Shown: in pieces, positions 1 through 64,000 of the stretch
How positions within the stretch are numbered: the first letter of the stretch is position 1
Layout of the letters: the number at the start of each line of letters is the position of its first letter
Assembly: GCF_011799805.1 (NCBI RefSeq)
Contig: NZ_WXUB01000001.1
Coordinates: 1,054,001 to 1,118,000, forward strand
Source: Maribellus sediminis
Lineage (GTDB): Bacteria; Bacteroidota; Bacteroidia; Bacteroidales; Prolixibacteraceae
Reading direction: 5' to 3'
Length of the DNA: 64,000 nt
Translations under genes and position numbers: made by a program
The notes under the pieces: model-generated
Told to the model about the DNA's origin: nothing
The model's database searches: none
What the model saw: the letters and a program-made list of their open reading frames with translations, nothing else

Positions 1-1
1 C

Positions 2-1672
2 GGTTTCTACAATGGAATCAGTTCTGTTTTAGGCAAATCATTCCAGCTGGCCCGTTATAACGAATACGCCGGATCACCTGATTTTATTGAGCAGGATATC
101 GCCAACATTCAGGCGGTTACCATCGAGGATATTATGCAGGTTTATGAAAAATACATCAAAGACAAACCGTATGTAGCTACCAGTTTTGTTCCTAAAGGCC
201 AGGTTGACCTGATTGCTGAGAACTCAGTAAAAGCGAGCGTAGTGGAAGAAAACATTGCAGAAGCAACAGAGGTTGACCAGTCGACGATTGTAGACGAAGA
301 AGTGATTGAAAAAACACCGACTTCTTTTGATCGTTCGGTAGAGCCGGCTAAGGGACCCGATCCTGACCTTTCATTACCTGAAGTTTGGACTGCCGAAGCC
401 GCAAACGGAATGAATGTTTTAGGCATTGAGTACACTGAAGTTCCTCTTATTCAGTATTCCATTGTTATGGACGGTGGCCACATTCTGGAATCGAAAGATA
501 AGGCGGGAGTTGCAAGTTTTCTGGCAAGTATGTTAACCGAAGGTACAGCCAATAAAACGCCGGAAGAACTGGAAGAGGCTATCGATATGTTAGGAGCAAG
601 AATCTCGGTAGGATCGGGATCAGAAAGCATGATGGTTAGTGTGAACTGTTTGTCACGAAATTTTGAAAGTACCATGGCGTTGGTACAGGAAATTCTGTTG
701 GAGCCGCGTTGGGATGAAGAACAATTTGACCTTATAAAAGCACGAATGATCAACTCGATAAAAAGAAACCAGGCCAGTCCCGGCTATCTTGCGAGCGTTG
801 CGTTTAATAAACTGGTTTACGGCGATGATTGTATTCTGGCGGTACCAAGCGGAGGGACCATAGAATCGATCGAATCGATTACCATGGACGACCTGAAGGA
901 TTTTTACGAAAAGAGCTTTTCGCCATCGGTGGCCAATATGCACGTTGTTGGTAAAATTAAGCAAGACCGGGTAATGTCGGCTGTTCAGTCTTTAGCTGAA
1001 AACTGGGAAGCAAAAGATGTTGAAATTCCTGAGATTGCGATGCACGAACCACCTGCAACATCAAAAATTTACTTTGTTGATGTACCCGGCGCCAAACAGT
1101 CGGTTATAAATATTGGCGGAGTTGGATTACCTGAATCGAATGAAGATTATTATCCGGCTTATGTGATGAACTATAAACTGGGTGGCTCGTTCAACGGAAT
1201 TGTTAACCTGATCCTTCGCGAAGAAAAAGGTTATACCTACGGAGCCAGAACCGGTTTTTCAGGTGGAAAACAATACGGTACGTTTACTGCAAGTTCAAGT
1301 GTTCGTTCCAGTGCAACCGAGGAATCAGTTCAGATCTTCAAAGAAGAAATGGAAAAATACATCCAGGGAATCGATGATGAAGGATTAATGTTTACAAAAG
1401 ACGCACTTATAAAATCAAATGCCCGTGGTTTTGAAACTTTGTATGCGCTGCATGGTATGTTAACCGATATTAGTGCTTATGATCTGCCTTTCGACTATGT
1501 TAAAAAGGAAGAGGATTTTGTAAAGGCTTTAACCAGCGAAAAACATAAAGAGCTGGCTCAGAAATACATTCAGCCCGACCATATGTACTATATAGTGGTT
1601 GGCGATGCTGAAACACAATTGTCGGCCCTGAAAAATGTTGGGCTAGGAGATCCGATACTTCTGGAACTTTAA
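2..1672 (+). CDS. M16 family metallopeptidase (insulinase/pitrilysin type), 5' end outside window
   Basis: The reading frame is open from the left edge, so the N-terminus is missing; at least 556 residues are present. The visible part is the second, non-catalytic half of a two-repeat M16 zinc peptidase. It has the M16 inner core (GGHILESKDKAGVASFLA) where the catalytic copy would carry HxxEH, but the residues are absent, and the typical R/Y pair near REEKGYTYGAR that M16 second halves use to hold substrate. A low-complexity acidic linker precedes this half (about residues 75-120 of the visible part). The product probably degrades peptides in the periplasm or envelope; the signal peptide and zinc site would lie upstream of the window. 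A strong hairpin terminator follows the stop. Confidence 0.85.
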   Translation, partial: GFYNGISSVLGKSFQLARYNEYAGSPDFIEQDIANIQAVTIEDIMQVYEKYIKDKPYVATSFVPKGQVDLIAENSVKASVVEENIAEATEVDQSTIVDEEVIEKTPTSFDRSVEPAKGPDPDLSLPEVWTAEAANGMNVLGIEYTEVPLIQYSIVMDGGHILESKDKAGVASFLASMLTEGTANKTPEELEEAIDMLGARISVGSGSESMMVSVNCLSRNFESTMALVQEILLEPRWDEEQFDLIKARMINSIKRNQASPGYLASVAFNKLVYGDDCILAVPSGGTIESIESITMDDLKDFYEKSFSPSVANMHVVGKIKQDRVMSAVQSLAENWEAKDVEIPEIAMHEPPATSKIYFVDVPGAKQSVINIGGVGLPESNEDYYPAYVMNYKLGGSFNGIVNLILREEKGYTYGARTGFSGGKQYGTFTASSSVRSSATEESVQIFKEEMEKYIQGIDDEGLMFTKDALIKSNARGFETLYALHGMLTDISAYDLPFDYVKKEEDFVKALTSEKHKELAQKYIQPDHMYYIVVGDAETQLSALKNVGLGDPILLEL

Positions 1673-1677
1673 ACATA

Positions 1678-1712
1678 AAAAAAACGATCCGGACAACCGG
1701 ATCGTTTTTTTT
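1678..1712. terminator. bidirectional rho-independent terminator
   Basis: A perfect stem (AACGATCCGG / CCGGATCGTT, loop ACAA) is flanked by an A-run on the left and a T-run on the right. It sits between two convergent genes (M16 peptidase and tldE homologue) and can serve both. Confidence 0.85.
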
Positions 1713-1730
1713 ATCTCGTTATATTATTTT

Positions 1731-3047
1731 TTACAATCCACTGAAATCAACATTGTCGAACAAGATCGATGGTGTTCTCCACGATGAGGTTTCGTTCACA
1801 TCTTTTCCAATTTCTCCAATGTTCGACCAGAGTGTTAGCATGTTTCCGGTAATGTTCATTTCAGATACGGGTTGAACGATTTTTCCATTTTCGATCAGAA
1901 ATCCATCGATTCCGTATGAGAAATCACCGGTTGAGCCGTTGCAGTTTCCACCGTTGAATCCGGTAACAAGAATGCCTTTTTTTACCGATGCGATCAGTGC
2001 TTCAAGGTCCTTATCACCTGTTTCAAAAATCAGGTTGGTTGTGCCGCCACTGGTTGGGGCCATTTCCATTTTTTTCCCGTAATACGTATCGATGTAGTAA
2101 TTTTTTAAAATACCTTTATCGAAAACAACACGTTTTTTAGTGGCAAGTCCTTCTCCGTCGAACAAACGCGAACCACGGCCGCCAACAATAAACGGATCAT
2201 CTGTTAGGGTAAGTTTCTCGGAAACTACTTGCTCTCCCAGTTTATCAATCAGGAACGAGTTTTTTTGCTGAATTTGAGAAGCGTTCAAGGCATTGATCAA
2301 CGGACCGAAAATTCGGCCTACCTGGCGGTTTTCAACTATCATTGGCATAGTTCCTGATCCGATCTTTTGCTGTCCGATTTTCTTTAATGCCTTTTCCAGA
2401 GCAATTTTTCCCGTTCCCGTTTTTTGAAGGTCGGAATAGGTAATTGAACTTTCGCTCCAGCCGGCTTCAGGTCGTGCTTCGCCTCCTTTTACCGATACTT
2501 CGGTAAAAATGCCAAAAACCGAATTGGCAGTGTCGCCTTCAAAACCATTGCTGGTAACCATTACGCGCTCGTTCATGCTGTCGTAATAGCTCGATGATAC
2601 CGAAATGATCCGTTCGTCCTTACCCAGCGCTTCCTGCTCGGCATTCATAGCCAGATCGATCTTTTGTTGTGGCTCAACTGCATCGAAATTTGTATCCAGA
2701 GAATTCAGTTCCGGGCCACCGCCTTTGTAATACAGCTCCGGATCGGGTAATGTTCTGAATTCATCTTCTGCCAGGAAACGTGTACCTTCAATAGCCTCTT
2801 CAATAAAATGGGCAATATCTTCTTTCTTCAACCTGCTGGTTGAATGTGCCGAGTATTTCCCGTCCACAAAAAGCCGGATGGAAAGGTTGCTTTGGATAGC
2901 TTGTTCCAGTTTATCAATTTTTTGTTCGCGCACTTCAACACTGCTGCTTTTACTGTTGGCAATGCTAACGCTAACTTGCTGTGCACCATTTTCAAGTGCA
3001 TGGTTCATGGCCCATTTAGCCAATGTATATTTTTCTTCTTTTGTCAT
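1731..3047 (-). CDS. TldE/PmbA-like protein (TldD/PmbA family)
   Basis: 438 residues, close to the usual PmbA/TldE length (about 450). It shows the family N-terminus (residues 20-45, SSSVEVREQKIDKLEQ) and the C-terminal glycine-rich core (FNGGNCNGSTGDFSYG) followed by ENGKIVQPVSEMNITGN. It lacks the HExxxH zinc motif, as expected for TldE, the non-catalytic partner that forms the TldD/TldE heterodimer degrading unfolded peptides and maturing modified peptides. No signal peptide is visible (start MTKEEKYTLAKWAMNHALEN), so it should be cytoplasmic. It lies 133 bp downstream of a tldD homologue on the same strand and probably shares its transcript. The mismatch in location between the two proteins is discussed in the findings. 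Confidence 0.88.
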   Translation of the reverse strand: MTKEEKYTLAKWAMNHALENGAQQVSVSIANSKSSSVEVREQKIDKLEQAIQSNLSIRLFVDGKYSAHSTSRLKKEDIAHFIEEAIEGTRFLAEDEFRTLPDPELYYKGGGPELNSLDTNFDAVEPQQKIDLAMNAEQEALGKDERIISVSSSYYDSMNERVMVTSNGFEGDTANSVFGIFTEVSVKGGEARPEAGWSESSITYSDLQKTGTGKIALEKALKKIGQQKIGSGTMPMIVENRQVGRIFGPLINALNASQIQQKNSFLIDKLGEQVVSEKLTLTDDPFIVGGRGSRLFDGEGLATKKRVVFDKGILKNYYIDTYYGKKMEMAPTSGGTTNLIFETGDKDLEALIASVKKGILVTGFNGGNCNGSTGDFSYGIDGFLIENGKIVQPVSEMNITGNMLTLWSNIGEIGKDVNETSSWRTPSILFDNVDFSGL

Positions 3048-3094
3048 TTCTCAAGTTTTAGATTCAAACATCAACTTTAATTTTCGTTTCTTTC

Positions 3095-3150
3095 ATCCCC
3101 TGCACTCCTTCGTCGCGCTTCCCCCTTCGAAGGGGGAATAGGGGGATGAT
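3095..3150. repeat. short intergenic palindromic repeat
   Basis: A 16-bp perfect palindrome (CCCCCTTCGAAGGGGG, 3121-3136) is followed by AATAGGGGGATGA. I recall similar CCCCCTTCGAAGGGGG segments between genes in Bacteroidota genomes. Here it lies between the tldD and tldE homologues and could form a transcript hairpin, but it has no T-run to act as a terminator. Confidence 0.45.
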
Positions 3151-3180
3151 TGGCCTAATTATCAATTAGGAAACTTAATC

Positions 3181-4707
3181 TTATGAATTTGTTCCTCCAA
3201 CAGTAAGTTTTTTCACCAGTACCGTAGGCAATCCCAGCGTTACCGGAACCGACTGCCCGTCTTTTCCGCATGTCCAGGTGCCACTGTCGTTTTTATAGTC
3301 GTTGGCTGCCATGGTAATATCGGCAAGGGCCTGTGGTCCGTTACCCACGATGTTGATGTCTTTGATCGGTTGGGTAAGTTTACCGTTTTCGATAATGTAG
3401 CCCGATTTTACAAAGAATGTGAAATCGCCGGCTCCGATTTTAACTTCACCGTTGCTGAAATTGTCGACAAACACACCGTATTTCACTTGCGAAATAATGT
3501 CGTCTTTGGTGTGAGGGCCATTCTCCATGTAGGTAGAACGCATACGTGGCAACGGAATATTCCGGAACGATTCACGACGTCCGTTACCGGTTGGCTCAAC
3601 ACCATAATATTCGGCACTGATCCGGTCGTGGATGTAGCTGTTCAGAATCCCGTCTTTTACCAGGTAGGTTTTCTGAACGTCGTTTCCTTCATCGTCGATG
3701 TTGATAGCGCCACGATCATGTGGCAGCGTTCCGTCATCGATAATGTTGATGAAATTCTCGGCTACCTTTTTGCCAAGTTTATCACTAAAAATTGAAGTTC
3801 CCTTGCGGTTGAAGTCGGCTTCAAAAGTGTGCCCAATGGCTTCGTGAAGCAAAATACCCGAGCCACCGGCGCCGAGTACCACCTGCATTTCTCCGGCTTT
3901 TGGTTTGCCGGCTTCAAAAAGGATATTGGTTTTTTCGATGGCCTCGTTGGCGATTTCATCAACCAGTTCGTCGGTCATGACCTCAAAACCGGAACGGAAC
4001 GAACGTGCCGAATAGGCATTCTCAATTTGTCCGTCTTTTTGCATGACACAAACAGCTCCGATTCGCATCATTGGCCGATAATCGTACGTCAGTCTTCCTT
4101 CTGAATTGTAGAAAAGAACATAGGAAGTGGAGTCGCCAAGAAAGGCATTCACTTTAATTACTTTTTCATCGAGACTAAAAACCTTGTCGTTAATTTTCTG
4201 CACAAAGGGCACCTTGTCTTTGATGCCTACATCAGTCCATTTTTGCGAGATCCTGTAAAAATCGGCCGGCACTTTTTCGCTCACCGACTGTGCACCGAAT
4301 TCCTGTGGTTGATCGGCAATGTTAGCTGCCATTTTTGCTGCATTCAGCATATCCTCCATGCTGATGTTCTCAGAATAGGCAAAACCGGTTTGGTCGCCCT
4401 TTAGTACACGAATTCCAACTCCAAAGTCAACATTAGAAAATGCACGGTTCACCTTTCCGTCTTCCAGGGAAACCTGGTTGGTGATTTTGTGTTCAAAATA
4501 AAGGTCGGCATAATTACCCCCTTTACTCATTGCTGCTGCAATAACTTTCTGCAGCATTTCGGTTGAAACCTCAAAATGTTCTAAGTAACTTTTCACGTTT
4601 GTTGAAATTTGTACGTTCTGGCACGATTGCATTAATGTTGGAAGTACCATACTCCCCGCTGCAAACATACCACTTGTTTTGATAAAATCTCGTCTGTCAA
4701 ACTTCAT
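3181..4707 (-). CDS. TldD-like zinc metalloprotease with Tat/lipoprotein signal
   Basis: 508 residues from the ATG at 4707; a longer frame from 4752 exists, but the start at 4707 places a twin-arginine signal (DRRDFIKTSGMFAAGS) at the N-terminus, followed by a lipobox-like LMQSC. The zinc site HEAIGH (HExxxH, about residues 288-293) followed by TFEAD is the TldD signature, and the C-terminus has the family glycine-rich IKIGAGDFTFF segment. Known TldD proteins work with TldE to cleave unfolded or leader peptides. Here the predicted folded export to the envelope contrasts with the neighbouring TldE homologue, which has no signal. The gene is upstream of and co-directional with it. Confidence 0.88.
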   Translation of the reverse strand: MKFDRRDFIKTSGMFAAGSMVLPTLMQSCQNVQISTNVKSYLEHFEVSTEMLQKVIAAAMSKGGNYADLYFEHKITNQVSLEDGKVNRAFSNVDFGVGIRVLKGDQTGFAYSENISMEDMLNAAKMAANIADQPQEFGAQSVSEKVPADFYRISQKWTDVGIKDKVPFVQKINDKVFSLDEKVIKVNAFLGDSTSYVLFYNSEGRLTYDYRPMMRIGAVCVMQKDGQIENAYSARSFRSGFEVMTDELVDEIANEAIEKTNILFEAGKPKAGEMQVVLGAGGSGILLHEAIGHTFEADFNRKGTSIFSDKLGKKVAENFINIIDDGTLPHDRGAINIDDEGNDVQKTYLVKDGILNSYIHDRISAEYYGVEPTGNGRRESFRNIPLPRMRSTYMENGPHTKDDIISQVKYGVFVDNFSNGEVKIGAGDFTFFVKSGYIIENGKLTQPIKDINIVGNGPQALADITMAANDYKNDSGTWTCGKDGQSVPVTLGLPTVLVKKLTVGGTNS

Positions 4708-5138
4708 TTTGGTTGATTTAAATACGATAGTTATTTGGTTTATTATGAACAATAAGTACTGAAACTGTGCATATTGTTACATGTAAATTCCGATCGGAGA
4801 TGATATTTTTTCGATATAAACTTCAATTATGGATTATACGGGTGTGAATTGTAGTGTTAAAAATGGCCGCTTCCCTTTTTTGTAGGGTGCAGCAAAAATT
4901 TTGTGTAAAAAGTTATTAAAATCCTCAAAAAGAAAGAGGTGTTTTTTAAAACAAATAGTAGTTTTGAGCGAGAGGTATCAAAAAGACTTAGGGTGACTGA
5001 CAAAAATCTACTTTTAATGTAAATTTTTTATTAATTCTTTACAATTTGTTATAAAAACGTATTTGTAGGTTTCATTTAAGCATATTTTTGTTGTCAGCAG
5101 TTATAGAATATCCATTATTTAAAATAATTTATTACATC
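4708..5138. other. intergenic region between tldD homologue and glutamine synthetase
   Basis: AT-rich, 431 bp, between divergent genes. Apart from the candidate promoter near its right end, no coding potential or strong hairpin was seen. Confidence 0.5.
5062..5090 (+). promoter_or_regulatory. candidate Bacteroidota promoter of the GSII gene
   Basis: TTTG at 5062-5065 and TATTTTTG at 5083-5090 match the -33 (TTTG) and -7 (TAnnTTTG) boxes of the Bacteroidota primary sigma factor. The 17-bp spacing is at the short end of the known range. This would give a 5' leader of about 40 bases before the ATG at 5139. No experimental support. Confidence 0.45.
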
Positions 5139-6152
5139 ATGAAATCAAAATTGGAATACATTTGGCTGGACGGTACCGTACCAACTCAGCAGCTAAGAGC
5201 AAAAACACGTGTTGAAAGTAACTTCAGCGGTAAGCTGGAAGATTGTCCTGAATGGTCGTTTGATGGATCTTCTACAAATCAGGCATCTGGTGGTTCTTCT
5301 GACTTGCTTTTGAAACCTGTTTTTATCTGTCCTGATCCTGATCGTAAGAATGCTTACCTGGTGATGACTGAGGTTTTGAATGCAGACGGTACTCCACACG
5401 AAACCAACGGTCGTGCTCATATCGAAGAAGAGGATGAAGATTTCTGGTTCGGTTTTGAACAGGAATATTTCCTTTACGATCCGCAAACCCGTCTTCCATT
5501 AGGTTTCCCGGCTGGTGGTTTCCCTGGTCCGCAAGGTCCTTACTATTGTGGTGTTGGTGGTTCAAAAGCTTTTGGTCGTCAGATTGTTGAAGAACATTTC
5601 GATCTTTGTCTTGAAGCTGGTTTGAATGTTGAAGGTATCAACGCTGAGGTTGCTGCCGGACAGTGGGAATTCCAGATTTTCGCCAAAGGTGCACACAGTG
5701 CCGGTGACCAAATTTGGATGGCTCGCTTCCTGTTGGAGCGTACAGCTGAAAAATATGGTGTTGATGTTGAATGGCATCCAAAACCACTGGGTAAAGACCT
5801 CGACTGGAACGGTTCGGGTATGCACGCCAACTTCTCTAATGGTTTGATGAGAACTTGTGGTGACGAGAAAGTATTTACGGCTATTTGTGAAGAATTCGGA
5901 AAACACATTCCGGAACACATTGCAGTTTACGGTGCATATAACGATCAACGTTTGACTGGTCTTCACGAAACTGCTGCCATCACTGATTTCAGCTATGGTG
6001 TTTCTGACCGCGGCGCTTCTATTCGTATCCCTGTAGGTACTATCGAAGCTGGTTGGAAAGGTCGTTTGGAAGACCGTCGTCCTGCATCAAACGGCGATCC
6101 TTACAAAATTGCGGCTGTAATCATTAAAACAACCAAAAAAGCAAAGGTTTAG
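5139..6152 (+). CDS. glnII: glutamine synthetase, type II (GSII, eukaryote-like short form)
   Basis: 337 residues, the short GSII size (about 340; GSI is about 470 and GSIII about 730). The start at 5139 (MKSKLEYIWLDG) is preferred because the in-frame upstream extension lacks family similarity. Diagnostic GSII stretches are WLDGTVPTQQLRAKTR, EWSFDGSSTNQ, GFEQEYFL (metal-binding Glu), GPYYCGVGG and the C-terminal EDRRPASNGDPYKIA. The enzyme makes glutamine from glutamate, ammonia and ATP in the cytoplasm. GSII lacks the adenylylation tyrosine of GSI, so control is likely transcriptional or by feedback. It is monocistronic, with its own promoter and terminator. GSIII is the common form in this phylum, so GSII is an extra form, possibly acquired by transfer (inference). 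Confidence 0.93.
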   Translation: MKSKLEYIWLDGTVPTQQLRAKTRVESNFSGKLEDCPEWSFDGSSTNQASGGSSDLLLKPVFICPDPDRKNAYLVMTEVLNADGTPHETNGRAHIEEEDEDFWFGFEQEYFLYDPQTRLPLGFPAGGFPGPQGPYYCGVGGSKAFGRQIVEEHFDLCLEAGLNVEGINAEVAAGQWEFQIFAKGAHSAGDQIWMARFLLERTAEKYGVDVEWHPKPLGKDLDWNGSGMHANFSNGLMRTCGDEKVFTAICEEFGKHIPEHIAVYGAYNDQRLTGLHETAAITDFSYGVSDRGASIRIPVGTIEAGWKGRLEDRRPASNGDPYKIAAVIIKTTKKAKV

Positions 6153-6184
6153 AAATAAACGTTTAGTAGATAATTGCATATTTT

Positions 6185-6218
6185 AAAAGCTGTTCCAATT
6201 GCGGGGCAGCTTTTTTTG
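6185..6218 (+). terminator. rho-independent terminator after GSII gene
   Basis: Stem AAAGCTG / CAGCTTT with a TTCC/GGGG-type upper part, followed by a run of seven T, 33 bp after the stop codon at 6152. Confidence 0.75.
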
Positions 6219-6347
6219 CTTTCAAGACGGGCTTTAGTTCAGCAGAGTCATTCCATGACCATTTAATCAATCTATATCTTGTAGAAAGAGGAGATAATCT
6301 TGCTGATGATATAGCAAGATGAATAACATTCGCCCCCAAGGACTATT

Positions 6348-7202
6348 TTACTCAATTACTGCCGATTCGCAAACGTAGGTAGGAATGATTCCCGAGCTTC
6401 CAATTTTAATTTTAGCCATTTCAGGCAATGTATTTCCCGAAAGCACCAGCACAGTATCGAGTCCAAATTTGTTGCCACCGATAATGTCGGTAAACAATGT
6501 GTCACCCACCATCAGAATTTCGTTGCGTTTAATGTCCGGAATATCCTGCATAGCACGTTCGTAGGCCAGCAAAAACATTTGGGCATCCGGCTTTCCGAAG
6601 CGAATAAATTTTTTCCCAAGAATCTGTTCCACCAGATCGGCCAGTCCGCCGATAGCCACTGAAATATCGTTTTTGTTCACCGGGTAATTGATGTCGGTGT
6701 TGGCTACGATTACCGTCATGTTTTTATGCCGGAGCAGGTTGATGGTTTTGTCGATGTCTTTGTTCCAATCGAAACCTTCATCATCGAGAAAAGCAAAAGA
6801 CTTTATGTGGTCCAAATCTTCCAGATTTACCTCGCTGATTGGAACCGTTTTTTGCCCCGCTGTTTCGAGGTAATGCGCCGATTCTTTGGTTCCAAGGTAG
6901 GCCACCGCTTTCCCATTGGCCAGTTTGGTTTTAAAGAATTCCATGGCCAGCATTCCCGACGACAGAATTTTATCGGTAGTAATGCATTCCAGTCCTCTGT
7001 TTTGGTACCAGTTCGAAAGTTCATCGGGGCTGCGCGACGAGTCGTTCGTTAGCACGTAATACGGGATTCCTTTCGACTCAAGGTACTTAAAAGTGTTTCC
7101 AACTCCATCAATTAAGCCCGAGTGGTTTTTCAATACTCCAAAGGCATCGAAAAAAACGGCTTTGTAATTCTTTACTACACTTTTGAAACTTACTGTACGC
7201 AT
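6348..7202 (-). CDS. HAD-superfamily phosphatase, subfamily IIA (NagD-like)
   Basis: 284 residues. Motif I is FFDAFGVLKN (nucleophile Asp19; the second Asp of the usual DxD is replaced by Phe-Gly, as in several HAD-IIA members), motif II YVLTNDSS, a cap domain in the middle, and motif IV MVGDTLFTDIIGG near residue 232. NagD-type proteins dephosphorylate small phosphorylated metabolites in the cytoplasm; the substrate cannot be read from sequence. It is the last gene of a minus-strand operon (GSI-like enzyme, phosphotransferase, this phosphatase) with only 9 bp to the upstream gene, which suggests the three proteins act on related amino or phospho compounds (inference). Confidence 0.82.
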   Translation of the reverse strand: MRTVSFKSVVKNYKAVFFDAFGVLKNHSGLIDGVGNTFKYLESKGIPYYVLTNDSSRSPDELSNWYQNRGLECITTDKILSSGMLAMEFFKTKLANGKAVAYLGTKESAHYLETAGQKTVPISEVNLEDLDHIKSFAFLDDEGFDWNKDIDKTINLLRHKNMTVIVANTDINYPVNKNDISVAIGGLADLVEQILGKKFIRFGKPDAQMFLLAYERAMQDIPDIKRNEILMVGDTLFTDIIGGNKFGLDTVLVLSGNTLPEMAKIKIGSSGIIPTYVCESAVIE

Positions 7203-7211
7203 GATTCCAAT

Positions 7212-8261
7212 TTATAATTTTAATGTTTTTAAGATTTTTTCTACCCGGTAATTCGCATCCATCGCCGGGAAATAAGTCTCGTAGGCTTCTTTTATGAGTT
7301 TGTTCGAATAATACCTTCTGAAAAAATAAGGGCCGTCTTTTACTACATAATTCAAAATAAAGAAGCGGTAAACTTCCTTGATCAGCCTGACTTCAGGCTC
7401 TGTAAGCGGGAAGATCCGGTGGTATTCTTTTAGGAACATCATAAAGCGTTCTTCCATCAGGGTGTCAACCATGTAACTAAAAACTGTGCGGTCGCCTACA
7501 TCGGATACTACGCGGCTAAAAAAGTAAAAATCCATCACCCGCGACGACATACGGAACCAGTCGTAATCCCAGCGTGAGAAGAATTTACCATCGCCGGTAA
7601 CTGAAAAGTTACCAATGTTCCAATCCACAAAAACCGGAATGGTTTCTATCTCCGTCGAGTAATTTACACGGTCAGAATTTTCAAGAAAATGATCGGCATG
7701 GCGAAGTATCGTATCCTTGTGCGCATCGCACATTTTTATTTCGTTGTTGTGAATCGACCGCTTTAAGCGCTGAATGTCGATGATCACATTTTTTGAGGAT
7801 TGCGGCAGCTGGTTCGCAACATTGGTGCAGGCCCTGTGAAAGCGAGCCAGTTCGCGCCCCAGTTTCTTAATGTGTTTTTCATCCAGCCGGCGAGGTAGCT
7901 TATTGCGAATCATAATAGGATTGTAAAATACCACCCACGCACTGCTTCCGTCCAACTCGTGATAACGGTAAATAAACAATTCATTACGTTTTACCAGCGA
8001 CTGAGCCAGAAACATCTGGTAAGGATATTCGAGGTTATTGGCCAGGTTATTTATTATGATGTGGTCTTCTCTGAAATCTTCAAAATTGCCGTATTCCGAA
8101 ATTTTCGCAAAAACGGGCTCGCGTTTATAGAAAGAAAGTTTATAAACGTGATTGGTAGAAACCTTGGCACTTACATCGAAAACACCTTTGATTTGGTGTC
8201 GTTCGCCATCGAACTCGCGCCAGGCCAGTTTTATTATTTGAGCATAATCTGCTTTTTGCAT
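7212..8261 (-). CDS. phosphotransferase of the aminoglycoside/choline-kinase fold
   Basis: 349 residues. The C-terminal lobe has VDWNIGNF (Asp213 and Asn218 match the catalytic-loop D and N of HxDxxxxN; the usual His is Phe) and WDYDWFRMSSRVMDF (Asp232 as the metal-binding Asp). The N-terminal lobe has a nucleotide-binding beta-sheet with VFAKISEYG. The family phosphorylates small hydroxyl compounds such as choline, ethanolamine, homoserine or sugars. It is the middle gene of the operon, 29 bp from the GSI-like gene and 9 bp from the HAD phosphatase. The substrate is unknown; a kinase beside a ligase and a phosphatase implies a small salvage or biosynthetic route. Confidence 0.72.
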   Translation of the reverse strand: MQKADYAQIIKLAWREFDGERHQIKGVFDVSAKVSTNHVYKLSFYKREPVFAKISEYGNFEDFREDHIIINNLANNLEYPYQMFLAQSLVKRNELFIYRYHELDGSSAWVVFYNPIMIRNKLPRRLDEKHIKKLGRELARFHRACTNVANQLPQSSKNVIIDIQRLKRSIHNNEIKMCDAHKDTILRHADHFLENSDRVNYSTEIETIPVFVDWNIGNFSVTGDGKFFSRWDYDWFRMSSRVMDFYFFSRVVSDVGDRTVFSYMVDTLMEERFMMFLKEYHRIFPLTEPEVRLIKEVYRFFILNYVVKDGPYFFRRYYSNKLIKEAYETYFPAMDANYRVEKILKTLKL

Positions 8262-8290
8262 TTCCCGGGTTCTTTTAAAATCAAAACTAC

Positions 8291-9649
8291 CTAAATAATC
8301 TCAAAATACCTTTTTAATTCCCAGTTCTCGTCGTTTGGATCAACCTGTCTGCATTCCCATTCGCGGGTAAGTGTAAAATGGTCTACAAATGCTTCACCGA
8401 AAAGTTCATTGGCAATTTTCGAGTCGGCCATTTTTTTCGTGGCTATTTCCAGAGAATTGGGGAGTAAATGCTCTTTCGATTCAAGATAGGCATTTCCCTG
8501 GCTGGCAGGTGTAGTAAGTTCCAGTTCATTCTTAATGCCGTAAAGACCTGCTGCCAGCGATGCCGCCATGGCCAGGTAAGCGTTGGTATCTGCACCGGGA
8601 ACGCGCATTTCGATTCGGGTAGAAGTTTCGTTTCCGGGTATAGCGCGTATCGAAGCAGTCCGGTTGTCGATTCCCCAGGTCAATGTGCGTGGTGCCCAGT
8701 CACCACCGCTAAGGCGTTTGTAACTATTCGGATTTGGTGCGAACATCGGCAATATCTCCGGCAGACATTTTAATAAGCCGGCAATGTACTGTTTCATCAG
8801 CTTGCTCATTCGGTTGCTATCATCTACCTCAAAAAACAGATTCTTTTCACGACTTTTATCCCATAAACTTTGGTGAATGTGCCCGCCACTTCCCGGTAGG
8901 TTTTTATTCCATTTGGCCATGAATGTTGCTACAAAATTATGGCGGTAGGCAATTTCTTTTACAGCAGTTTTAAATAGTATGGCTTTGTCGGCAGCATGCA
9001 GTATTTCATCATAAATCACGGTAGCTTCTACTACTCCCGGTCCGGTTTCGGTGTGCATGCCCTCGAGCGGTACATCAAATTTCAAGAGCATTTCAAAAAG
9101 GTCATTAAAAAACGCATGGTTTAAGGAGGTACGAAGCAGCGAATAGCCAAACATGCCCGGTGTTATCGGTTTTAAATTTCGAAAATCATCCTGGTATATT
9201 TCGCTTGGAGTACCCATGAAATTGAACCACTCAAATTCCTGCGAAAAAAACGGAATAAATCCCATGGCTTCACTTTCTGCAGCAACACGTTTCAGCAGGC
9301 TGCGCGAACAGGTGGCCTGAGCATATTTTTCATCCTGACTAAAATCTCCCAGAAAAAAAGGCGTGTCGTTTTCCCAGGGAATTTCACGAAAAGTATTTAT
9401 GTCGATTAGTGCCTGTGCATCGGGATAACCCGTGTGCCAGCCCGTAATCTCAATATTGTCGTAACATTTGTCGTTACAATCCCATCCAAAAATCACATCG
9501 CAAAATCCCAGTCCCTGGTCGATGGCCTTCGAAAATTTGTCTTTGTGAATGTATTTTCCACGAAGAATGCCATCAATATCAGGAAAAGCAATTTTAACTT
9601 TTTTGCTGCTTGAATTTTTGATTTTATAGAGTAATTCTGTTTTGTTCAT
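8291..9649 (-). CDS. GSI-like glutamine synthetase family ligase (possible gamma-glutamyl-amine synthetase)
   Basis: 452 residues from the ATG at 9649 (MNKTELLYKIKNSSSKKVKI); a frame extension to 9691 is unlikely to be translated. Family landmarks are FPDIDGILRGKYI, the catalytic HTETGPGVVEATV, the ATP-site GSGGHIHQSLW, RLSGGDWAPRTLTWG and IEMRVPGADTNAYLA. It lacks the NLYDLPPE-type adenylylation loop of housekeeping GSI, and its N-terminal pattern resembles the PuuA/GlnA-like branch that ligates glutamate to amines (polyamines, ethanolamine). Classical glutamine synthesis is already covered by two other enzymes nearby, so another amine acceptor is plausible. It leads the operon with a phosphotransferase and a HAD phosphatase. 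Confidence 0.85.
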   Translation of the reverse strand: MNKTELLYKIKNSSSKKVKIAFPDIDGILRGKYIHKDKFSKAIDQGLGFCDVIFGWDCNDKCYDNIEITGWHTGYPDAQALIDINTFREIPWENDTPFFLGDFSQDEKYAQATCSRSLLKRVAAESEAMGFIPFFSQEFEWFNFMGTPSEIYQDDFRNLKPITPGMFGYSLLRTSLNHAFFNDLFEMLLKFDVPLEGMHTETGPGVVEATVIYDEILHAADKAILFKTAVKEIAYRHNFVATFMAKWNKNLPGSGGHIHQSLWDKSREKNLFFEVDDSNRMSKLMKQYIAGLLKCLPEILPMFAPNPNSYKRLSGGDWAPRTLTWGIDNRTASIRAIPGNETSTRIEMRVPGADTNAYLAMAASLAAGLYGIKNELELTTPASQGNAYLESKEHLLPNSLEIATKKMADSKIANELFGEAFVDHFTLTREWECRQVDPNDENWELKRYFEII

Positions 9650-9976
9650 ATTTTCAAAAGTAGTGCTAAAAGCTACGGAAACATGGAGCATATTTATTCA
9701 TTCCCCTTGCTTATCTTCCGTATCGTTTATAAGATTGAAAAATACTGCATGTTTCAGTAATAATCAAACGAACCACAAATTAATATGTAAAAGAGATACG
9801 GTTAAAAACGGTGATTTAGTAAGAAAAAAGTAAAAAAATAGGAAAGGGCCTCTCATTCAGTGAGGTGTGATGTGATAAATTGGTGAAATTTTTCAATTAA
9901 GCACTCTAAAATTGGATGGGTGAGAGCTAATATTGTTATTTTTATACAGACAAAACAGACTTAATATTCACTTATA
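9650..9976. other. intergenic region between divergent GSI-like and GSIII genes
   Basis: About 330 bp, AT-rich, must hold promoters for both directions. A TATTTTTA octamer about 35 bp before the GSIII start resembles the -7 box but differs from TAnnTTTG at the last base. A weak CCTC...GAGG hairpin lies near 9850. No coding sequence was recognised. Confidence 0.4.
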
Positions 9977-12166
9977 ATGGCACAATTTAGATTTAAGGCA
10001 CTTGAAGAAGTGCTAAACCGCAAGCCTGACGAAGTGGTCAGGGAGAATAATCTTGTATCTGATTATTTTGGAATGTTGGTTTTCGACACTCCGAAAATGA
10101 AAAAATACCTCTCGCGAGAGGCTTATAAGGCAGTAACCGATGCTATCGAGAAAGGAACTGCAATCGACCGAAAAATGGCGGACCAGGTGGCTCAGGGAAT
10201 GAAAGCCTGGGCGATTGAGAATGGTGCGACACATTACACACACTGGTTTCATCCACTTACTGATTCCACGGCAGAAAAACACGATGCCTTTATTGTTCAG
10301 GGTGCCGATGGTGGTGTGATTGAGTCATTCTCCGGAAATCTGCTTTCGCAGCAGGAGCCTGACGCTTCTTCTTTTCCGAGTGGTGGTATTCGGCAAACAT
10401 TCGAAGCGCGTGGTTATACGGCCTGGGATCCAACTTCGCCGGCTTTTATCAGCGAAACTACGCTGACTATCCCGACGATTTTTATTTCATACACCGGCGA
10501 AGCACTTGATTATAAAACGCCGCTATTGAGGGCCTTACAGGCTGTAAACAAAGCAGCAACCGAAGTGTGCCAGTATTTTGATAAAAATGTTACATCGGTT
10601 CAGGCTAACTTGGGCTGGGAACAGGAATATTTTCTGATTGATGAAGCGTTGTTTATGGCGCGTCCCGACCTGGTTTTAACTGGCCGGACTTTAATGGGCC
10701 ACAGTTCGTCGAAAGATCAGCAACTGGCCGATCATTATTTTTCTTCGATACCAACACGCGCCAACCGTTTTATGCAGGATCTGGAAAATGAAGCCTACAA
10801 GCTGGGCATTCCGGTAAAAACACGTCATAACGAAGTAGCACCAAATCAGTTCGAATTTGCACCAATTTACGAAGAGGCAAATCTTGCCAACGACCACAAC
10901 CAGCTGATGATGGACATTATGCAGAAGATTGCCCGGAAACACAAATTCCGTGTTCTTTTTCATGAAAAGCCATTTGCCGGTATCAACGGTTCGGGTAAAC
11001 ACAACAACTGGTCGTTGACTACCAATACCGGTGTAAATGTGTACAAACCGGGTAAAAATCCAAAGTCAAACCTGCAGTTCCTGACTTTTGTAATCAATAC
11101 TTTGCAGGCAGTTTACGATGGACAGGATCTTTTGAGAGCAAGTATTTTAACGGCTTCAAATTCTCACCGTTTAGGCGCCAATGAAGCACCGCCATCAATT
11201 CTTTCGGTTTTCCTTGGGTCAGAGGTTTCAAAAATGCTCGACTTGATGGAAGAAGCTGTGGTTGACCGGAAAATGACTCCCGATGAAAAAACAGCACTTA
11301 AACTGAACATCGGGCGAATTCCTGAGATCATTCTAGATAACACCGACCGCAACCGGACATCGCCATTCGCCTTTACCGGTAACCGCTTCGAATTCAGGGC
11401 AATTGGATCATCAGCGAATAATGCCTCTTCATTGATTGTGCTGAATACGCTTGTAGCGAATCAACTCATGAAATTTAAAGCTTCAGTTGACAAACTGATT
11501 GAAAAAGACGTGAAGAAAGATGAGGCAATTTTTCAGGTGTTAAAAGACCTGATCATTTCTTCAAAACCTATCCGCTTTAACGGTGACGGTTACAGCCCGG
11601 AATGGGTGGAAGAGGCGACGATGCGAGGATTGTCGAACATCAATAATGTTCCTGAGTCTTTGAGTGCCTACTTGCGACCGGAGAGTACTAAACTATTTGA
11701 AAAAATGAAGGTGCTTACCGAGTCGGAACTGCGCGGAAGGGTGGAAGTGGAATATGAAAAGTTTGTGATGAAGGTGCAGATCGAATCACGCGTTCTTGCC
11801 GATCTCGCAATTAATCATATTGTACCTACTGCCGTTCAGTACCAGACCATTTTGCTCGAGAATGTTAAACATCAGAAAGAAATATTTTCTCCTCAGGAAT
11901 TTGAGGAGCAAGCGAGCGGACGACTGGAACTGATCCGGGAAATAGGAGGCCATATTTCTGCCATCAAAATAAAGCGTAAGGAAATGATTGAAGCCCGTAA
12001 ACAGGCCAACATAATTGAAGATGTTTACGAAAGGGCAAAACTGTACAACGATACCGTGAAGCCATTTCTTGAAGAACTGCGCGATCACATCGACCGTTTG
12101 GAACTGATCGTTGATAACGAAAAATGGCCGCTGCCTAAGTATCGCGAGCTGTTATTTGTTCGCTAA
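9977..12166 (+). CDS. glnN: glutamine synthetase type III
   Basis: 729 residues, the typical GSIII length. Signature segments are GWEQEYFLIDEALF (metal-binding Glu), the family-specific RHNEVAPNQFEFAPIYEE and NGSGKHNNWSL (catalytic/ATP site), LGANEAPPSILSVFLG and GNRFEFRAIGSS, followed by the long C-terminal helical extension unique to GSIII. This is the main glutamine synthetase of Bacteroidota and cyanobacteria, a cytoplasmic dodecamer. It stands alone, with its own terminator, divergent from the GSI-like operon. With GSII at 5.1 kb this gives three GS classes within 7 kb. Confidence 0.95.
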   Translation: MAQFRFKALEEVLNRKPDEVVRENNLVSDYFGMLVFDTPKMKKYLSREAYKAVTDAIEKGTAIDRKMADQVAQGMKAWAIENGATHYTHWFHPLTDSTAEKHDAFIVQGADGGVIESFSGNLLSQQEPDASSFPSGGIRQTFEARGYTAWDPTSPAFISETTLTIPTIFISYTGEALDYKTPLLRALQAVNKAATEVCQYFDKNVTSVQANLGWEQEYFLIDEALFMARPDLVLTGRTLMGHSSSKDQQLADHYFSSIPTRANRFMQDLENEAYKLGIPVKTRHNEVAPNQFEFAPIYEEANLANDHNQLMMDIMQKIARKHKFRVLFHEKPFAGINGSGKHNNWSLTTNTGVNVYKPGKNPKSNLQFLTFVINTLQAVYDGQDLLRASILTASNSHRLGANEAPPSILSVFLGSEVSKMLDLMEEAVVDRKMTPDEKTALKLNIGRIPEIILDNTDRNRTSPFAFTGNRFEFRAIGSSANNASSLIVLNTLVANQLMKFKASVDKLIEKDVKKDEAIFQVLKDLIISSKPIRFNGDGYSPEWVEEATMRGLSNINNVPESLSAYLRPESTKLFEKMKVLTESELRGRVEVEYEKFVMKVQIESRVLADLAINHIVPTAVQYQTILLENVKHQKEIFSPQEFEEQASGRLELIREIGGHISAIKIKRKEMIEARKQANIIEDVYERAKLYNDTVKPFLEELRDHIDRLELIVDNEKWPLPKYRELLFVR

Positions 12167-12184
12167 CAATACAAGACATCCTAT

Positions 12185-12222
12185 AAAATGGCTTCTCAAT
12201 TTACTGAGAAGCCATTTTTTTT
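12185..12222 (+). terminator. rho-independent terminator after glnN
   Basis: Long perfect stem (AATGGCTTCTCA / TGAGAAGCCATT, loop ATTTAC) followed by a run of eight T, about 20 bp after the glnN stop. Confidence 0.85.
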
Positions 12223-12335
12223 ATGAAAGTCACAAGAAATTCAACAGTAAATTGCGGTTCTAAATTTTCATACTCACCCTGATTGTCCTTCGACACAATC
12301 GTCCCTGCCTGAACTGCGAACGGCAGGCAGGCCTC

Positions 12336-12719
12336 TCTGCGCGCAGCTAACCTTCATACACATCTTTGCGAGGTTCTGCTCCATTTTCGTCCGGAACAAT
12401 CGTTCAGCTACGATCAGCATTCTTCGCCGGACAAGGTACATCATGCTATTGTAACCCAGGCCGCCGTAATTCTTTGAATTACTTTGTCCTGGGCTAAAAT
12501 ACAACGCACTTTCAGTGCTGTTTTTTTTAAATCTCGAAAGCAAGTTTTGCCATTTGTAGTGCTGAAAGTCCTTAATCATTCAGCGGGGTTAATGATCCTA
12601 CAAAATCGGCGCAATTGCGGCAAAGCATTGAAAAGGTACACTATAATGCGCCGAATTTCTGGAGCTGATCAAAATCGCTCATTCCTTGTACTTGTGTATA
12701 AAGGGTAGCTGCGCGCAGA
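12336..12719. mobile_element. 384-bp MITE-like element with 27-bp terminal inverted repeats
   Basis: The left end (from 12336, TCTGCGCGCAGCTA...) and the reverse complement of the right end (to 12719) match over 27 bp with two mismatches. The interior has hairpins: CCCAGG...CCTGGG with inner GTAATTC/GAATTAC at about 12457-12495. Short open frames inside do not resemble a transposase. A CTGCCTGAACTG/GGCAGGCAG palindrome abuts the left end (12305-12332) and recurs at 54427. No clear target-site duplication was found. It is most simply a non-autonomous transposable element or a long structured repeat; the rest of the glnN-katG gap (to 13050) shows nothing except a promoter box. Confidence 0.6.
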
Positions 12720-13013
12720 AAGGGAGCAAAGGAGAGTCTGCACAAAATTGTATGGCCTTCATTCCAAATGGTAATTCCTGAGAATCATGATCTTTTTATT
12801 TCAGTGTTCTGTCAATCAGTTGTTTGTCAAACAAATTGGTGTCTTACCTGTTCTTTAAAAACAGCTCAGCAGAAAATCTCAATTTGATTCCATTTAGGCT
12901 GTTAACAAGCCTTAAATTACTTTTCTGCGTGATCATAATTTCGTAAATTGAAAAAAGCCAAAAATCATAAGGATAAGTTATAGGCATATAAAATGTATAT
13001 ATATTGATTATTT

Positions 13014-13021
13014 TAAATTTG
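13014..13021 (+). promoter_or_regulatory. candidate -7 box of katG
   Basis: TAAATTTG matches TAnnTTTG exactly, 30 bp before the katG start. A TTTG -33 box is not evident 19-21 bp upstream, which may mean an activator-dependent promoter (inference). Confidence 0.4.
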
Positions 13022-13038
13022 GTGTAGAAACTTCATAA

Positions 13039-15270
<2,232 letters not shown>

Positions 15271-15298
15271 TAGTTGAAAACTGATTTCATAATAGATA

Positions 15299-15330
15299 AG
15301 AAACCGTTCCAGTTTTGGGGCGGTTTTTTA
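15299..15330. terminator. terminator after katG
   Basis: Stem AAACCGTTCC / GGGGCGGTTT (with G-T pairs), followed by TTTTTT, between katG and the convergent DUF2007 gene. Confidence 0.7.
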
Positions 15331-15334
15331 TGTA

Positions 15335-16093
15335 TCAGTCCTGATGATCGTTCTGTTTGAAGTCGAGTCCACAATCAAAACAGTGCATCTTTTTCCTGAT
15401 AGGCCACAAAGGAGCGGTAAGTAAAGACAGAACGAGGTACAGTATATCCCACTTAATGTCGATCGCGTACCCAAAAACCACATTTGTAGAATGACATTCA
15501 GGACAAGAATCGTGGGAATCGGTATCTGAAGTGTCATTATATTTCTCCACCAATTCTTTATCCAGGTAATATTCCACGGGCCTGATTCGCAGGTAGCTAA
15601 ATACACTGCGGTCAAAATCTAGAAGCTCGTACCAGAAATCTTTCCAGTCAAAATTGAGTCTTTTATTGCTAAGCCTGTTGAATTCAATTTCTGATTCAAT
15701 TAAAACTGCCAGTTCATATTCGCTAAGTATTTCTGTTTTTAATTGTTCAGGCGTGTTCAACAGCTTTGGATTCTTGCGGATTGCAGATTTTATTCTAAGT
15801 ATTTCGTTTTGTCTGATTAATTCATCCTGAAATACTTCGGAAAGCGAATAAACGCCGTTTTCATCCGAAAGTTGCTGAGTCTGCTGCAATGCAATCGTAT
15901 TTGCTGCCTTTTTCTGCTGATCTTCGGGAACCTTTATTTTTACACCACCAATAGCCACAGCTCTGAAAGGATGCACCCAAACCATGTTTTCATCATATAT
16001 GAAACAATTAATTCCCTCGGTTTCCAATCTTCCTTTCAGGATATGGCAGTTTACAGGAATATTTGAACTATAAATGGTTTTGAGTCTGGTCAT
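15335..16093 (-). CDS. DUF2007-domain protein with C-terminal zinc ribbon and hydrophobic segment
   Basis: 252 residues from the ATG at 16093 (MTRLKTIYSSNIPVN), chosen over a start at 16126 because the domain begins there. Residues 1-75 match DUF2007 (a putative signal-transducing fold, here with GRLETEGINCFIYDEN and VKIKVPEDQ). The middle is helical. The C-terminus has a CPEC / CFDC zinc-ribbon pair flanking one hydrophobic stretch (DILYLVLSLLTAPLWPI) that could be a membrane segment. Proteins of this kind are common in Bacteroidota and have no assigned role. It is convergent with katG and probably monocistronic. Confidence 0.65.
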   Translation of the reverse strand: MTRLKTIYSSNIPVNCHILKGRLETEGINCFIYDENMVWVHPFRAVAIGGVKIKVPEDQQKKAANTIALQQTQQLSDENGVYSLSEVFQDELIRQNEILRIKSAIRKNPKLLNTPEQLKTEILSEYELAVLIESEIEFNRLSNKRLNFDWKDFWYELLDFDRSVFSYLRIRPVEYYLDKELVEKYNDTSDTDSHDSCPECHSTNVVFGYAIDIKWDILYLVLSLLTAPLWPIRKKMHCFDCGLDFKQNDHQD

Positions 16094-16380
16094 TTCGGGA
16101 TTGAGGTGGAAAAATGTTTGGTTCAATATGATTTTATGTAAGTAGCTACTGTACTGGTTTTCATTGTTTCAAATGTAATGATTTCAGGTATTGATTACAA
16201 AAAAATAATTATGAATTTAAAGCCTTGTTGTGGTAACGGGTTGAAATTTTGATCAGTGTGGAATATTTGCAACTCTTTTGTGATATTTTCTTCCTAATAT
16301 ACTTTCGAACCTAAACTCACGTTATCTTTTCAGCTGTTTAAAAAAAACGTTTACTTTTACTTCCCGAAATAAAACTGGGC

Positions 16381-18372
16381 ATGAAGCAAATAAGATTAGT
16401 AGTTTTTCCTGTTTTGATCTTAATCTTAAGTGCATGTGGGTCGGCAAAGTATGGCCGTGAAGCCACACTTTCGAAAGACATTGGCGAATACTACAAAGCT
16501 ATTGAACAATACAAGAAAGCACGTAAAAAGGAGAAGAGTCGCGAGAAGCGTATCGATTACGCCTATAAGATTGCGGATTGTTACCGTGCAATTGGACAAT
16601 ACGAATACGCCGCCCAAAACTACAAATTTGCCATTCGATTAGGTTATCCCGATCCTGAAGCATTATTGAATTATGCTGAAATGCTTCGGATTACGCAAAA
16701 GTACGAGGAGGCGACAGAAACTTACCGTACTTATCTCGATTCGGTTCCAGGCGACCAACGCGCCCTCGATGGCATTGAGGCTATGCGTAAAACCCAGGAG
16801 TGGGTGGCCAATCCAACACGACACATCATCAATCCGATAAAAGAGATCAACTCGCGGGAAAGTGATTTTGCACCTGTTTTTGTAGGCGGACGCGATAACG
16901 AAATAATTTTTACTTCCACCAGAAAGGCAGCTACGGGACGCAAGGAAAGTATGATTACCGGGCAGAAATATGCCGACTTGTTCAGGGCTACTTTTGGCGT
17001 TCAGCGCCAGAAATGGCAACAGCCCAAATTGCTCGACGAAAACCTGATCATCAATACAGGAGAAGAGGAAGGAGCAGCTACGCTGTCATCCACCGGAGAA
17101 CAAATGATATTTACCCGTTGCCGTTACGATAAGGCAAAAGCCATGGGAACCGAATTGTATTCCACCTCGCAGTCGCGAGGATCGTGGTCCGATCCTATAA
17201 AGCTCGAAGTGACCGGCGACAGTATCATTGCGGCGCATCCGGCAATGAGTGCCGACGGAAGTGTGCTTTATTTTGTTTCAGATATGGCCGGAGGTCAGGG
17301 AGGAAAAGACATCTGGATGGTTGAGTCGAACGGCGGATCATACGGCAAACCTGTAAATATGGGGGCAACCATCAATACCGCCGGCGACGAAATGTTTCCA
17401 TTCGCCCGTGATAACGGTGAGTTGTATTTTGCTTCAAACGGCCACATCGGAATGGGCGGTTTCGACCTTTATGTTGCTGCGAAGAACGAAGACAATGTTT
17501 GGATCGTTAAAAACATGGGATCGCCAATGAACTCGCCTGCTGATGACTTCGGAATTAGCTATGTTACCGGCGAAAATAAAGGGATGTTTTCTTCGAACAG
17601 AAAAGGATCGAGAGGCGACGATATTTATGAGTTTATGGTGCCGCCAAAAGTCTACCAGGTTGAAGCCGATATTTTCAATAAGGAAACCAATGCCAAACTG
17701 GATGGAGCAACGGTGCGCGTAATTGCTACCGACGGAACAAACCTGAAAGTTCGGGCAAGCAATGGTAATTTTAAAATGAATCTGAAGCCCGAAACCGAAT
17801 ATGTTTTTGCGGCTTACAAAGACGGATTTTTGCGGGATAAAGCTGCAGTAAGTACCATTGGCCTGGAAGAAAGTAAAGATTACCGCTTCACCATGTACCT
17901 GACACCGACCGATGCACCGATAAAAGTGGAGAATATCAGTTACGAATTTGGTAGCTGGGAACTGATGGAAAGCTCCAAAGCCTCGCTCGACTCACTGGTG
18001 CAAATACTGATATTTAACCCGACTATTACAATTGAGTTAATGGCACATACCGACCACGTTGGTAGCGATCAGTTTAACTTCGATCTGTCGCAAAAACGTG
18101 CGCAAAGTGTGGTTGATTATTTGATTGAAAAAGGGATTAATCCGGCACGTTTGGTTGCAAAAGGGTATGGCGAAACCTGGCCAAAAACAGTTACACGCGA
18201 GTTGGCCAAACAATATGATTTCCTGAAACGCGGTGATGAACTCACTGAAGCGTTTATTAATAAGCTCACGCCGGAGCAGCAGGAAATTGCCACATCTATT
18301 AATCGTAGAACAGAGTTCAGGGTGTTGTCTACCGACTTTATCGAAAAATTTGATGCAGAACCGGAGCGTTAA
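16381..18372 (+). CDS. PorE-like outer-membrane lipoprotein (TPR, beta-propeller, regulatory domain, OmpA)
   Basis: 663 residues. A lipoprotein signal ends at LILSAC (Cys19). Then come TPR-like helices (about 25-135), WD40-like PD40 beta-propeller repeats (about 150-415, e.g. HPAMSADGSVLYFVSDM, GMFSSNRKGSRGDDIYEF), a carboxypeptidase-regulatory-like beta-sandwich (about 425-515) and a C-terminal OmpA peptidoglycan-binding domain (about 535-663, AHTDHVGSDQFNFDLSQKRA). This exact domain order is that of PorE, which anchors the type IX secretion machinery to peptidoglycan; Bacteroidota carry several paralogues, so the assignment is by architecture only. No other T9SS gene is in the window. The gene ends convergently with a small secreted protein; the two stop codons share the TTAA at 18369-18372. 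Confidence 0.85.
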   Translation: MKQIRLVVFPVLILILSACGSAKYGREATLSKDIGEYYKAIEQYKKARKKEKSREKRIDYAYKIADCYRAIGQYEYAAQNYKFAIRLGYPDPEALLNYAEMLRITQKYEEATETYRTYLDSVPGDQRALDGIEAMRKTQEWVANPTRHIINPIKEINSRESDFAPVFVGGRDNEIIFTSTRKAATGRKESMITGQKYADLFRATFGVQRQKWQQPKLLDENLIINTGEEEGAATLSSTGEQMIFTRCRYDKAKAMGTELYSTSQSRGSWSDPIKLEVTGDSIIAAHPAMSADGSVLYFVSDMAGGQGGKDIWMVESNGGSYGKPVNMGATINTAGDEMFPFARDNGELYFASNGHIGMGGFDLYVAAKNEDNVWIVKNMGSPMNSPADDFGISYVTGENKGMFSSNRKGSRGDDIYEFMVPPKVYQVEADIFNKETNAKLDGATVRVIATDGTNLKVRASNGNFKMNLKPETEYVFAAYKDGFLRDKAAVSTIGLEESKDYRFTMYLTPTDAPIKVENISYEFGSWELMESSKASLDSLVQILIFNPTITIELMAHTDHVGSDQFNFDLSQKRAQSVVDYLIEKGINPARLVAKGYGETWPKTVTRELAKQYDFLKRGDELTEAFINKLTPEQQEIATSINRRTEFRVLSTDFIEKFDAEPER

Positions 18373-19010
18373 TTTTCTCCCTCTTTTGGGATTTCTTTTG
18401 GAGGTTCTTTTACCTGACGGGTTGAGTGGTAATCTTTAGTTCGGTCATTCCTCGCTTTTACGAATACTTTTCCCAGAACATCGGATGGCGAAAAGCGGAC
18501 AATGCTTACCGAAGCCGCTTCTACTCGCATTTGACGGTTATTTTCGGTTATTACAGCGGAAACGGGATTCTGTTGGTCGGCACTTATTTTGGTGAAGGCC
18601 GGAACTTCATATTGGTTAATAAATTTAAGGTTGTCATTGGCTCTGTCGAGGTCGCTGATTTGTTCGGGACTAACACGGATCTCGGGAACATTAATGTGTT
18701 CTGAATACATTTCTATCATGGGATTGACAAGAATGGTTTGTACCCGGACTACCTTCCGGATGTATGAAATGTGTGAAAGAACCAGTGAGTCGGAAGGAGT
18801 CACCCAAATGGTAAAAACGCCATTGTCGCGACTGATATCCTTGTCGTGATTCCTGAGGTTGACGACATAAACATCAGGGATGGCCATTCCGTTCTGATCA
18901 ACTATTCTACCTTCAATAAGAAATGCTTCATGTTGGGCTTCAGAAACGAGGCCCGAAAAAAGAAACATGAACAGAAATAAAATACGCAGTATCCTTTTTT
19001 TCTTTGTCAT
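18369..19010 (-). CDS. secreted carboxypeptidase-regulatory-like domain protein
   Basis: 213 residues. A signal peptide (MTKKKRILRILFLFMFLFSG... cut near SEAQ) precedes a CarboxypepD_reg-like beta-sandwich (about residues 30-110, EGRIVDQNGMAIPDVYVVNL, DNGVFTIWVTPSDSLVLSHI). The C-terminal part is free of known domains but ends in a conserved stretch (ENNRQMRVEAASVSIVRFSP). A clear paralogue lies at 45462-46019, including that C-terminal stretch. The function is unknown; the regulatory-like fold is usually the N-terminal domain of TonB-dependent receptors, and here stands without a barrel. It is convergent with, and overlaps by 4 bp, the PorE-like gene. Confidence 0.72.
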   Translation of the reverse strand: MTKKKRILRILFLFMFLFSGLVSEAQHEAFLIEGRIVDQNGMAIPDVYVVNLRNHDKDISRDNGVFTIWVTPSDSLVLSHISYIRKVVRVQTILVNPMIEMYSEHINVPEIRVSPEQISDLDRANDNLKFINQYEVPAFTKISADQQNPVSAVITENNRQMRVEAASVSIVRFSPSDVLGKVFVKARNDRTKDYHSTRQVKEPPKEIPKEGEN

Positions 19011-19080
19011 ATTTGCTGTTTTTGCCGGCTAATCGCAGCGGGTATTACACTACAATTTAACGAATAATTCGCAAAACAGG

Positions 19081-20277
19081 TTATACGTATTCTACTTTAA
19101 CTTTTTTAAAGAATTTGTGCACCAGGATTTTTACGATGCGCTTTATCACAAATTTCCTTAGCTCCAGTTCCAATGGTTGATCCGGATCCTGATGGGCCCA
19201 GTTGATTCGGGTTCCAACTATAATATCAATACTATCATGTTGCAGCAACAATTTTACAACTTCCTCGGGAGGTGTATTTCCCAAACGCGTATCGCTGTCG
19301 TAAGTTTCCAGTATTTCTTCAACTTTCCCCAGTGTGAGGATACCCTCGGTTACCATTTCAAAGCCCGACATGGTTGCGCTGGGTGGTAGTTTTTCAAGGT
19401 TTTTATTTCCGTGTTGAATTTCCACATTCAGGTTTAATTCGCGCGCAATGATCTCTGCTGTTGTACCGCCGCAAATGATCTTTTTCCCATCGAATCCCTT
19501 TATGCGGCCTACAAAATCGTAATCCTTTATTTTGTAAAACGGAGGCCCGGTAATCAGCATGAATTTCCGGGGTTCGCGAAAATAGATTACCCCCGACGTA
19601 GCATCATCTTTTACTGAGTAGTCGTCATTCATTAAGGCCTGGTTGATGACTTTACGCGAAAGTTTAGTCGCCGAAATATCCGGTTGTCGTTTCACCTGGT
19701 TCAGGATAAATGCTTCCAATTGTTCCATGCCCCAACCCATTGGGAAGCGTTTATTGCCCAATCCCGACTGCGGTATTCCGTCCGACATAAAAATAATCCG
19801 GTCTTCTTTACGTGCCATAAACTCTTTGCAAAGCATTACTTTGCCTTCGTTGCCTTCGCCTTTGATGGCCAGCTTATATTCTTTGGGCTGAATTGAAACT
19901 CCGTTCCTGATGACCAGCACACAGGGATTGTCGTAGTTCACAATGCGCACGTGCCCGTCGTCTTCCAGTTCGATGATGGTAAACGTTGCATAGCTTTCTT
20001 TTTCTTCGCTTCTTGGAAGTGCTTCAAGAATAAACTTGGCGGCAACTTCGGGTTTGGTGTGCAGTTGTGTGTATTTCAAGGCCATGGTAGAGGTTAAAGT
20101 CGCCAAAACACTGGCTTTTATTCCATGACCGATTCCGTCGCTCAGTACCAGGACTGTACGACCTTCTTCTCTGAAAATACTGGATTGAAACACATCGCCG
20201 CAAGCTGTTTCTCCTTTTGGGCGTTGTTGCTGAACATCAATTTCAACATGAAAATCAGGAATTGTCTTCGTCTCCAT
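19081..20277 (-). CDS. SpoIIE-type PP2C serine phosphatase, hydrogenase-associated
   Basis: 398 residues. The N-terminal half is a SpoIIE/PP2C phosphatase: ETACGDVF (first metal Asp), LVLSDGIGHGIKAS (second metal Asp with the DGxGHG signature), NYDNPCVLVIRNG, FMSDGIPQSG and VKDDATSG. The C-terminal 170 residues (from about GPPFYKIKDYDF) form an unassigned domain that includes GKKIICGGTTAEIIAREL. Such phosphatases remove phosphate from Ser/Thr of small partner proteins in phospho-switches. The start overlaps the end of the upstream PAS gene by 23 bp, so the two are translationally coupled. They are divergent from the hydrogenase operon; phosphatase-linked arrangements are known beside sensory (group C) [FeFe] hydrogenases. 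Confidence 0.87.
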   Translation of the reverse strand: METKTIPDFHVEIDVQQQRPKGETACGDVFQSSIFREEGRTVLVLSDGIGHGIKASVLATLTSTMALKYTQLHTKPEVAAKFILEALPRSEEKESYATFTIIELEDDGHVRIVNYDNPCVLVIRNGVSIQPKEYKLAIKGEGNEGKVMLCKEFMARKEDRIIFMSDGIPQSGLGNKRFPMGWGMEQLEAFILNQVKRQPDISATKLSRKVINQALMNDDYSVKDDATSGVIYFREPRKFMLITGPPFYKIKDYDFVGRIKGFDGKKIICGGTTAEIIARELNLNVEIQHGNKNLEKLPPSATMSGFEMVTEGILTLGKVEEILETYDSDTRLGNTPPEEVVKLLLQHDSIDIIVGTRINWAHQDPDQPLELELRKFVIKRIVKILVHKFFKKVKVEYV

Positions 20278-21187
20278 AACGGTAAGTTTGAATGATCGAG
20301 TTTAACAATTCTTCAGTTTCTGCTGCATTTTCGCCCAACAGGAAAGCTACTTTCTGAACGGTCTCAATATTTTGTTTGTTGATTCTCCGGGCCCGGTTAA
20401 TGATCTCATCCTGAACCAGCATAGGTGCCGACATGTCGCGAAAAACGGCACCGACCACCCTGTTTTTATACAATGTAACTACAGAAACGTGGAGCAGTTT
20501 GTTGGCAAAACGCAGGTCGCGTTCGGTTTTTTCTTCGCCTGAATTCAGCACTCCCTGCATCATTTTATAAACCACTTCGGGTACCAGACCACTCACATCG
20601 GCTCCTTTTAATCCCGGAATAGTGTCGTACAATTCTTCGATTTCTTCACCCATTAAACGGGCAAAACTCTCGTTCGAATCCACCACTTTAAACTCACGGT
20701 CCATCATGACGATCCCCGCCGATATTTTATGGATCATTTGCGAAGAAACTTCCATTGATTCCTGTGCCTTTGCCAAACGTTTCTCCGTCATTTTTAAATC
20801 CGTGATATCGTTTATAGAACCAACAATGCCGACTATTTCACCTTCATTGTCGCGGATTACAGCCTTGTTCAGAATAACATGATGCGATGTTCCGTCGCCA
20901 TGACGCACTTGCGTATTGTACACCTGAACGTCAGGATTATTTAGCAATTCGGCATCCTGATGGGAGTATTTTTCGGCCATTTCTTTGGTGTGTACCTCAA
21001 AAACCGACTTTCCAACAATCTGTTGCTTTGTTTTTCCGGTAAACTTTTCGTGTGCCGCATTACACATTTGGTAAACGCCATTTACATCGCGGTAAAAAAT
21101 GGGTACGGGAAGCGTATCAATAATCTTTTGGTGTATTTCCGGATCGTCGATGTTTCCGGTCAGAAACGAGTCTTTATCGTAAATCAT
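20255..21187 (-). CDS. PAS-domain sensor protein without kinase domain
   Basis: 310 residues with two PAS domains: the first at about 14-135 (IIDTLPVPIFYRDVNGVYQM, and the PAC-like GEIVGIVGSINDITD), the second at about 145-250 (GIVMMDREFKVVDSNESFARL). A helical C-terminus (about 260-310, INKQNIETVQKVAFLLGENA) follows. There is no transmitter, cyclase or HTH domain, so the output must pass to a partner, probably the SpoIIE phosphatase whose gene overlaps its end by 23 bp. Located divergent to the sensory hydrogenase operon. The ligand is unknown; hydrogen or redox state relayed by the H-cluster protein is an attractive guess. Confidence 0.85.
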   Translation of the reverse strand: MIYDKDSFLTGNIDDPEIHQKIIDTLPVPIFYRDVNGVYQMCNAAHEKFTGKTKQQIVGKSVFEVHTKEMAEKYSHQDAELLNNPDVQVYNTQVRHGDGTSHHVILNKAVIRDNEGEIVGIVGSINDITDLKMTEKRLAKAQESMEVSSQMIHKISAGIVMMDREFKVVDSNESFARLMGEEIEELYDTIPGLKGADVSGLVPEVVYKMMQGVLNSGEEKTERDLRFANKLLHVSVVTLYKNRVVGAVFRDMSAPMLVQDEIINRARRINKQNIETVQKVAFLLGENAAETEELLNSIIQTYRYGDEDNS

Positions 21188-21441
21188 GGTCTGATGTTTA
21201 TTGGTCTTTTTTATAAAATCTCATAGTTCCATGTTAATTTAAGATTACGTCGTTTCACACCTAATTTCCTTAAAATTGTCATTGTGAACGAAGTGGCGCA
21301 ATCCTTTAAAACCGATGCATTGCAGGTCAATAGTTGTTAAAAATACGGATTTTATCAGGCATAAAAAATATCGCTTGTTTTTAATGAATTTAAATTCCGC
21401 CTCTTGAACTATAAAATAATGATTATCACCTTGGCTACTAC

Positions 21442-21449
21442 TATATTTG
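21442..21449 (+). promoter_or_regulatory. candidate -7 box of the hydrogenase regulatory operon
   Basis: TATATTTG matches TAnnTTTG exactly, 35 bp before the GTG start at 21485, in the 297-bp divergent gap. No TTTG is found at the expected -33 distance. Left of it (about 21275-21310) is a remnant of the dispersed TGTCATTGnGA...GCAATC repeat. Confidence 0.45.
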
Positions 21450-21484
21450 CAGCGTAAACGATTTTATAAACCAGAAATTGAAAC

Positions 21485-21829
21485 GTGAAACTAGCTGATA
21501 TTATTCGACATACAGAGGCTAATCTCGTTGTTGGTAGCGATTTGGATCAGCACGATCTGAAAAAAGCATTTAGCTCCGATTTGATGAGCGATGTACTGAC
21601 CCTTGATACCGAAAATATTCTATTGATTACAGGACTAACCAATCCGCAACTGATTCGCACGGCTGAAATAGCTGACATCGAAGTGGTGTTGCTGGCACGT
21701 AATAAAAAAGCCAGTGCCGAGATGATTGAACTGGCCCGTGAAGTGGGTGTGGTGTTGCTTGAAACACCTTACTCCATTTACCGGGCAAGTGGTATTTTAT
21801 ACAAAAACGGATTGGAGCCGGTGTATTAA
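21485..21829 (+). CDS. DRTGG-domain protein (first copy)
   Basis: 114 residues with a GTG start; no ATG is available near the domain start. The whole chain is a single DRTGG-type domain, the fold found between the phosphotransacetylase/CBS regions of some proteins and in HPr-kinase-related families. Shared with the second copy (23598) is the SDLMSDV motif in the middle. DRTGG proteins have no proven activity. It is the first gene of the long plus-strand operon and ends 1 bp before the RsbW-like ATPase gene starts. I infer that it is a small partner or phospho-acceptor in the switch made by the phosphatase and the ATPases. Confidence 0.8.
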   Translation: MKLADIIRHTEANLVVGSDLDQHDLKKAFSSDLMSDVLTLDTENILLITGLTNPQLIRTAEIADIEVVLLARNKKASAEMIELAREVGVVLLETPYSIYRASGILYKNGLEPVY

Positions 21830-21830
21830 A

Positions 21831-22247
21831 ATGAAGTTGGAATTCGACATAGCAAGTGGCGACTTTTCTCAGGCCGGACAAGCATCGAGCCGGATAAAAA
21901 AGGTATTGAAGCAACTTCAGGTCGATCCGAAGGTGATCAAGCGTATTGTCGTGGCCGTTTACGAAGCCGAAGTAAACGTAGTGGCGCATTCGTTAGGCGG
22001 CCAAATCATTGCCGAATTCAGTAACGAATACGTTGAAATTACGGTTCAGGATTGCGGCCCGGGTATCGCCGATATCGGGCAGGCAATGACCGAAGGCTAT
22101 TCTACCGCTTCTAAGAAAGTAAGGGATATGGGATTTGGCGCCGGAATGGGCCTGCCTAATATTAAAAGGAATACCGATGAGTTGAGTATCGAAAGTACTG
22201 TGGGGAAAGGAACCTGCTTAAAATTTAAGAACAATTTGAACGGATGA
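21831..22247 (+). CDS. RsbW-like GHKL ATPase (anti-sigma-factor-type serine kinase fold)
   Basis: 138 residues from the ATG at 21831, one base after the preceding stop. It shows the GHKL boxes: N box YEAEVNVVAHS, G1 DCGPGIAD, G2 GFGAGMGLPNIKRN, and the C-terminal GKGTCLKF. The size and motifs match RsbW/SpoIIAB-type kinases, which phosphorylate a small antagonist protein and are opposed by SpoIIE-type phosphatases. A SpoIIE phosphatase lies in the divergent operon, but no STAS-domain antagonist or sigma factor is in the window. The stop overlaps the next start (ATGA at 22244), which shows tight translational coupling with the sensory hydrogenase homologue. Confidence 0.87.
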   Translation: MKLEFDIASGDFSQAGQASSRIKKVLKQLQVDPKVIKRIVVAVYEAEVNVVAHSLGGQIIAEFSNEYVEITVQDCGPGIADIGQAMTEGYSTASKKVRDMGFGAGMGLPNIKRNTDELSIESTVGKGTCLKFKNNLNG

Positions 22248-23611
22248 CAACATTAACACCATACCATGCCATTAAAGTTGACCCGGATAAATGCATCGGT
22301 TGTACACATTGCATGAAAACCTGTCCGACGGAAGCAATCCGTATTAAAAACGGGCTGGCGGCCATTAATGCTTTACGTTGCGTGGATTGTGGCAACTGTT
22401 TGCGTTCGTGCCCGGTAGATGCTTTTTATGTGGAACACGACAACCTGCATCAGATTGAGGATTACAAATACCGTGTGGCATTGTTCCCAGCGGTAATGAT
22501 CGGGCAGTTTCATGAGAAATACAGCGAAGATCAAATTTATCAGGCAGTTCTTAAACTGGGATTTACGCATATCTTCGAAGTAGAACAACCCATCAGTTTG
22601 TTGGTGAACGAGATAAAAGGGCAGGTGCGGGAGGCCGATTCGAAACCATTGATTTCATCTTTTTGTCCGGCAATTGTCCGCTTGATCCGCTCGAAATACC
22701 CGTCGCTGGTCGATAACATTATTCCGCTAAAAGTTCCGCACGACCTTGCAGCTGCTTTCGCCATCGAAACGCTACGAAAAAAAGGAATTGAAAGAGAAGA
22801 GATCGGTTTGTTTTATGTGTCGCCATGCTCAGCCAAAATGGCCGCTGTTAAAAGGCCCCTGGGAGAGAAGGAGTCAGTGGTCGACGGGCTGATCAATATG
22901 AAAGATTTTTATAACCGGATCATGCAGGTAATTTCAAAAGATCAGGTTGAAGACACCAGCGAGTTGAGAAAGCACTTGCGCCGCGATGGAATTCTGTGGA
23001 GTTTGCCACGTGGTGAAGCACGGCATTTCAAGCAAAAATCGATGGCTGTTGACGGTATCAACAATGTTGTGAAGATACTGGAACGGATGGAAAACGACAA
23101 TGTGCCTGATCTCGATTTCCTTGAATTGAAATCGTGCCACCAGGGCTGTGCCGGAGGAATCCTGCTGACAGGAAACCGGTTTTTAACGGTAGAGCGTTTG
23201 CAGAAGCGTTCGAAACGTTATCCCTTTATAGGAGAAGATGACCTTGGCTGCGTTGATTGTAATGCAATTGAACCAACCCTGAAAGGAGAGCCGATTCTGC
23301 CAAATTATGTTTTTGCGCTGGATGCCGATCGAATGAAAGCGCTGGAGAAACTTCAGAAAATGGATCGTATTCTTTGTCAGCTGCCGGGGATCGATTGCGG
23401 TGCCTGTGGCGCACCAAACTGTCATGCACTGGCCGAAGACATGGTTCAGGGAAAAGCAAAAATGACGGACTGCGTATTTCTGCAAAACAGATATTTAAAC
23501 GAAAATAAAATAGACGTTAAACGGGCGACACGCAACCTGGAAAATACTTGGGGGCAAAATCGTTTTGACGCCGACTGTAATAAAAAAGGAGGAAGAAATG
23601 AAGGTTTCTGA
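22244..23611 (+). CDS. sensory-type [FeFe]-hydrogenase homologue (H-cluster protein, group C-like)
   Basis: 455 residues. Two [4Fe-4S] ferredoxin motifs lead (Cys17/20/23/27 and Cys46/49/52/56), then an H-cluster domain with all four ligating cysteines: Cys141 (SSFCPA), Cys195 (SPCSAK), Cys298 and Cys302 (SCHQGCAGG). Phe140 stands where catalytic enzymes have the proton-transfer Cys (SCCP), and the L2/L3 methionines are Ser and Lys; such changes mark slow, sensory enzymes. A C-terminal four-Cys cluster motif (CGACGAPNC...C, 385-410) follows. The protein itself has no PAS domain; that function is supplied by the divergent gene. It likely senses H2 or redox state and signals to the ATPase/phosphatase pair. 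It overlaps its upstream neighbour by 4 bp and the next gene by 14 bp. Confidence 0.85.
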   Translation: MTTLTPYHAIKVDPDKCIGCTHCMKTCPTEAIRIKNGLAAINALRCVDCGNCLRSCPVDAFYVEHDNLHQIEDYKYRVALFPAVMIGQFHEKYSEDQIYQAVLKLGFTHIFEVEQPISLLVNEIKGQVREADSKPLISSFCPAIVRLIRSKYPSLVDNIIPLKVPHDLAAAFAIETLRKKGIEREEIGLFYVSPCSAKMAAVKRPLGEKESVVDGLINMKDFYNRIMQVISKDQVEDTSELRKHLRRDGILWSLPRGEARHFKQKSMAVDGINNVVKILERMENDNVPDLDFLELKSCHQGCAGGILLTGNRFLTVERLQKRSKRYPFIGEDDLGCVDCNAIEPTLKGEPILPNYVFALDADRMKALEKLQKMDRILCQLPGIDCGACGAPNCHALAEDMVQGKAKMTDCVFLQNRYLNENKIDVKRATRNLENTWGQNRFDADCNKKGGRNEGF

Positions 23612-23930
23612 TCTTGTAAATCAACTGCAACTAGAAGTTTTTTGCGGCCAGGCCGGGCTGGATAATGAAATCACCGGCGGCTATGTTTCCGACTTGTTGA
23701 GCGATGTGATGGGCAACGCTTCGGAAGGCGACGTGTGGATCACTTTGCAAACGCATCAGAATGTGATGGCAATTGCTTCCTTGAAAGAGCTGGCTGCGGT
23801 GATCCTGGTAAAAGGATTCGAACCCGATGAAGATTCTGTAAAGTACAGCAACGAGGAAGGAATCCCGGTTTTGGGAACCTCGATGACCACTTTCGAAATC
23901 AGCGGGAAATTGTACGATATTTTAAAATAA
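23598..23930 (+). CDS. DRTGG-domain protein (second copy)
   Basis: 110 residues from the ATG at 23598, which is preceded by a strong AAAAAAGGAGGAAGAA ribosome-binding site, rare in this window and needed because the start lies inside the end of the upstream gene (14-bp overlap). The chain is one DRTGG domain: DNEITGGYVSDLLSDV is the eponymous motif. It resembles the first copy at 21485 in the SDLxSDV segment and the last beta-alpha unit, but the two have diverged, which suggests distinct partners. Its position between the sensory hydrogenase and the PHP gene is part of a conserved type of cluster seen around [FeFe] hydrogenases (recalled, not searched). Confidence 0.8.
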   Translation: MKVSDLVNQLQLEVFCGQAGLDNEITGGYVSDLLSDVMGNASEGDVWITLQTHQNVMAIASLKELAAVILVKGFEPDEDSVKYSNEEGIPVLGTSMTTFEISGKLYDILK

Positions 23931-23934
23931 GCAC

Positions 23935-24675
23935 ATGCTGAGATTCAGGGCCGATTTACACATTCACACTGTTTTGTCGCCCTGTGCCGATTTGGAAATG
24001 TCGCCGCGAAATATCGTGTCGGGAGCCAAAGAGGCAGGGCTGCAGATCATTGGCATTACCGACCATAATTCAACTAGGAATGCGTTGGTAATCAAAAATC
24101 TGGCCCAAGCTGAAGGTATTTATGTTTTAATGGGGGCAGAGGTTACTACCAAAGAAGAGGTGCACTGTCTGGCGTTCTTTGAAGCTGATGAAGAGCTGAA
24201 GGAATTTCAAAATTATCTGAATGACAACATCACAAAAATACCCAATCCGAACGGACACTTTGGTTATCAGCCGGTGGTTGATGCCGACGAAAATGTGCTG
24301 GAAATGGTGGATTATTTTTTGACTTCGGCACTTAAAAAAGGCATTTCCGAAATTCAGCAAAAAGTGTACGATCTGAACGGAATATTTATTCCGGCGCATG
24401 TAACGCGGCCGATGGGAGGAATTTTTTCGCAGCTTGGATTTATTCCGGCTACGTTAAACTACGATGCACTTGGAATTACATCGAAAACTTCGGCAGCAGC
24501 TATTCGTGCTACAAAAGGTGTGAAACCTGATGTTACGCTGGTGTACAATTCCGATGCTCATTTCCCGGAACAAATCGGCAGAAATTACTCGGTCTTCCAT
24601 CTCGAGGAAGTTAGTTTTAAGGAGATTCGAATGGCCCTGAACAGGCTTCATGAAAGATTTGTGGAAGAGCGATGA
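23935..24675 (+). CDS. PHP-domain metal-dependent phosphoesterase
   Basis: 246 residues. Metal ligands of the PHP fold are visible in order: ADLHIHTVLSPC (HxH), GITDHNSTRN, GAEVTT, HCLAFF, PAHVTRP and NSDAHFPE. The length fits the short YciV/TrpH-like group, which hydrolyse phosphate esters of nucleotides or oligonucleotides. The substrate here is unknown; within the hydrogenase regulatory operon it may destroy or process a nucleotide signal (inference). The gene starts 4 bp after the DRTGG gene and its stop overlaps the next start (ATGA at 24672). Confidence 0.87.
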   Translation: MLRFRADLHIHTVLSPCADLEMSPRNIVSGAKEAGLQIIGITDHNSTRNALVIKNLAQAEGIYVLMGAEVTTKEEVHCLAFFEADEELKEFQNYLNDNITKIPNPNGHFGYQPVVDADENVLEMVDYFLTSALKKGISEIQQKVYDLNGIFIPAHVTRPMGGIFSQLGFIPATLNYDALGITSKTSAAAIRATKGVKPDVTLVYNSDAHFPEQIGRNYSVFHLEEVSFKEIRMALNRLHERFVEER

Positions 24676-25220
24676 GAACACTGTCGGAACACATACTTGA
24701 TATTGCTCAGAATTCAACCCGGGCCGGGGCGAAAATGATTGAAATCATAGTTGAAGAAAGCAAAAAGAAAGACCTTTGTAGCCTGACTATTAGCGATAAC
24801 GGTTGCGGAATGGATGAGGAAACGTTGAAACAGGCAACCAACCCGTTCTTTACTTCCAGAACTACCAGAAAGGTAGGATTGGGCCTGCCACTTTTAAAAC
24901 AAAAAGCCGAAGATGCAGGAGGCAGTTTTTCTCTGAAATCGGAACCCGGCAAGGGAACAAAGCTGCGAGCCGAATTTCAACTTTCAAACATCGACCGGCC
25001 TCCCATGGGCGATATCTGGGACACACTTTACCTGCTGTTTTTAAGCTACCGCGATATTCAACTTGTTTATCGTCACGTTACTGCAAACGGTGAGTTCAGT
25101 ATCAGTACATCGGAACTAAACGAAGCACTTGGCGATGTTTCGTGGCAGGAAAAGGAAATAAGAAACGGAATTATTGAATTGATAAAAGCAAACCTCGGCG
25201 AGATCGGGGCAGCAAAATAG
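24672..25220 (+). CDS. GHKL ATPase (histidine-kinase-like ATPase domain), second
   Basis: 182 residues. The ATPase core (about 1-105) has an N box with LDIAQNSTRAGA, G1 DNGCGMDEE, F box NPFFTSRTTRK, G2 VGLGLPLLKQ and G3 GKGTKL. It resembles the catalytic domain of sensor kinases rather than RsbW, and lacks a dimerisation/His domain. The C-terminal 75 residues are helical and unassigned. It ends a translationally coupled block (21485-25220) and is followed after 29 bp by the structural hydrogenase genes. It may use another protein of the block as phospho-acceptor. Confidence 0.85.
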   Translation: MRTLSEHILDIAQNSTRAGAKMIEIIVEESKKKDLCSLTISDNGCGMDEETLKQATNPFFTSRTTRKVGLGLPLLKQKAEDAGGSFSLKSEPGKGTKLRAEFQLSNIDRPPMGDIWDTLYLLFLSYRDIQLVYRHVTANGEFSISTSELNEALGDVSWQEKEIRNGIIELIKANLGEIGAAK

Positions 25221-25249
25221 AGAAATATTATAACTCAAAAAAACCGATA

Positions 25250-25645
25250 ATGACTAAGATTAAATCATTGGCTGATCTTCGGAAAATGAAAGAGGAAGTT
25301 CAGTCGAAAATTAAGCTTCGCGAAAACAGCGATAATTCGGGCCAACTGGTTCAGATTAAAGTTGGAATGGCAACCTGTGGAATCGCCTCGGGAGCCAAGG
25401 ACACCATGAAATTCTTTATTGAAGAACTGGAGCAGGAAGCCATCGATGCAGTGGTTACCCAAACCGGGTGCATGGGTTTTTGTTATGCCGAACCAACTGT
25501 TGAGGTAATTCTGCCAAACAAAGAACCGGTTATTTTTGGCCATGTAGGCAAAGAAAAAGTTCACGAAATTGTTGATGCTTACATCAAACGCGGTGAACTG
25601 GTTGACGGAATTATTCCGGTGAATTTTAAAACCATTGACGACTAA
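25250..25645 (+). CDS. [2Fe-2S] thioredoxin-like ferredoxin subunit (HndB-like)
   Basis: 131 residues. After a 40-residue N-terminal extension there is a thioredoxin-like [2Fe-2S] fold with four cysteines, two as MATCGIAS... and two in QTGCMGFC. The arrangement (one Cys of the first pair replaced by Ile, as in HndB) resembles the HndB subunit of the tetrameric NADP/NAD-reducing Hnd hydrogenase, where this small protein relays electrons. Only three of the usual four ligands are certain from sequence (TCG, GCMGFC). It is followed after 14 bp by hydB. Confidence 0.78.
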   Translation: MTKIKSLADLRKMKEEVQSKIKLRENSDNSGQLVQIKVGMATCGIASGAKDTMKFFIEELEQEAIDAVVTQTGCMGFCYAEPTVEVILPNKEPVIFGHVGKEKVHEIVDAYIKRGELVDGIIPVNFKTIDD

Positions 25646-25659
25646 TCAAAACCGAAACT

Positions 25660-27453
25660 ATGACCGATTACAAAATGCATCTGCTTCTTTGCGGCGGTAC
25701 AGGATGTAAAGCCTCAGAAAGCGATGAAATAAAAAAAGAACTCAACCGGGTTCTCGAAAACCACAAACTTCAGGATGAAGTTCAGGTAGTATCGACCGGT
25801 TGTTTTGGCTTTTGCGAAAAGGGCCCGATTATTAAAGTACTGCCTGATAATACCTTCTATGTTCAGGTTACCCCGCACGATGCGGTTGAAATTGTTGAAG
25901 AGCACGTGGTAAAAGGCCGTCCGGTACAGCACTTGTTGTATACCGATCCAAAAACGGCAAAGCATATTCCCGATTCAAAAGGGATGGATTTCTACAAAAA
26001 GCAGATCCGAATTGCCCTAAAAAACTGCGGTTTTATCAACCCTGAAAACATTGATGAATACATTGCGCGCGACGGGTACCAGGCACTGGGTAAGTGTCTT
26101 ACTGAAATGACGCAGGATGAAGTAATTAAGGAGGTAAAAGATTCAGGCCTGCGGGGTAGAGGAGGCGGTGGTTTCCCAACCGGATTGAAATGGGAGATCA
26201 CAAAAAATGTGGAGAACGAGCAAAAGTACGTGGTGTGTAATGCCGATGAGGGCGACCCCGGTGCTTTTATGGACCGTTCAATTCTTGAAGGCGACCCGCA
26301 CGCCGTACTTGAAGCCATGGCAATTTGTGGCTACTGCATTGGTGCCGATACCGGTTTAATTTACATACGCGCAGAATATCCTTTGGCCATTCAGCGACTA
26401 AAAGTTGCGATTAAACAAGCCGAAGATTACGGTTTGATCGGAGACGATATTATGGGAACCGGCTTCAATTTCAGAATTGAATTGCGTTACGGTGCCGGAG
26501 CTTTTGTGTGTGGTGAAGAAACCGCGCTGATACATTCGATGGAAGGTTTGCGCGGCGAGCCTACTTTCAAACCACCGTTCCCATCGGTTTCGGGTTATAT
26601 GGGCAAACCTACCAACGTAAACAACGTGGAAACTTTTGCCAATATTCCGGTGATCATCAACAAGGGAGCAGCCTGGTTTAGCAGCATTGGCAGCGAAAAA
26701 TCGAAAGGTACAAAGGTGTTCGCACTAGCCGGAAAAATCAACAACGTTGGTTTGATTGAGGTTCCGATGGGAACTACATTGCGCGAGGTGATCTACGACA
26801 TTGGCGGCGGTATCAAAAACGGGAAGAAATTTAAAGCGGTACAAACAGGTGGCCCGTCGGGAGGATGTTTGACCAAAGAACATTTGGATATCCCGATCGA
26901 TTACGATAACCTGATTGCCGCCGGTTCGATGATGGGCTCGGGAGGAATGATTGTGATGGATGAAGACGATTGTATGGTTTCTATTGCCAAATTCTACCTC
27001 GATTTCACGCTGGAAGAATCGTGTGGAAAATGTACACCTTGCCGTGTTGGAAACAAACGGCTTTATGAAATTCTGGATAAAATCACCCGCGGAAAAGGTG
27101 AGGTGGAAGACATTGAAAAATTGAAAGAATTAAGTGGTGTAATCAAAGACACAGCACTTTGCGGCCTGGGGCAAACATCGCCAAATCCGGTACTTTCAAC
27201 CATTAATAATTTCGAAAAAGAATACCTGGCCCACGTTCTGGATGAGAAATGTCCGGCAGGACAATGTAAATCGCTGGTGCGTTACGATATTCTGGAAGAT
27301 GCCTGTACAGGATGTACCTTGTGTTTCAGAAATTGTCCGGTGGGTGCCATCTCAGGCGAACGCCGTCAGCCACATTACATCGATCACAACTTGTGTATTA
27401 AGTGTGGTGTATGTTTCGAAAAATGTAAGTTCAACGCGATTACAATTAGCTAA
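25660..27453 (+). CDS. hydB: NADH-linked [FeFe] hydrogenase, HydB/NuoF-type subunit
   Basis: 597 residues. Domain order: N-terminal thioredoxin-like [2Fe-2S] domain (Cys11/16 and Cys48/52, STGCFGFC), the NuoF-type FMN and NAD site (GLRGRGGGGFPTGLKWE, VCNADEGDPGAFMDRS, GAGAFVCGEETALIHS), a [4Fe-4S] motif ESCGKCTPCRVG, and two C-terminal [4Fe-4S] ferredoxin motifs (CTGCTLCFRNCP, CIKCGVCFEKCK). This is the diaphorase subunit of the HydABC (Hnd) complex, which couples NAD(H) to the hydrogenase, in some members by electron bifurcation with ferredoxin. Cytoplasmic. It sits directly upstream of hydA (20 bp). Confidence 0.95.
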   Translation: MTDYKMHLLLCGGTGCKASESDEIKKELNRVLENHKLQDEVQVVSTGCFGFCEKGPIIKVLPDNTFYVQVTPHDAVEIVEEHVVKGRPVQHLLYTDPKTAKHIPDSKGMDFYKKQIRIALKNCGFINPENIDEYIARDGYQALGKCLTEMTQDEVIKEVKDSGLRGRGGGGFPTGLKWEITKNVENEQKYVVCNADEGDPGAFMDRSILEGDPHAVLEAMAICGYCIGADTGLIYIRAEYPLAIQRLKVAIKQAEDYGLIGDDIMGTGFNFRIELRYGAGAFVCGEETALIHSMEGLRGEPTFKPPFPSVSGYMGKPTNVNNVETFANIPVIINKGAAWFSSIGSEKSKGTKVFALAGKINNVGLIEVPMGTTLREVIYDIGGGIKNGKKFKAVQTGGPSGGCLTKEHLDIPIDYDNLIAAGSMMGSGGMIVMDEDDCMVSIAKFYLDFTLEESCGKCTPCRVGNKRLYEILDKITRGKGEVEDIEKLKELSGVIKDTALCGLGQTSPNPVLSTINNFEKEYLAHVLDEKCPAGQCKSLVRYDILEDACTGCTLCFRNCPVGAISGERRQPHYIDHNLCIKCGVCFEKCKFNAITIS

Positions 27454-27473
27454 CCCGGAAACTCTGAATAATT

Positions 27474-29225
27474 ATGGATACAATAAATCTTACGATAGAT
27501 AATAAAACACTGGTGGTGAAGAAAGGCACCACTATTCTGGAGGCAGCTTCGGGGATCGGGATCGATATTCCAACCCTTTGCCACATGAAACTCGACGACC
27601 TGAACATTGAGAACAAACCGGGAGGGTGCCGCATTTGTGTGGTGGAAGTGAATGGAAGAAGAAATCTTGCTCCGGCGTGTTGCACCGAAGTGAACGAAGG
27701 AATGGAAATCAATACCCACTCGATGCGTGTGATAAATGCACGTCGTACCGTAATGGAATTGATTCTTTCCGACCATCCTTTCGACTGTTTGATCTGTGCC
27801 AAATCGGGAAACTGCGACCTGCAGGATATGGCACACAACCTTGGAATACGCGAGATTCGCTACCAGGGCGAACAATCGACTTACCGCGAAGATACTTCGC
27901 CGGCCATTATCCGCGAAGTAGACAAATGTATCATGTGCCGCCGGTGCGAAACCATGTGTAACGAGGTGCAAACGGTTGGTGTACTTTCTGCCATTAACCG
28001 TGGATTCGAGTCGGTGGTTTCACCGGCTTTCGAAATGAACCTCGATCACTCGGTATGTACTTATTGCGGACAGTGTGTGGCGGTTTGTCCCACCGGAGCA
28101 TTAACCGAAGTTGATGAAACCGGTAAAGTCGTACGTGCACTTTCTGATCCAACTAAAACGGTGATCGTGCAAACTGCACCTGCAGTACGCGCTGCTTTGG
28201 GCGAAGAATTTGGCATGGAAGCCGGAACACTGGTTACCGGCAAACTGGTAGCTGCTTTACGTCGTCTTGGATTCGACCATGTTTTTGACACCGATTTTGC
28301 TGCCGACCTCACCATTATGGAAGAAGGCACTGAATTATTAAATCGTCTTGGAAAACATTTGAGCGGAGATAAAGATGTAAAACTTCCGATTTTGACTTCG
28401 TGCTGTCCGGCCTGGGTGAAGTTCTTTGAACACCAGTTCCCGGAAATGAAAGATATTCCTTCAACAGCGCGTTCGCCACAGCAAATGTTCGGAGCCATTG
28501 CCAAAACGTATTTTGCCGACCAACTCGGCGTAAAACGCGAAGATCTGGTAGTGGTTTCAATCATGCCTTGTGTGGCTAAAAAATACGAATGTGGCCGCGA
28601 GGAATTCAAAACCAACGATAATCCGGATGTGGATCACGCTCTCACAACACGTGAGTTGGCTGCTTTGATCAAGCTGTCGAACATCGATTTTAAATCGCTG
28701 CCGAACGAGGAGTTTGATAATCCTCTTGGAGAATCAACCGGAGCCGGAGTTATTTTCGGAACAACGGGTGGTGTAATTGAAGCGGCTGTTCGTACAGCCT
28801 ACGAAATTCATACGAAGAAAGAATTACCTCGACTCGATTTTGATGAACTGCGCGGAATGGAAGGCATTCGCGAGGCAACTATCGACTTCGACGGGCTTCC
28901 AATAAAAATTGGAATTGCTCATGGTCTTGGAAATGCCCGGAAATTGCTGGAAGATATTCAGGCCGGGAAAAGCGAATTCCATGCCATTGAAATTATGAGC
29001 TGCCCCGGTGGTTGTATTGGCGGCGGTGGTCAGCCATATCACCATGGTAATGCCGATGTGCTTAAGCAAAGACAAAAAGCGCTGTACACTGAGGATAAAA
29101 ACAAAGCTATTCGCAAGTCGCACGAAAATCCTTACATCGTGAAATTGTACGAAGAGTTCCTGGGAAAACCGATGAGCGATAAAGCGCATCATCTGTTGCA
29201 CACCGAATACTTTGACAGAACCTAG
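27474..29225 (+). CDS. hydA: [FeFe] hydrogenase catalytic subunit HydA (group A, M3-type)
   Basis: 583 residues. In order: a [2Fe-2S] domain (Cys36, 52, 55, 69/70), a His-ligated [4Fe-4S] (His101, Cys105/108/114), two [4Fe-4S] clusters (Cys152/155/158/162 and Cys195/198/201/205), and the H-cluster domain with intact L1 TSCCPAW (Cys310 proton transfer, Cys311 ligand), L2 MPCVAKKYE (Cys366) and L3 EIMSCPGGCIGG (Cys510, Cys514), then the small-subunit-like C-terminus. All catalytic residues are present, in contrast to the sensory homologue at 22244. It makes or uses H2 with HydB and HydC in fermentation. The maturases HydEFG are not in the window. A mobile element begins 1 bp after the stop. Confidence 0.97.
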   Translation: MDTINLTIDNKTLVVKKGTTILEAASGIGIDIPTLCHMKLDDLNIENKPGGCRICVVEVNGRRNLAPACCTEVNEGMEINTHSMRVINARRTVMELILSDHPFDCLICAKSGNCDLQDMAHNLGIREIRYQGEQSTYREDTSPAIIREVDKCIMCRRCETMCNEVQTVGVLSAINRGFESVVSPAFEMNLDHSVCTYCGQCVAVCPTGALTEVDETGKVVRALSDPTKTVIVQTAPAVRAALGEEFGMEAGTLVTGKLVAALRRLGFDHVFDTDFAADLTIMEEGTELLNRLGKHLSGDKDVKLPILTSCCPAWVKFFEHQFPEMKDIPSTARSPQQMFGAIAKTYFADQLGVKREDLVVVSIMPCVAKKYECGREEFKTNDNPDVDHALTTRELAALIKLSNIDFKSLPNEEFDNPLGESTGAGVIFGTTGGVIEAAVRTAYEIHTKKELPRLDFDELRGMEGIREATIDFDGLPIKIGIAHGLGNARKLLEDIQAGKSEFHAIEIMSCPGGCIGGGGQPYHHGNADVLKQRQKALYTEDKNKAIRKSHENPYIVKLYEEFLGKPMSDKAHHLLHTEYFDRT

Positions 29226-29226
29226 T

Positions 29227-29653
29227 AGTCATTGGTCATTAGACAATAGTCATTAGGATATAAAGAAGGAAATCATGAGGTTAGAAGATTTAGTTGTATA
29301 TCAGTTGGCAATGGAAATTGGAGAAGAAGTTTTTGCTATTGTTGATCAGTGGGAAAGCTTTCATAAATGGACAACTGGCAAACAACTTGTTGAAGCTGCT
29401 GATTCTATGGCCTCGAATATCTCAGAAGGATATGGAAGGTATTTCTATAAAGAAAACAAGCAGTTTCAATACTATTCAAGAGGATCTCAAAGTGAGACAA
29501 GAACCTGGTTACAAAAAGCAAAAAACAGAAAGCTGATAGATGAGGAAACTCATCACGGATTGATAGTAAAGCTGGATGAACTGGGTAGGCGACACAATAA
29601 TTGTATCAAATCAATTGGAAAGACTGATGACCAGTGACAATTGACTAATGACT
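29227..29653. mobile_element. IVS-like element with imperfect terminal inverted repeats inside the hyd operon
   Basis: The left end (29227-29257, AGTCATTGGTCATTAGACAA...) aligns with the reverse complement of the right end (29624-29653) at about 23 of 30 positions. The ends are made of degenerate GTCATTNGTCATT units. The interior is occupied by one gene for a four-helix-bundle protein of the family encoded in 23S rRNA intervening sequences. The element separates hydA from hydC, beginning immediately after the hydA stop and ending about 55 bp before hydC. The transcript ends could pair into a long stem. No target duplication or transposase is seen. Confidence 0.65.
29275..29637 (+). CDS. four-helix-bundle protein (23S rRNA IVS / S23 family)
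   Basis: 120 residues, the usual length for the family. Hallmarks are the N-terminal RLEDLVVYQLAMEI, the central AADSMASNISEGYGR and the GSQSETRTWL segment. Members are found as open frames of intervening sequences within 23S rRNA genes and, as here, as scattered single genes in Bacteroidota; related proteins (Avd) act with diversity-generating retroelements. They form pentameric basic bundles that may bind nucleic acid. There is no reverse transcriptase or rRNA here. Its presence between hydA and hydC, inside inverted repeats, and unlike any hydrogenase subunit, points to insertion. Confidence 0.9.
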   Translation: MRLEDLVVYQLAMEIGEEVFAIVDQWESFHKWTTGKQLVEAADSMASNISEGYGRYFYKENKQFQYYSRGSQSETRTWLQKAKNRKLIDEETHHGLIVKLDELGRRHNNCIKSIGKTDDQ

Positions 29654-29707
29654 GTTCTTCAAGGAAAAAAGAATTATTGATTTAAAAAAAATAAAATCAA
29701 GAAAGAG

Positions 29708-30214
29708 ATGCCAAAAATAAAACTTGCTGAAAATACAGTAGAACTTATAAAAGCCGTTTGTGCTGAGTTTGAAAATAAGGAAAGCGAACTGATAAACGTA
29801 TTGCACGGGGTACAGCAGAAACTGGGTTATTTACCGGCCGAAGTGCAGGAAGTAATTGCCCGCGAACTGAACATGTCGGTGGCGAAAGTTTACGGAGTTG
29901 TTACCTTCTACAGCTTTTTTACCATGATCCCGCAAGGTGAATTCCCAATCTCGATTTGTATGGGAACCGCCTGCTATGTTCGTGGTGCCGAGCAGGTGCT
30001 TAACGAATTTAAACGCCAGTTAAAAGTTGAAGTTGGAGAATCAACCGAAGACGGAAAATTTTCGATCAACTGTTTGCGTTGCGTTGGAGCCTGTGGGCTC
30101 GCGCCGGTAGTTACGGTTGGTGAAAAAGTTTACGGACGTGTTTCTCCTTCAGAAGTTAAAAAGATCATCGCTGAATACCGTGAAGGTTGTGCTGATGATG
30201 CGAAAACAGCCTGA
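29708..30214 (+). CDS. hydC: NADH-linked [FeFe] hydrogenase, HydC/NuoE-type subunit
   Basis: 168 residues, a NuoE-type thioredoxin-like [2Fe-2S] protein. The helical N-terminus (LINVLHGVQQKLGYLPAEVQ) and VYGVVTFYSFF are family landmarks; the cluster ligands are the Cys pair in CMGTACYVRGAE and the pair in CLRCVGACG. It completes the HydABC complex with the subunits encoded at 25660 and 27474. The gene comes last, separated from hydA by 482 bp that contain the IVS-like element, so its expression depends on read-through of that element or on its own promoter (none recognised). A strong terminator follows. Confidence 0.93.
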   Translation: MPKIKLAENTVELIKAVCAEFENKESELINVLHGVQQKLGYLPAEVQEVIARELNMSVAKVYGVVTFYSFFTMIPQGEFPISICMGTACYVRGAEQVLNEFKRQLKVEVGESTEDGKFSINCLRCVGACGLAPVVTVGEKVYGRVSPSEVKKIIAEYREGCADDAKTA

Positions 30215-30226
30215 TACAACCACAAG

Positions 30227-30269
30227 AAAGTCATGCTCTCACTTCAGGTGAGGGTATGACTTTATTTTT
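30227..30269 (+). terminator. terminator of the hydrogenase operon
   Basis: Stem AAAGTCAT...CTCAC / GTGAG...ATGACTTT (loop TTCAG) followed by TATTTTTA, 13 bp after the hydC stop and just before the convergent hydrolase stop. Confidence 0.8.
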
Positions 30270-31047
30270 ACCCTGAAATACTTTTTATGAATTCGATGCT
30301 GCGCCGGTTAAAGATCTCCGGTTGATCGATGTTGCACACATGACCGCTGTTGTCGATCACTTCGAGGCGCGAATTGAAATGCTTTTTTACCAGGTTCGAT
30401 ACCATGGGCAGAAACATGTGGTCGCGGTCGCCCATCAGGTAAAGAACAGGTGCCGAAGCTTCTTTAATAAGAAATTCCTGAAGGTTGTCTTTGATTTCAG
30501 TTGACATGCGCAGCCATTTCTTAAATTCTTTTTCACCCAAACGAATGGCTTCCTTAATAAACAATTTTCGCGATTCGATATCCTTTTTGTAGGGAATAAG
30601 AATCCACGCGTTGATCCTGTACAACCACATGTAAGGAACGATTGAACTTAGCAGTTTTGCTACGCTTACCAAAACCCGAATCCGTCCGTTGAACTGGATA
30701 ACAGCACCTCCCATAATGATGGATTCAGCGCGTCCGGGTGCCAGTTTGTCAATGGCCCGAATAACGATACATCCCAAAGAAATACCAACAAGGTGAGCAG
30801 TTTCAATTTGCAAATGATCCATGGTTTTGATCACATCCATGGCAATTTCGTCAAACTTGTATTGCTCTTCTTTGGTGTATTCTTTTTTCGATTTGCCGTG
30901 GCCGCGTAAGTCAACCAAAAGCACATTGAAATGCTTTTTGAATTCGCGCAGTTGCCGAAACCAAACAATATTACTTCCGCCGGCGCCGTGTATAAAAACG
31001 ACCCACGTTTTAGAAGTTTTATGATGGAATGTTTTGTGGTACAGCAT
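30268..31047 (-). CDS. alpha/beta-fold hydrolase
   Basis: 259 residues without signal peptide. Oxyanion segment FIHGAGGSNIVWF, LLVDLRGHGKS, nucleophile elbow VGISLGCI (catalytic Ser), acid GDRDHMF and catalytic His in NSGHVCNI, in the classic order with a helical cap between about residues 125 and 195. The family includes esterases, lactonases and C-C hydrolases; the substrate is not predictable. It is convergent with the hydrogenase operon and probably monocistronic. Confidence 0.85.
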   Translation of the reverse strand: MLYHKTFHHKTSKTWVVFIHGAGGSNIVWFRQLREFKKHFNVLLVDLRGHGKSKKEYTKEEQYKFDEIAMDVIKTMDHLQIETAHLVGISLGCIVIRAIDKLAPGRAESIIMGGAVIQFNGRIRVLVSVAKLLSSIVPYMWLYRINAWILIPYKKDIESRKLFIKEAIRLGEKEFKKWLRMSTEIKDNLQEFLIKEASAPVLYLMGDRDHMFLPMVSNLVKKHFNSRLEVIDNSGHVCNIDQPEIFNRRSIEFIKSISG

Positions 31048-31160
31048 GGCGCAAAAGTAGGTTTATTTTGAAAAATACCAAATACCCCAATCTTACCCCA
31101 AATAGCCACGTGTCAGCAAGCGTTTGTTGCAGCTGCTTTCTGTTGATTATTACAAATTGA

Positions 31161-31937
31161 TTAAATATCAGAATAGGCGGTTGGATGACACAGCCATTTA
31201 TCAATATGTGAAACTGTATTGGCGTATTCTGGTTTGTCTTTTAGTGCATTCCAATCCGGGTGGTCACGGAAGGCATCCCAATGTTCCTTGTTCGATTTCC
31301 TGTCGGAAAAAGACGTCATGTACATGAGGTTTGGCATGGCAGAACCCGACAATACCTCGCCGTAAAAAACAGCACTGAACACCAGTTTCTTGAATAACGC
31401 GCATTCTCCGCCTTTGTTGAACATGTGTACCTTTTGTCGCCACAGTTTTTCAGTAGGCCCCTGGTAACTTCTGAGTTCAAATATATGATCGCTTTTGGGC
31501 GTATCATATTTTGGAACGAAGAATTCCGGCTGATTTTCAAAAGCCCTCAGCAGAATCGATTCAATGCGAACATAGGGAGGATTATCATGTTTGGCATCCA
31601 GGTAAGCCTGCCCGTTTTTAAGGTATTCTTTGTCTTTGATGACCTTGTCTTCAACCGTTTCAAGCTGGCCTAAATTTTTTAAAGGAATAAAAACAAAGAT
31701 TTTTGTTCCAACGGCAGGATCTTCTTCAACGGGTTTAAAAACGCCAACGGTTTTTATTCCGGCCCGGTGGAGTGCCGGTAAATAGGCATCTTCTAAATAA
31801 GCATCCACCATATTTTCCTGGGCCTTGTTTTCCAGGGTGTATACCTTTATCTGGTAGTAATCGCGTGCTATTGCACCAACTGAACTAAAAAGAATAGTCA
31901 GCAGAATGAATCCGAAAAGAGCTTTTTTTGATTTCAT
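31161..31937 (-). CDS. secreted NIPSNAP-family protein
   Basis: 258 residues with an N-terminal signal peptide (KKALFGFILLTILFSSVGAIA). Two NIPSNAP-type ferredoxin-like domains follow: one beginning YYQIKVYTLENKAQENMVDAYL and one at HIFELRSYQGPTEKLWRQKVHMF. The roles of bacterial NIPSNAP proteins are unknown; exported forms are frequent in Bacteroidota near sugar-oxidoreductase and glycosidase genes. It lies 46 bp downstream of an aldo/keto reductase gene on the same strand, so the two likely form an operon. Confidence 0.85.
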   Translation of the reverse strand: MKSKKALFGFILLTILFSSVGAIARDYYQIKVYTLENKAQENMVDAYLEDAYLPALHRAGIKTVGVFKPVEEDPAVGTKIFVFIPLKNLGQLETVEDKVIKDKEYLKNGQAYLDAKHDNPPYVRIESILLRAFENQPEFFVPKYDTPKSDHIFELRSYQGPTEKLWRQKVHMFNKGGECALFKKLVFSAVFYGEVLSGSAMPNLMYMTSFSDRKSNKEHWDAFRDHPDWNALKDKPEYANTVSHIDKWLCHPTAYSDI

Positions 31938-31983
31938 AGGTTTAGTTTTTGTGGTTTATTGATTCTGAAGGTAGTGAAGATAG

Positions 31984-33171
31984 CTAATTTTTCACCAATT
32001 TGAATTCAGGTACAAATAATTCCTTGTGTGTTTCGGCAAGCATCTCTTTTACGGGGATGTTTGGCGGAATCCTGGAACTGTCGATCTGTGCTATATTTTC
32101 CGAAGTTGGCAGCAACCCGGGAAACCAGTGGCTTTTTTGTTCAAATATTTTGTAACGGTATTTTGCAAAATCTTTCATGTCGTAGCATTTCCAAAGTTTA
32201 CGCAAACGCAACACCTGCGGAATGTTTATTCCCGAAGGATCGTTTTGCAGATCGTAACCGTCGTAGGTGGCGTAAGGATCATCTTTTACAAAACTGTCCA
32301 ATAGTAATTTAGTCTGTTGTTCTGCATCGCTCCAGGGCAGTTCAAACGGGAAGATGCCTTTCATTTCTTCGAAATGGGCCACTTCGTGCATGCCAAATGT
32401 TAGCGTGTGGACGGCGGGATTTTGCAAACAGAAACGCGCATTCCATTGAATAGGAGTAAGGGGAGCAGTAGCCTTTCTTACCTTTTCTGGAGCCTTAAAA
32501 AGCTGGCCTCCCTTGTCGTTGGGCGAGATTATAAAAACACCCATATCGTTTACCTGAGCCATGTTAACCGCTGCCAGGTTTCGCTGGTCGAAGTAGTAGT
32601 AATGCAGGTTTACAAATTCAAAAAGTCCCGTTTCGATAGCCCTGATGATCACCTCAAGCGGTGCGTGTGTACTAAATCCAACATGACGGATCACACCTTC
32701 TTCTTTCAGTTTTAACAGTTCTTCAACGGCACCCCCCGGTTTGCAACTCTGTTCAAAGAGTTCCTGGGTGTTCATGCCATGCCAGCCATAAAAATCGAAA
32801 TAATCGGTTTGAAGATCTACCAACTGTTTTTCTACAAGTTTTCGGGTATCCTCAGCTGTAAGCGGATTGCCCTTGGTCATTAAATGGTAGGAATTGCGCG
32901 GAACCTTCAGCTCTTCATTCAACACCTTGCCATAAACTGTTTCGCTCTTTTTGTAGCCCCATGCTGTTTCAATATGATTGATCCCGGCATCAAAAGCCAA
33001 ACGAACCGAAGTGAGGCATTCTTCCAGTGTATCTTTTGGAATTTCATGACGGGGATCGTCCCACCCATGTTTAAAACGCATTCCTCCCAGCGTTATTACA
33101 CTAAGGTATTCTCCGGTTTTGCCAAAACGGCGGTATTGCATGCCCGGTTTGTTGTTTAAAATCTTGTGCAT
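31984..33171 (-). CDS. aldo/keto reductase (COG1453-like) lacking the usual C-terminal FeS motif
   Basis: 395 residues. The TIM-barrel signature is seen in RRFGKTGEYLSVITLGGMRF, AFDAGINHIETAWGYKKSE (active-site region with the usual Asp replaced by Glu and Tyr kept), HLMTKGNP (Lys), DFYGWHG (His) and HVGFSTHA. The C-terminal part resembles COG1453 reductases, which normally end with a CxxCxxC ferredoxin motif; only one Cys (LWKCYDM) is found there, so electron transfer through FeS clusters is unlikely. No signal peptide. It is followed closely by the NIPSNAP gene and preceded by a terminator and a Gfo/Idh oxidoreductase. Confidence 0.85.
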   Translation of the reverse strand: MHKILNNKPGMQYRRFGKTGEYLSVITLGGMRFKHGWDDPRHEIPKDTLEECLTSVRLAFDAGINHIETAWGYKKSETVYGKVLNEELKVPRNSYHLMTKGNPLTAEDTRKLVEKQLVDLQTDYFDFYGWHGMNTQELFEQSCKPGGAVEELLKLKEEGVIRHVGFSTHAPLEVIIRAIETGLFEFVNLHYYYFDQRNLAAVNMAQVNDMGVFIISPNDKGGQLFKAPEKVRKATAPLTPIQWNARFCLQNPAVHTLTFGMHEVAHFEEMKGIFPFELPWSDAEQQTKLLLDSFVKDDPYATYDGYDLQNDPSGINIPQVLRLRKLWKCYDMKDFAKYRYKIFEQKSHWFPGLLPTSENIAQIDSSRIPPNIPVKEMLAETHKELFVPEFKLVKN

Positions 33172-33290
33172 ACTGTTTCTTCTGAAGCTCTAAATTTCAG
33201 CAAATTGTTACGAAGAAACCAACAAACAAGTGGAGTAGAAGTTGAATTGATATTGATTTAATGTTTTTATTGTGACGAAATCCTGGTGCA

Positions 33291-33328
33291 AAAAAAAACT
33301 AAGGGTTATTTCAGCCCTTAGTTTTTTG
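33291..33328. terminator. bidirectional-looking terminator below the Gfo/Idh gene
   Basis: Stem ACTAAGGG / CCCTTAGT with flanking A-run and T-run; on the minus strand it follows the stop of the 33349 gene by about 20 bp. Confidence 0.8.
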
Positions 33329-33348
33329 CTATCCTGTGTTTTGAATTC

Positions 33349-34635
33349 CTAGAAATCAGTATAATCCCATTTTCCGCGATACGGACGTGAAAGCATCAAG
33401 TTGGCAGGTTGGTCACCAATAAACTTTTCATCTTTCGGATCCCACTGTAATGGGCGTTCCAGTGTGTAGGCAATATTGGCAATGTTGCAAACCGAACTGG
33501 TACGATGCCCTGTTTCAACATCAGAAATTGGACGTGTGCGATTTCGCATAGCATCCAGAAAATCCTGGTAATGATTGTCGCTGTAATACAGTTTTCGGTC
33601 TTCCGGCTTAATTTCAAGCTGAGCCAGTTTTTCGTTGGGGTAGGTTTTTATAAATCCACGCGTCACTTCTATTCGCCCTTCCGTTCCGATAAATTCTACG
33701 CCGTTACCCATTGGCAAATCCACATGATTCATTACCACACCATTGTCATAAACCATTTTAAGTCCGTGTGTTTGGCCATGTTTAGGCGGAATGTAAACAC
33801 TGGGGCCGCTATGGTCCATCTGTAAAGCCCACTGTCCAATGTCGAACATATGAGCTCCCCAATCCGTGATCATACCTCCGCCAAAATCGCGGTATAGCCT
33901 CCAGTTGGGGTAAATATCTTCCTCAACAGGTGGCGAAAGTACTGGATTAAACTCCCGGTAAGGCGACGGGCCAACCCATAAGTTCCAGTCGAGATTTGCC
34001 GGTGCTTCCATCGAAGGGAGATCGCAGGCAACCACGGGGCCACCCACGCAGGCATTAATGGTTTTTACTTCACCGATGTATCCACCTGCAACCAGTTCAC
34101 AGGCCTGACGGAAATTATAACTCGAACGTTGCATGTTTCCGGTTTGAAACACCCGGTCGTATTTCCGGGTGGCGTTTACCATGGCTCTGCCTTCAGCAAC
34201 GGTGTATGCCATAGGTTTTTCGCAGTAAACATCTTTGCCGGCTTTACAGGCATCGATGGCAACCTGGGCATGCCAGTGGTCAGGTGTGGCAACTACCACA
34301 GCATCGATATCACTGCGCTCAAGAATTTCGCGGTAATGTTTTGTAGCGAATATTTCAATATCAGTGCCGCGCTTTTTATTGGCACCTTTAGCAATTCCAA
34401 TAAATTTATCCAGCTTTTGACTGTCCACGTCACTGGCTGCAATTGTAACCGTTTCGTCGGTTCTATCTTTAAAGAAATTCTGGAGAATACGTCCCTGTTT
34501 TCCTGTTCCTATAAAAGCCAGGTTAATTCTGTCGTTGGCAGCAATTCCACCGTTTTTACCCAATACGGTTGCCGGGATAATGGTAAACGCTGCAGCAGAG
34601 GTCGCAGTCGTTTTAATAAAGCTTCTTCTTTTCAT
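33349..34635 (-). CDS. Tat-exported Gfo/Idh/MocA family oxidoreductase
   Basis: 428 residues. A twin-arginine signal (MKRRSFIKTTATSAAAFTI) precedes a Rossmann NAD(P) site (AFIGTGKQGRILQNFF) and the Gfo/Idh signature EKPMAYTVAEGRAM; the C-terminal alpha/beta domain carries DWGAHMFDIGQWAL. Tat export fits delivery of a cofactor-loaded oxidoreductase to the periplasm, as in glucose-fructose oxidoreductase. Exported members occur in carbohydrate-degradation clusters of Bacteroidota. The substrate is unknown. Single gene with its own terminator; the AKR/NIPSNAP pair follows. Confidence 0.9.
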   Translation of the reverse strand: MKRRSFIKTTATSAAAFTIIPATVLGKNGGIAANDRINLAFIGTGKQGRILQNFFKDRTDETVTIAASDVDSQKLDKFIGIAKGANKKRGTDIEIFATKHYREILERSDIDAVVVATPDHWHAQVAIDACKAGKDVYCEKPMAYTVAEGRAMVNATRKYDRVFQTGNMQRSSYNFRQACELVAGGYIGEVKTINACVGGPVVACDLPSMEAPANLDWNLWVGPSPYREFNPVLSPPVEEDIYPNWRLYRDFGGGMITDWGAHMFDIGQWALQMDHSGPSVYIPPKHGQTHGLKMVYDNGVVMNHVDLPMGNGVEFIGTEGRIEVTRGFIKTYPNEKLAQLEIKPEDRKLYYSDNHYQDFLDAMRNRTRPISDVETGHRTSSVCNIANIAYTLERPLQWDPKDEKFIGDQPANLMLSRPYRGKWDYTDF

Positions 34636-34840
34636 TAGGTTTTATGGTTTTAGTTAGTGAAGTTGTTTAACCTTAATCGGAAAACCTGTGAGCAATATCT
34701 TGATCTAACCAGCTTTAGGTAACTCTGCTTCAGTAGCTAAGGCTATGCAGGAAAAATCCAACTTTGCCAGGTAGAATCACTAAGTCATTCTCACAATTTC
34801 TAATTCCTGGTAAACGACTTCAGAATATGCCTTTGAAAAT

Positions 34841-34879
34841 ACAAAAAATCCCTAAGACTGAGTTCAATCTTAGGGATTA
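34841..34879 (-). terminator. terminator of the S9 peptidase gene
   Basis: On the minus strand a stem AATCCCTAAGA / TCTTAGGGATT is followed by TTTTTTGT, about 40 bp after the peptidase stop. Confidence 0.8.
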
Positions 34880-34916
34880 TGAGCCTGAAAAACGACTTTA
34901 TGTCAATTTCCGGCTG

Positions 34917-37337
34917 TTACTCTTTGTTTTTTACATATTTCTCCAGCCACTGGTCCTGTTCCCACAACATGTGCAGGATCGATTCCTTTGCAGCGTATCC
35001 GTGGCTTTCTTTTGGTAACATGACCAAACGAACAGGAGCACCAAGTCCTTTCAGCGCGTTAAAATAGCGCTCGCTTTGCAGCGGGTAAGTACCGGCGTTA
35101 TTATCGGCTTCTCCGTGAATCAGCAACAATGGAGTTTTCATTTTATCGGCGTGCATAAACGGCGACATGTTATAATAAATTTCAGGAGCTTCCCAATAGG
35201 TACGTTCTTCGCTTTGGAAGCCAAAAGGAGTAAGTGTCCGGTTATAGGCTCCGCTACGGGCGACACCAGCTGCAAAAAGATCGGAGTGCGATAGGAGGTT
35301 GGCAGTCATAAAGGCTCCGTAAGAGTGTCCGCCAACAGCAACTTTATTGCGATCGATGTAGCCCAGTTCATCAACAGCATCGATAGCTGCTTTGGCATTG
35401 GCCACCAGCTGCTTAATGAAGGTGTCGTTTGGTTCTTCGTCGCCTTCTCCCACAATGGGAAACGCTGCTCCGTCGAGAATGGCATAACCCCGGGTGACCC
35501 AGTAAATCATCGATCCGTAGGATGGATAGGTAAATGAATGTGGTGATGTAGTCACCTGTCCTGCAGTTGATGCATCTTTGTATTCGCGCGGGTAAGCCCA
35601 CATGATCATCGGCAGCTTTTCTTTTTTCTCCCTCTCGTATCCGGCCGGAAGATAAAGTGTTCCGGAAAGCTCGAGGCCATCTTCGCGTTTGTAGGTGATC
35701 ACTTCCTTGTAAATATCCTGGATGCTTTCGAATGGATTTTTAAAGTTGGTGATCTGTTGTGGTGCAATACGTTTTTTTATGTTCCGAATATAATAGTTCG
35801 GGTACTGCGTGCTGGTTTCCACACGGGTAAGCAGCACACCTTGAGGGGCGTCAATAACCTTCGCTATTCTTTCCAGGGTTTCTTTACCATCAGCCCGCCA
35901 TAAACGCTTTGTTTCTTTTGTTTTCAGATCGAATTCATCGAAAAACGGACGGATACCTTCCGGAGAATAGCCGGTTCCGTCGAGGTATAATTTGCCTTTT
36001 TCAATCTCCAGTGTATATTGGCCCAGTTCATTTCGCTGAGTTACAAATGAACCCGGATCGGCATAATTGTCCTGGTAATTCAGGTCGAATAATACTTCAG
36101 GTTCCGAACCCGGATTGGATGGATTGAAAAGGTAGGTTTTTGCATTTCGGGTATTCCACCAGCGATCGCGTGCAATGGCAATTTCGTCGTTACCCCAGGT
36201 AATTCCGGCATAACGTTGTTTTGTTTTGAGGATTGAAGTTGGTTCGCTGCTGAAGGGTGCATCCCACGAGAAAATTTCATCGCGGTAGTCAACCTCAACT
36301 TCAGGATCGCCTCCATCAAGTGCTTTGGCATAGTATAACGTTGCCGGTTTATCAGACCGCCACCGCATACTCCTGATTTCTTTGGTAGTCGCCATAAATC
36401 CTTTTGGCTGAACTTCTTCCAGGGGAACATCGCGGACAACTTTTACCAGTTTACCGTCTTTGTCGTAGATTGTTGTTTTTTGAGGAAAGCGGCTTAGGGT
36501 AACCAGGTAAGAAAAAGGCCGGTGCAAGGTCTCTACCATCACGTATTCGCCGTTGGGCGAAAATTGAAGACCCGCGTACATGGCTGTTTCTTTCCAGAGC
36601 TTTTTGTTTGCGTTCAGATCAACGGTATAAATGGTGGCACGCAAAAGCTGTTCAAAATTAAATTCATCGGCTTTGTCTTTCAGCAGGTCCTGATACGTCC
36701 TGTTTTGGGCCTTACTGCCGTCGCTTACCGATACCCGCGGTCCAGTCGGTATGGCAGTCGATTTGTCAATCAAAGGTTTACGGTCATCGGGAAGAAAACT
36801 AACCAATAACTTATCGTTGCTCTCGTACCATTCGTAAGGCCTTCCAATGTTGGCATTTAATGTAGCGTCAGTAAGTTTTTTACAAGTGGCGCTTGCAATG
36901 TCGAGCACCCACAATTCAACCCCTGTTTCAGTGGTATTGGTGAAAGCCATTTTACTTTGATCGGGCGACCAGGAAGCGTTTGCCAGTTGCGGATTTTCGG
37001 GCAAGCCACTTACCTGAGTTTCTTCAGGATTGCCAACCTTCATCAAAGTGATGTTGTAATAATAGCCATTTCGGCTACCAATGTTAGTTACCGGATTAAT
37101 GCGCAATCCGGCTAACCGAAGTTCTGTCTCCGACAACTCGGCAATGCTTTTGTATTGACTCCGGTACAACAAAACAATATTCTCGTTTTTGTAATCGAAA
37201 ACCGTTGAAGGAGCTAACGGGGCATCAACAAGGTCAAGAATTTCTTTGGGTGGTTTTTGGTAGGTCAGATCAACTTGCGCGTGGACGAGTCCGGCCAGCA
37301 AAATCAGAATAAAAGTAAGTGCAGTAATTTTTTTCAT
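34917..37337 (-). CDS. secreted S9 family serine peptidase (glutamyl-endopeptidase-like)
   Basis: 806 residues from the ATG at 37337 (MKKITALTFILILLAGLVHA, a clean signal peptide); an upstream ATG at 37361 would only add eight residues. A beta-propeller (about 40-520) is followed by an alpha/beta-hydrolase domain with the triad in GGHSYGAF (Ser), HGEADNNAG (Asp) and ESHGYA (His). The C-terminal sequence (PEIYYNMSPFMHADKMK, PLQSERYFNALKGLGAPV) resembles the S9D group related to plant chloroplast glutamyl peptidase. Role: periplasmic peptide degradation. Monocistronic. Confidence 0.92.
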   Translation of the reverse strand: MKKITALTFILILLAGLVHAQVDLTYQKPPKEILDLVDAPLAPSTVFDYKNENIVLLYRSQYKSIAELSETELRLAGLRINPVTNIGSRNGYYYNITLMKVGNPEETQVSGLPENPQLANASWSPDQSKMAFTNTTETGVELWVLDIASATCKKLTDATLNANIGRPYEWYESNDKLLVSFLPDDRKPLIDKSTAIPTGPRVSVSDGSKAQNRTYQDLLKDKADEFNFEQLLRATIYTVDLNANKKLWKETAMYAGLQFSPNGEYVMVETLHRPFSYLVTLSRFPQKTTIYDKDGKLVKVVRDVPLEEVQPKGFMATTKEIRSMRWRSDKPATLYYAKALDGGDPEVEVDYRDEIFSWDAPFSSEPTSILKTKQRYAGITWGNDEIAIARDRWWNTRNAKTYLFNPSNPGSEPEVLFDLNYQDNYADPGSFVTQRNELGQYTLEIEKGKLYLDGTGYSPEGIRPFFDEFDLKTKETKRLWRADGKETLERIAKVIDAPQGVLLTRVETSTQYPNYYIRNIKKRIAPQQITNFKNPFESIQDIYKEVITYKREDGLELSGTLYLPAGYEREKKEKLPMIMWAYPREYKDASTAGQVTTSPHSFTYPSYGSMIYWVTRGYAILDGAAFPIVGEGDEEPNDTFIKQLVANAKAAIDAVDELGYIDRNKVAVGGHSYGAFMTANLLSHSDLFAAGVARSGAYNRTLTPFGFQSEERTYWEAPEIYYNMSPFMHADKMKTPLLLIHGEADNNAGTYPLQSERYFNALKGLGAPVRLVMLPKESHGYAAKESILHMLWEQDQWLEKYVKNKE

Positions 37338-37953
37338 TTTTTTAGTATATGTGTTATACAATGGTTGAATTCGCTAAATTAGAAAATGACAACAAATTAT
37401 GAAACCGATAAGTTTGAATGAATTGTTAACGCGATTCGCAGTAAATCTCTTCTTTTAGCTTCCTCGTAGAAAAAAAATGATCGCATAAAACATAATTCAT
37501 GGCCCGATGTGAAACGATTTTTCCCGATCTGGGAAAGCTTAAGTTTTTGGCGTTGCCGTAAAGTATTGAAAATGAGGCATGTTTGATTTTTGGCCTGATG
37601 CTTGCTTTTAATGGCACAAGAAGTTCATTAAATATTGGTAGGACGATTTCTACAACTGATTGGTTTTATATTTGGGTTTGTAATGTCAATCATCTAAAAA
37701 AAGCGTCATATTAGTTCTATCAATAATTACAATAAAAAAAACCGTTCAATTCTGAACGGTTTTTTTGTTGGGTTCTATTTCAAAAAGCGTCAAAAAATAT
37801 TGGCTTAAAACCAAGTTCAATTTTTTTGTAAATAAGTTGAGTTTTGCGTCCACTCACAAATATATTCCCTTAAACGAGGAAAGGTAACCAGGAAATCGGG
37901 GCTTTTTAATCAAAAATGGCCTATTTTAAAATCATTCAAGATAAGCAGTACAT
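37338..37953. other. intergenic region, 616 bp
   Basis: Contains the upstream region of the S9 peptidase and one hairpin terminator. The short open frame at 37426-37617 (minus) has no recognisable protein features, and I do not count it as a gene. Confidence 0.5.
37734..37767. terminator. hairpin terminator
   Basis: Stem ACCGTTC / GAACGGT (loop AATTCT) with long flanking A- and T-runs. Probably ends the minus-strand glycosidase operon, although it lies about 190 bp after its last stop. Confidence 0.7.
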
Positions 37954-39828
37954 TTAATAATTCACGACATCCGATATTTCCGGTTGATCCAATTGCAGCT
38001 CGTTCCCGGGAGTTTGTTTTAAAAGAATGTTTTTTCCAAGCAAATCTTCCGACAGTTGATTGCCTCCGAGCTTTATGTTTTTGCAGTATTCGAAACTGAA
38101 AGTATATAAGCGTTCGTGGTAGGGCTCGAAATTAAAACTACGGCTTAATGTATTGCCTTCGAATGCCAGGCCATCGACCGAGCGTGCAAAAAGCACCGGG
38201 AAATCAAAGGGATGAAATTCATTGTTTATAATTCGGATGTTCCGATGGAAGGCAGGTGCACTGTCATCGAGTTTCGGGATGATGGGGTAGATGGAAATAA
38301 TGGCCTCACAAAACTGATAGGGGCTGGTGTTGCAGAGGTCAGAAAACGTATTGTTTTGTATCAGTACGTCATTAACTGCTCCCGATTCGAACCAGCCGTT
38401 GGCATCGCCGGAAATCAGAATGGCGCTGCCGCTCGATTCAAAAACATTGTTTTCGATCAGCACTTTCCCGGGTGTGGAAACCAGCAGTCCACGGGCGCGG
38501 CAATTCCCGAAATGATTGTTTCGTACAGTTAGATCGGGTGACCAGGTAAGGTTTTCCAGCGCATCGCCCACCTGTAATTCTTTTGGAACCGGGGCAGCCA
38601 GTGTCAGCATGAAATTCTCATTATCGATCGTTTTAAATTCAAGGACTTCTCCTTTCCCAAGAGAATTCATTCGCTCGTTTTCGATAAAACTGATCTTGTC
38701 GCCTTTGTGTCCCCAGGTCATGCCAACACTCTGGTGATGCATGAAGCGGCATTTGAGCTGTGTTGGCGAAACAATCTGCTGAATCTGGACACTGGTGCCG
38801 TGCACATTCACAGGATCGTCCATCAAACCGGCAAATTCGCAGTTTTGTATATTTATCTGGCCTTTGCAATTCGACACCTGAATGCCATCGTCGCCACCAC
38901 CGAAATACCGATTTTTTCCCGGATTCGGAACTGCCCGGTAAGCATCGAAAGTAAGGTCTTCGCTAAACTGTGCCAGAATTCCCAGTCCGGTTGCATGATA
39001 CAGGTTAATGTTCTGCACTTTCACATTTTTCGACTCGTTGATAAATATGCCTGAATGGGCCCGCTCGGCGTGGCGTAAAACCAGGAAATTACGTTCTTTG
39101 GGTTGGCGGGTAAAATGATTGTTTAGCCGAACGATTCCGGGCATGGTGGTTACAGCTTCATATTCCTGCCAGTGATCGCCTAAACAACCCTTGTCGCCGG
39201 TTTGAGGAACAATGTATCGCCCCTTTCGATCGAACTCCATGGTACTTCGCCAGATATTTTTCTTGCTGCGGTTTACATCGAACCAGAGTTTGCCATCTTC
39301 AATCCGGTAGGGTGTTTCCCTGAAATCGATGGCCAGATCGATGTAATGATCTGTAACTTTCAATACTTCGCCCTGGGCGATCAGCGGATTTTGCCAGTCG
39401 ATACTCAGGTTTTTCAACACAATATTGCTGCAATTGTCGAAAGTAAACGGCTGCATCTGCTCGTGAAAGATCAGCGTGCTTCCGCGTCCGTCGATGGTCA
39501 GGTTATGCACATTTTCAAAAAGAAAAGCGCATACTTTCGGATTTACATCAGTGGTGTTCGATTCGTAGTAAACCTTGGTTTTTGCACCATCGGGATAGAA
39601 ATGATACACTCCGGGTCGAAAAACAAGGACCTTCGGAGCATTGTCTTTCAGCAGGTCGTCATCCAGTGCCTTATTGATGTATTTAATGCAGTTTTTGTCC
39701 TTCGTACGCTGAAGTCCGTATTCTTTTAGGAAAATGTAAGTCGTGTCGCTTGCTACCCGATTTTCAGCAGCTAAATTCAAAGTTGTAAAGCAAAGGAAAA
39801 CGATGGAAAGAATCAGGTTCGACTTCAT
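37954..39828 (-). CDS. secreted right-handed beta-helix protein, probable GH110 alpha-1,3-galactosidase
   Basis: 624 residues, signal peptide MKSNLILSIVFLCFTTLNLAA. The body is a right-handed parallel beta-helix: LTIDGRGSTLIFHEQ, NIVLKNLSIDWQNP, VKVQNINLYHATGLGILAQF, INIQNCEFAGLMDDPVNVHG, VLIENNVFESSGSAILISG. The stretches GGGDDGIQVSNCKG and GLMDDPVNVHGT recall GH110 exo-alpha-galactosidases of Bacteroides, which remove terminal alpha-1,3-galactose. The GH110 call rests on remembered motifs; other polysaccharide-acting beta-helix families are possible. It is the last gene of a likely operon with a sulfatase and a VOC protein (24 and 60 bp gaps). Confidence 0.65.
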   Translation of the reverse strand: MKSNLILSIVFLCFTTLNLAAENRVASDTTYIFLKEYGLQRTKDKNCIKYINKALDDDLLKDNAPKVLVFRPGVYHFYPDGAKTKVYYESNTTDVNPKVCAFLFENVHNLTIDGRGSTLIFHEQMQPFTFDNCSNIVLKNLSIDWQNPLIAQGEVLKVTDHYIDLAIDFRETPYRIEDGKLWFDVNRSKKNIWRSTMEFDRKGRYIVPQTGDKGCLGDHWQEYEAVTTMPGIVRLNNHFTRQPKERNFLVLRHAERAHSGIFINESKNVKVQNINLYHATGLGILAQFSEDLTFDAYRAVPNPGKNRYFGGGDDGIQVSNCKGQINIQNCEFAGLMDDPVNVHGTSVQIQQIVSPTQLKCRFMHHQSVGMTWGHKGDKISFIENERMNSLGKGEVLEFKTIDNENFMLTLAAPVPKELQVGDALENLTWSPDLTVRNNHFGNCRARGLLVSTPGKVLIENNVFESSGSAILISGDANGWFESGAVNDVLIQNNTFSDLCNTSPYQFCEAIISIYPIIPKLDDSAPAFHRNIRIINNEFHPFDFPVLFARSVDGLAFEGNTLSRSFNFEPYHERLYTFSFEYCKNIKLGGNQLSEDLLGKNILLKQTPGNELQLDQPEISDVVNY

Positions 39829-39852
39829 GGCAAAATCTTTCCCGCAAGATAA

Positions 39853-40269
39853 TTATTTTGTGGTTTTTCCTTCGTACATCTTTTCAAAAACCTGGTCAAC
39901 CGGCTCCCATAATTCGATCTTATTGTTCTCAGGATCGAGGATGTGCACAAACTTTCCGTATTCGTAAGTTTCAATTTCGTCGCAGATGATAACTCCGGCT
40001 TCCCGCAATTCTTCCACCAGCTTTTCAATGTTTTCAACCCGGTAATTGATCATGAATTCTTTTTCCGAAGGCTGAAAATATTCGGTATCTTCTTTGAACG
40101 GACTCCACACCGAGTAGGCCTTGTTTTCAGGTTTATCCGATTCGCGAAACTCAAACACCGAACCATATTCGTTGGTTACCAATCCGAGATTCCTGGCATA
40201 CCAGTCTTTCATAAGCTCCGGGTCTTTTGTTTTGAAAAAGATGCCGCCAAGTCCTGTTACTTTTTTCAT
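39853..40269 (-). CDS. VOC-family (glyoxalase-fold) protein
   Basis: 138 residues with two beta-alpha-beta-beta-beta modules: VTGLGGIFFKTKDPELMKDW and the closing FVHILDPENNKIELWEP, the latter carrying the conserved metal-binding Glu of the fold. No signal peptide. VOC proteins include glyoxalases, dioxygenases and antibiotic-resistance proteins; nothing indicates the substrate. It lies between a sulfatase and the beta-helix glycosidase, probably as a passenger in the same operon. Confidence 0.85.
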   Translation of the reverse strand: MKKVTGLGGIFFKTKDPELMKDWYARNLGLVTNEYGSVFEFRESDKPENKAYSVWSPFKEDTEYFQPSEKEFMINYRVENIEKLVEELREAGVIICDEIETYEYGKFVHILDPENNKIELWEPVDQVFEKMYEGKTTK

Positions 40270-40329
40270 GTTGCGAATTACGTTGTTAGAAAGTATGTTC
40301 TGGTATAAGGAGCCAACTGCGCTAAAAGT

Positions 40330-42093
40330 TTAGTTCTCGTTTATTTTTTTTAGCAACAGAAGTCTGAAATCCATCACCTGCCTGCCCGGTATTTTGGTTG
40401 CTTGCAGGCTGAGCTCACCCGTTCCTTTCGTTAAGTGGATACTTCCAATATTTGTTCTTTTGAAATCTTTGACATACCCTTCCATTCGCGGATAAATATC
40501 AGTGTCTTTTTTCAACGGCGGATCGAAGGCCTCACTCAGTAAGAAATCGAGGACCGCACCCTTGTAACTCAGTCGAACGGCAGAGCCAATATCCTCGGGA
40601 GGGCAGGTATAAAATAATTCAACCTCGTAAGTACCGCTGTTCAGCACTTCCACATCAAAAGTAATTGTATCATTTATATTGGTCCAGTTGGTGAAGTAAG
40701 TGCAGTTCGGGTGTTTATTCGAGCGCAGTATATTTCCATGAGGAACAGCATCACGCGCCGGGAGTTGGGTGTATTCCATCGAAGTGTGGCCAATGGTAAA
40801 AGGTCTTTTTACAGATGGATCCAATTCTGACAAAACATCTTTTTTCCAGGATTCTTTTGCTGTTGAAAGCCTTTTAAATGCTTCTGGAAACTCTTGCGCC
40901 ACGTTTTTGGATTGGCCGGGATCGTTCTCCATATCAAAAAGCCGATCTTCCTGATCGAGTCGGAATTTCTGTGACCGGACACTGGTTTTTCCTGCCCAGT
41001 AGTTTACCAGTATTCGATCGTCCCATTCTGGGTTTTCATCCAGTAAAAGGGTTTTCAGGCTTTTCCCATCCGGCTGTTTTGGAGTATTCAGTTCAATTCC
41101 GGAAAGCTCGCTGAGTGTGGGAAACAAATCAATGGCACCGGCAATCTGTTTTATTACTTTTCCTTTCGGCAGCACGCCGCTCCAATTCATGATCATCGGA
41201 GAGCGAACTCCACCCTCGTCTGTTGAGCCTTTTTTACCTTTCATTCCTCCATTCCAGCGCCAGTCGTTAGGCCCGTTGTCGGAGAGATAAATCACGATGG
41301 TATTTTCTGCCAGGCCCAGTTCCTCAATTTTTCGGGTTATCCTTCCAACGTTCCAGTCAATATTCTCGCACATGGCCAACGCAGCCCGGGTGAAATCGAT
41401 GTCCTCCTTTTCTTTATCGCGGTGAAACATCGATAGTTCCTTGTGCTCAAACTTATCCCAATATGCTTTTGGAGCCTGCATGGGGGAATGCGGTGTATTA
41501 AACGGCAGGTAAAGAAAAAAGGGCTGATCTTTGTGATCTTCCATAAACTGCAGCCCGTGATCGGTAAAATCGTCGATGGTAAAACCATTCCCTTTTACAA
41601 TGTCGCCGTTATGTTCAAGCATCGGACTAAAATAGTTTCCCCAGTGGCCGGAACAAAAACCATAGAAATCATCAAATCCGCGTGAATTTGGATGATAAGG
41701 AGCCTGCATGCCGTTGTGCCATTTTCCATAGGCAGCAGTGGCGTAACCCGCACTTTTAAATACTTCGGCAATGGTTGTTTCATCCGTGTCAAGGCGCTCG
41801 CCGCCCGAACTGGTAGAATATACTCCGCCCCGTACATGATACCTTCCGGTAAGTAACTCGGCACGTGTAGGCGAGCACACCGCACAAACATAAAAGCGGT
41901 CGAAAGTTACTCCCGTTTCCGCCAATTTGTCGATATTGGGCGTTTCAATATTGGTATTTCCGTTAATGCTCAGATCACCCCAAGCCTGGTCGTCGGACAA
42001 TATAATTACGATATTGGGTTTGGACGGAGACTGTTTGTTTGTGCAGGCATTAAAAAAAAGAGAAGCCAGAAGTAATAAGATCAGGTTTTTCAC
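40330..42093 (-). CDS. formylglycine-dependent sulfatase (S1 family), lipoprotein
   Basis: 587 residues. A lipoprotein signal ends at FFNAC (Cys17). The alkaline-phosphatase-like sulfatase domain has metal ligands Asp34/Asp35 (ILSDDQAWGD), the maturation motif CSPTRAELLTGR with Cys73 as the residue turned into formylglycine, GKWHNG and YLSDNGPN. The last about 150 residues are an extra beta-rich domain (GTYEVELFYTCPPEDIGSAV) that may bind carbohydrate. It likely desulfates a marine or mucin-type glycan at the cell surface. The anaerobic maturase is not in the window. First gene of the probable operon with a VOC protein and a GH110-like protein. Confidence 0.92.
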   Translation of the reverse strand: MKNLILLLLASLFFNACTNKQSPSKPNIVIILSDDQAWGDLSINGNTNIETPNIDKLAETGVTFDRFYVCAVCSPTRAELLTGRYHVRGGVYSTSSGGERLDTDETTIAEVFKSAGYATAAYGKWHNGMQAPYHPNSRGFDDFYGFCSGHWGNYFSPMLEHNGDIVKGNGFTIDDFTDHGLQFMEDHKDQPFFLYLPFNTPHSPMQAPKAYWDKFEHKELSMFHRDKEKEDIDFTRAALAMCENIDWNVGRITRKIEELGLAENTIVIYLSDNGPNDWRWNGGMKGKKGSTDEGGVRSPMIMNWSGVLPKGKVIKQIAGAIDLFPTLSELSGIELNTPKQPDGKSLKTLLLDENPEWDDRILVNYWAGKTSVRSQKFRLDQEDRLFDMENDPGQSKNVAQEFPEAFKRLSTAKESWKKDVLSELDPSVKRPFTIGHTSMEYTQLPARDAVPHGNILRSNKHPNCTYFTNWTNINDTITFDVEVLNSGTYEVELFYTCPPEDIGSAVRLSYKGAVLDFLLSEAFDPPLKKDTDIYPRMEGYVKDFKRTNIGSIHLTKGTGELSLQATKIPGRQVMDFRLLLLKKINEN

Positions 42094-42251
42094 AATAGCA
42101 GGTTTAAGTTGATTTTAAAAATAGAAAAACCAATCTGTTTTATCGCCTCAAAAAGGAAATATTCTTTTCTTAAAATTCTGATTTACCATAAAACTGAATT
42201 GAAACGGAAAAGAGCTACAGTTTCACCTGCAGAAATGCAGTTTTCTTTTTC

Positions 42252-44744
42252 TTACAATGCCAGGTTTACCACCGTGATCCCGGCGCCGCCAAAATCAACA
42301 TGTTCGTCCTTGTAGTTGCGAACCATGGGTTCCGAACGCAAATAATCGCGGATGGTTTGTTTCAGAATGCCGTGTCCTTTACCGTGCAGGATGCGGAGTT
42401 GTCCCACTTCGAACATAATGGCCTCGTCGATAAATTCGGTGATCTTTGCAATGGCTTCGTCAACGCGTTGCCCGCGAATATCGATCTCGGGTTTGAAGGT
42501 CAGGCGGCGTTCCGAGAAATTTTCGGTCACCCTGGTGGCACGTGCACCTCTTGTTTTGTCGAGCTTTTTTGCTTCGTTATTACTGATGCGCTCAATGTTT
42601 TTTCGCGGGATGGTGGTCATCAGCTGGCCAAAAGCAACCACGGCATTTTTCTCGTTTACTTCGATGAGGTCGCCGATGGTGTCCTGTCCTTTTAAACGCA
42701 CTTTATCGCCCGGACGCAGTTCAATGCGTTCTTCAAGCTTGTCTTGCGGAATGGACTTTTTAAATTCCTCGGGGCGGCGTTTATTTCGGTTCGACTCGCG
42801 CTGACGTAGTTTGTCCATTTTACCGGCAATCTGCTGGTCATCGGCCATCGATTTTTTTCCAACCTCTTTTTTCAGCGCATCCAGGCTTTCGCGTGCTTCG
42901 CGGGTTTTTTCCTTGTCGGCCTGTGCCTGCTTGATCTCACGGATGGTATTTTCGATGCGTTTGTTAACGTCTTTCAGCAAGGCATCAGCTTCTTCCTTCG
43001 CCTTTTTCAGGATCTCCTTGCGCTGTTTCTGAATCTCTTCCAGCTCGCTTTGGTAATTCTCCGCCGTGTTGTCCAGTATCTTTTCCACCTTGCGGATCTT
43101 CATCCGTTTGGTTTCCCAGTAGCGCTTGTCACGGTCGATCTGGCGCAGGTTGCGGTCGAAATCAATATGGTCTTTACCGATCTTCTCGGTGGCTTTTTCA
43201 AGAATGTCTTCGGGCAACCCGATTTTACGTGCTATTTCAAAAGCAAAGGAACTTCCCGGTTTCCCGATCTCCAGTTTGAAAAGCGGATTCATCAGGTGCG
43301 AATCGTACAGCATGGCGCCGTTTACAATCCCATCGGCCGATGAGGCAAAGTGCTTGAGGTTGGTATAGTGCGTGGTAATTACGCCAAATGTACGCAGCTG
43401 GTTCAACTTGTCGAGGATAGCTTCGGCAATCGATCCGCCCAGCATGGGCTCGGTTCCGGTTCCGAATTCATCGATCAGTACCAGTGTTTTTTCATCAGAA
43501 TTACGCACGAAATGTTTCATGTTCATCAGGTGCGAACTGTAGGTACTCAAGTCGTTGTCCATCGATTGTTCGTCGCCGATGTCGATAAACAGTTGATTGA
43601 AAATACCTGTTTTACTGCCTTCGCTGATCGGGATGAGCAAACCGCACTGCAACATGTATTGCAACAAACCGGTGGTTTTCAGACACACCGATTTACCCCC
43701 GGCATTCGGACCTGATATCAGCAGAATGTGTTCTTCGTCGGTGAGTTTTATATCCAGCGGAACGATCTTGCGGTTTTCCCTGCGCAGCGTTTGCTGCAAA
43801 AGCGGATGAATGGCGTGGTACCATTCAATCAGCGACTCCTCGTGCAGTTCAGGATTGATGGCATCGAACTCGACAGCCAGCAAAGCCTTTGCCCGCAGAA
43901 AATCGATTTCGCCCAGGAAGTCGTAGGAATAAAACAGCTCGTCGAGGTAGGGGCGGATGTCATTCGAAAAGTTGGTAAGGATCTTGATCACTTCGCGGCG
44001 TTCGGCATATTCCAGTTCACGGATCTCGTTGTTGAGTTCCACAATTTCTGTAGGCTCGATGTACGAGGTTTTTCCGGTAGCCGATTCGTCGTAAACAATG
44101 CCTTTCAATTTGCGTTTGTTGGCGGCAGGCACCGGGATAACAGCGCGCCCGTCGCGGATGGATACGGCGGCATCTTCATCCACCCAGCCATCTTTCTGCG
44201 CCTGTTTTAGTATGCTGTGCAGGCGTTTCGACATGCTCGACTGCATATTAAAAATGCTGCGGCGTATCTGTGCCAACTCGGGCGAGGCATTGTCGCGTAT
44301 CTTTCCAAATTTATTGATGATGGTGTCGATGCGGTCGTAAATGTAAGGGAACACCTGAACGTTGGCAGTTTTTTCCTTTAGCCGCGGAAAAACTTCCTCT
44401 TCCTGTTTGGCAAAAAAATTAACGATGGCCCGCACGGCTTCCAGCGAACGTTTCAGGTCGAAGAGCTCAACGGGCTCGAGGAAACGGCCTTCGATACGAA
44501 TTTTTTTCAGTGCTTCGCGCAGGTCGTAATAGTGCCCGGCAGGAAAATTATCGTGTTCGCGTACGATCCTGCAAAATTCTTCGGTGAGCCCCAGTTGCAG
44601 CGCAATGGCCTCGTACGAAGTTTGAAACTGCATCGCTTCCACCCATTCCGTTCCCATGGTGCTGATGCATTTGTTACTCAGCATTTCACGGATGCGGTCG
44701 AAACCAATTTTCGCCTCAAAATTATTTGGATAGATGTTTTGCAT
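42252..44744 (-). CDS. mutS2: MutS2 family ATPase/endonuclease
   Basis: 830 residues from the ATG at 44744 (MQNIYPNNFEAKIGF). MutS core and lever domains are followed by the ABC-type ATPase (Walker A GPNAGGKS at about 345-352, signature STYSSHLMNMKHF, Walker B LVLIDEFGTGTEP), a long charged coiled coil (about 520-650) and a C-terminal Smr domain with DIRGQRVDEA and LRILHGKGHGILK. It lacks the mismatch-recognition N-terminal domain of MutS. Known MutS2 proteins suppress homologous recombination or act on collided ribosomes. Cytoplasmic, monocistronic. It marks the end of the core-like region before the repeat-rich segment. Confidence 0.95.
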   Translation of the reverse strand: MQNIYPNNFEAKIGFDRIREMLSNKCISTMGTEWVEAMQFQTSYEAIALQLGLTEEFCRIVREHDNFPAGHYYDLREALKKIRIEGRFLEPVELFDLKRSLEAVRAIVNFFAKQEEEVFPRLKEKTANVQVFPYIYDRIDTIINKFGKIRDNASPELAQIRRSIFNMQSSMSKRLHSILKQAQKDGWVDEDAAVSIRDGRAVIPVPAANKRKLKGIVYDESATGKTSYIEPTEIVELNNEIRELEYAERREVIKILTNFSNDIRPYLDELFYSYDFLGEIDFLRAKALLAVEFDAINPELHEESLIEWYHAIHPLLQQTLRRENRKIVPLDIKLTDEEHILLISGPNAGGKSVCLKTTGLLQYMLQCGLLIPISEGSKTGIFNQLFIDIGDEQSMDNDLSTYSSHLMNMKHFVRNSDEKTLVLIDEFGTGTEPMLGGSIAEAILDKLNQLRTFGVITTHYTNLKHFASSADGIVNGAMLYDSHLMNPLFKLEIGKPGSSFAFEIARKIGLPEDILEKATEKIGKDHIDFDRNLRQIDRDKRYWETKRMKIRKVEKILDNTAENYQSELEEIQKQRKEILKKAKEEADALLKDVNKRIENTIREIKQAQADKEKTREARESLDALKKEVGKKSMADDQQIAGKMDKLRQRESNRNKRRPEEFKKSIPQDKLEERIELRPGDKVRLKGQDTIGDLIEVNEKNAVVAFGQLMTTIPRKNIERISNNEAKKLDKTRGARATRVTENFSERRLTFKPEIDIRGQRVDEAIAKITEFIDEAIMFEVGQLRILHGKGHGILKQTIRDYLRSEPMVRNYKDEHVDFGGAGITVVNLAL

Positions 44745-45461
44745 TGCGGTGCAAAAGTAATGTTCAAAGTTCAATGTTCAAAGAGATAAGTTCAGAGTTC
44801 AGAGTTCAGAGTTGCGAGCTTAGAGCAATGAGCCGCGAGCTTGTGTCTCGTTCCAAATTGGATATTGAATATTCAGCATTGAATATTGGGAATTATTTGC
44901 TGCTGATCTGTAGAGATCGCGTCGGTCTCCGTCAGCTGACGGATTCCTCGAGATGACCCCGCTCTCGCACGATTGTATCGTGTGAATTAGCCCACAGGAC
45001 GGAAGCGTCGGAAGCATGTTAGGAAATGTCAGTCACTACGATTAAGGGCTAAAGCCCGTTTTAGCATAGTTCTGCTTTACCCCGGGCTTAAGCCCGGGGT
45101 AATTCAAGACTAGTGAACCCCGGCTTTAGCCATTAAAGTCCGGTATTCGTGTTCCCGCTGCCTCGCTGTTGCGCGATTGTAAAGCTGAAGCAATCTCTTT
45201 TATTTAGCCGCGAGCTTCGAGCAGTGAGCCACGAGCTTGTTTGGCTTTCCAAATTGGAAATGGGCTATTCAGAATTCAATATTGAAAATTGTTTGGCTAA
45301 CTCTGAACACGTCTGCTGGCGCATGCCGGGCTGACACTGAACTCTGAACTCTGAACATTGAACACTGAATACCGTGCCTTCCGCCTCCTTAACATAGTTT
45401 AATCTTTTTTGATGCCTGTTAATAGCTTTATTCCTGACCTTTGGAAAAACAAAGCCAGCTT
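44745..45461. other. repeat-rich intergenic region, 717 bp
   Basis: Starts with short tandem TTCAGAG-type units (44790-44812), then a degenerate GCGAGCTTG...CAAATTGGA...AATATTGG unit (44815-44895), then the dispersed 280-bp repeat copy A (44984-45272). No gene is supported. Confidence 0.6.
44984..45272. repeat. dispersed repeat, copy A (about 285 bp)
   Basis: Nearly the same sequence occurs at 53734-54008. Shared parts include GCCCACAGGA, AAGGGCTAAAGCCCG, the palindrome CCCCGGGCTTAAGCCCGGGG, ATTCAAGACTAGTGAACCCC, CCGGTATTCGTGTTCCCGCT, GCGCGATTGTAA and GAAGCAATCT followed by TTTATTTAGC. It has strong self-complementarity and no coding potential. Confidence 0.8.
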
Positions 45462-46019
45462 ATGAAGCACCTTTTACTCGCAACCTTATTGTTATCAGGT
45501 TTGTGTACCCTCGCCCAGGAAAAACGCATGACCATTCAGGGAAAGATCGTAGATGCAAGAGGTAATCCCGTTCCCGATGTGTACATTATCAACCTGGTGA
45601 GCAACGAAAAGGATATCACGCTGAATAACGGCGTTTTTACGATTCAGATCTTCCCGACTGATTCATTGATTCTTTCGCACATTTCGTATTTCAGAAAAGT
45701 GGTAACGGCCAACGCATTGCTGCTGAACCCGGTGGTGACACTCGAATCGGAGAGTATAAATGTTGAGGAGGTAACAGTTTCGCCCGAACAAAAGACGGAT
45801 GCCGACAATGCCCTTGAAAACATCGAACAAATTGACTGGGACCCCAGGCCGAAGGTAGGCGATGGTTTTTCCGAAGCCGACAGGGTGAGCCAAACCATGA
45901 AGGAAAACAACCGCCTATTACGCACCGAAGCTGCCTCGGTATCCTTACTGAAATTCTCAGTAGGCGATATGCTGGCCAAATGGAAGAAAAAACGGCAGCG
46001 GCGGAAAAATCGCCGATAG
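45462..46019 (+). CDS. secreted carboxypeptidase-regulatory-like domain protein (paralogue of 18369)
   Basis: 185 residues from the ATG at 45462, which begins a signal peptide (MKHLLLATLLLSGLCTLAQ). The regulatory-like domain (IQGKIVDARGNPVPDVYIIN, LNNGVFTIQIFPTDSLILSH) is followed by a variable acidic linker and a conserved ENNRLLRTEAASVSLLKFSV segment close to that of the 18369 paralogue; the C-terminus is strongly basic (KWKKKRQRRKNRR). The basic tail and the absence of a barrel suggest a periplasmic adaptor, but the function is unknown. It stands alone among repeats; a hairpin repeat follows the stop. Confidence 0.7.
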   Translation: MKHLLLATLLLSGLCTLAQEKRMTIQGKIVDARGNPVPDVYIINLVSNEKDITLNNGVFTIQIFPTDSLILSHISYFRKVVTANALLLNPVVTLESESINVEEVTVSPEQKTDADNALENIEQIDWDPRPKVGDGFSEADRVSQTMKENNRLLRTEAASVSLLKFSVGDMLAKWKKKRQRRKNRR

Positions 46020-46029
46020 CGTTGTAAGG

Positions 46030-46078
46030 GAATAAAGAACCGTTCTTTATGCGTAGCGACAAAGAGAGAACGGTTCTC
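46030..46078 (+). repeat. hairpin repeat family GAACCGTTC, copy 1
   Basis: AAGAACCGTTCTTTAT, then GTAGCGAC, then AGAGAACGGTTCTC form a hairpin 10 bp after a stop codon. Further copies occur at 48611, 53445 and 58916, always shortly downstream of a plus-strand gene. It may act as a portable transcript end; there is no long T-run. The rest of the 368-bp gap to 46388 shows no gene. Confidence 0.7.
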
Positions 46079-46387
46079 TCGGAAGTCATTGAATAGCGCG
46101 AGATTATTTGATGCCGGCAATATGAGATTGCGTCTCCCGGGCACCCGAAATCCGCAACAACAACTTGCAATTGACCCCTGACAGTAATTACAGATTAACC
46201 CTTAAGCTATATGTGTTTTTGGGATGGACGAAACAAGAAGCAATGGGAGCAAAGTTAAATAATGCGATATTTCTGTAATAAATTTATGTTATAGTTCATA
46301 ATACAAAATGAAAATTCCTTTATTAGTATAGCAAAAACTATCTTTCCTATGTAAAAGACTACAATTCGAAACTCTACAAAATCTACT

Positions 46388-47119
46388 ATGAACAATAAAC
46401 AAAAAACATTTTTACTGGCGTTTAGCGCCCTAATTTTGGGAGCTTTTGGTTTACAAGCCCAATCAACAGGGCGTCAAATGGACGATCCCGCTCTAAGCGA
46501 TACTACCGGAAGAAGCATTGAAGCATACTTTGTTCCGGCCACAAAAGAAATTAAGACCCCGGATGCCGATGGTTTTATTCAACGTTGGAATCTCCTGGAA
46601 CCCATTAGCAAACCAAACCGTACGAATACTGTTTTCACCGACAGTTACCTAAGGGAAGCTTTTGATACACTTTATTTTCCGAACCAGTTTACCATTCTTC
46701 CAAAAGATGGTGAAAAAGTAACAGTTGCAAACCAGCAACTAGCCTGGCATGCCCTGGATAGTAAACTGTTTAATGTAAAATTATTCCGTTTCGCTTACGG
46801 GTTAAATAAACCCATTTACGGTGTGGTATTTTGGGCTGTAACAGTGGTTAACAGTCCGCAGGAAATGAAAAATGTAAGGATGGCAGTGGGCTCAAATTCT
46901 GCATCCATGTGGTGGCTAAACGGAGAAGAAGCCGTATTACTTTCAGGTGACAGGCGCATGGTTATGGACGATTGTGTATCGCCCCGCCTGACACTTAACA
47001 AAGGGAAAAATATAATTCGCGGGGTTGTAATCAATGGCCCGGGTATGAGTGATTTCTGTGTTCGCTTCCTTGATGAAAAAGGGGAGCCGGTAAAAAATAT
47101 CACCATAAGTTGCGAATAA
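46388..47119 (+). CDS. secreted protein with jelly-roll carbohydrate-binding-like domain
   Basis: 243 residues, signal peptide (KTFLLAFSALILGAFGLQA). The mature protein starts with an unassigned part (DADGFIQRWNLLEPISKP), and the last 120 residues match the pattern of galactose-binding-like domains attached to glycosidases (SASMWWLNGEEAVLLSGDRR, LTLNKGKNIIRGVVINGPG). It precedes a GH43-type gene by 40 bp, so the two probably form an operon for a plant- or algae-derived arabinan/xylan-like glycan. It may be an accessory binding protein; no catalytic residues are recognised. Confidence 0.62.
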   Translation: MNNKQKTFLLAFSALILGAFGLQAQSTGRQMDDPALSDTTGRSIEAYFVPATKEIKTPDADGFIQRWNLLEPISKPNRTNTVFTDSYLREAFDTLYFPNQFTILPKDGEKVTVANQQLAWHALDSKLFNVKLFRFAYGLNKPIYGVVFWAVTVVNSPQEMKNVRMAVGSNSASMWWLNGEEAVLLSGDRRMVMDDCVSPRLTLNKGKNIIRGVVINGPGMSDFCVRFLDEKGEPVKNITISCE

Positions 47120-47159
47120 AATTATTCAGTCATTCTATTAAAATTTTACTGGAATTATT

Positions 47160-48608
47160 ATGAAACGAATAAAAATAGTAGGCTCAATAGCCCTGTTATC
47201 ATTACTGTTAACCGGAACAATATCAGCTCAGGTTGGGAAACCATTTATACACGATCCTTCAACAATTGTTGAATGCGAAGGAAAGTACTATACGTTTGGC
47301 ACATTTGGAGGCGGATTAATATCAGAAGATGGCTGGACATGGAACGGAGGTGCCGAAAGACCCGGAAGAGGAGCTGCTCCTGATGCCCTGAAAATTGGTG
47401 ACCGTTATCTCGTAGCCTATAGTTCAACCGGCGGTGGCCTGGGAGGCGGTCACAACGGGAGAATACTTACCATGTGGAACAAAACCCTCGATCCAAATTC
47501 ACCCGATTTTAAATTTACTGATCCCATTGAAGTTGCATCATCGGAAGGCATGGAAGATTGTGATGCCATTGACGCCGGGCTGCTGCTTGACCCAACTACG
47601 GGACGCTTATGGTGTACCTATGGTACGTATTTCGGATTTATTAGAATGGTTGAACTTGACCCCGAAACAGGAGAACGTGTTGAAGGTAATGAAGCCATTG
47701 ATATAGCTATTGACTGTGAAGCCACAACCCTGATGTATCGTAACGGATGGTATTATCTGCTGGGTACACACGGAACCTGCTGCGATGGTGCCAACTCAAC
47801 CTATAATATTGTTGTTGGCCGCTCAAGGGAGATAACCGGCCCTTATGTTGACAATGTAGGAAGAGAAATGTTAAAAGGAGGTGGCAAAATGGTTATTGCT
47901 GCACACAACCGGGTTACCGGCCCCGGACACTTCGGCCGTTGGATTATTGATGAGGGCGTTGAAAAAATGTCATGTCACTTCGAAGCCGATTTTGACCAGG
48001 GCGGGCGCAGCGTATTGGGCATTCGTCCTTTGTTGTGGAAAAACGACTGGCCGGTAGCAGGTGAGAAATTCAAAGAAGGTACCTACAAAATTGAATCGGA
48101 ACGCAGGGGTTATGGCTTAGAATTGGAAGTTGATTTTGTGCGTATGCCACGCGGACCCCGACGATTTGGTCAGGAGGATAATGAGCCAATACTTCCCATT
48201 GAATCACAAAAATTAGAAGATGTAATTGCTACTTGGCCAACAGGAAACATCGGTGTAAGAATATCCGACTACATGTTCCGCCCACATCAGAAATGGACCA
48301 TTACAGCGGTTCCCGGTGCAGGAGGATATCCCGGGGGTCCCTACTATAAAATAGTTATTGAAGGAACCGAACGGGCACTGACAGCAACAGCTGAAGCCGA
48401 AGTAATAACAGTTCCGGAATTTACCGCTGCTCCCGAGCAATTGTGGCGAATTGATCAGTTGGTCGACGGAACCTACAGAATTATGCCAAAGGTGGTTCCA
48501 AATTCCGACAAGAAGTATGCATTGATATCGATTGGCGACAGCACACCTACTCTTGCTGAATTTGACCCCAACAGCGACAATTCAAAATGGAATTTCAAGG
48601 ATCACTAG
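47160..48608 (+). CDS. secreted GH43-type glycoside hydrolase
   Basis: 482 residues, signal peptide ending near ISAQ. The five-bladed propeller of GH43 is indicated by KPFIHDPSTIVECEGKYY (catalytic-base Asp in HDPS), EGMEDCDAIDAGLLLD (middle Asp) and IDCEATTLMYRNGWYYLL (catalytic Glu). From about residue 290 there is a beta-rich C-terminal domain, not identified. GH43 enzymes are mostly alpha-L-arabinofuranosidases, arabinanases or beta-xylosidases; the exact subfamily is not readable by eye. It follows the jelly-roll protein gene and is followed by the hairpin repeat. Confidence 0.82.
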   Translation: MKRIKIVGSIALLSLLLTGTISAQVGKPFIHDPSTIVECEGKYYTFGTFGGGLISEDGWTWNGGAERPGRGAAPDALKIGDRYLVAYSSTGGGLGGGHNGRILTMWNKTLDPNSPDFKFTDPIEVASSEGMEDCDAIDAGLLLDPTTGRLWCTYGTYFGFIRMVELDPETGERVEGNEAIDIAIDCEATTLMYRNGWYYLLGTHGTCCDGANSTYNIVVGRSREITGPYVDNVGREMLKGGGKMVIAAHNRVTGPGHFGRWIIDEGVEKMSCHFEADFDQGGRSVLGIRPLLWKNDWPVAGEKFKEGTYKIESERRGYGLELEVDFVRMPRGPRRFGQEDNEPILPIESQKLEDVIATWPTGNIGVRISDYMFRPHQKWTITAVPGAGGYPGGPYYKIVIEGTERALTATAEAEVITVPEFTAAPEQLWRIDQLVDGTYRIMPKVVPNSDKKYALISIGDSTPTLAEFDPNSDNSKWNFKDH

Positions 48609-49193
48609 AGGGAATAAAGAACCGTTCTTTATGAGTAGCGACACATAGAGAACGGTTCTCCCGAACGTCATTGAATAGTGGAGATTGTCTACCGCCGGAG
48701 GAATGAGATCGCTTCTCCCGAGGGTTCGGGATCGCGATGACGATGGATAGGTTTTTTATGCAGCGGACAATGATATATTCGGTTCGGAGATGATTTTTTA
48801 CTGTCCGCTGCCGACACCCTTTATAACAAATGTCATTGCGATCCGATCCGTCAGCCGACGGAGAGGAGAAGCAATCTGTTTTATTTAGCCGCGAGCTTGT
48901 TTGTCGACCCAATTGGAAATTGGATATCCTGAATTGAATATTGGAAATTGCCCCGCAAACTTAACCCTGAACCCTTTCCTCTTTGCTCTCTGCCCTTTGC
49001 GCTCCGCCCTCTGCCCTCCGCTCTTTTCCCTCTGCTGTTATCTTATGTTTAAAAACTTTTGCTAAATTCGTGGGTATTAATGTGGTGATACCCCGTGACC
49101 GAACAGCAGCGAGAGATTTTTTTCACCCTTTAGTATCTGATGATTTATAGGAATTTCCTGTTAAGAATTAATTTACAATAAAAGCATTTAGAT
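48609..49193. other. repeat-rich intergenic region, 585 bp
   Basis: Holds hairpin repeat copy 2, a TGTCATTGCGA...GAAGCAATCT repeat (about 48830-48880), a GCGAGCTTG...AATATTGG unit (48890-48950) and a pyrimidine-rich tract of CTCTGCCC-like words (48965-49040). The last 130 bp are AT-rich upstream sequence of the NACHT gene. No gene is supported. Confidence 0.6.
48611..48660 (+). repeat. hairpin repeat family GAACCGTTC, copy 2
   Basis: Same layout as copy 1 (AAGAACCGTTCTTTAT, GTAGCGAC, AGAGAACGGTTCTC), starting 2 bp after the GH43 stop. The similarity with copy 1 continues about 40 bp further (GTCATTGAATAG). Confidence 0.75.
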
Positions 49194-52079
49194 ATGGTTA
49201 TAGAATCTGCTTTGTTCATTTCGTTTGCGACATGGTTAGGGAGTAAGATAGCTGATAAAGGTTTTGAAGATATTTATTCAAAACTAACACAAGATGATAA
49301 GTTTGATAAACTATTTTTGCATTGTGTTAACGAAACTTCGAAAAAATTCGAAGAAAAATATCCAGATATACTTGGTAATTCGATAAGTTATTTTTTTACA
49401 CAAGAAGAAGTTTTTGACGAATTATGTAAATTATTATTCGTTAACCAAGATATTAACTTAGATATTATCTCAGATTCTTTTTACGAGGCTACTTTACCTA
49501 AAGACTTTATTCTTGAATTTGTTTCAGAATTGAAGAATACCTTAGCTTCTAAGCCAGATTTTCAGGCACTTCTGTCAAACAAGGAGTTGTTTATCGCAGT
49601 AAAAGGAATTTCTAAGGATTTAGATGAACTCACTAAAAATTCAAGTCTGACCCTACAGGAAGTAAATCAAATAAAGAATATCCTTCAAGAGAGATTTAAA
49701 AACAAATTTAGTTTAGAAAGCTTTTTGTCTTTGTACACTAAAAATCTTGTAAATAATTTAGGAATTCTAAATTTTATCGGACTCGGTATCGATCCATCAA
49801 TTAAGAAAGGAAAAAGAAAGGATTTAGAAAAAATCTTTGTAAAACCAAATTTAAGGTTAATTAGTAAGTTTCATATTGAAAAAGAAAAGAATGGTAAGAT
49901 TAAGTATTTTGATGAGGAAAACGAGTTTGGTGAAGGAATTATAATATCTTACGAGCACTTATTTGACAGGCCATATAATTATGTGATATTAGGTAGTCCT
50001 GGTGCAGGCAAATCATTATTAATAAAATCAGTTGTATGCCATATTGCAAATAATGAACGAAAACAATTTTCAAACAAACGAATATTATCTTATATACCCT
50101 TTAGGATTGAACTAAAGAATTATTTATCATATAAAAGAGAAAAAGGAGGTAATCTCTTAAAGTATTTAACCGTTCTTTTGGAAGAAGAATATTCGGTCCC
50201 TAGTATTTTGGAAGAAAATTTATTTTCTGTTTTTTCGAATGAAAAAGTAATTGTATTTTTTGATGGACTAGACGAAATATTCAATGCTTCGGATAAAGGA
50301 CATATAAAAAATGATATCCAAAATTTTCATAATATTTTTCCAAAAATAAGATCGATCACAACTTCTAGATTTATCGGTTACAACGAAGTCAAATTGGATG
50401 AAAAATTATTCTGTGAATTAAATATATTACCATTCAATCCCAAACAAGTAGAAGAATATGTAAAGAAATGGTACAATATTGAAGAAGAGGATGAAAAAAT
50501 AAGAGAAATTGAAACACAGGATTTCATCTCTAAGATGAACAACGTAGATGGAGAATTATTATCCAATCCTTTACTGTTGTCACTGATTGTGATATTATTT
50601 AGGAATAACCTAAAAATTCCTGAATCAAAGCTGGAAATTTATCAAAGTTGTACCAATACTTTAGTTGATAAATGGGATGCGAGTAAGAATTTAGAGTTAA
50701 AAATAAGTGAAGAGATATTACAGAAAAAGGAACCAATTCTTGCAGATTTAGCATTCTGGCAATATGAACAGTTAAGTTCTAGAAAGACTAATATAACATA
50801 TCAGAGAGCTAAACAAATAGTTTCAGAATCACTCATCAGAAAAAAAGTCGCTGACGAATTCAATTGTGACCAATTGGCTGATTCGTTTCTAAGCTACGCC
50901 CAAAAACGATCAATTTACTTTGATAACAATTTTACACATAAAACTTTTCTTGAATATTATACCGCATATTGGATTTATTCAAACATTGAAAAGAAACATA
51001 ACATAAAGGAACGTAATAAGATTATTAAGAAATATATTAACAATCCTTTTTGGTTTATTGTATTGGAACTTCTTCTTAATATGATTGATAAAGACCAACC
51101 AGACTCTGAAATTATAGATTCAATTTTTGCTCAGCATATTGGAAGTAGTCTTTCACTGTCTTTTTTGATTTATATTGTACCAAACATAATAAATGTAAGT
51201 TCTGAAATTGTTATCAGGCTATACAAGGAAAGTATTTTTTATCTAATATCTACTATTGAAATAGATCAAAAAAGAAAGGATTTATTTGAAAAGATAGTTA
51301 AAAATGCACTCACATTTGAACATGGGGCCAAACTCATTACTGCATTCAACCAGATAGAAGAAAAAGATAGAAATTTAAATTATTATATTCTTATTAACGA
51401 AATGGAGTTTAGTCCAAAATATGCTGAAGTGAATATAGGTTTCCAATTCATAAAAGATTCTGAGCATTATAAATCTTTTATAGTAAAAGATCCATATTTA
51501 TTCCAAATAGATAGAACGTACATATCTGATGAAATAGAACAAGAGACTTTTGTTGAAAAGACAATTGAATACCTCAGATTATTTAATCATGAAGAAATAT
51601 TTCAAAATCATCCAAGTTTATATGATTCTTATTCGCTGGGATCATTCATGGGATATTTTTTCTATTTCCAACTTAGAAGTCGAAATATAGAAGATTTAGC
51701 ACATAATATAGCGTTGTTAGAAAAGGAATCTTTATCATATATTTCATTGATTCGCTTTGTTGTAAGTAGAAGTTTTTATTATTCAAAGCCAGAAATTGAA
51801 TCATTAAATTATTTATGTGAAAGGATTATCCATACAGAAACACACGATAAAATAAAATTACTTTTTATTTCAATCTTAAAAGAAATTCTTTCAAACAGAT
51901 TTATTCAAAGAGGTGATAAAATTGAGATTGAAAACTTAGCAACTACATCTAAACTTAAAAGCCTTTTGAGAAAAGTTAAAAGAATGAAAAATAACAAAAA
52001 ATTTATAGAAACGGCAGTGAAGGAATTAAAACTTATTGATAGAGACATTATTGAGGTTATGGAATCAATTGGCAATTGA
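49194..52079 (+). CDS. NACHT-domain NTPase, candidate anti-phage (NLR-like) protein
   Basis: 961 residues. The N-terminal about 190 residues are helical and unassigned (SFATWLGSKIADKGFEDIY). The NACHT module has Walker A GSPGAGKS (267-274), Walker B VIVFFDGLDE (352-361), sensor TTSRFIGY, and the winged-helix-side pattern LLSNPLLLSLIVILFR followed by KLEIYQSCTNTLVDKWD. The C-terminal half (about 540-961) is helical, likely a repeat sensor. Bacterial NACHT proteins of this architecture are known single-gene phage defences. It is much more AT-rich than its neighbours, with codons such as AAA, ATA and TTA dominating, and lies in repeat-rich DNA, which indicates transfer. No effector such as a nuclease is recognised. 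Confidence 0.87.
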   Translation: MVIESALFISFATWLGSKIADKGFEDIYSKLTQDDKFDKLFLHCVNETSKKFEEKYPDILGNSISYFFTQEEVFDELCKLLFVNQDINLDIISDSFYEATLPKDFILEFVSELKNTLASKPDFQALLSNKELFIAVKGISKDLDELTKNSSLTLQEVNQIKNILQERFKNKFSLESFLSLYTKNLVNNLGILNFIGLGIDPSIKKGKRKDLEKIFVKPNLRLISKFHIEKEKNGKIKYFDEENEFGEGIIISYEHLFDRPYNYVILGSPGAGKSLLIKSVVCHIANNERKQFSNKRILSYIPFRIELKNYLSYKREKGGNLLKYLTVLLEEEYSVPSILEENLFSVFSNEKVIVFFDGLDEIFNASDKGHIKNDIQNFHNIFPKIRSITTSRFIGYNEVKLDEKLFCELNILPFNPKQVEEYVKKWYNIEEEDEKIREIETQDFISKMNNVDGELLSNPLLLSLIVILFRNNLKIPESKLEIYQSCTNTLVDKWDASKNLELKISEEILQKKEPILADLAFWQYEQLSSRKTNITYQRAKQIVSESLIRKKVADEFNCDQLADSFLSYAQKRSIYFDNNFTHKTFLEYYTAYWIYSNIEKKHNIKERNKIIKKYINNPFWFIVLELLLNMIDKDQPDSEIIDSIFAQHIGSSLSLSFLIYIVPNIINVSSEIVIRLYKESIFYLISTIEIDQKRKDLFEKIVKNALTFEHGAKLITAFNQIEEKDRNLNYYILINEMEFSPKYAEVNIGFQFIKDSEHYKSFIVKDPYLFQIDRTYISDEIEQETFVEKTIEYLRLFNHEEIFQNHPSLYDSYSLGSFMGYFFYFQLRSRNIEDLAHNIALLEKESLSYISLIRFVVSRSFYYSKPEIESLNYLCERIIHTETHDKIKLLFISILKEILSNRFIQRGDKIEIENLATTSKLKSLLRKVKRMKNNKKFIETAVKELKLIDRDIIEVMESIGN

Positions 52080-52092
52080 AAGTACTCCCTCA

Positions 52093-52217
52093 CTGGCGCA
52101 GCTTTGTAAACCGTACCTCCGCTGGCGCACATTTGTAATGTGTGCCTCAGCCAATGGCTGAAAAACATTTGCCGTGATAATGGCAATATATAGCGGCTCG
52201 GAATGTAAGCCGTGCCC
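52093..52217. repeat. three degenerate palindromic units between NACHT and truncated floA
   Basis: Units at 52093-52118, 52122-52148 and 52193-52217 share the plan GGCnC...TTGTAA...CnGTnCC. The middle one is palindromic (GGCGCACATT TGT AATGTGTGCC). They resemble REP-type hairpins and follow the NACHT stop by 13 bp. Confidence 0.55.
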
Positions 52218-52242
52218 TTTAAATAAACCAAAAAGCAAAAAA

Positions 52243-52650
52243 ATGGAAAACCTTAATCCGCTCATTATTATCATCCCAATTCTGGTGCTGTTTTTTATTA
52301 TTCTTTTTTTTCTGCCTATCGGGCTATGGTTTGCTGCAACTGTTTCCGGGGTTCGTATTTCCTTAATGGAGCTGTTATTGATGCGGATTCGGAGATCGCC
52401 GATACAGGAAATCGTAAGTGGTTTAATTGTTTCGGCCAAAGGAGGATTAAACCTGAGCCGCGAAGAGTTGGAAGCATTTGCATTAAGCGGTGGCAATATT
52501 CAAAATGTGGTGAATGGAATGGTGGCCGCTAAACAAGCCGGTTTTCCCTTGTCGTTTAATAATGCTGCAAAAGCCGATGCCCAGGGACTGGATATCGTAG
52601 CATCGGTAAAAGAAAAAATGCGCGAAACACAAAAAGTTCAGTTTGAGTAA
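52243..52650 (+). CDS. truncated flotillin-like protein FloA (N-terminal part only)
   Basis: 135 residues from the ATG at 52243, against about 330 for FloA. The N-terminal hydrophobic hairpin (PLIIIIPILVLFFIILFFL) and the following SPFH-start sequence (GVRISLMELLLMRIRRSPIQ, REELEAFALSGGNIQNVVNG, AAKADAQGLDIVASVKEKM) align well with the first 130 residues of FloA. The rest of the SPFH domain and the coiled coil are missing, and no in-frame or frameshifted continuation is seen downstream. It is either a decayed copy or a short membrane protein with its own role, such as an inhibitor of full-length FloA. Confidence 0.78.
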   Translation: MENLNPLIIIIPILVLFFIILFFLPIGLWFAATVSGVRISLMELLLMRIRRSPIQEIVSGLIVSAKGGLNLSREELEAFALSGGNIQNVVNGMVAAKQAGFPLSFNNAAKADAQGLDIVASVKEKMRETQKVQFE

Positions 52651-52803
52651 ACCCGCTTATTGCGCGATTGCATCGCGTGAAAGTTAAACCACAAAATAAA
52701 ATCGTGCAGGAGCGCAAACAGCCTGCCGGTGGCTTCGACAAAATGAACCTTTAAAGATTGAAATACGAACTGATAGCCTGAATTTAAAATCAAACCAAAA
52801 CTT

Positions 52804-53379
52804 ATGAAAACCTTTACCCGAATTCTTGTTTTAATGCTGCTGCTTCCGGCAGTGGGGTGTAACGACGACGATGACAGCCCTGAATTCTTCCTTTTTGTTG
52901 AAAATTTTGAATACAGTACCGGCGTTTTACTCTCGGGACCGGAGCCGCCAATTTTGCAAATCGATTATCCAACTTACAGGTATCATGAGCAGGCAAATAT
53001 ACTGGAGGGTGAAATCGATTTTGAGCTTAACAAGCATTTGAAACTAATTTACGGAAGCGGTGTCACGTTAAGTGGAACTGCAGGTGGAGGCGGAGCAAGC
53101 GGCTTATACGAAATTACCGAACTGCCATTTGAAAAGGGGGTGTTTACGCTGCATGAGATAGCGCCCGACGGAAGCATTTCGGTAACTTACAGGGACTCCC
53201 TTTTTACCCTGGCCGTGAATGAAAAATTTATCTATGCCAAAACCACTATTGATACCGTTCCTTTTTATGCCGTTGGAAGTGAAGAAGCCGATACCTGCAT
53301 TACGCAAACAACCACTACACGCGTCATCTCGAATTTTGGTTTTATCCCCCGCGAGAATATACAGGCCTGGGAGTGGTAA
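52804..53379 (+). CDS. hypothetical lipoprotein
   Basis: 191 residues. A lipoprotein signal peptide (MKTFTRILVLMLLLPAVGC) is followed by NDDDDSPE, an acidic spacer typical of surface-exported Bacteroidota lipoproteins. The mature part is beta-rich with a glycine run (GGGGASG) and two cysteines or fewer; no domain is recognised. It stands alone, with a hairpin repeat 66 bp after the stop. Confidence 0.65.
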   Translation: MKTFTRILVLMLLLPAVGCNDDDDSPEFFLFVENFEYSTGVLLSGPEPPILQIDYPTYRYHEQANILEGEIDFELNKHLKLIYGSGVTLSGTAGGGGASGLYEITELPFEKGVFTLHEIAPDGSISVTYRDSLFTLAVNEKFIYAKTTIDTVPFYAVGSEEADTCITQTTTTRVISNFGFIPRENIQAWEW

Positions 53380-53444
53380 GGCGCTGCAAGCTGTTAGCTG
53401 CAAGCTTGTTTCGCATGTTCGACGGAAATTCAATATTGGAGATT

Positions 53445-53490
53445 AAAGAACCGTTCTGTATTAGCGACGACTAGGAGAGAACGGTTCTCT
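53445..53490 (+). repeat. hairpin repeat family GAACCGTTC, copy 3
   Basis: AAAGAACCGTTCTGTAT, then TAGCGACG, then AGAGAACGGTTCTC; same plan as copies 1 and 2, downstream of the lipoprotein gene. Confidence 0.65.
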
Positions 53491-53506
53491 TTGAGGTTCG
53501 ACTCGC

Positions 53507-53702
53507 CCTGCACGATTTTTTGACGTCCTGCACCTTTTTTTCGATTCCCTGTTGGATTTTTCGGATTCCTGCAGCTTATTTTGACGTCCTGTAACATTTT
53601 TTTCAAATCCTGCTAAGTTTTTTCCCGTCCTGTTTAGCAGGAAAGCCTGAAAATGTAACAGGGAGGATTAAAACCTTACGGGGCGGCTCAAAATCATACA
53701 GG
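53507..53702. repeat. 20-21 bp periodic CCTG/T-tract array with inverted second half
   Basis: CCTG starts at 53507, 53527, 53548, 53568, 53588, 53609 and 53629 (spacings 20, 21, 20, 20, 21, 20), each followed by a T-tract. After the centre, the inverse word CAGG or CGGG starts at 53638, 53659, 53679 and 53699, each preceded by an A-tract. The spacing equals two helical turns. No coding sequence. Confidence 0.8.
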
Positions 53703-53733
53703 ACGGCTACCGCTATCGCGCGCTTGATTCGCA

Positions 53734-54008
53734 TGAATTAGCCCACAGGATGGAAGCGTCGGTTCGGAAATGTGAGTCACGTGATTAAGGGCTAAAGCCC
53801 GTTTTAGAACAGATCTGCTTAACCCCGGGCTTAAGCCCGGGGTAATTCAAGACTAGTGAACCCCGGCTTTAGCCATTAAAGTCCGGTATTCGTGTTCCCG
53901 CTGCCTCGTTGTTGCGCGATTGTAACGCGGAAGCAATCTAATTTATTTAGCGTCGAGCTTCAAGCCGCGAGCTTGTTTGGCGTTGCAAATTGGAAATTGG
54001 CTATTCGG
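53734..54008. repeat. dispersed repeat, copy B (about 275 bp)
   Basis: Second copy of the repeat at 44984-45272, same orientation, with small indels (for example near GGAAGCGTCGG) and few substitutions. Its right end runs into the 315-bp tandem unit. Confidence 0.8.
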
Positions 54009-54700
54009 TTGTGAATAGAGGGAATGAGTTCTTGTCGTAAAGTTGTTTTGTTTTAGAAATAAATGATCAACCACCTCGACCTTTGCTTCGTTCCTACGCA
54101 AAGCCCACTCCTCCTGACCAGGAGGAGAAACGTTCGAATTCCTAACTTACATTGAAATAAAAGATATATTGAAATACGAATCCATTCCCCTCATCTCTGA
54201 GGAGGGGTGTCAGCGAAAATAAATTTACCATGTAATACAAAATCAAAATTCGCTGACGGGGTGGTGTAAAAGCTTCAAGCCGCGAGCTTGTTTGGCGTTG
54301 CAAATTGGAAATTGGCTGTTCGGTATTGAATAGAGGGAATGAGTTCTTGTCGTATAGTTGTTTTGTTTTATAATTAAATGATCAACCACCTCGACCTTTG
54401 CTTCGTTCCTACGCAAAGCCCACTCCCTGCCTGAACTGTGAACGCCCGCCTGACTATTCGGGCAGGGCAGGCAGGCTCCTGACCAGGAGGAGAAACGTTC
54501 GAATTCCTAACTTACATTGAAATAAAAGATATATCGAAATACGAATCAATTCCCCTCATCTCTGAGGAGGGGTGTCAGCGAAAATAAATTTACCATGTAA
54601 TACAAAATCAAAATTCGCTGACGGGGTGGTGTAAAAGCTTCAAGCCACGAGCTTGTTTGGCGTTGCAAATTGGAAATTGGATATTCTGTATTGAATATTG
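53956..54700. repeat. 315-bp tandem duplication (two full units and a partial third)
   Basis: Units start with AGCTTCAAGCC at 53956, 54271 and 54636. The first is 315 bp; the second is 365 bp because of an exact 50-bp insertion; the third stops after about 60 bp. Each unit includes a CTCCTGACCAGGAGG palindrome and an inverted pair around GTCAGCGAA / TTCGCTGAC. An overlapping minus-strand frame at 54546-54791 is not a gene. Confidence 0.85.
54427..54476. mobile_element. 50-bp palindromic mini-insertion
   Basis: Present in the second tandem unit and cleanly absent from the first (CACTCC joined directly to TCCTGACCAG). It begins CTGCCTGAACTGTGAACG and ends GGGCAGGCAGGC, so it folds on itself. 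A shorter relative (CTGCCTGAACTGCGAACG with GGCAGGCAG) lies at 12305-12332. Confidence 0.65.
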
Positions 54701-54760
54701 GTAATAAGCCCCAAAACGAAAGTGTTAAGTTAAATACATGTTGTAAAAAACATTCATTTT

Positions 54761-54803
54761 TACCTTTGTTTTCGGGGTGTTTTCGCAACATTTGTTACTT
54801 TTG
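54761..54803 (+). promoter_or_regulatory. candidate promoter boxes for the DUF3857 gene pair
   Basis: TACCTTTG (54761-54768) and TACTTTTG (54796-54803) both match TAnnTTTG. They would give a leader of 170-210 bases before the ATG at 54976. No clear -33 partner; low certainty. Confidence 0.3.
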
Positions 54804-54975
54804 ATAAGTACGTAACAGTACATTTAAAAATAACCATTAATCCGGATGATAACCTCCATTCCATCAATAAGCTGCATTGTTAAAGAACGATCCTGAATGC
54901 CTGTTAATAAGGTGCCTTGTCACTCTTATTTAGCCATTGTTTTAAAAAAATACGAATTAACTAACACAACAATTC

Positions 54976-56919
54976 ATGAAAAAAATGCTCCGAATAGTCA
55001 TTGCTTTGTTCCTGCTGACTAGTACACACCTTTTTGCCAAAGATTCAAAAATAAAGCTGGGTGATGTTCCCCGTGAAGAGATCGAAATGGAAATTTATGC
55101 CGCCGATTCATCGGCCCCGGCTGTGATTTTAAACGATCTTGGCGATTTGACTTTTCAAGTGCAGAATTCCCTCGAATATTCGTTCAAAAGGATCGTTCGC
55201 ATAAAGATTTTAACGAAAGAAGGACTTGACTACGCCAATTTCTTTATTCCGCAGTACGACGGTGGTTCGTCAAGAGAAAGTCTGAGAAGCATAAAAGGCT
55301 TTACTTACAACATAACCGACGGAAAGGTGGAGAAAACCAAACTGGATAAGGAGTCGATTCACCGGGAGCAGACTTCCGATTCGTATGAGACTACCAAAAT
55401 CACTTTTCCGAATGTGCAACCCGGTTCGGTTATTGAACTTGAATACACCATCATTTCCAACTTATTCGGAAAATTAAGAGGCTGGAATTTTCAGTCTGAT
55501 ATCCCTGTGCGTGAATCGGAATACACGGTAGAAATCCCGGAGTATTTTACATACCGAATTCACTCGAAAGGTTATGAGCCCATGGATGTTTCAGAAACAA
55601 GTTATGGTTCGCTGAATGGACTTACTACAAATAAGTACCATTGGAAAGCTTCCAACATGCCGGCTTTTAAGGATGAACCGTTCATGCTGGCCAGCGACGG
55701 ATATATTGCAGGTCTCGATTTCGAATTATCCAAGGTAAACATTCCGGGCAGTGTGTATAAAGATTTCTCGAGTAGCTGGCAATCGGTAAAAACGGAAATG
55801 ACAGACGAATACCAAACGGAATTGAACGGGGGAGCTTATTTAAAGGATGCTGAGATGGCTATAAATGTTTCGTGTGCCGATAATTTATCGAAAACCAAAG
55901 CAGCTTTTGAATACATTCAGCAAAACATGAAATGGAATGAACGCTATGGTATTTATCCTGCAGAAACACTTCGTAAAGCCTTTAACGATAAGGAGGGTAA
56001 CTGTGCCGATATTAACCTGATGCTTGTGGTACTGCTAAACCGCCTGGGAATTGAAAGTTACCCAGTATTGGTTTGTTCCAGAGGTAACGGCATACTTAAT
56101 ATGTTTATCCCAAAAATTACGGCTTTTGATTATATGGTTGCGGTAGCCAATGTCGACGGACAGGAGGTGTTGCTCGATGCCACAGATGCGGTTAGCAAAT
56201 GCGGCGACCTGCCTTTCAGGTGTTTGAATATGCAGGGCCTGAAAATCGCTCCGTGGAATGTGGCGTGGGTAGAGTTAATGAATTTTAAAAGCGAAAAGCG
56301 GGTGAATTGCAACCTCAACCTTAGTGATTTGGATAATATAAGCGGTCAGGTCGTATATAGTCACAAGGATTATTCGGCTTACCTGTTTCGGAAAGAAACC
56401 GAAGATAAAACCGATGACCGGATTATTGAAGACTTTGAAGCAGATTACGACTGGATTTTGGTTGACGAATTCAAGAAGAAAGATATGCCGGATAATGACC
56501 GCGCCGTGTCGGTTCAATACGATTGCGAATTCACCGACATTTTTCAGGAAAGTGGCGACATGCTTTATGTCAATCCAATAGTGGTTGAACGGCAGAAGAC
56601 CAATCCTTTTACGCTTAAGGAAAGAAAATACCCGGTTGATTTTGGTTTCTCGAGCCGTGAAGACCTGGTCTTTATCATTTCTTTGCCCGAAGGTTACAAG
56701 GTTGAAACATTGCCCGAGCCTATTAAGGTTGTTTTACCCGAGGATGGTGGAAGCTTTACCTACCTGGTGCAGGAAAGTCCGCTTGGAATACAGGTGTTGA
56801 GTAAGGTGGAAATTAAACGGTCGGTTTTTGTCGACTCGGAGTACGCGTACATCAAAGAACTCTTCGACCAAATTGTGAAAAAGCAGTCGGAAATGATCGT
56901 GTTAAAAAAACAATCTTAA
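54976..56919 (+). CDS. secreted DUF3857 / transglutaminase-like protein (first of pair)
   Basis: 647 residues with a signal peptide (LRIVIALFLLTSTHLFA). An N-terminal DUF3857 beta-sandwich (about 30-250: SLEYSFKRIVRIKILTKEGL, GSVIELEYTIISN) is followed by a transglutaminase-like cysteine-protease fold (about 290-420) with the Cys in KEGNCADINLML, His-equivalent segment DYMVAVANVDG and LLDATD. A C-terminal beta domain ends the chain. The His usually seen before the second strand appears to be Tyr (FDYMVAV), so catalysis is uncertain. Such proteins are abundant in Bacteroidota and are linked to envelope peptide handling, but not characterised. Only 3 bp separate it from its paralogue. Confidence 0.85.
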   Translation: MKKMLRIVIALFLLTSTHLFAKDSKIKLGDVPREEIEMEIYAADSSAPAVILNDLGDLTFQVQNSLEYSFKRIVRIKILTKEGLDYANFFIPQYDGGSSRESLRSIKGFTYNITDGKVEKTKLDKESIHREQTSDSYETTKITFPNVQPGSVIELEYTIISNLFGKLRGWNFQSDIPVRESEYTVEIPEYFTYRIHSKGYEPMDVSETSYGSLNGLTTNKYHWKASNMPAFKDEPFMLASDGYIAGLDFELSKVNIPGSVYKDFSSSWQSVKTEMTDEYQTELNGGAYLKDAEMAINVSCADNLSKTKAAFEYIQQNMKWNERYGIYPAETLRKAFNDKEGNCADINLMLVVLLNRLGIESYPVLVCSRGNGILNMFIPKITAFDYMVAVANVDGQEVLLDATDAVSKCGDLPFRCLNMQGLKIAPWNVAWVELMNFKSEKRVNCNLNLSDLDNISGQVVYSHKDYSAYLFRKETEDKTDDRIIEDFEADYDWILVDEFKKKDMPDNDRAVSVQYDCEFTDIFQESGDMLYVNPIVVERQKTNPFTLKERKYPVDFGFSSREDLVFIISLPEGYKVETLPEPIKVVLPEDGGSFTYLVQESPLGIQVLSKVEIKRSVFVDSEYAYIKELFDQIVKKQSEMIVLKKQS

Positions 56920-56922
56920 ACT

Positions 56923-58836
56923 ATGAAAGTAAATTGTTTAACGGCCCTGTTGCTGGTGGTGTTCAGTTTAAACGTATTCGGCAAAGAGGAGAAGAAATAT
57001 CTGGTTTCCGATATTCCGGAAATCCTGAAAGAGGATGCTAATTCAGTAATACGGGTCGACGAGAAGCTCTACACGGTTGTTGATAATGAACAACTGAACC
57101 TGACACGTAAATTTGCCATCACCATTCTTAATTCCCGGGCCGAAGACCTGGCATCGTTTGGAATTTACTACGATAAATTCATGAAGATCGGTAAACTGAA
57201 TGCACGTATTTACGATGCCGAAGGTAATTTAGTTGATAAAGTAAAGTCGTCGGATATTATGGATCTTAATATTGCAGCGGGACAGTCGGCCGCCATCGAC
57301 GATTCGCGGATAAAAACCTACACCGCAAGACACAACAGTTTCCCCTTTACCTTCGAGTTCGAATACGAAATTGAAATAAAGGCAACACTGTTTTATCCCG
57401 ACTGGCAGCCGGTTAAAAATTATTATCAGTCGGTAGTCTTTGATATGCTTTCGATTCAGGTTCCTCCGGGAATAGATTTTAGCTATAAGGAAAGCAACCT
57501 GACAACTCCGGTAGTGATGGAAGAGGTAGACGGAGCGAAAAAATACACCTGGAAACTGAACGATTTTCAGGCTTTGGAACCTGAGCCGTATTCGCCTGAC
57601 ATTTCTGAATTCACCCCTTTTGTATATACCCGGGCAAAGGATTTTGTAATGGATGACTACCCCGGCACCCTCGATTCGTGGGCCACGCTTGGTCAGTGGG
57701 TTGAGACTTTAAACCGTGGGCGGGACGAGCTTAGCCCTGAAACCATTGCCAAACTGAATGAATTGGTTGCCGGCTGCACCACTACCGAAGAAAAGGTGGC
57801 GAAGATTTATAGTTACCTCCAGTCGAATACACGTTATGTAAGTATTCAGCTGGGGATTGGTGGCTGGCAGGCCATTCCGGCGAATGAGGTGGACGAAAAA
57901 GGCTATGGCGATTGTAAGGCCTTATCGAACTACATGAAAGCGATGTTGCAGGCTGTTGGTGTCGATTCGAAATATGTATTGATCTCGGCCGGTTCAAGCG
58001 CCCGGTCATTGGATGAGGAGTTTCCAAAATCGCAGTTTAACCATGCCATTGTGATGGTTCCCAACGAGAATGACACCATTTGGCTCGAATGTACCTCGCA
58101 GCGAAATCCTCTCGGTTACCAGGGCCGTTTTACCGGTGCCCGAAAAGCACTGGTTGTTGATGGAGAAAAGACCAGGCTGGTAGAGACCACACATTATTCG
58201 GCCGAACAAAATGTGGTAAAAAATGTGGGCGAGTTCAAATTACTGGCCGACGGTAGCGCAACGGTATCTACGCAAAGTAGTTTTGGCGGTTTGGATTACG
58301 ACGACATCAGAAGCATGTACTTTGAAGGCGCCGAAGAACAGGAAAAGTTTTTGTATGACTGGATTGATTTAAATGGAGTGAAAATAGACAACTATTCACT
58401 AAAACGTGAGGAAGGCAGAATCCCGCAGTCTGAACTTCAGCTGAATATGCAGGTAAGAAATTACGGCACCTCCATGAACGACCGCATGTTTGTTCCGGTA
58501 AATGGATTCAACAGGTGGACGAATGTTCCCAAACGAATTCGCGATCGTAAGACCGATATTGTAAAACGCTATTCATTTACCGAAGAAGATGAATACACCT
58601 ATGTTCTTCCCGAAGGTTTCGAAATTGAAAGCATTCCTGAAAACATAAATATTGAAAACCAGTTTGGAACGTTTAATACGGCCACGAAAGTGGAAGACGG
58701 GAAAATTACGTATTCCAGAAAGCTGGTACTGTTCGAAGGAACTTTTCAAAAGGAAACTTATCCCGATCTGATCGATTTTTATAAGAACATTTCAAAAAGT
58801 GATAAAAACTCGTTTGTATTGAAACAAGGGGCGTAG
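56923..58836 (+). CDS. secreted DUF3857 / transglutaminase-like protein (second of pair)
   Basis: 637 residues, signal peptide (NCLTALLLVVFSLNVFG). Same architecture as its upstream neighbour: DUF3857 (LNLTRKFAITILNSRAEDL, FPFTFEFEYEIEIK), then a transglutaminase core with a complete triad: Cys in KGYGDCKALSNYM, His in FNHAIVMVP and Asp/Glu in WLECTSQ. The intact triad contrasts with the first protein, where the His is not evident. The two genes are 3 bp apart and surely cotranscribed, suggesting an active/inactive pair acting together in the periplasm (inference). Confidence 0.88.
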   Translation: MKVNCLTALLLVVFSLNVFGKEEKKYLVSDIPEILKEDANSVIRVDEKLYTVVDNEQLNLTRKFAITILNSRAEDLASFGIYYDKFMKIGKLNARIYDAEGNLVDKVKSSDIMDLNIAAGQSAAIDDSRIKTYTARHNSFPFTFEFEYEIEIKATLFYPDWQPVKNYYQSVVFDMLSIQVPPGIDFSYKESNLTTPVVMEEVDGAKKYTWKLNDFQALEPEPYSPDISEFTPFVYTRAKDFVMDDYPGTLDSWATLGQWVETLNRGRDELSPETIAKLNELVAGCTTTEEKVAKIYSYLQSNTRYVSIQLGIGGWQAIPANEVDEKGYGDCKALSNYMKAMLQAVGVDSKYVLISAGSSARSLDEEFPKSQFNHAIVMVPNENDTIWLECTSQRNPLGYQGRFTGARKALVVDGEKTRLVETTHYSAEQNVVKNVGEFKLLADGSATVSTQSSFGGLDYDDIRSMYFEGAEEQEKFLYDWIDLNGVKIDNYSLKREEGRIPQSELQLNMQVRNYGTSMNDRMFVPVNGFNRWTNVPKRIRDRKTDIVKRYSFTEEDEYTYVLPEGFEIESIPENINIENQFGTFNTATKVEDGKITYSRKLVLFEGTFQKETYPDLIDFYKNISKSDKNSFVLKQGA

Positions 58837-58950
58837 TAAAGAGCAAAGAGCAAAGAGCAGAGGGCAGAGAGCGAAGAGCACAGAGCACATAGCAGGGAGC
58901 TAATAATATGTTTTTAAGGAACCGTTCTTTTTAAAGAGAACGGTTTCTTC
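58837..58950 (+). repeat. purine-rich AGAGCA tract and hairpin repeat copy 4
   Basis: 58845-58900 is a run of AGAGCAAAGAGC-type words, the complement of the CTCTGCCC-type tract at 48965-49040. At 58916-58950 lies a shortened member of the GAACCGTTC hairpin family (AACCGTTCTTTTTAAAGAGAACGGTT). Confidence 0.6.
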
Positions 58951-59050
58951 GTTTTTGAAGAAGACGATAAGGACGGCGGATCATTTTGTTTTCTTCCCAT
59001 AAACTCAACATTCAAAACATGCTGGTGTTATACTCACAAACAACTCATGC

Positions 59051-59575
59051 ATGGCGATACCAACTAAAAGCAGCGCAACGCCAGAATACGATGTAGAAAT
59101 GCTCGACCGGATTGTTGCCTTTCTGAACAGCGTTGGAATACCGGTGACCGAGACCCAATTGGATGATGCCTGTTTTCTGCCGGGGATGTTGCCAAAAGAA
59201 AATGGTGTATTGATCGATCGGGCACGCTTAAAGTACCCCGGCGATTTGTTGCACGAAGCCGGTCATGTTGCGGTAACCGAAGCTCATTTTCGCCCATTGA
59301 TCGGAACTCCTGAAATGCCCGGAAGATGGCCGAATCAGGGAGAAGAGTTTGGAGCCATTCTCTGGTCGTATGCAGCAGTTCGCGCCATGGGAATTCCTGC
59401 TGAAGTTGTGTTTCATGGCGATGGCTATAAAGGTGACGGGGAGTGGCTCATCGAACAGTTTGAAAAGAAAAACTACATCGGCCTGCCACTTTTTGCCTGG
59501 ATGGGATTTTGTTCAGCAGAAGAAAATGCTGATGAGCAATCACGGTTTCCCAATGTGCTAAAATGGCTGCGATAA
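59051..59575 (+). CDS. hypothetical protein with HEAGH zinc-protease-like motif
   Basis: 174 residues, no signal peptide. The only recognisable feature is DLLHEAGHVAVTEAHF, an HExxH motif like that of ImmA/IrrE or other small zinc peptidases, followed by a conserved-looking GEEFGAILWSYAAVRAMGIP helix that could offer the third ligand (Glu). An alternative ATG at 59047 is in another frame. Function unknown; it lies alone after the transglutaminase pair and convergent with the Kelch cluster. I would call it a putative metalloprotease only on the motif. Confidence 0.6.
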   Translation: MAIPTKSSATPEYDVEMLDRIVAFLNSVGIPVTETQLDDACFLPGMLPKENGVLIDRARLKYPGDLLHEAGHVAVTEAHFRPLIGTPEMPGRWPNQGEEFGAILWSYAAVRAMGIPAEVVFHGDGYKGDGEWLIEQFEKKNYIGLPLFAWMGFCSAEENADEQSRFPNVLKWLR

Positions 59576-59668
59576 AAATTCCTCCACTATTGTTGTCACA
59601 GATAAATCGTTAAGTTGGCTGCCTATCTTCTTTTTGATCTGATCAGCTAATTCGAATTTGAACAAGGA

Positions 59669-61759
59669 TCAAAAAGAAGGATCGAATTGCCAAACATCGC
59701 GCAGGTTGCCGAAATGCTCGCAGGTTCGTCCTCCAACGATGTATCCGTAATTGCCTATTGCAAAACTGCCGGCCGATTTTCTGGCTAAACCTTCGAAGGT
59801 GATCGATGTCCACGCATTGCTGTTTGGATCGAACGAGAACCAGGAAGAAGTTCCGCCGCAGTACGAGAACATACCGGTACCCATGTACAATTTACCCATC
59901 AATTCAAAACCAGTTGTTTCCCGGTTCGGGGCAGGAACTGTGCCAGCCTGGTTCCATGAATTTTTTTCAAAATCATACTCCCACATGTCACGGCTGTTTA
60001 ATCTGTAGTCTCCCAGGATAAAAGCTTTGTCGTCTACAGTATATGCTTCAATATCATCGTGGCTGCTGATTTCGGCTATATTGTTTTTTTGTATCCAACT
60101 GTCGCCGGTCGGATCGTACTCCCAAAAATCGGTTTTTGCCTGGTAATTGCCGTATGCGCCGCCTCCCAGGTATCCTTTTCCGGCGTGTGTGAATCCGAAT
60201 GCACCATGGCGAGCTCCTCCCGGGAAATCTGATTTTTGGGTCCATGAACCATTTGTGATATCAAACTCCCATACTTCATTTAGGTTATCTTCATCGGTAT
60301 ACATATTGTCGGTATAACCACAGCACACATACAATTTATCGTCGACCACAAACCAGGCTGTTTCCCCACGTTTTATTGCCGGAAGTGGTTCGAGTTCTTT
60401 CCAACTGTCAGTTTCCGGATCGTATTCCCACAAATCGGAATAATGGTTTCGGAAAGTTTCATACGATCCCAGCCCTATGTATCCTTTCCCTTCGTAAGAG
60501 AAAGATACCGGATCAAGTCGCATATCGCCGGGAAAGTCATTTAGCTTTTTCCATCGCGCCTTGTAATTGATAAAAAGTGAATCGGAAGTAGTTGCCTGCT
60601 GATCGAGCGACTGCACAACTATGGGTAAGGTTTTTGTTACCGCTACATATTCGTTCGGAATGATCTGATTATTAATCCGGCACGTGATTTCTCCGGGAAA
60701 GCAAGAAATGATCGGTACTTCTTTGTCTCCGATAAATACGCGGTTTTTTGCTGCATCGGGATGAAAATTTTGTCCATAAATGTTAAAACTTTCATTGTAA
60801 GTTGTTATTTCATTAGGAGAAATTCCGTTAATCTGAGGAGGCTTAATTTTTAACTTGTTGCTGAAGGTTTTATTCGCACCTTCCAGTTCAACTTTTATTT
60901 CAAGCTGTGAGTTGCTGATCTCTTTAGGGATCACTGCTTTGAGCGTAGTTGGTGTAATTTCTGAAATGGAAACACTTACGGAATTGAAATACACCTTGCC
61001 CAAATCTGAATCTATTGGAAAATCGGTGCCAATGACTGTAACGGTGTCGTAAATCGCTGCAGTGGCTGGAGAATATCCAAGGATTACCGGATTGATATAA
61101 CTAAACAAATCTCGGGATACTGACCGTTGACCATACAAAAGAACAAATACATTAACAGGTGTAATACTAGCCACCTCAGGAATTTCTACAGTAATTAACG
61201 AATCATTGCAGCTAAGAATTTTTGCGCTTGCATTGTCATTGAAAATCACATGAATCTGATCAGAAAAGAAGCTGAAGTTTTTCCCGAATATTTTCATTTC
61301 ATTTCCCCATTTTGCACGCATAGGACTTATTGAATCTATTTCAGGAGCCGGAGATGTGAATTCGTTGGCAAAACTAATTCGTTCGCTATAAACCAGAAAG
61401 TCGGCCGTTCGGGCCCAGGCATGTACATAATAGGTTTTGCCCGGTGTTAAATCAACTTTACCTGTGGCGCCAAAAGTATCATTACCTTTGGTATCGGAAC
61501 TAATTATTTTGGCATTAATGCCGTCGGCCGAACTAACCGTTGAATACATAAATCCCTTTTCAATGATCGGCGTACTTCCCTGCGAACGGATCTCTGCATT
61601 AAAATACACACCGTTTTCGTTTTGATAAACCTGCTTAGAAATACCTAAGCGCGGGAATTCCCGGTCGACATACTCCTCTTCTTTGCAACTTGTGAATATT
61701 GTAGAAAGCACTATGGCTAAAACTATTGCTAATATGGTATTTTGTATGAGGTGTTTCAT
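59669..61759 (-). CDS. surface lipoprotein with IPT/TIG and Kelch repeats
   Basis: 696 residues. Lipoprotein signal ending at IFTSC (Cys25) then KEEEYVDRE. Domain order: an FN3-like domain (about 40-135), three IPT/TIG immunoglobulin-like domains (about 135-400; ISPMRAKWGNEMKIFGKNFS, GISPNEITTYNESFNIYGQN) and a Kelch beta-propeller (about 410-690) with units such as FSYEGKGYIGLGSYETFRNH, LWEYDPETDSWKELEPLP and FTHAGKGYLGGGAYG. Probably exported to the surface, where the propeller may bind a ligand or glycan. Its ATG overlaps the stop of the upstream barrel gene (ATGA), so they are coupled. Confidence 0.85.
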   Translation of the reverse strand: MKHLIQNTILAIVLAIVLSTIFTSCKEEEYVDREFPRLGISKQVYQNENGVYFNAEIRSQGSTPIIEKGFMYSTVSSADGINAKIISSDTKGNDTFGATGKVDLTPGKTYYVHAWARTADFLVYSERISFANEFTSPAPEIDSISPMRAKWGNEMKIFGKNFSFFSDQIHVIFNDNASAKILSCNDSLITVEIPEVASITPVNVFVLLYGQRSVSRDLFSYINPVILGYSPATAAIYDTVTVIGTDFPIDSDLGKVYFNSVSVSISEITPTTLKAVIPKEISNSQLEIKVELEGANKTFSNKLKIKPPQINGISPNEITTYNESFNIYGQNFHPDAAKNRVFIGDKEVPIISCFPGEITCRINNQIIPNEYVAVTKTLPIVVQSLDQQATTSDSLFINYKARWKKLNDFPGDMRLDPVSFSYEGKGYIGLGSYETFRNHYSDLWEYDPETDSWKELEPLPAIKRGETAWFVVDDKLYVCCGYTDNMYTDEDNLNEVWEFDITNGSWTQKSDFPGGARHGAFGFTHAGKGYLGGGAYGNYQAKTDFWEYDPTGDSWIQKNNIAEISSHDDIEAYTVDDKAFILGDYRLNSRDMWEYDFEKNSWNQAGTVPAPNRETTGFELMGKLYMGTGMFSYCGGTSSWFSFDPNSNAWTSITFEGLARKSAGSFAIGNYGYIVGGRTCEHFGNLRDVWQFDPSF

Positions 61760-63045
61760 TTTTTGTTTCCGGTTAGGTATATACCCATGTTTATTCCTAC
61801 TTTCCTGAAAGATGTTTTATTGTTGCTATTTTGTGCTTTTGTTTGAGTATAGGTGGCAAAAACAAAAAACGGAATCTTATTTCTACTCAGATTGAAATCG
61901 CAACCTAAGCGCAGAAACCAACCCAAAGAGGATGGCGAAAATGGCGACTCACTTAATTCCTGAGTTTCTACTTTATCACTTTTCTCTGTTTCGATGATTA
62001 ACCGTGAATCTATCGAAATGTTAACATCGAATAATGTTCCTGCTGCTATTGTTGGACGAAACTTACCCTTTGGATAGGTATATCTGAATCCAAACGAAGG
62101 TTCGAAAATGGTCTGAGATAGAAAGCTTTCAGAATAGGTTCGCCAAATGCCTGTGTTGTATTCATTGGAACCATGATAATTTACTTTAGTAAATGCAAGA
62201 CCGAAGTCTAGTGAGATTTTTTCGTTTAGAGCCGGAGAATATAAATTCAGCATGATTCCTCCTTCTAATGCCGAAGTCGAGGGGTATTCCATAACTGGAT
62301 AATCGCCGGATGAGACATTTAGCTTCCATACACCAAAACCTACCAGAGGACTTAGTTTTGCTCTTAAAGGAGGAAGCGGCTTTTCGAAAACAATGCATTC
62401 CTGATCGGTACAAACATAATCATGGTAGTCTTTTGTAATTTTTAATAGCGATTTATGGCTGAGTCTGGCTTTGTCAATTTCGGGTTGAATTTCCATGCAG
62501 TCTGCCATAGAGGTCTTTAACAATCCAATATAACGATTAGTATTCTGAATGGTCTTTCCTATTCCCGGCACCTCTTTTTCTATTTCCTCTTCCTGTAATC
62601 TCAACATTTGCATGTTTTTATCTTCCAAAAAATACATGTAGGTATATGATGTGGCGTAAAAATACAGTTTAGTAATTCCATCAAGTATAAATTCCAGAAA
62701 CACCTGTTTCGTACCATCTTCTGTCTCAATTGATTTAGAAATATAATACTTGCTGTTGGTAAAACGGTAAGCTTTTATATCCGATGGTTCAAACTTAATA
62801 GGTTCAGCATCCTTGTTCGTTTTAAAAGCACAAAAGCTACTGTTTCGCACATTGCCTCTATAGTCCACCAGACCATGAACAGTATCGTTTTCCCAGGTAA
62901 TGTAGTACCCAGGACGAAAATCGGTCTGACCAGATGCAGTTGTTGCAGTAAATAGTAAAATAATTAAAAGGAGTCGAATCGCTTTAAGCTGACTGGAATA
63001 AAAAATGTGCCTTCGAAAGGGGGAATAATTAGTAAACATCATCAT
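61756..63045 (-). CDS. outer-membrane beta-barrel-like protein
   Basis: 429 residues. A hydrophobic segment (AIRLLLIILLFTATTASGQ) at about 22-40 acts as signal peptide; the three Met at the start make the exact start uncertain. The middle (about 45-240) is an unassigned domain with DFRPGYYITWENDTVHGLVD. The last 180 residues alternate in the manner of a small outer-membrane barrel (IFEPSFGFRYTYPKGKFRPT, GWFLRLGCDFNLSRNKIPF) and end in a hydrophobic strand. It is translationally coupled with the Kelch/TIG lipoprotein and preceded by a second Kelch gene; the three may form one surface complex (inference). Confidence 0.7.
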   Translation of the reverse strand: MMMFTNYSPFRRHIFYSSQLKAIRLLLIILLFTATTASGQTDFRPGYYITWENDTVHGLVDYRGNVRNSSFCAFKTNKDAEPIKFEPSDIKAYRFTNSKYYISKSIETEDGTKQVFLEFILDGITKLYFYATSYTYMYFLEDKNMQMLRLQEEEIEKEVPGIGKTIQNTNRYIGLLKTSMADCMEIQPEIDKARLSHKSLLKITKDYHDYVCTDQECIVFEKPLPPLRAKLSPLVGFGVWKLNVSSGDYPVMEYPSTSALEGGIMLNLYSPALNEKISLDFGLAFTKVNYHGSNEYNTGIWRTYSESFLSQTIFEPSFGFRYTYPKGKFRPTIAAGTLFDVNISIDSRLIIETEKSDKVETQELSESPFSPSSLGWFLRLGCDFNLSRNKIPFFVFATYTQTKAQNSNNKTSFRKVGINMGIYLTGNKK

Positions 63046-63255
63046 AAAAGTTCGTCCATATTTGCTTATAAATATATAAATTTTATCACGCCATTAACAT
63101 TTTAAGAATTTGAAAATGATTTTGTTTTATTTTAACCAGTTCGCTTTTTGGGTGTGCAACTAGAAATAATTCACCGTCAACTATCATGTGGTTTATCCGA
63201 TTTTATTTCAAAAGTAACACTTTGCCAAAATCTAAAGAAGAGAGAAGTTTTATCC

Positions 63256-63999
63256 TTATTCGTGATCCTTGTAGGCGGCCATAAAGTCGTTGTTCTGGTT
63301 AATGTCTTCGAAATAAGCCATATCGTTTGATACAAAAACCGAAATCTCGGGGTGGTTCATCAATAAAAGAGGAACATATGCCGATTTTTTCCAAAAGTCT
63401 CTTTCTGCGTCATAGCGGTAAATGAAATTATAACGGGTGTCGTAAACATATCCGTTGTTGCGGTACGAGAAACCAACAGGAAATTGACTATAGCCTCCTG
63501 TTTCTATAGGATTTTGGTTTTTCTCAATCCATAAGTCGCCGTTTTCGATGTATTGATAAGTACGTTCAGCAACCATCATGTACATATTATTGTCGCTTTT
63601 GAATGCAAAACCAAATGCATATTCGAAATTCACCGGGAAATTACGCAGACGGGAATATTCTTCATTTTCAAAATCGCATAGCCAGTGTTCGCCCGTGTCG
63701 GTAATAACATGAGTACCGTTGGCAGTTTCGAAATAAGTTGCCGTTCTAAAACTGAATGGCAAATTGCCTTTTTGGGTCCAGGTTTTTCCTGGGATGTCGT
63801 ACACCCAAAGGTCGTTATAGGTTTCGCCCAGCCAGTCTTGCCCGCCAACCAGGTACAGGCTGTCATTGTTTGTAATGTACAAGGCTCCCTTGGTGTTATG
63901 TGGAAAATAGTCGCTGTCCTCAGTCTGCCAGCTGTCGTTTTCGGGATCGTAAATATGAACTACTGGCCGCCATATTTCGTGAATGTAAGCCCGGTTGTT
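63256..63999 (-). CDS. Kelch-repeat protein, 5' end outside window
   Basis: At least 248 residues; the frame stays open to the right edge, so the N-terminus is missing. Kelch units include VHIYDPENDSWQTEDSDYF, LWVYDIPGKTWTQKGNLPF, FAFKSDNNMYMMVAER and FSYRNNGYVYDTRYNFIYRY. It resembles the propeller part of the lipoprotein at 59669 and may be a paralogue. On the same strand as the barrel gene, with a 210-bp gap that shows no terminator. Confidence 0.75.
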   Translation of the reverse strand, partial: NNRAYIHEIWRPVVHIYDPENDSWQTEDSDYFPHNTKGALYITNNDSLYLVGGQDWLGETYNDLWVYDIPGKTWTQKGNLPFSFRTATYFETANGTHVITDTGEHWLCDFENEEYSRLRNFPVNFEYAFGFAFKSDNNMYMMVAERTYQYIENGDLWIEKNQNPIETGGYSQFPVGFSYRNNGYVYDTRYNFIYRYDAERDFWKKSAYVPLLLMNHPEISVFVSNDMAYFEDINQNNDFMAAYKDHE

Positions 64000-64000
64000 G

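Follow-up and report, generated by a model that had tools for sequence, protein, structure and literature searches.

The 427-bp segment between hydA and hydC in Maribellus sediminis belongs to a real family of IVS-like elements in operon spacers, in which an S23 gene is enclosed by two complementary arms made of degenerate repeats, mostly of 7 nt (heptads). We give an even chance to the proposal that this family extends across the Bacteroidota and that its members, S23 gene and complementary heptad arms together, are processed in operon spacers in the manner of an IVS. Since related units occur in many other operons, our data suggest a widespread and poorly known class of small genetic element.

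The unit between hydA and hydC

The window, that is, the whole stretch of 64,000 nucleotides that was analysed, lies on contig C5 of the M. sediminis genome (G000:C5; genome of about 5.6 Mb). Profile searches identified a hydrogenase operon with a NuoF-like HydB encoded upstream, followed by hydA (27474–29225, + strand), encoding the [FeFe] hydrogenase large subunit, and hydC (29708–30214, + strand), encoding a NuoE-like thioredoxin-fold [2Fe-2S] protein. The hydA–hydC spacer measures 482 bp and houses a 120-codon S23 gene (29275–29637, + strand, sense to the operon) together with two inverted arms. The left arm (29227–29256, + strand) starts a single base after the hydA stop codon (TAG, 29223–29225), consists of AGTCATT-like degenerate 7-nt repeats and coincides with an array of 7-nt periodicity (lag 7) starting at 29222. 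The right arm (29624–29653, + strand), with a lag-7 array starting at 29619, overlaps the last codons of the S23 gene, whose stop codon (29635–29637) falls within it. Between the right arm and the start of hydC, the outer spacer (29654–29707, + strand) is similar in sequence to that of genome G004, whose contig is 100% identical over 3504 bp to locus L070 of Maribellus sp. CM-23 and whose S23 is 93% identical to that of the hydA–hydC element.

Each arm is 30 nt long, the two are separated by 367 nt, and 23 of the 30 positions (77%) are complementary, exactly as the initial annotation had claimed for imperfect inverted ends of about 30 bp; pairing as RNA, with G–U pairs included, could involve 25 of the 30 positions by manual count from the sequence. 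The best local complementarity between the two flanks of the element has a score of 16, reached by 1 of 5000 mononucleotide shuffles. Only 2.7% of the right flanks of other elements pair equally well with the left arm, and 0.9% of the left flanks of other elements do so with the right arm. In addition, the 427-nt RNA is predicted to fold more stably than shuffled versions of it (z = −3.95, 100 shuffles), and the outer stem is present in both the MFE and the centroid structure, so that a stem between the arms is predicted to form.

No rRNA was matched at 29000–30000 up to E = 1, the element being located between hydA and hydC. A search for a transposase within the unit was also negative, the S23 gene providing the one family match between the arms; an additional 80-aa ORF, left outside the family profiling, overlaps it in another frame. 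A match to Rfam RAGATH-12 near the site was rejected, being below threshold (E 0.44) and outside the element.

The S23 ORF matches PF05635 (E 2.9e-25; 89 bits against a curated cut-off of 33.8) and TIGR02436 (85.7 bits against a curated cut-off of 24), and its AlphaFold2 model (pLDDT 93.2) has four helices, in agreement with the four-helix-bundle gene of the S23 family that had been proposed between hydA and hydC. The closest structure to the model is 2GSC (Xcc0516; TM 0.90/0.94), followed by 2RLD (BT_0352) and then by Avd of diversity-generating retroelements (DGR; 4DWL, 8UB7), all proteins of the same fold. While the function of the S23/PF05635 family is listed as unknown, Avd acts with a reverse transcriptase according to the titles of its two entries. 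Xcc0516 is described as forming a pentameric ring (PMC4990558).

Between G000 and G004 the S23 genes differ by a dN of 0.041 and a dS of 1.05; among the seven S23 orthologues dN ranges from 0.04 to 0.24, with dS above 1 or saturated, and by these substitution rates the protein is under purifying selection. For the same pair of genomes, dS amounts to 1.8 for hydC and 2.6 for hydA. The lower dS of S23 hints at a transfer of this gene between lineages, although dS values of this size are near saturation.

Related units in other operons

Nine PF05635 matches were found in the M. sediminis genome by profile search; within its genus, 36 of 37 genomes have at least one, with 272 matches in sum; 45 of the 61 Bacteroidota genomes sampled have such matches. 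From the genus and 13 named Bacteroidota loci (one of which duplicates G004), 126 S23 ORFs were collected, and 118, representing 44 sites, were retained after dropping duplicates and short flanks. A phylum-wide sample of 29 loci provided 28 elements.

The 70-nt flanks of the 118 elements have a clear 7-nt periodicity. Specifically, the identity at lag 7 is 0.42 on the left and 0.40 on the right, followed by 0.38/0.37 at lag 14 and 0.35/0.36 at lag 21, the remaining lags giving about 0.275–0.32; inside the S23 genes, identity is about 0.26–0.30 at all lags. Comparable lag-7 values were observed in the 28 phylum-wide elements (0.41/0.38). By eye, the repeat unit is 8 nt long in some elements, such as L075–L082, and 6 nt long in a few, and the upstream reading frame often ends at the edge of the left arm or within it. 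The initial annotation had suggested a search for GTCATT-type ends around other S23 genes; such ends are not a general signature, other element lineages using other heptads.

What is common to the elements is the fit between their own two arms. When left and right flanks were compared, with 30 nt of the S23 gene included in both sample sets, the complementarity per site averaged 17.3 with the own partner and 9.3 with partners from other sites (p = 6e-14), and exceeded the 95th percentile of the other-site pairings at 37 of 44 sites and in 88 of the 118 single elements. In the phylum-wide sample the corresponding means were 16.7 and 8.7, with 20 of 28 elements above the 95th percentile; thus 7 of the 44 sites and 8 of the 28 phylum-wide elements missed it. 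RNA duplex energies followed the same pattern (−35.0 kcal/mol with the own partner and −23.3 kcal/mol with partners from other sites), own pairings being better by at least 5 kcal/mol at 34 of 44 sites, and at 12 of 44 sites the consensus heptads of left and right arms differed by no more than one base, compared to 2.6% of the other pairings. In the lag, G–U/A–C, arm-similarity, duplex-energy and consensus-heptad tests the right flanks began after the S23 stop codon, so that right arms overlapping the gene end, as in the hydA–hydC element, were clipped. In conclusion, comparison of the flanking sequences shows that the arms of each element fit each other better than they fit those of other elements.

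The units are placed in operons of diverse function. The flanking genes, profiled at 10 of the 44 sites, include those for succinate dehydrogenase A/B, rnf genes, 2-oxoacid dehydrogenase E2/E1, PAPS-reductase/GTPase genes, an ABC-2 permease pair and 3-HAO/amidohydrolase genes, and S23 genes within rRNA were not found at the gathering threshold at the 4 loci tested out of the 29 of the phylum-wide sample. The idea of an IVS-type unit in a protein operon, with an S23 gene in sense orientation between complementary ends, is borne out by these data. Three S23 genes lie within about 4 kb at G000:C9:286101–290179 (L002–L004); the first, L002, belongs to the same context cluster as L046, which is flanked by ABC-2 permeases.

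In the set from the genus and the named loci, both neighbours were called at 43 of the 44 sites (by the majority of members). At 37 of them the neighbours are co-directional, and here the S23 gene is always in sense orientation (37:0); the remaining sites are convergent (2) or divergent (4). Among the 24 phylum-wide elements with both neighbours called, 19 are sense, 3 antisense and 2 convergent, 4 further elements lacking a called neighbour. Because co-directional neighbours are frequent in the 464-kb baseline (201 of 267), the preference for such spacers (37 of 43) is not in itself significant (p = 0.17). What stands out is the sense bias, which an ordinary operon gene would show too.

The element is sporadically present among relatives. 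HydC-like matches were present in 54 genomes, and the hydA–hydC junction was compared in 40 of them (35 from the same genus and 5 from outside it). An S23 gene occupies 7 of these 40 junctions, all seven within the genus, while the other 33, which provide the element-free junctions that the initial annotation had suggested looking for, have spacers of 22–107 bp, the hydA stop codon being counted; loci L071 and L072 share the context cluster of the element and lie outside the 40 junctions. An element present in all relatives with diverged ends, the pattern named beforehand as contrary to an IVS-type insertion, was thus not what we found, and three of the four end pairs scored were above the cut-off. 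These four scores cover four of the seven carriers (L015 was dropped for its short flanks, and L037 and L039 are without a score) and amount to 16 in G000, 17 in G004, 14 in G024 and 12 in G009; only the last is below the 95th percentile of the other-site pairings, which is 13.

On a tree of HydA and HydC (30 rows, of which row L015 is 29% filled) the seven carriers require seven changes. G004 and G024 carry the element, and their respective counterparts G032 and G030 lack it; within each of these two pairs the HydA and HydC proteins are almost identical. The DNA of the paired genomes is 84–100% identical per 100-bp step, reaching 98 and 100% in the steps adjoining the spacer for G004/G032 and 98 and 97% for G024/G030, and the whole spacer is different. 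The converse was observed at an rnfG–rnfE-like site, where G032 has an S23 gene between FMN-binding (rnfG-like) and Rnf–Nqr genes and G004 has 36 bp between the flanks matched by blastn and no S23 gene. Since at neither site can the empty spacer be derived from the occupied one by merely removing an insert, a clean insertion and a replacement of the whole spacer, perhaps via recombination in the genes on either side, are equally likely. No target site duplication was seen by eye when occupied and empty forms of these two sites were compared. The junction of G006, in which the left arm of a G024-like element is fused to the right outer flank of that element, is likely a deletion scar, to judge from its sequence. 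As a separate observation, some S23-free hydA–hydC spacers (for example L014, L019, L022 and L023) hold, by eye, degenerate arrays of about 8 nt resembling AATGCTTT, another class of short-unit spacer that is exchanged with the S23-bearing one at this junction.

The type of arm was found to be associated with the lineage of the S23 protein, also at unrelated sites. We considered 6553 pairs of elements in strictly different contexts (flanks unmatched by blastn and by tblastx, other site cluster, other locus). Arm similarity was 14.05 below 40% S23 identity, 16.0–16.2 at 50–60%, 17.8 at 60–70% (44 pairs), 23.0 at 70–80% (17 pairs) and 23.3 above 80% (3 pairs), and it was flat (10.3–12.8) in a control with one arm reversed. 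The trend carries more weight than a p value, because pairs of elements are not independent. As arm similarity rises with S23 identity, the S23 gene and its arms seem to travel together, and arm sequence seems to be partly preserved at distances at which synonymous sites are saturated.

The same comparison speaks to the age of such movements. There are 23 different-context pairs with at least 70% S23 identity, of which the stricter list retains 20 between different loci, with a maximum of 83.9%; the two pairs above that value are each within one locus (L096 and L134). A recent move to a new site was therefore not seen, no pair differing in both context and locus exceeding 84% identity among the 6553 strict pairs, and recent transposition was rejected on the basis of that maximum. 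As many as 193 pairs from the same context have at least 70% S23 identity, and S23 sites are mostly inherited in place.

Ribosomal IVSs and other known relatives

The closest described counterpart is the 23S rRNA IVS of Coxiella burnetii, which is 428 nt long, with a 28-bp stem, heptamers before the S23 start and a sense ORF, and which is cut by RNase III at the start of the first repeat (Warrier 2016, PMC4990558). The two elements agree in length (428 nt and 427 bp) and in complementary ends of about 28–30 nt, in heptamers adjoining the S23 start and an S23 ORF sense to the host transcript, and in sporadic presence with signs of horizontal transfer (PMC4990558). They differ in their host, which is 23S rRNA in Coxiella and an operon spacer here, so that nothing would hold the cut pieces together in our case. 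In addition, the Coxiella stem has one mismatch and one bulge, whereas 23 of 30 arm positions match here; RNase III cutting is described for Coxiella and, by analogy, predicted for the hydA–hydC element; and the S23 gene, under purifying selection here, is decaying in Coxiella according to the authors (PMC4990558). In their view the Coxiella S23 protein is probably not made, which stands against a role of the protein there (PMC4990558).

Heptamers and S23 genes have each been reported in other settings. Direct repeats of the heptamer TAACTGA are found in Beggiatoaceae, Cyanobacteria and some Bacteroidetes (MacGregor 2015, PMC4679880); like the arms, they are intergenic tandem units of 7 nt, often near gene starts, in spacers that differ between close relatives. 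Unlike the arms, they consist of a single fixed unit in almost always direct arrays, and an S23 gene or an inverted partner is not mentioned in the accessible part of that report (PMC4679880). Genes annotated as 23S_rRNA_IVP occur in cas loci, for instance between cmr3 and cmr2 in Pleurocapsa, where they likewise sit between operon genes and were interpreted as a function seen with CRISPR-Cas; since the printed coordinates leave a downstream gap of about 6 nt, a full right arm after the Pleurocapsa gene is unlikely (PMC3936711). In Flavobacterium columnare an S23 gene lies between those for guanylate kinase and nicotinate adenylyltransferase (PMC5524665). Further mentions are rRNA insertions of CPR bacteria with 23S_rRNA_IVP (PMC11270868) and a figure legend naming a 23S rRNA IVP (PMC10910872).

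The initial annotation had suggested that a protein-coding mRNA would be a new niche for such an element. The presence of S23 units in operons stands, while the novelty does not: such a location is common in Bacteroidota, and S23 genes adjoining operon genes are already in print, in the accessible parts of those reports without being interpreted as IVS-like units (PMC3936711, PMC5524665). Among titles and the beginnings of abstracts, no account of operon-borne S23 genes flanked by inverted heptad arms was found, which is weak evidence of novelty because subscription papers and preprints were mostly uncovered, and the accessible part of a flavobacterial transcriptome paper (PMC9723704) has no mention of S23, four helix, heptamer, RNase III or repeats.

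More than 25 years on, neither the role of S23 proteins nor the origin of IVSs is considered clear (PMC4990558). If the S23 gene and its lineage-matched heptad arms are a unit, the arms would be a concrete and testable partner for the protein, with many natural copies available for comparison (the 272 matches in 37 genomes), and matched pairs with and without the element at the same operon junction would become usable. In that case, what is annotated simply as 'four helix bundle protein' would belong, in many Bacteroidota operons, to an embedded unit for processing or mobility.

Proposed processing in RNA and competing explanations

According to the proposed mechanism, the unit would be read with the operon and be gained, swapped or lost as a block. 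The hydA–hydC element would be transcribed together with hydBAC, and its arms would pair into an imperfect stem of about 30 bp enclosing the S23 message. By analogy with the IVSs of 23S rRNA, RNase III would cut within this stem, so that the S23 mRNA would be freed and polar effects limited; this fate of the S23 message is hypothetical, as is any effect on HydC, such as the tuning of subunit ratios that the initial annotation had suggested. The S23 protein, by homology to 2GSC, would be a ring of four-helix bundles that may recognise its own heptad arms and help the unit to persist or to move. This IVS-like reading at the RNA level is favoured mainly because size, stem, heptads and orientation match the Coxiella IVS.

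A bolder version, which we put forward tentatively, holds that S23 genes mark a widespread class of mobile elements of mRNA that are processed as RNA, that each S23 ring reads the heptads of its own arms and that the rRNA IVSs are those members located in rRNA. Were it true, a stem cut by RNase III would make insertion into operons nearly harmless, and a class of mRNA elements would cover orphan heptamer arrays, geneless hairpins and S23 genes in cas operons.

Two tests of the arms gave no signal peculiar to RNA. A bias towards wobble pairs was not observed, either over all elements (118 G–U against 103 A–C mismatches) or with one element per site (59 against 50), and the energies of sense and antisense arm duplexes showed no difference. 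Because neither the mismatch counts nor the strand energies differ, RNA is not singled out over DNA. A function of the arms as all-frame stop signals is suggestive only: stop codons in all three frames occur in 15 of 39 right arms against 5.0 expected, and in 11 left arms against 7.4, and the antisense readings are also raised (11 against 6.3 and 12 against 3.2).

These null results fit a strong rival, a mobile element at the DNA level, which we consider possible. Here the arms would be terminal inverted repeats, S23 a DNA-binding accessory protein, the RNA fold incidental and geneless hairpins non-autonomous relatives. Consistent with this, arm type and S23 type are common to unrelated sites, and hairpins of heptads without a gene were seen by eye among 30 spacers bounded by genes that we take to be trmB and ATL, in G000, G018, G027 and G028, the same spacer holding S23 genes in G032 and G024 and unrelated palindromes in several others. 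Against it, a strand-indifferent element would not be expected to show the sense bias (37:0 and 19:3), unless other orientations are purged by selection; target duplications were not seen; and the unit has no other ORF as a possible transposase. Taken on their own, the trmB–ATL spacers (L203–L232) are hypervariable: depending on the species, they contain heptad hairpins, S23 genes or a palindrome (CATTTCGAA...GAGAAATCTGT type) that recurs among them. The geneless hairpin in this spacer was also considered as a remnant of the sdhA–sdhB element, which has similar heptads, and this was rejected, the site being different.

Another reading, in our judgement improbable, is that S23 is an ordinary gene of the operon and lies in a spacer prone to repeats, where slippage and quasi-palindrome correction create and homogenise the heptad arrays, with neither excision nor a special unit. 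It draws on the heptad arrays found away from S23 genes. We scanned 464 kb of the M. sediminis genome (the window, 200 kb of C5 and 200 kb mostly around S23 genes) and found 18 lag-7 arrays scoring at least 20/28, compared to 0–5 for each of the lags 4–6 and 8–13; 14 of the 18 do not adjoin an S23 gene, and three inverted pairs are without one. In genome G023, which is 96% complete and lacks S23 matches, the density of arrays is 2.35 per 100 kb (213 kb scanned) compared to 3.88 in G000, so that a strict dependence of the arrays on S23 was rejected. Geneless arrays may be remnants, non-autonomous relatives or independent repeats. The prevalent inheritance of S23 sites in place and the heptamer repeats of other bacteria (MacGregor 2015, PMC4679880) also agree with a repeat-prone spacer. 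Such a spacer would not lead one to expect that arms several hundred nucleotides apart pair with their own partner better than with others, that arm type tracks the S23 lineage across different contexts, or that the element is present in one of two close genomes and absent from the other. Finally, S23 as a dedicated regulator of the hydrogenase operon is very improbable: its reading frame and synteny are conserved in 7 genomes, but it is missing from 33 of the 40 hydA–hydC junctions, close relatives of carriers included, and has relatives in sdh, rnf, 2-oxoacid dehydrogenase, PAPS reductase/GTPase and ABC transporter neighbourhoods.

The window contains further arrays and one large ORF worth recording. 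A long intergenic region at 44770–45370, beside a presumably MutS2-like gene, holds nested heptad arrays without an S23 gene, including an inverted pair at 44789 and 45334 with a score of 21. Another heptad array, at 58835–58905, starts from the stop codon of the upstream gene (which ends at 58836), again with no S23 gene and with no good inverted partner within 1 kb, and a similar array is found at 48984. At 49194–52079 lies an ORF of 961 aa with the P-loop GSPGAGKS, which we take to resemble a large NACHT/STAND-type NTPase.
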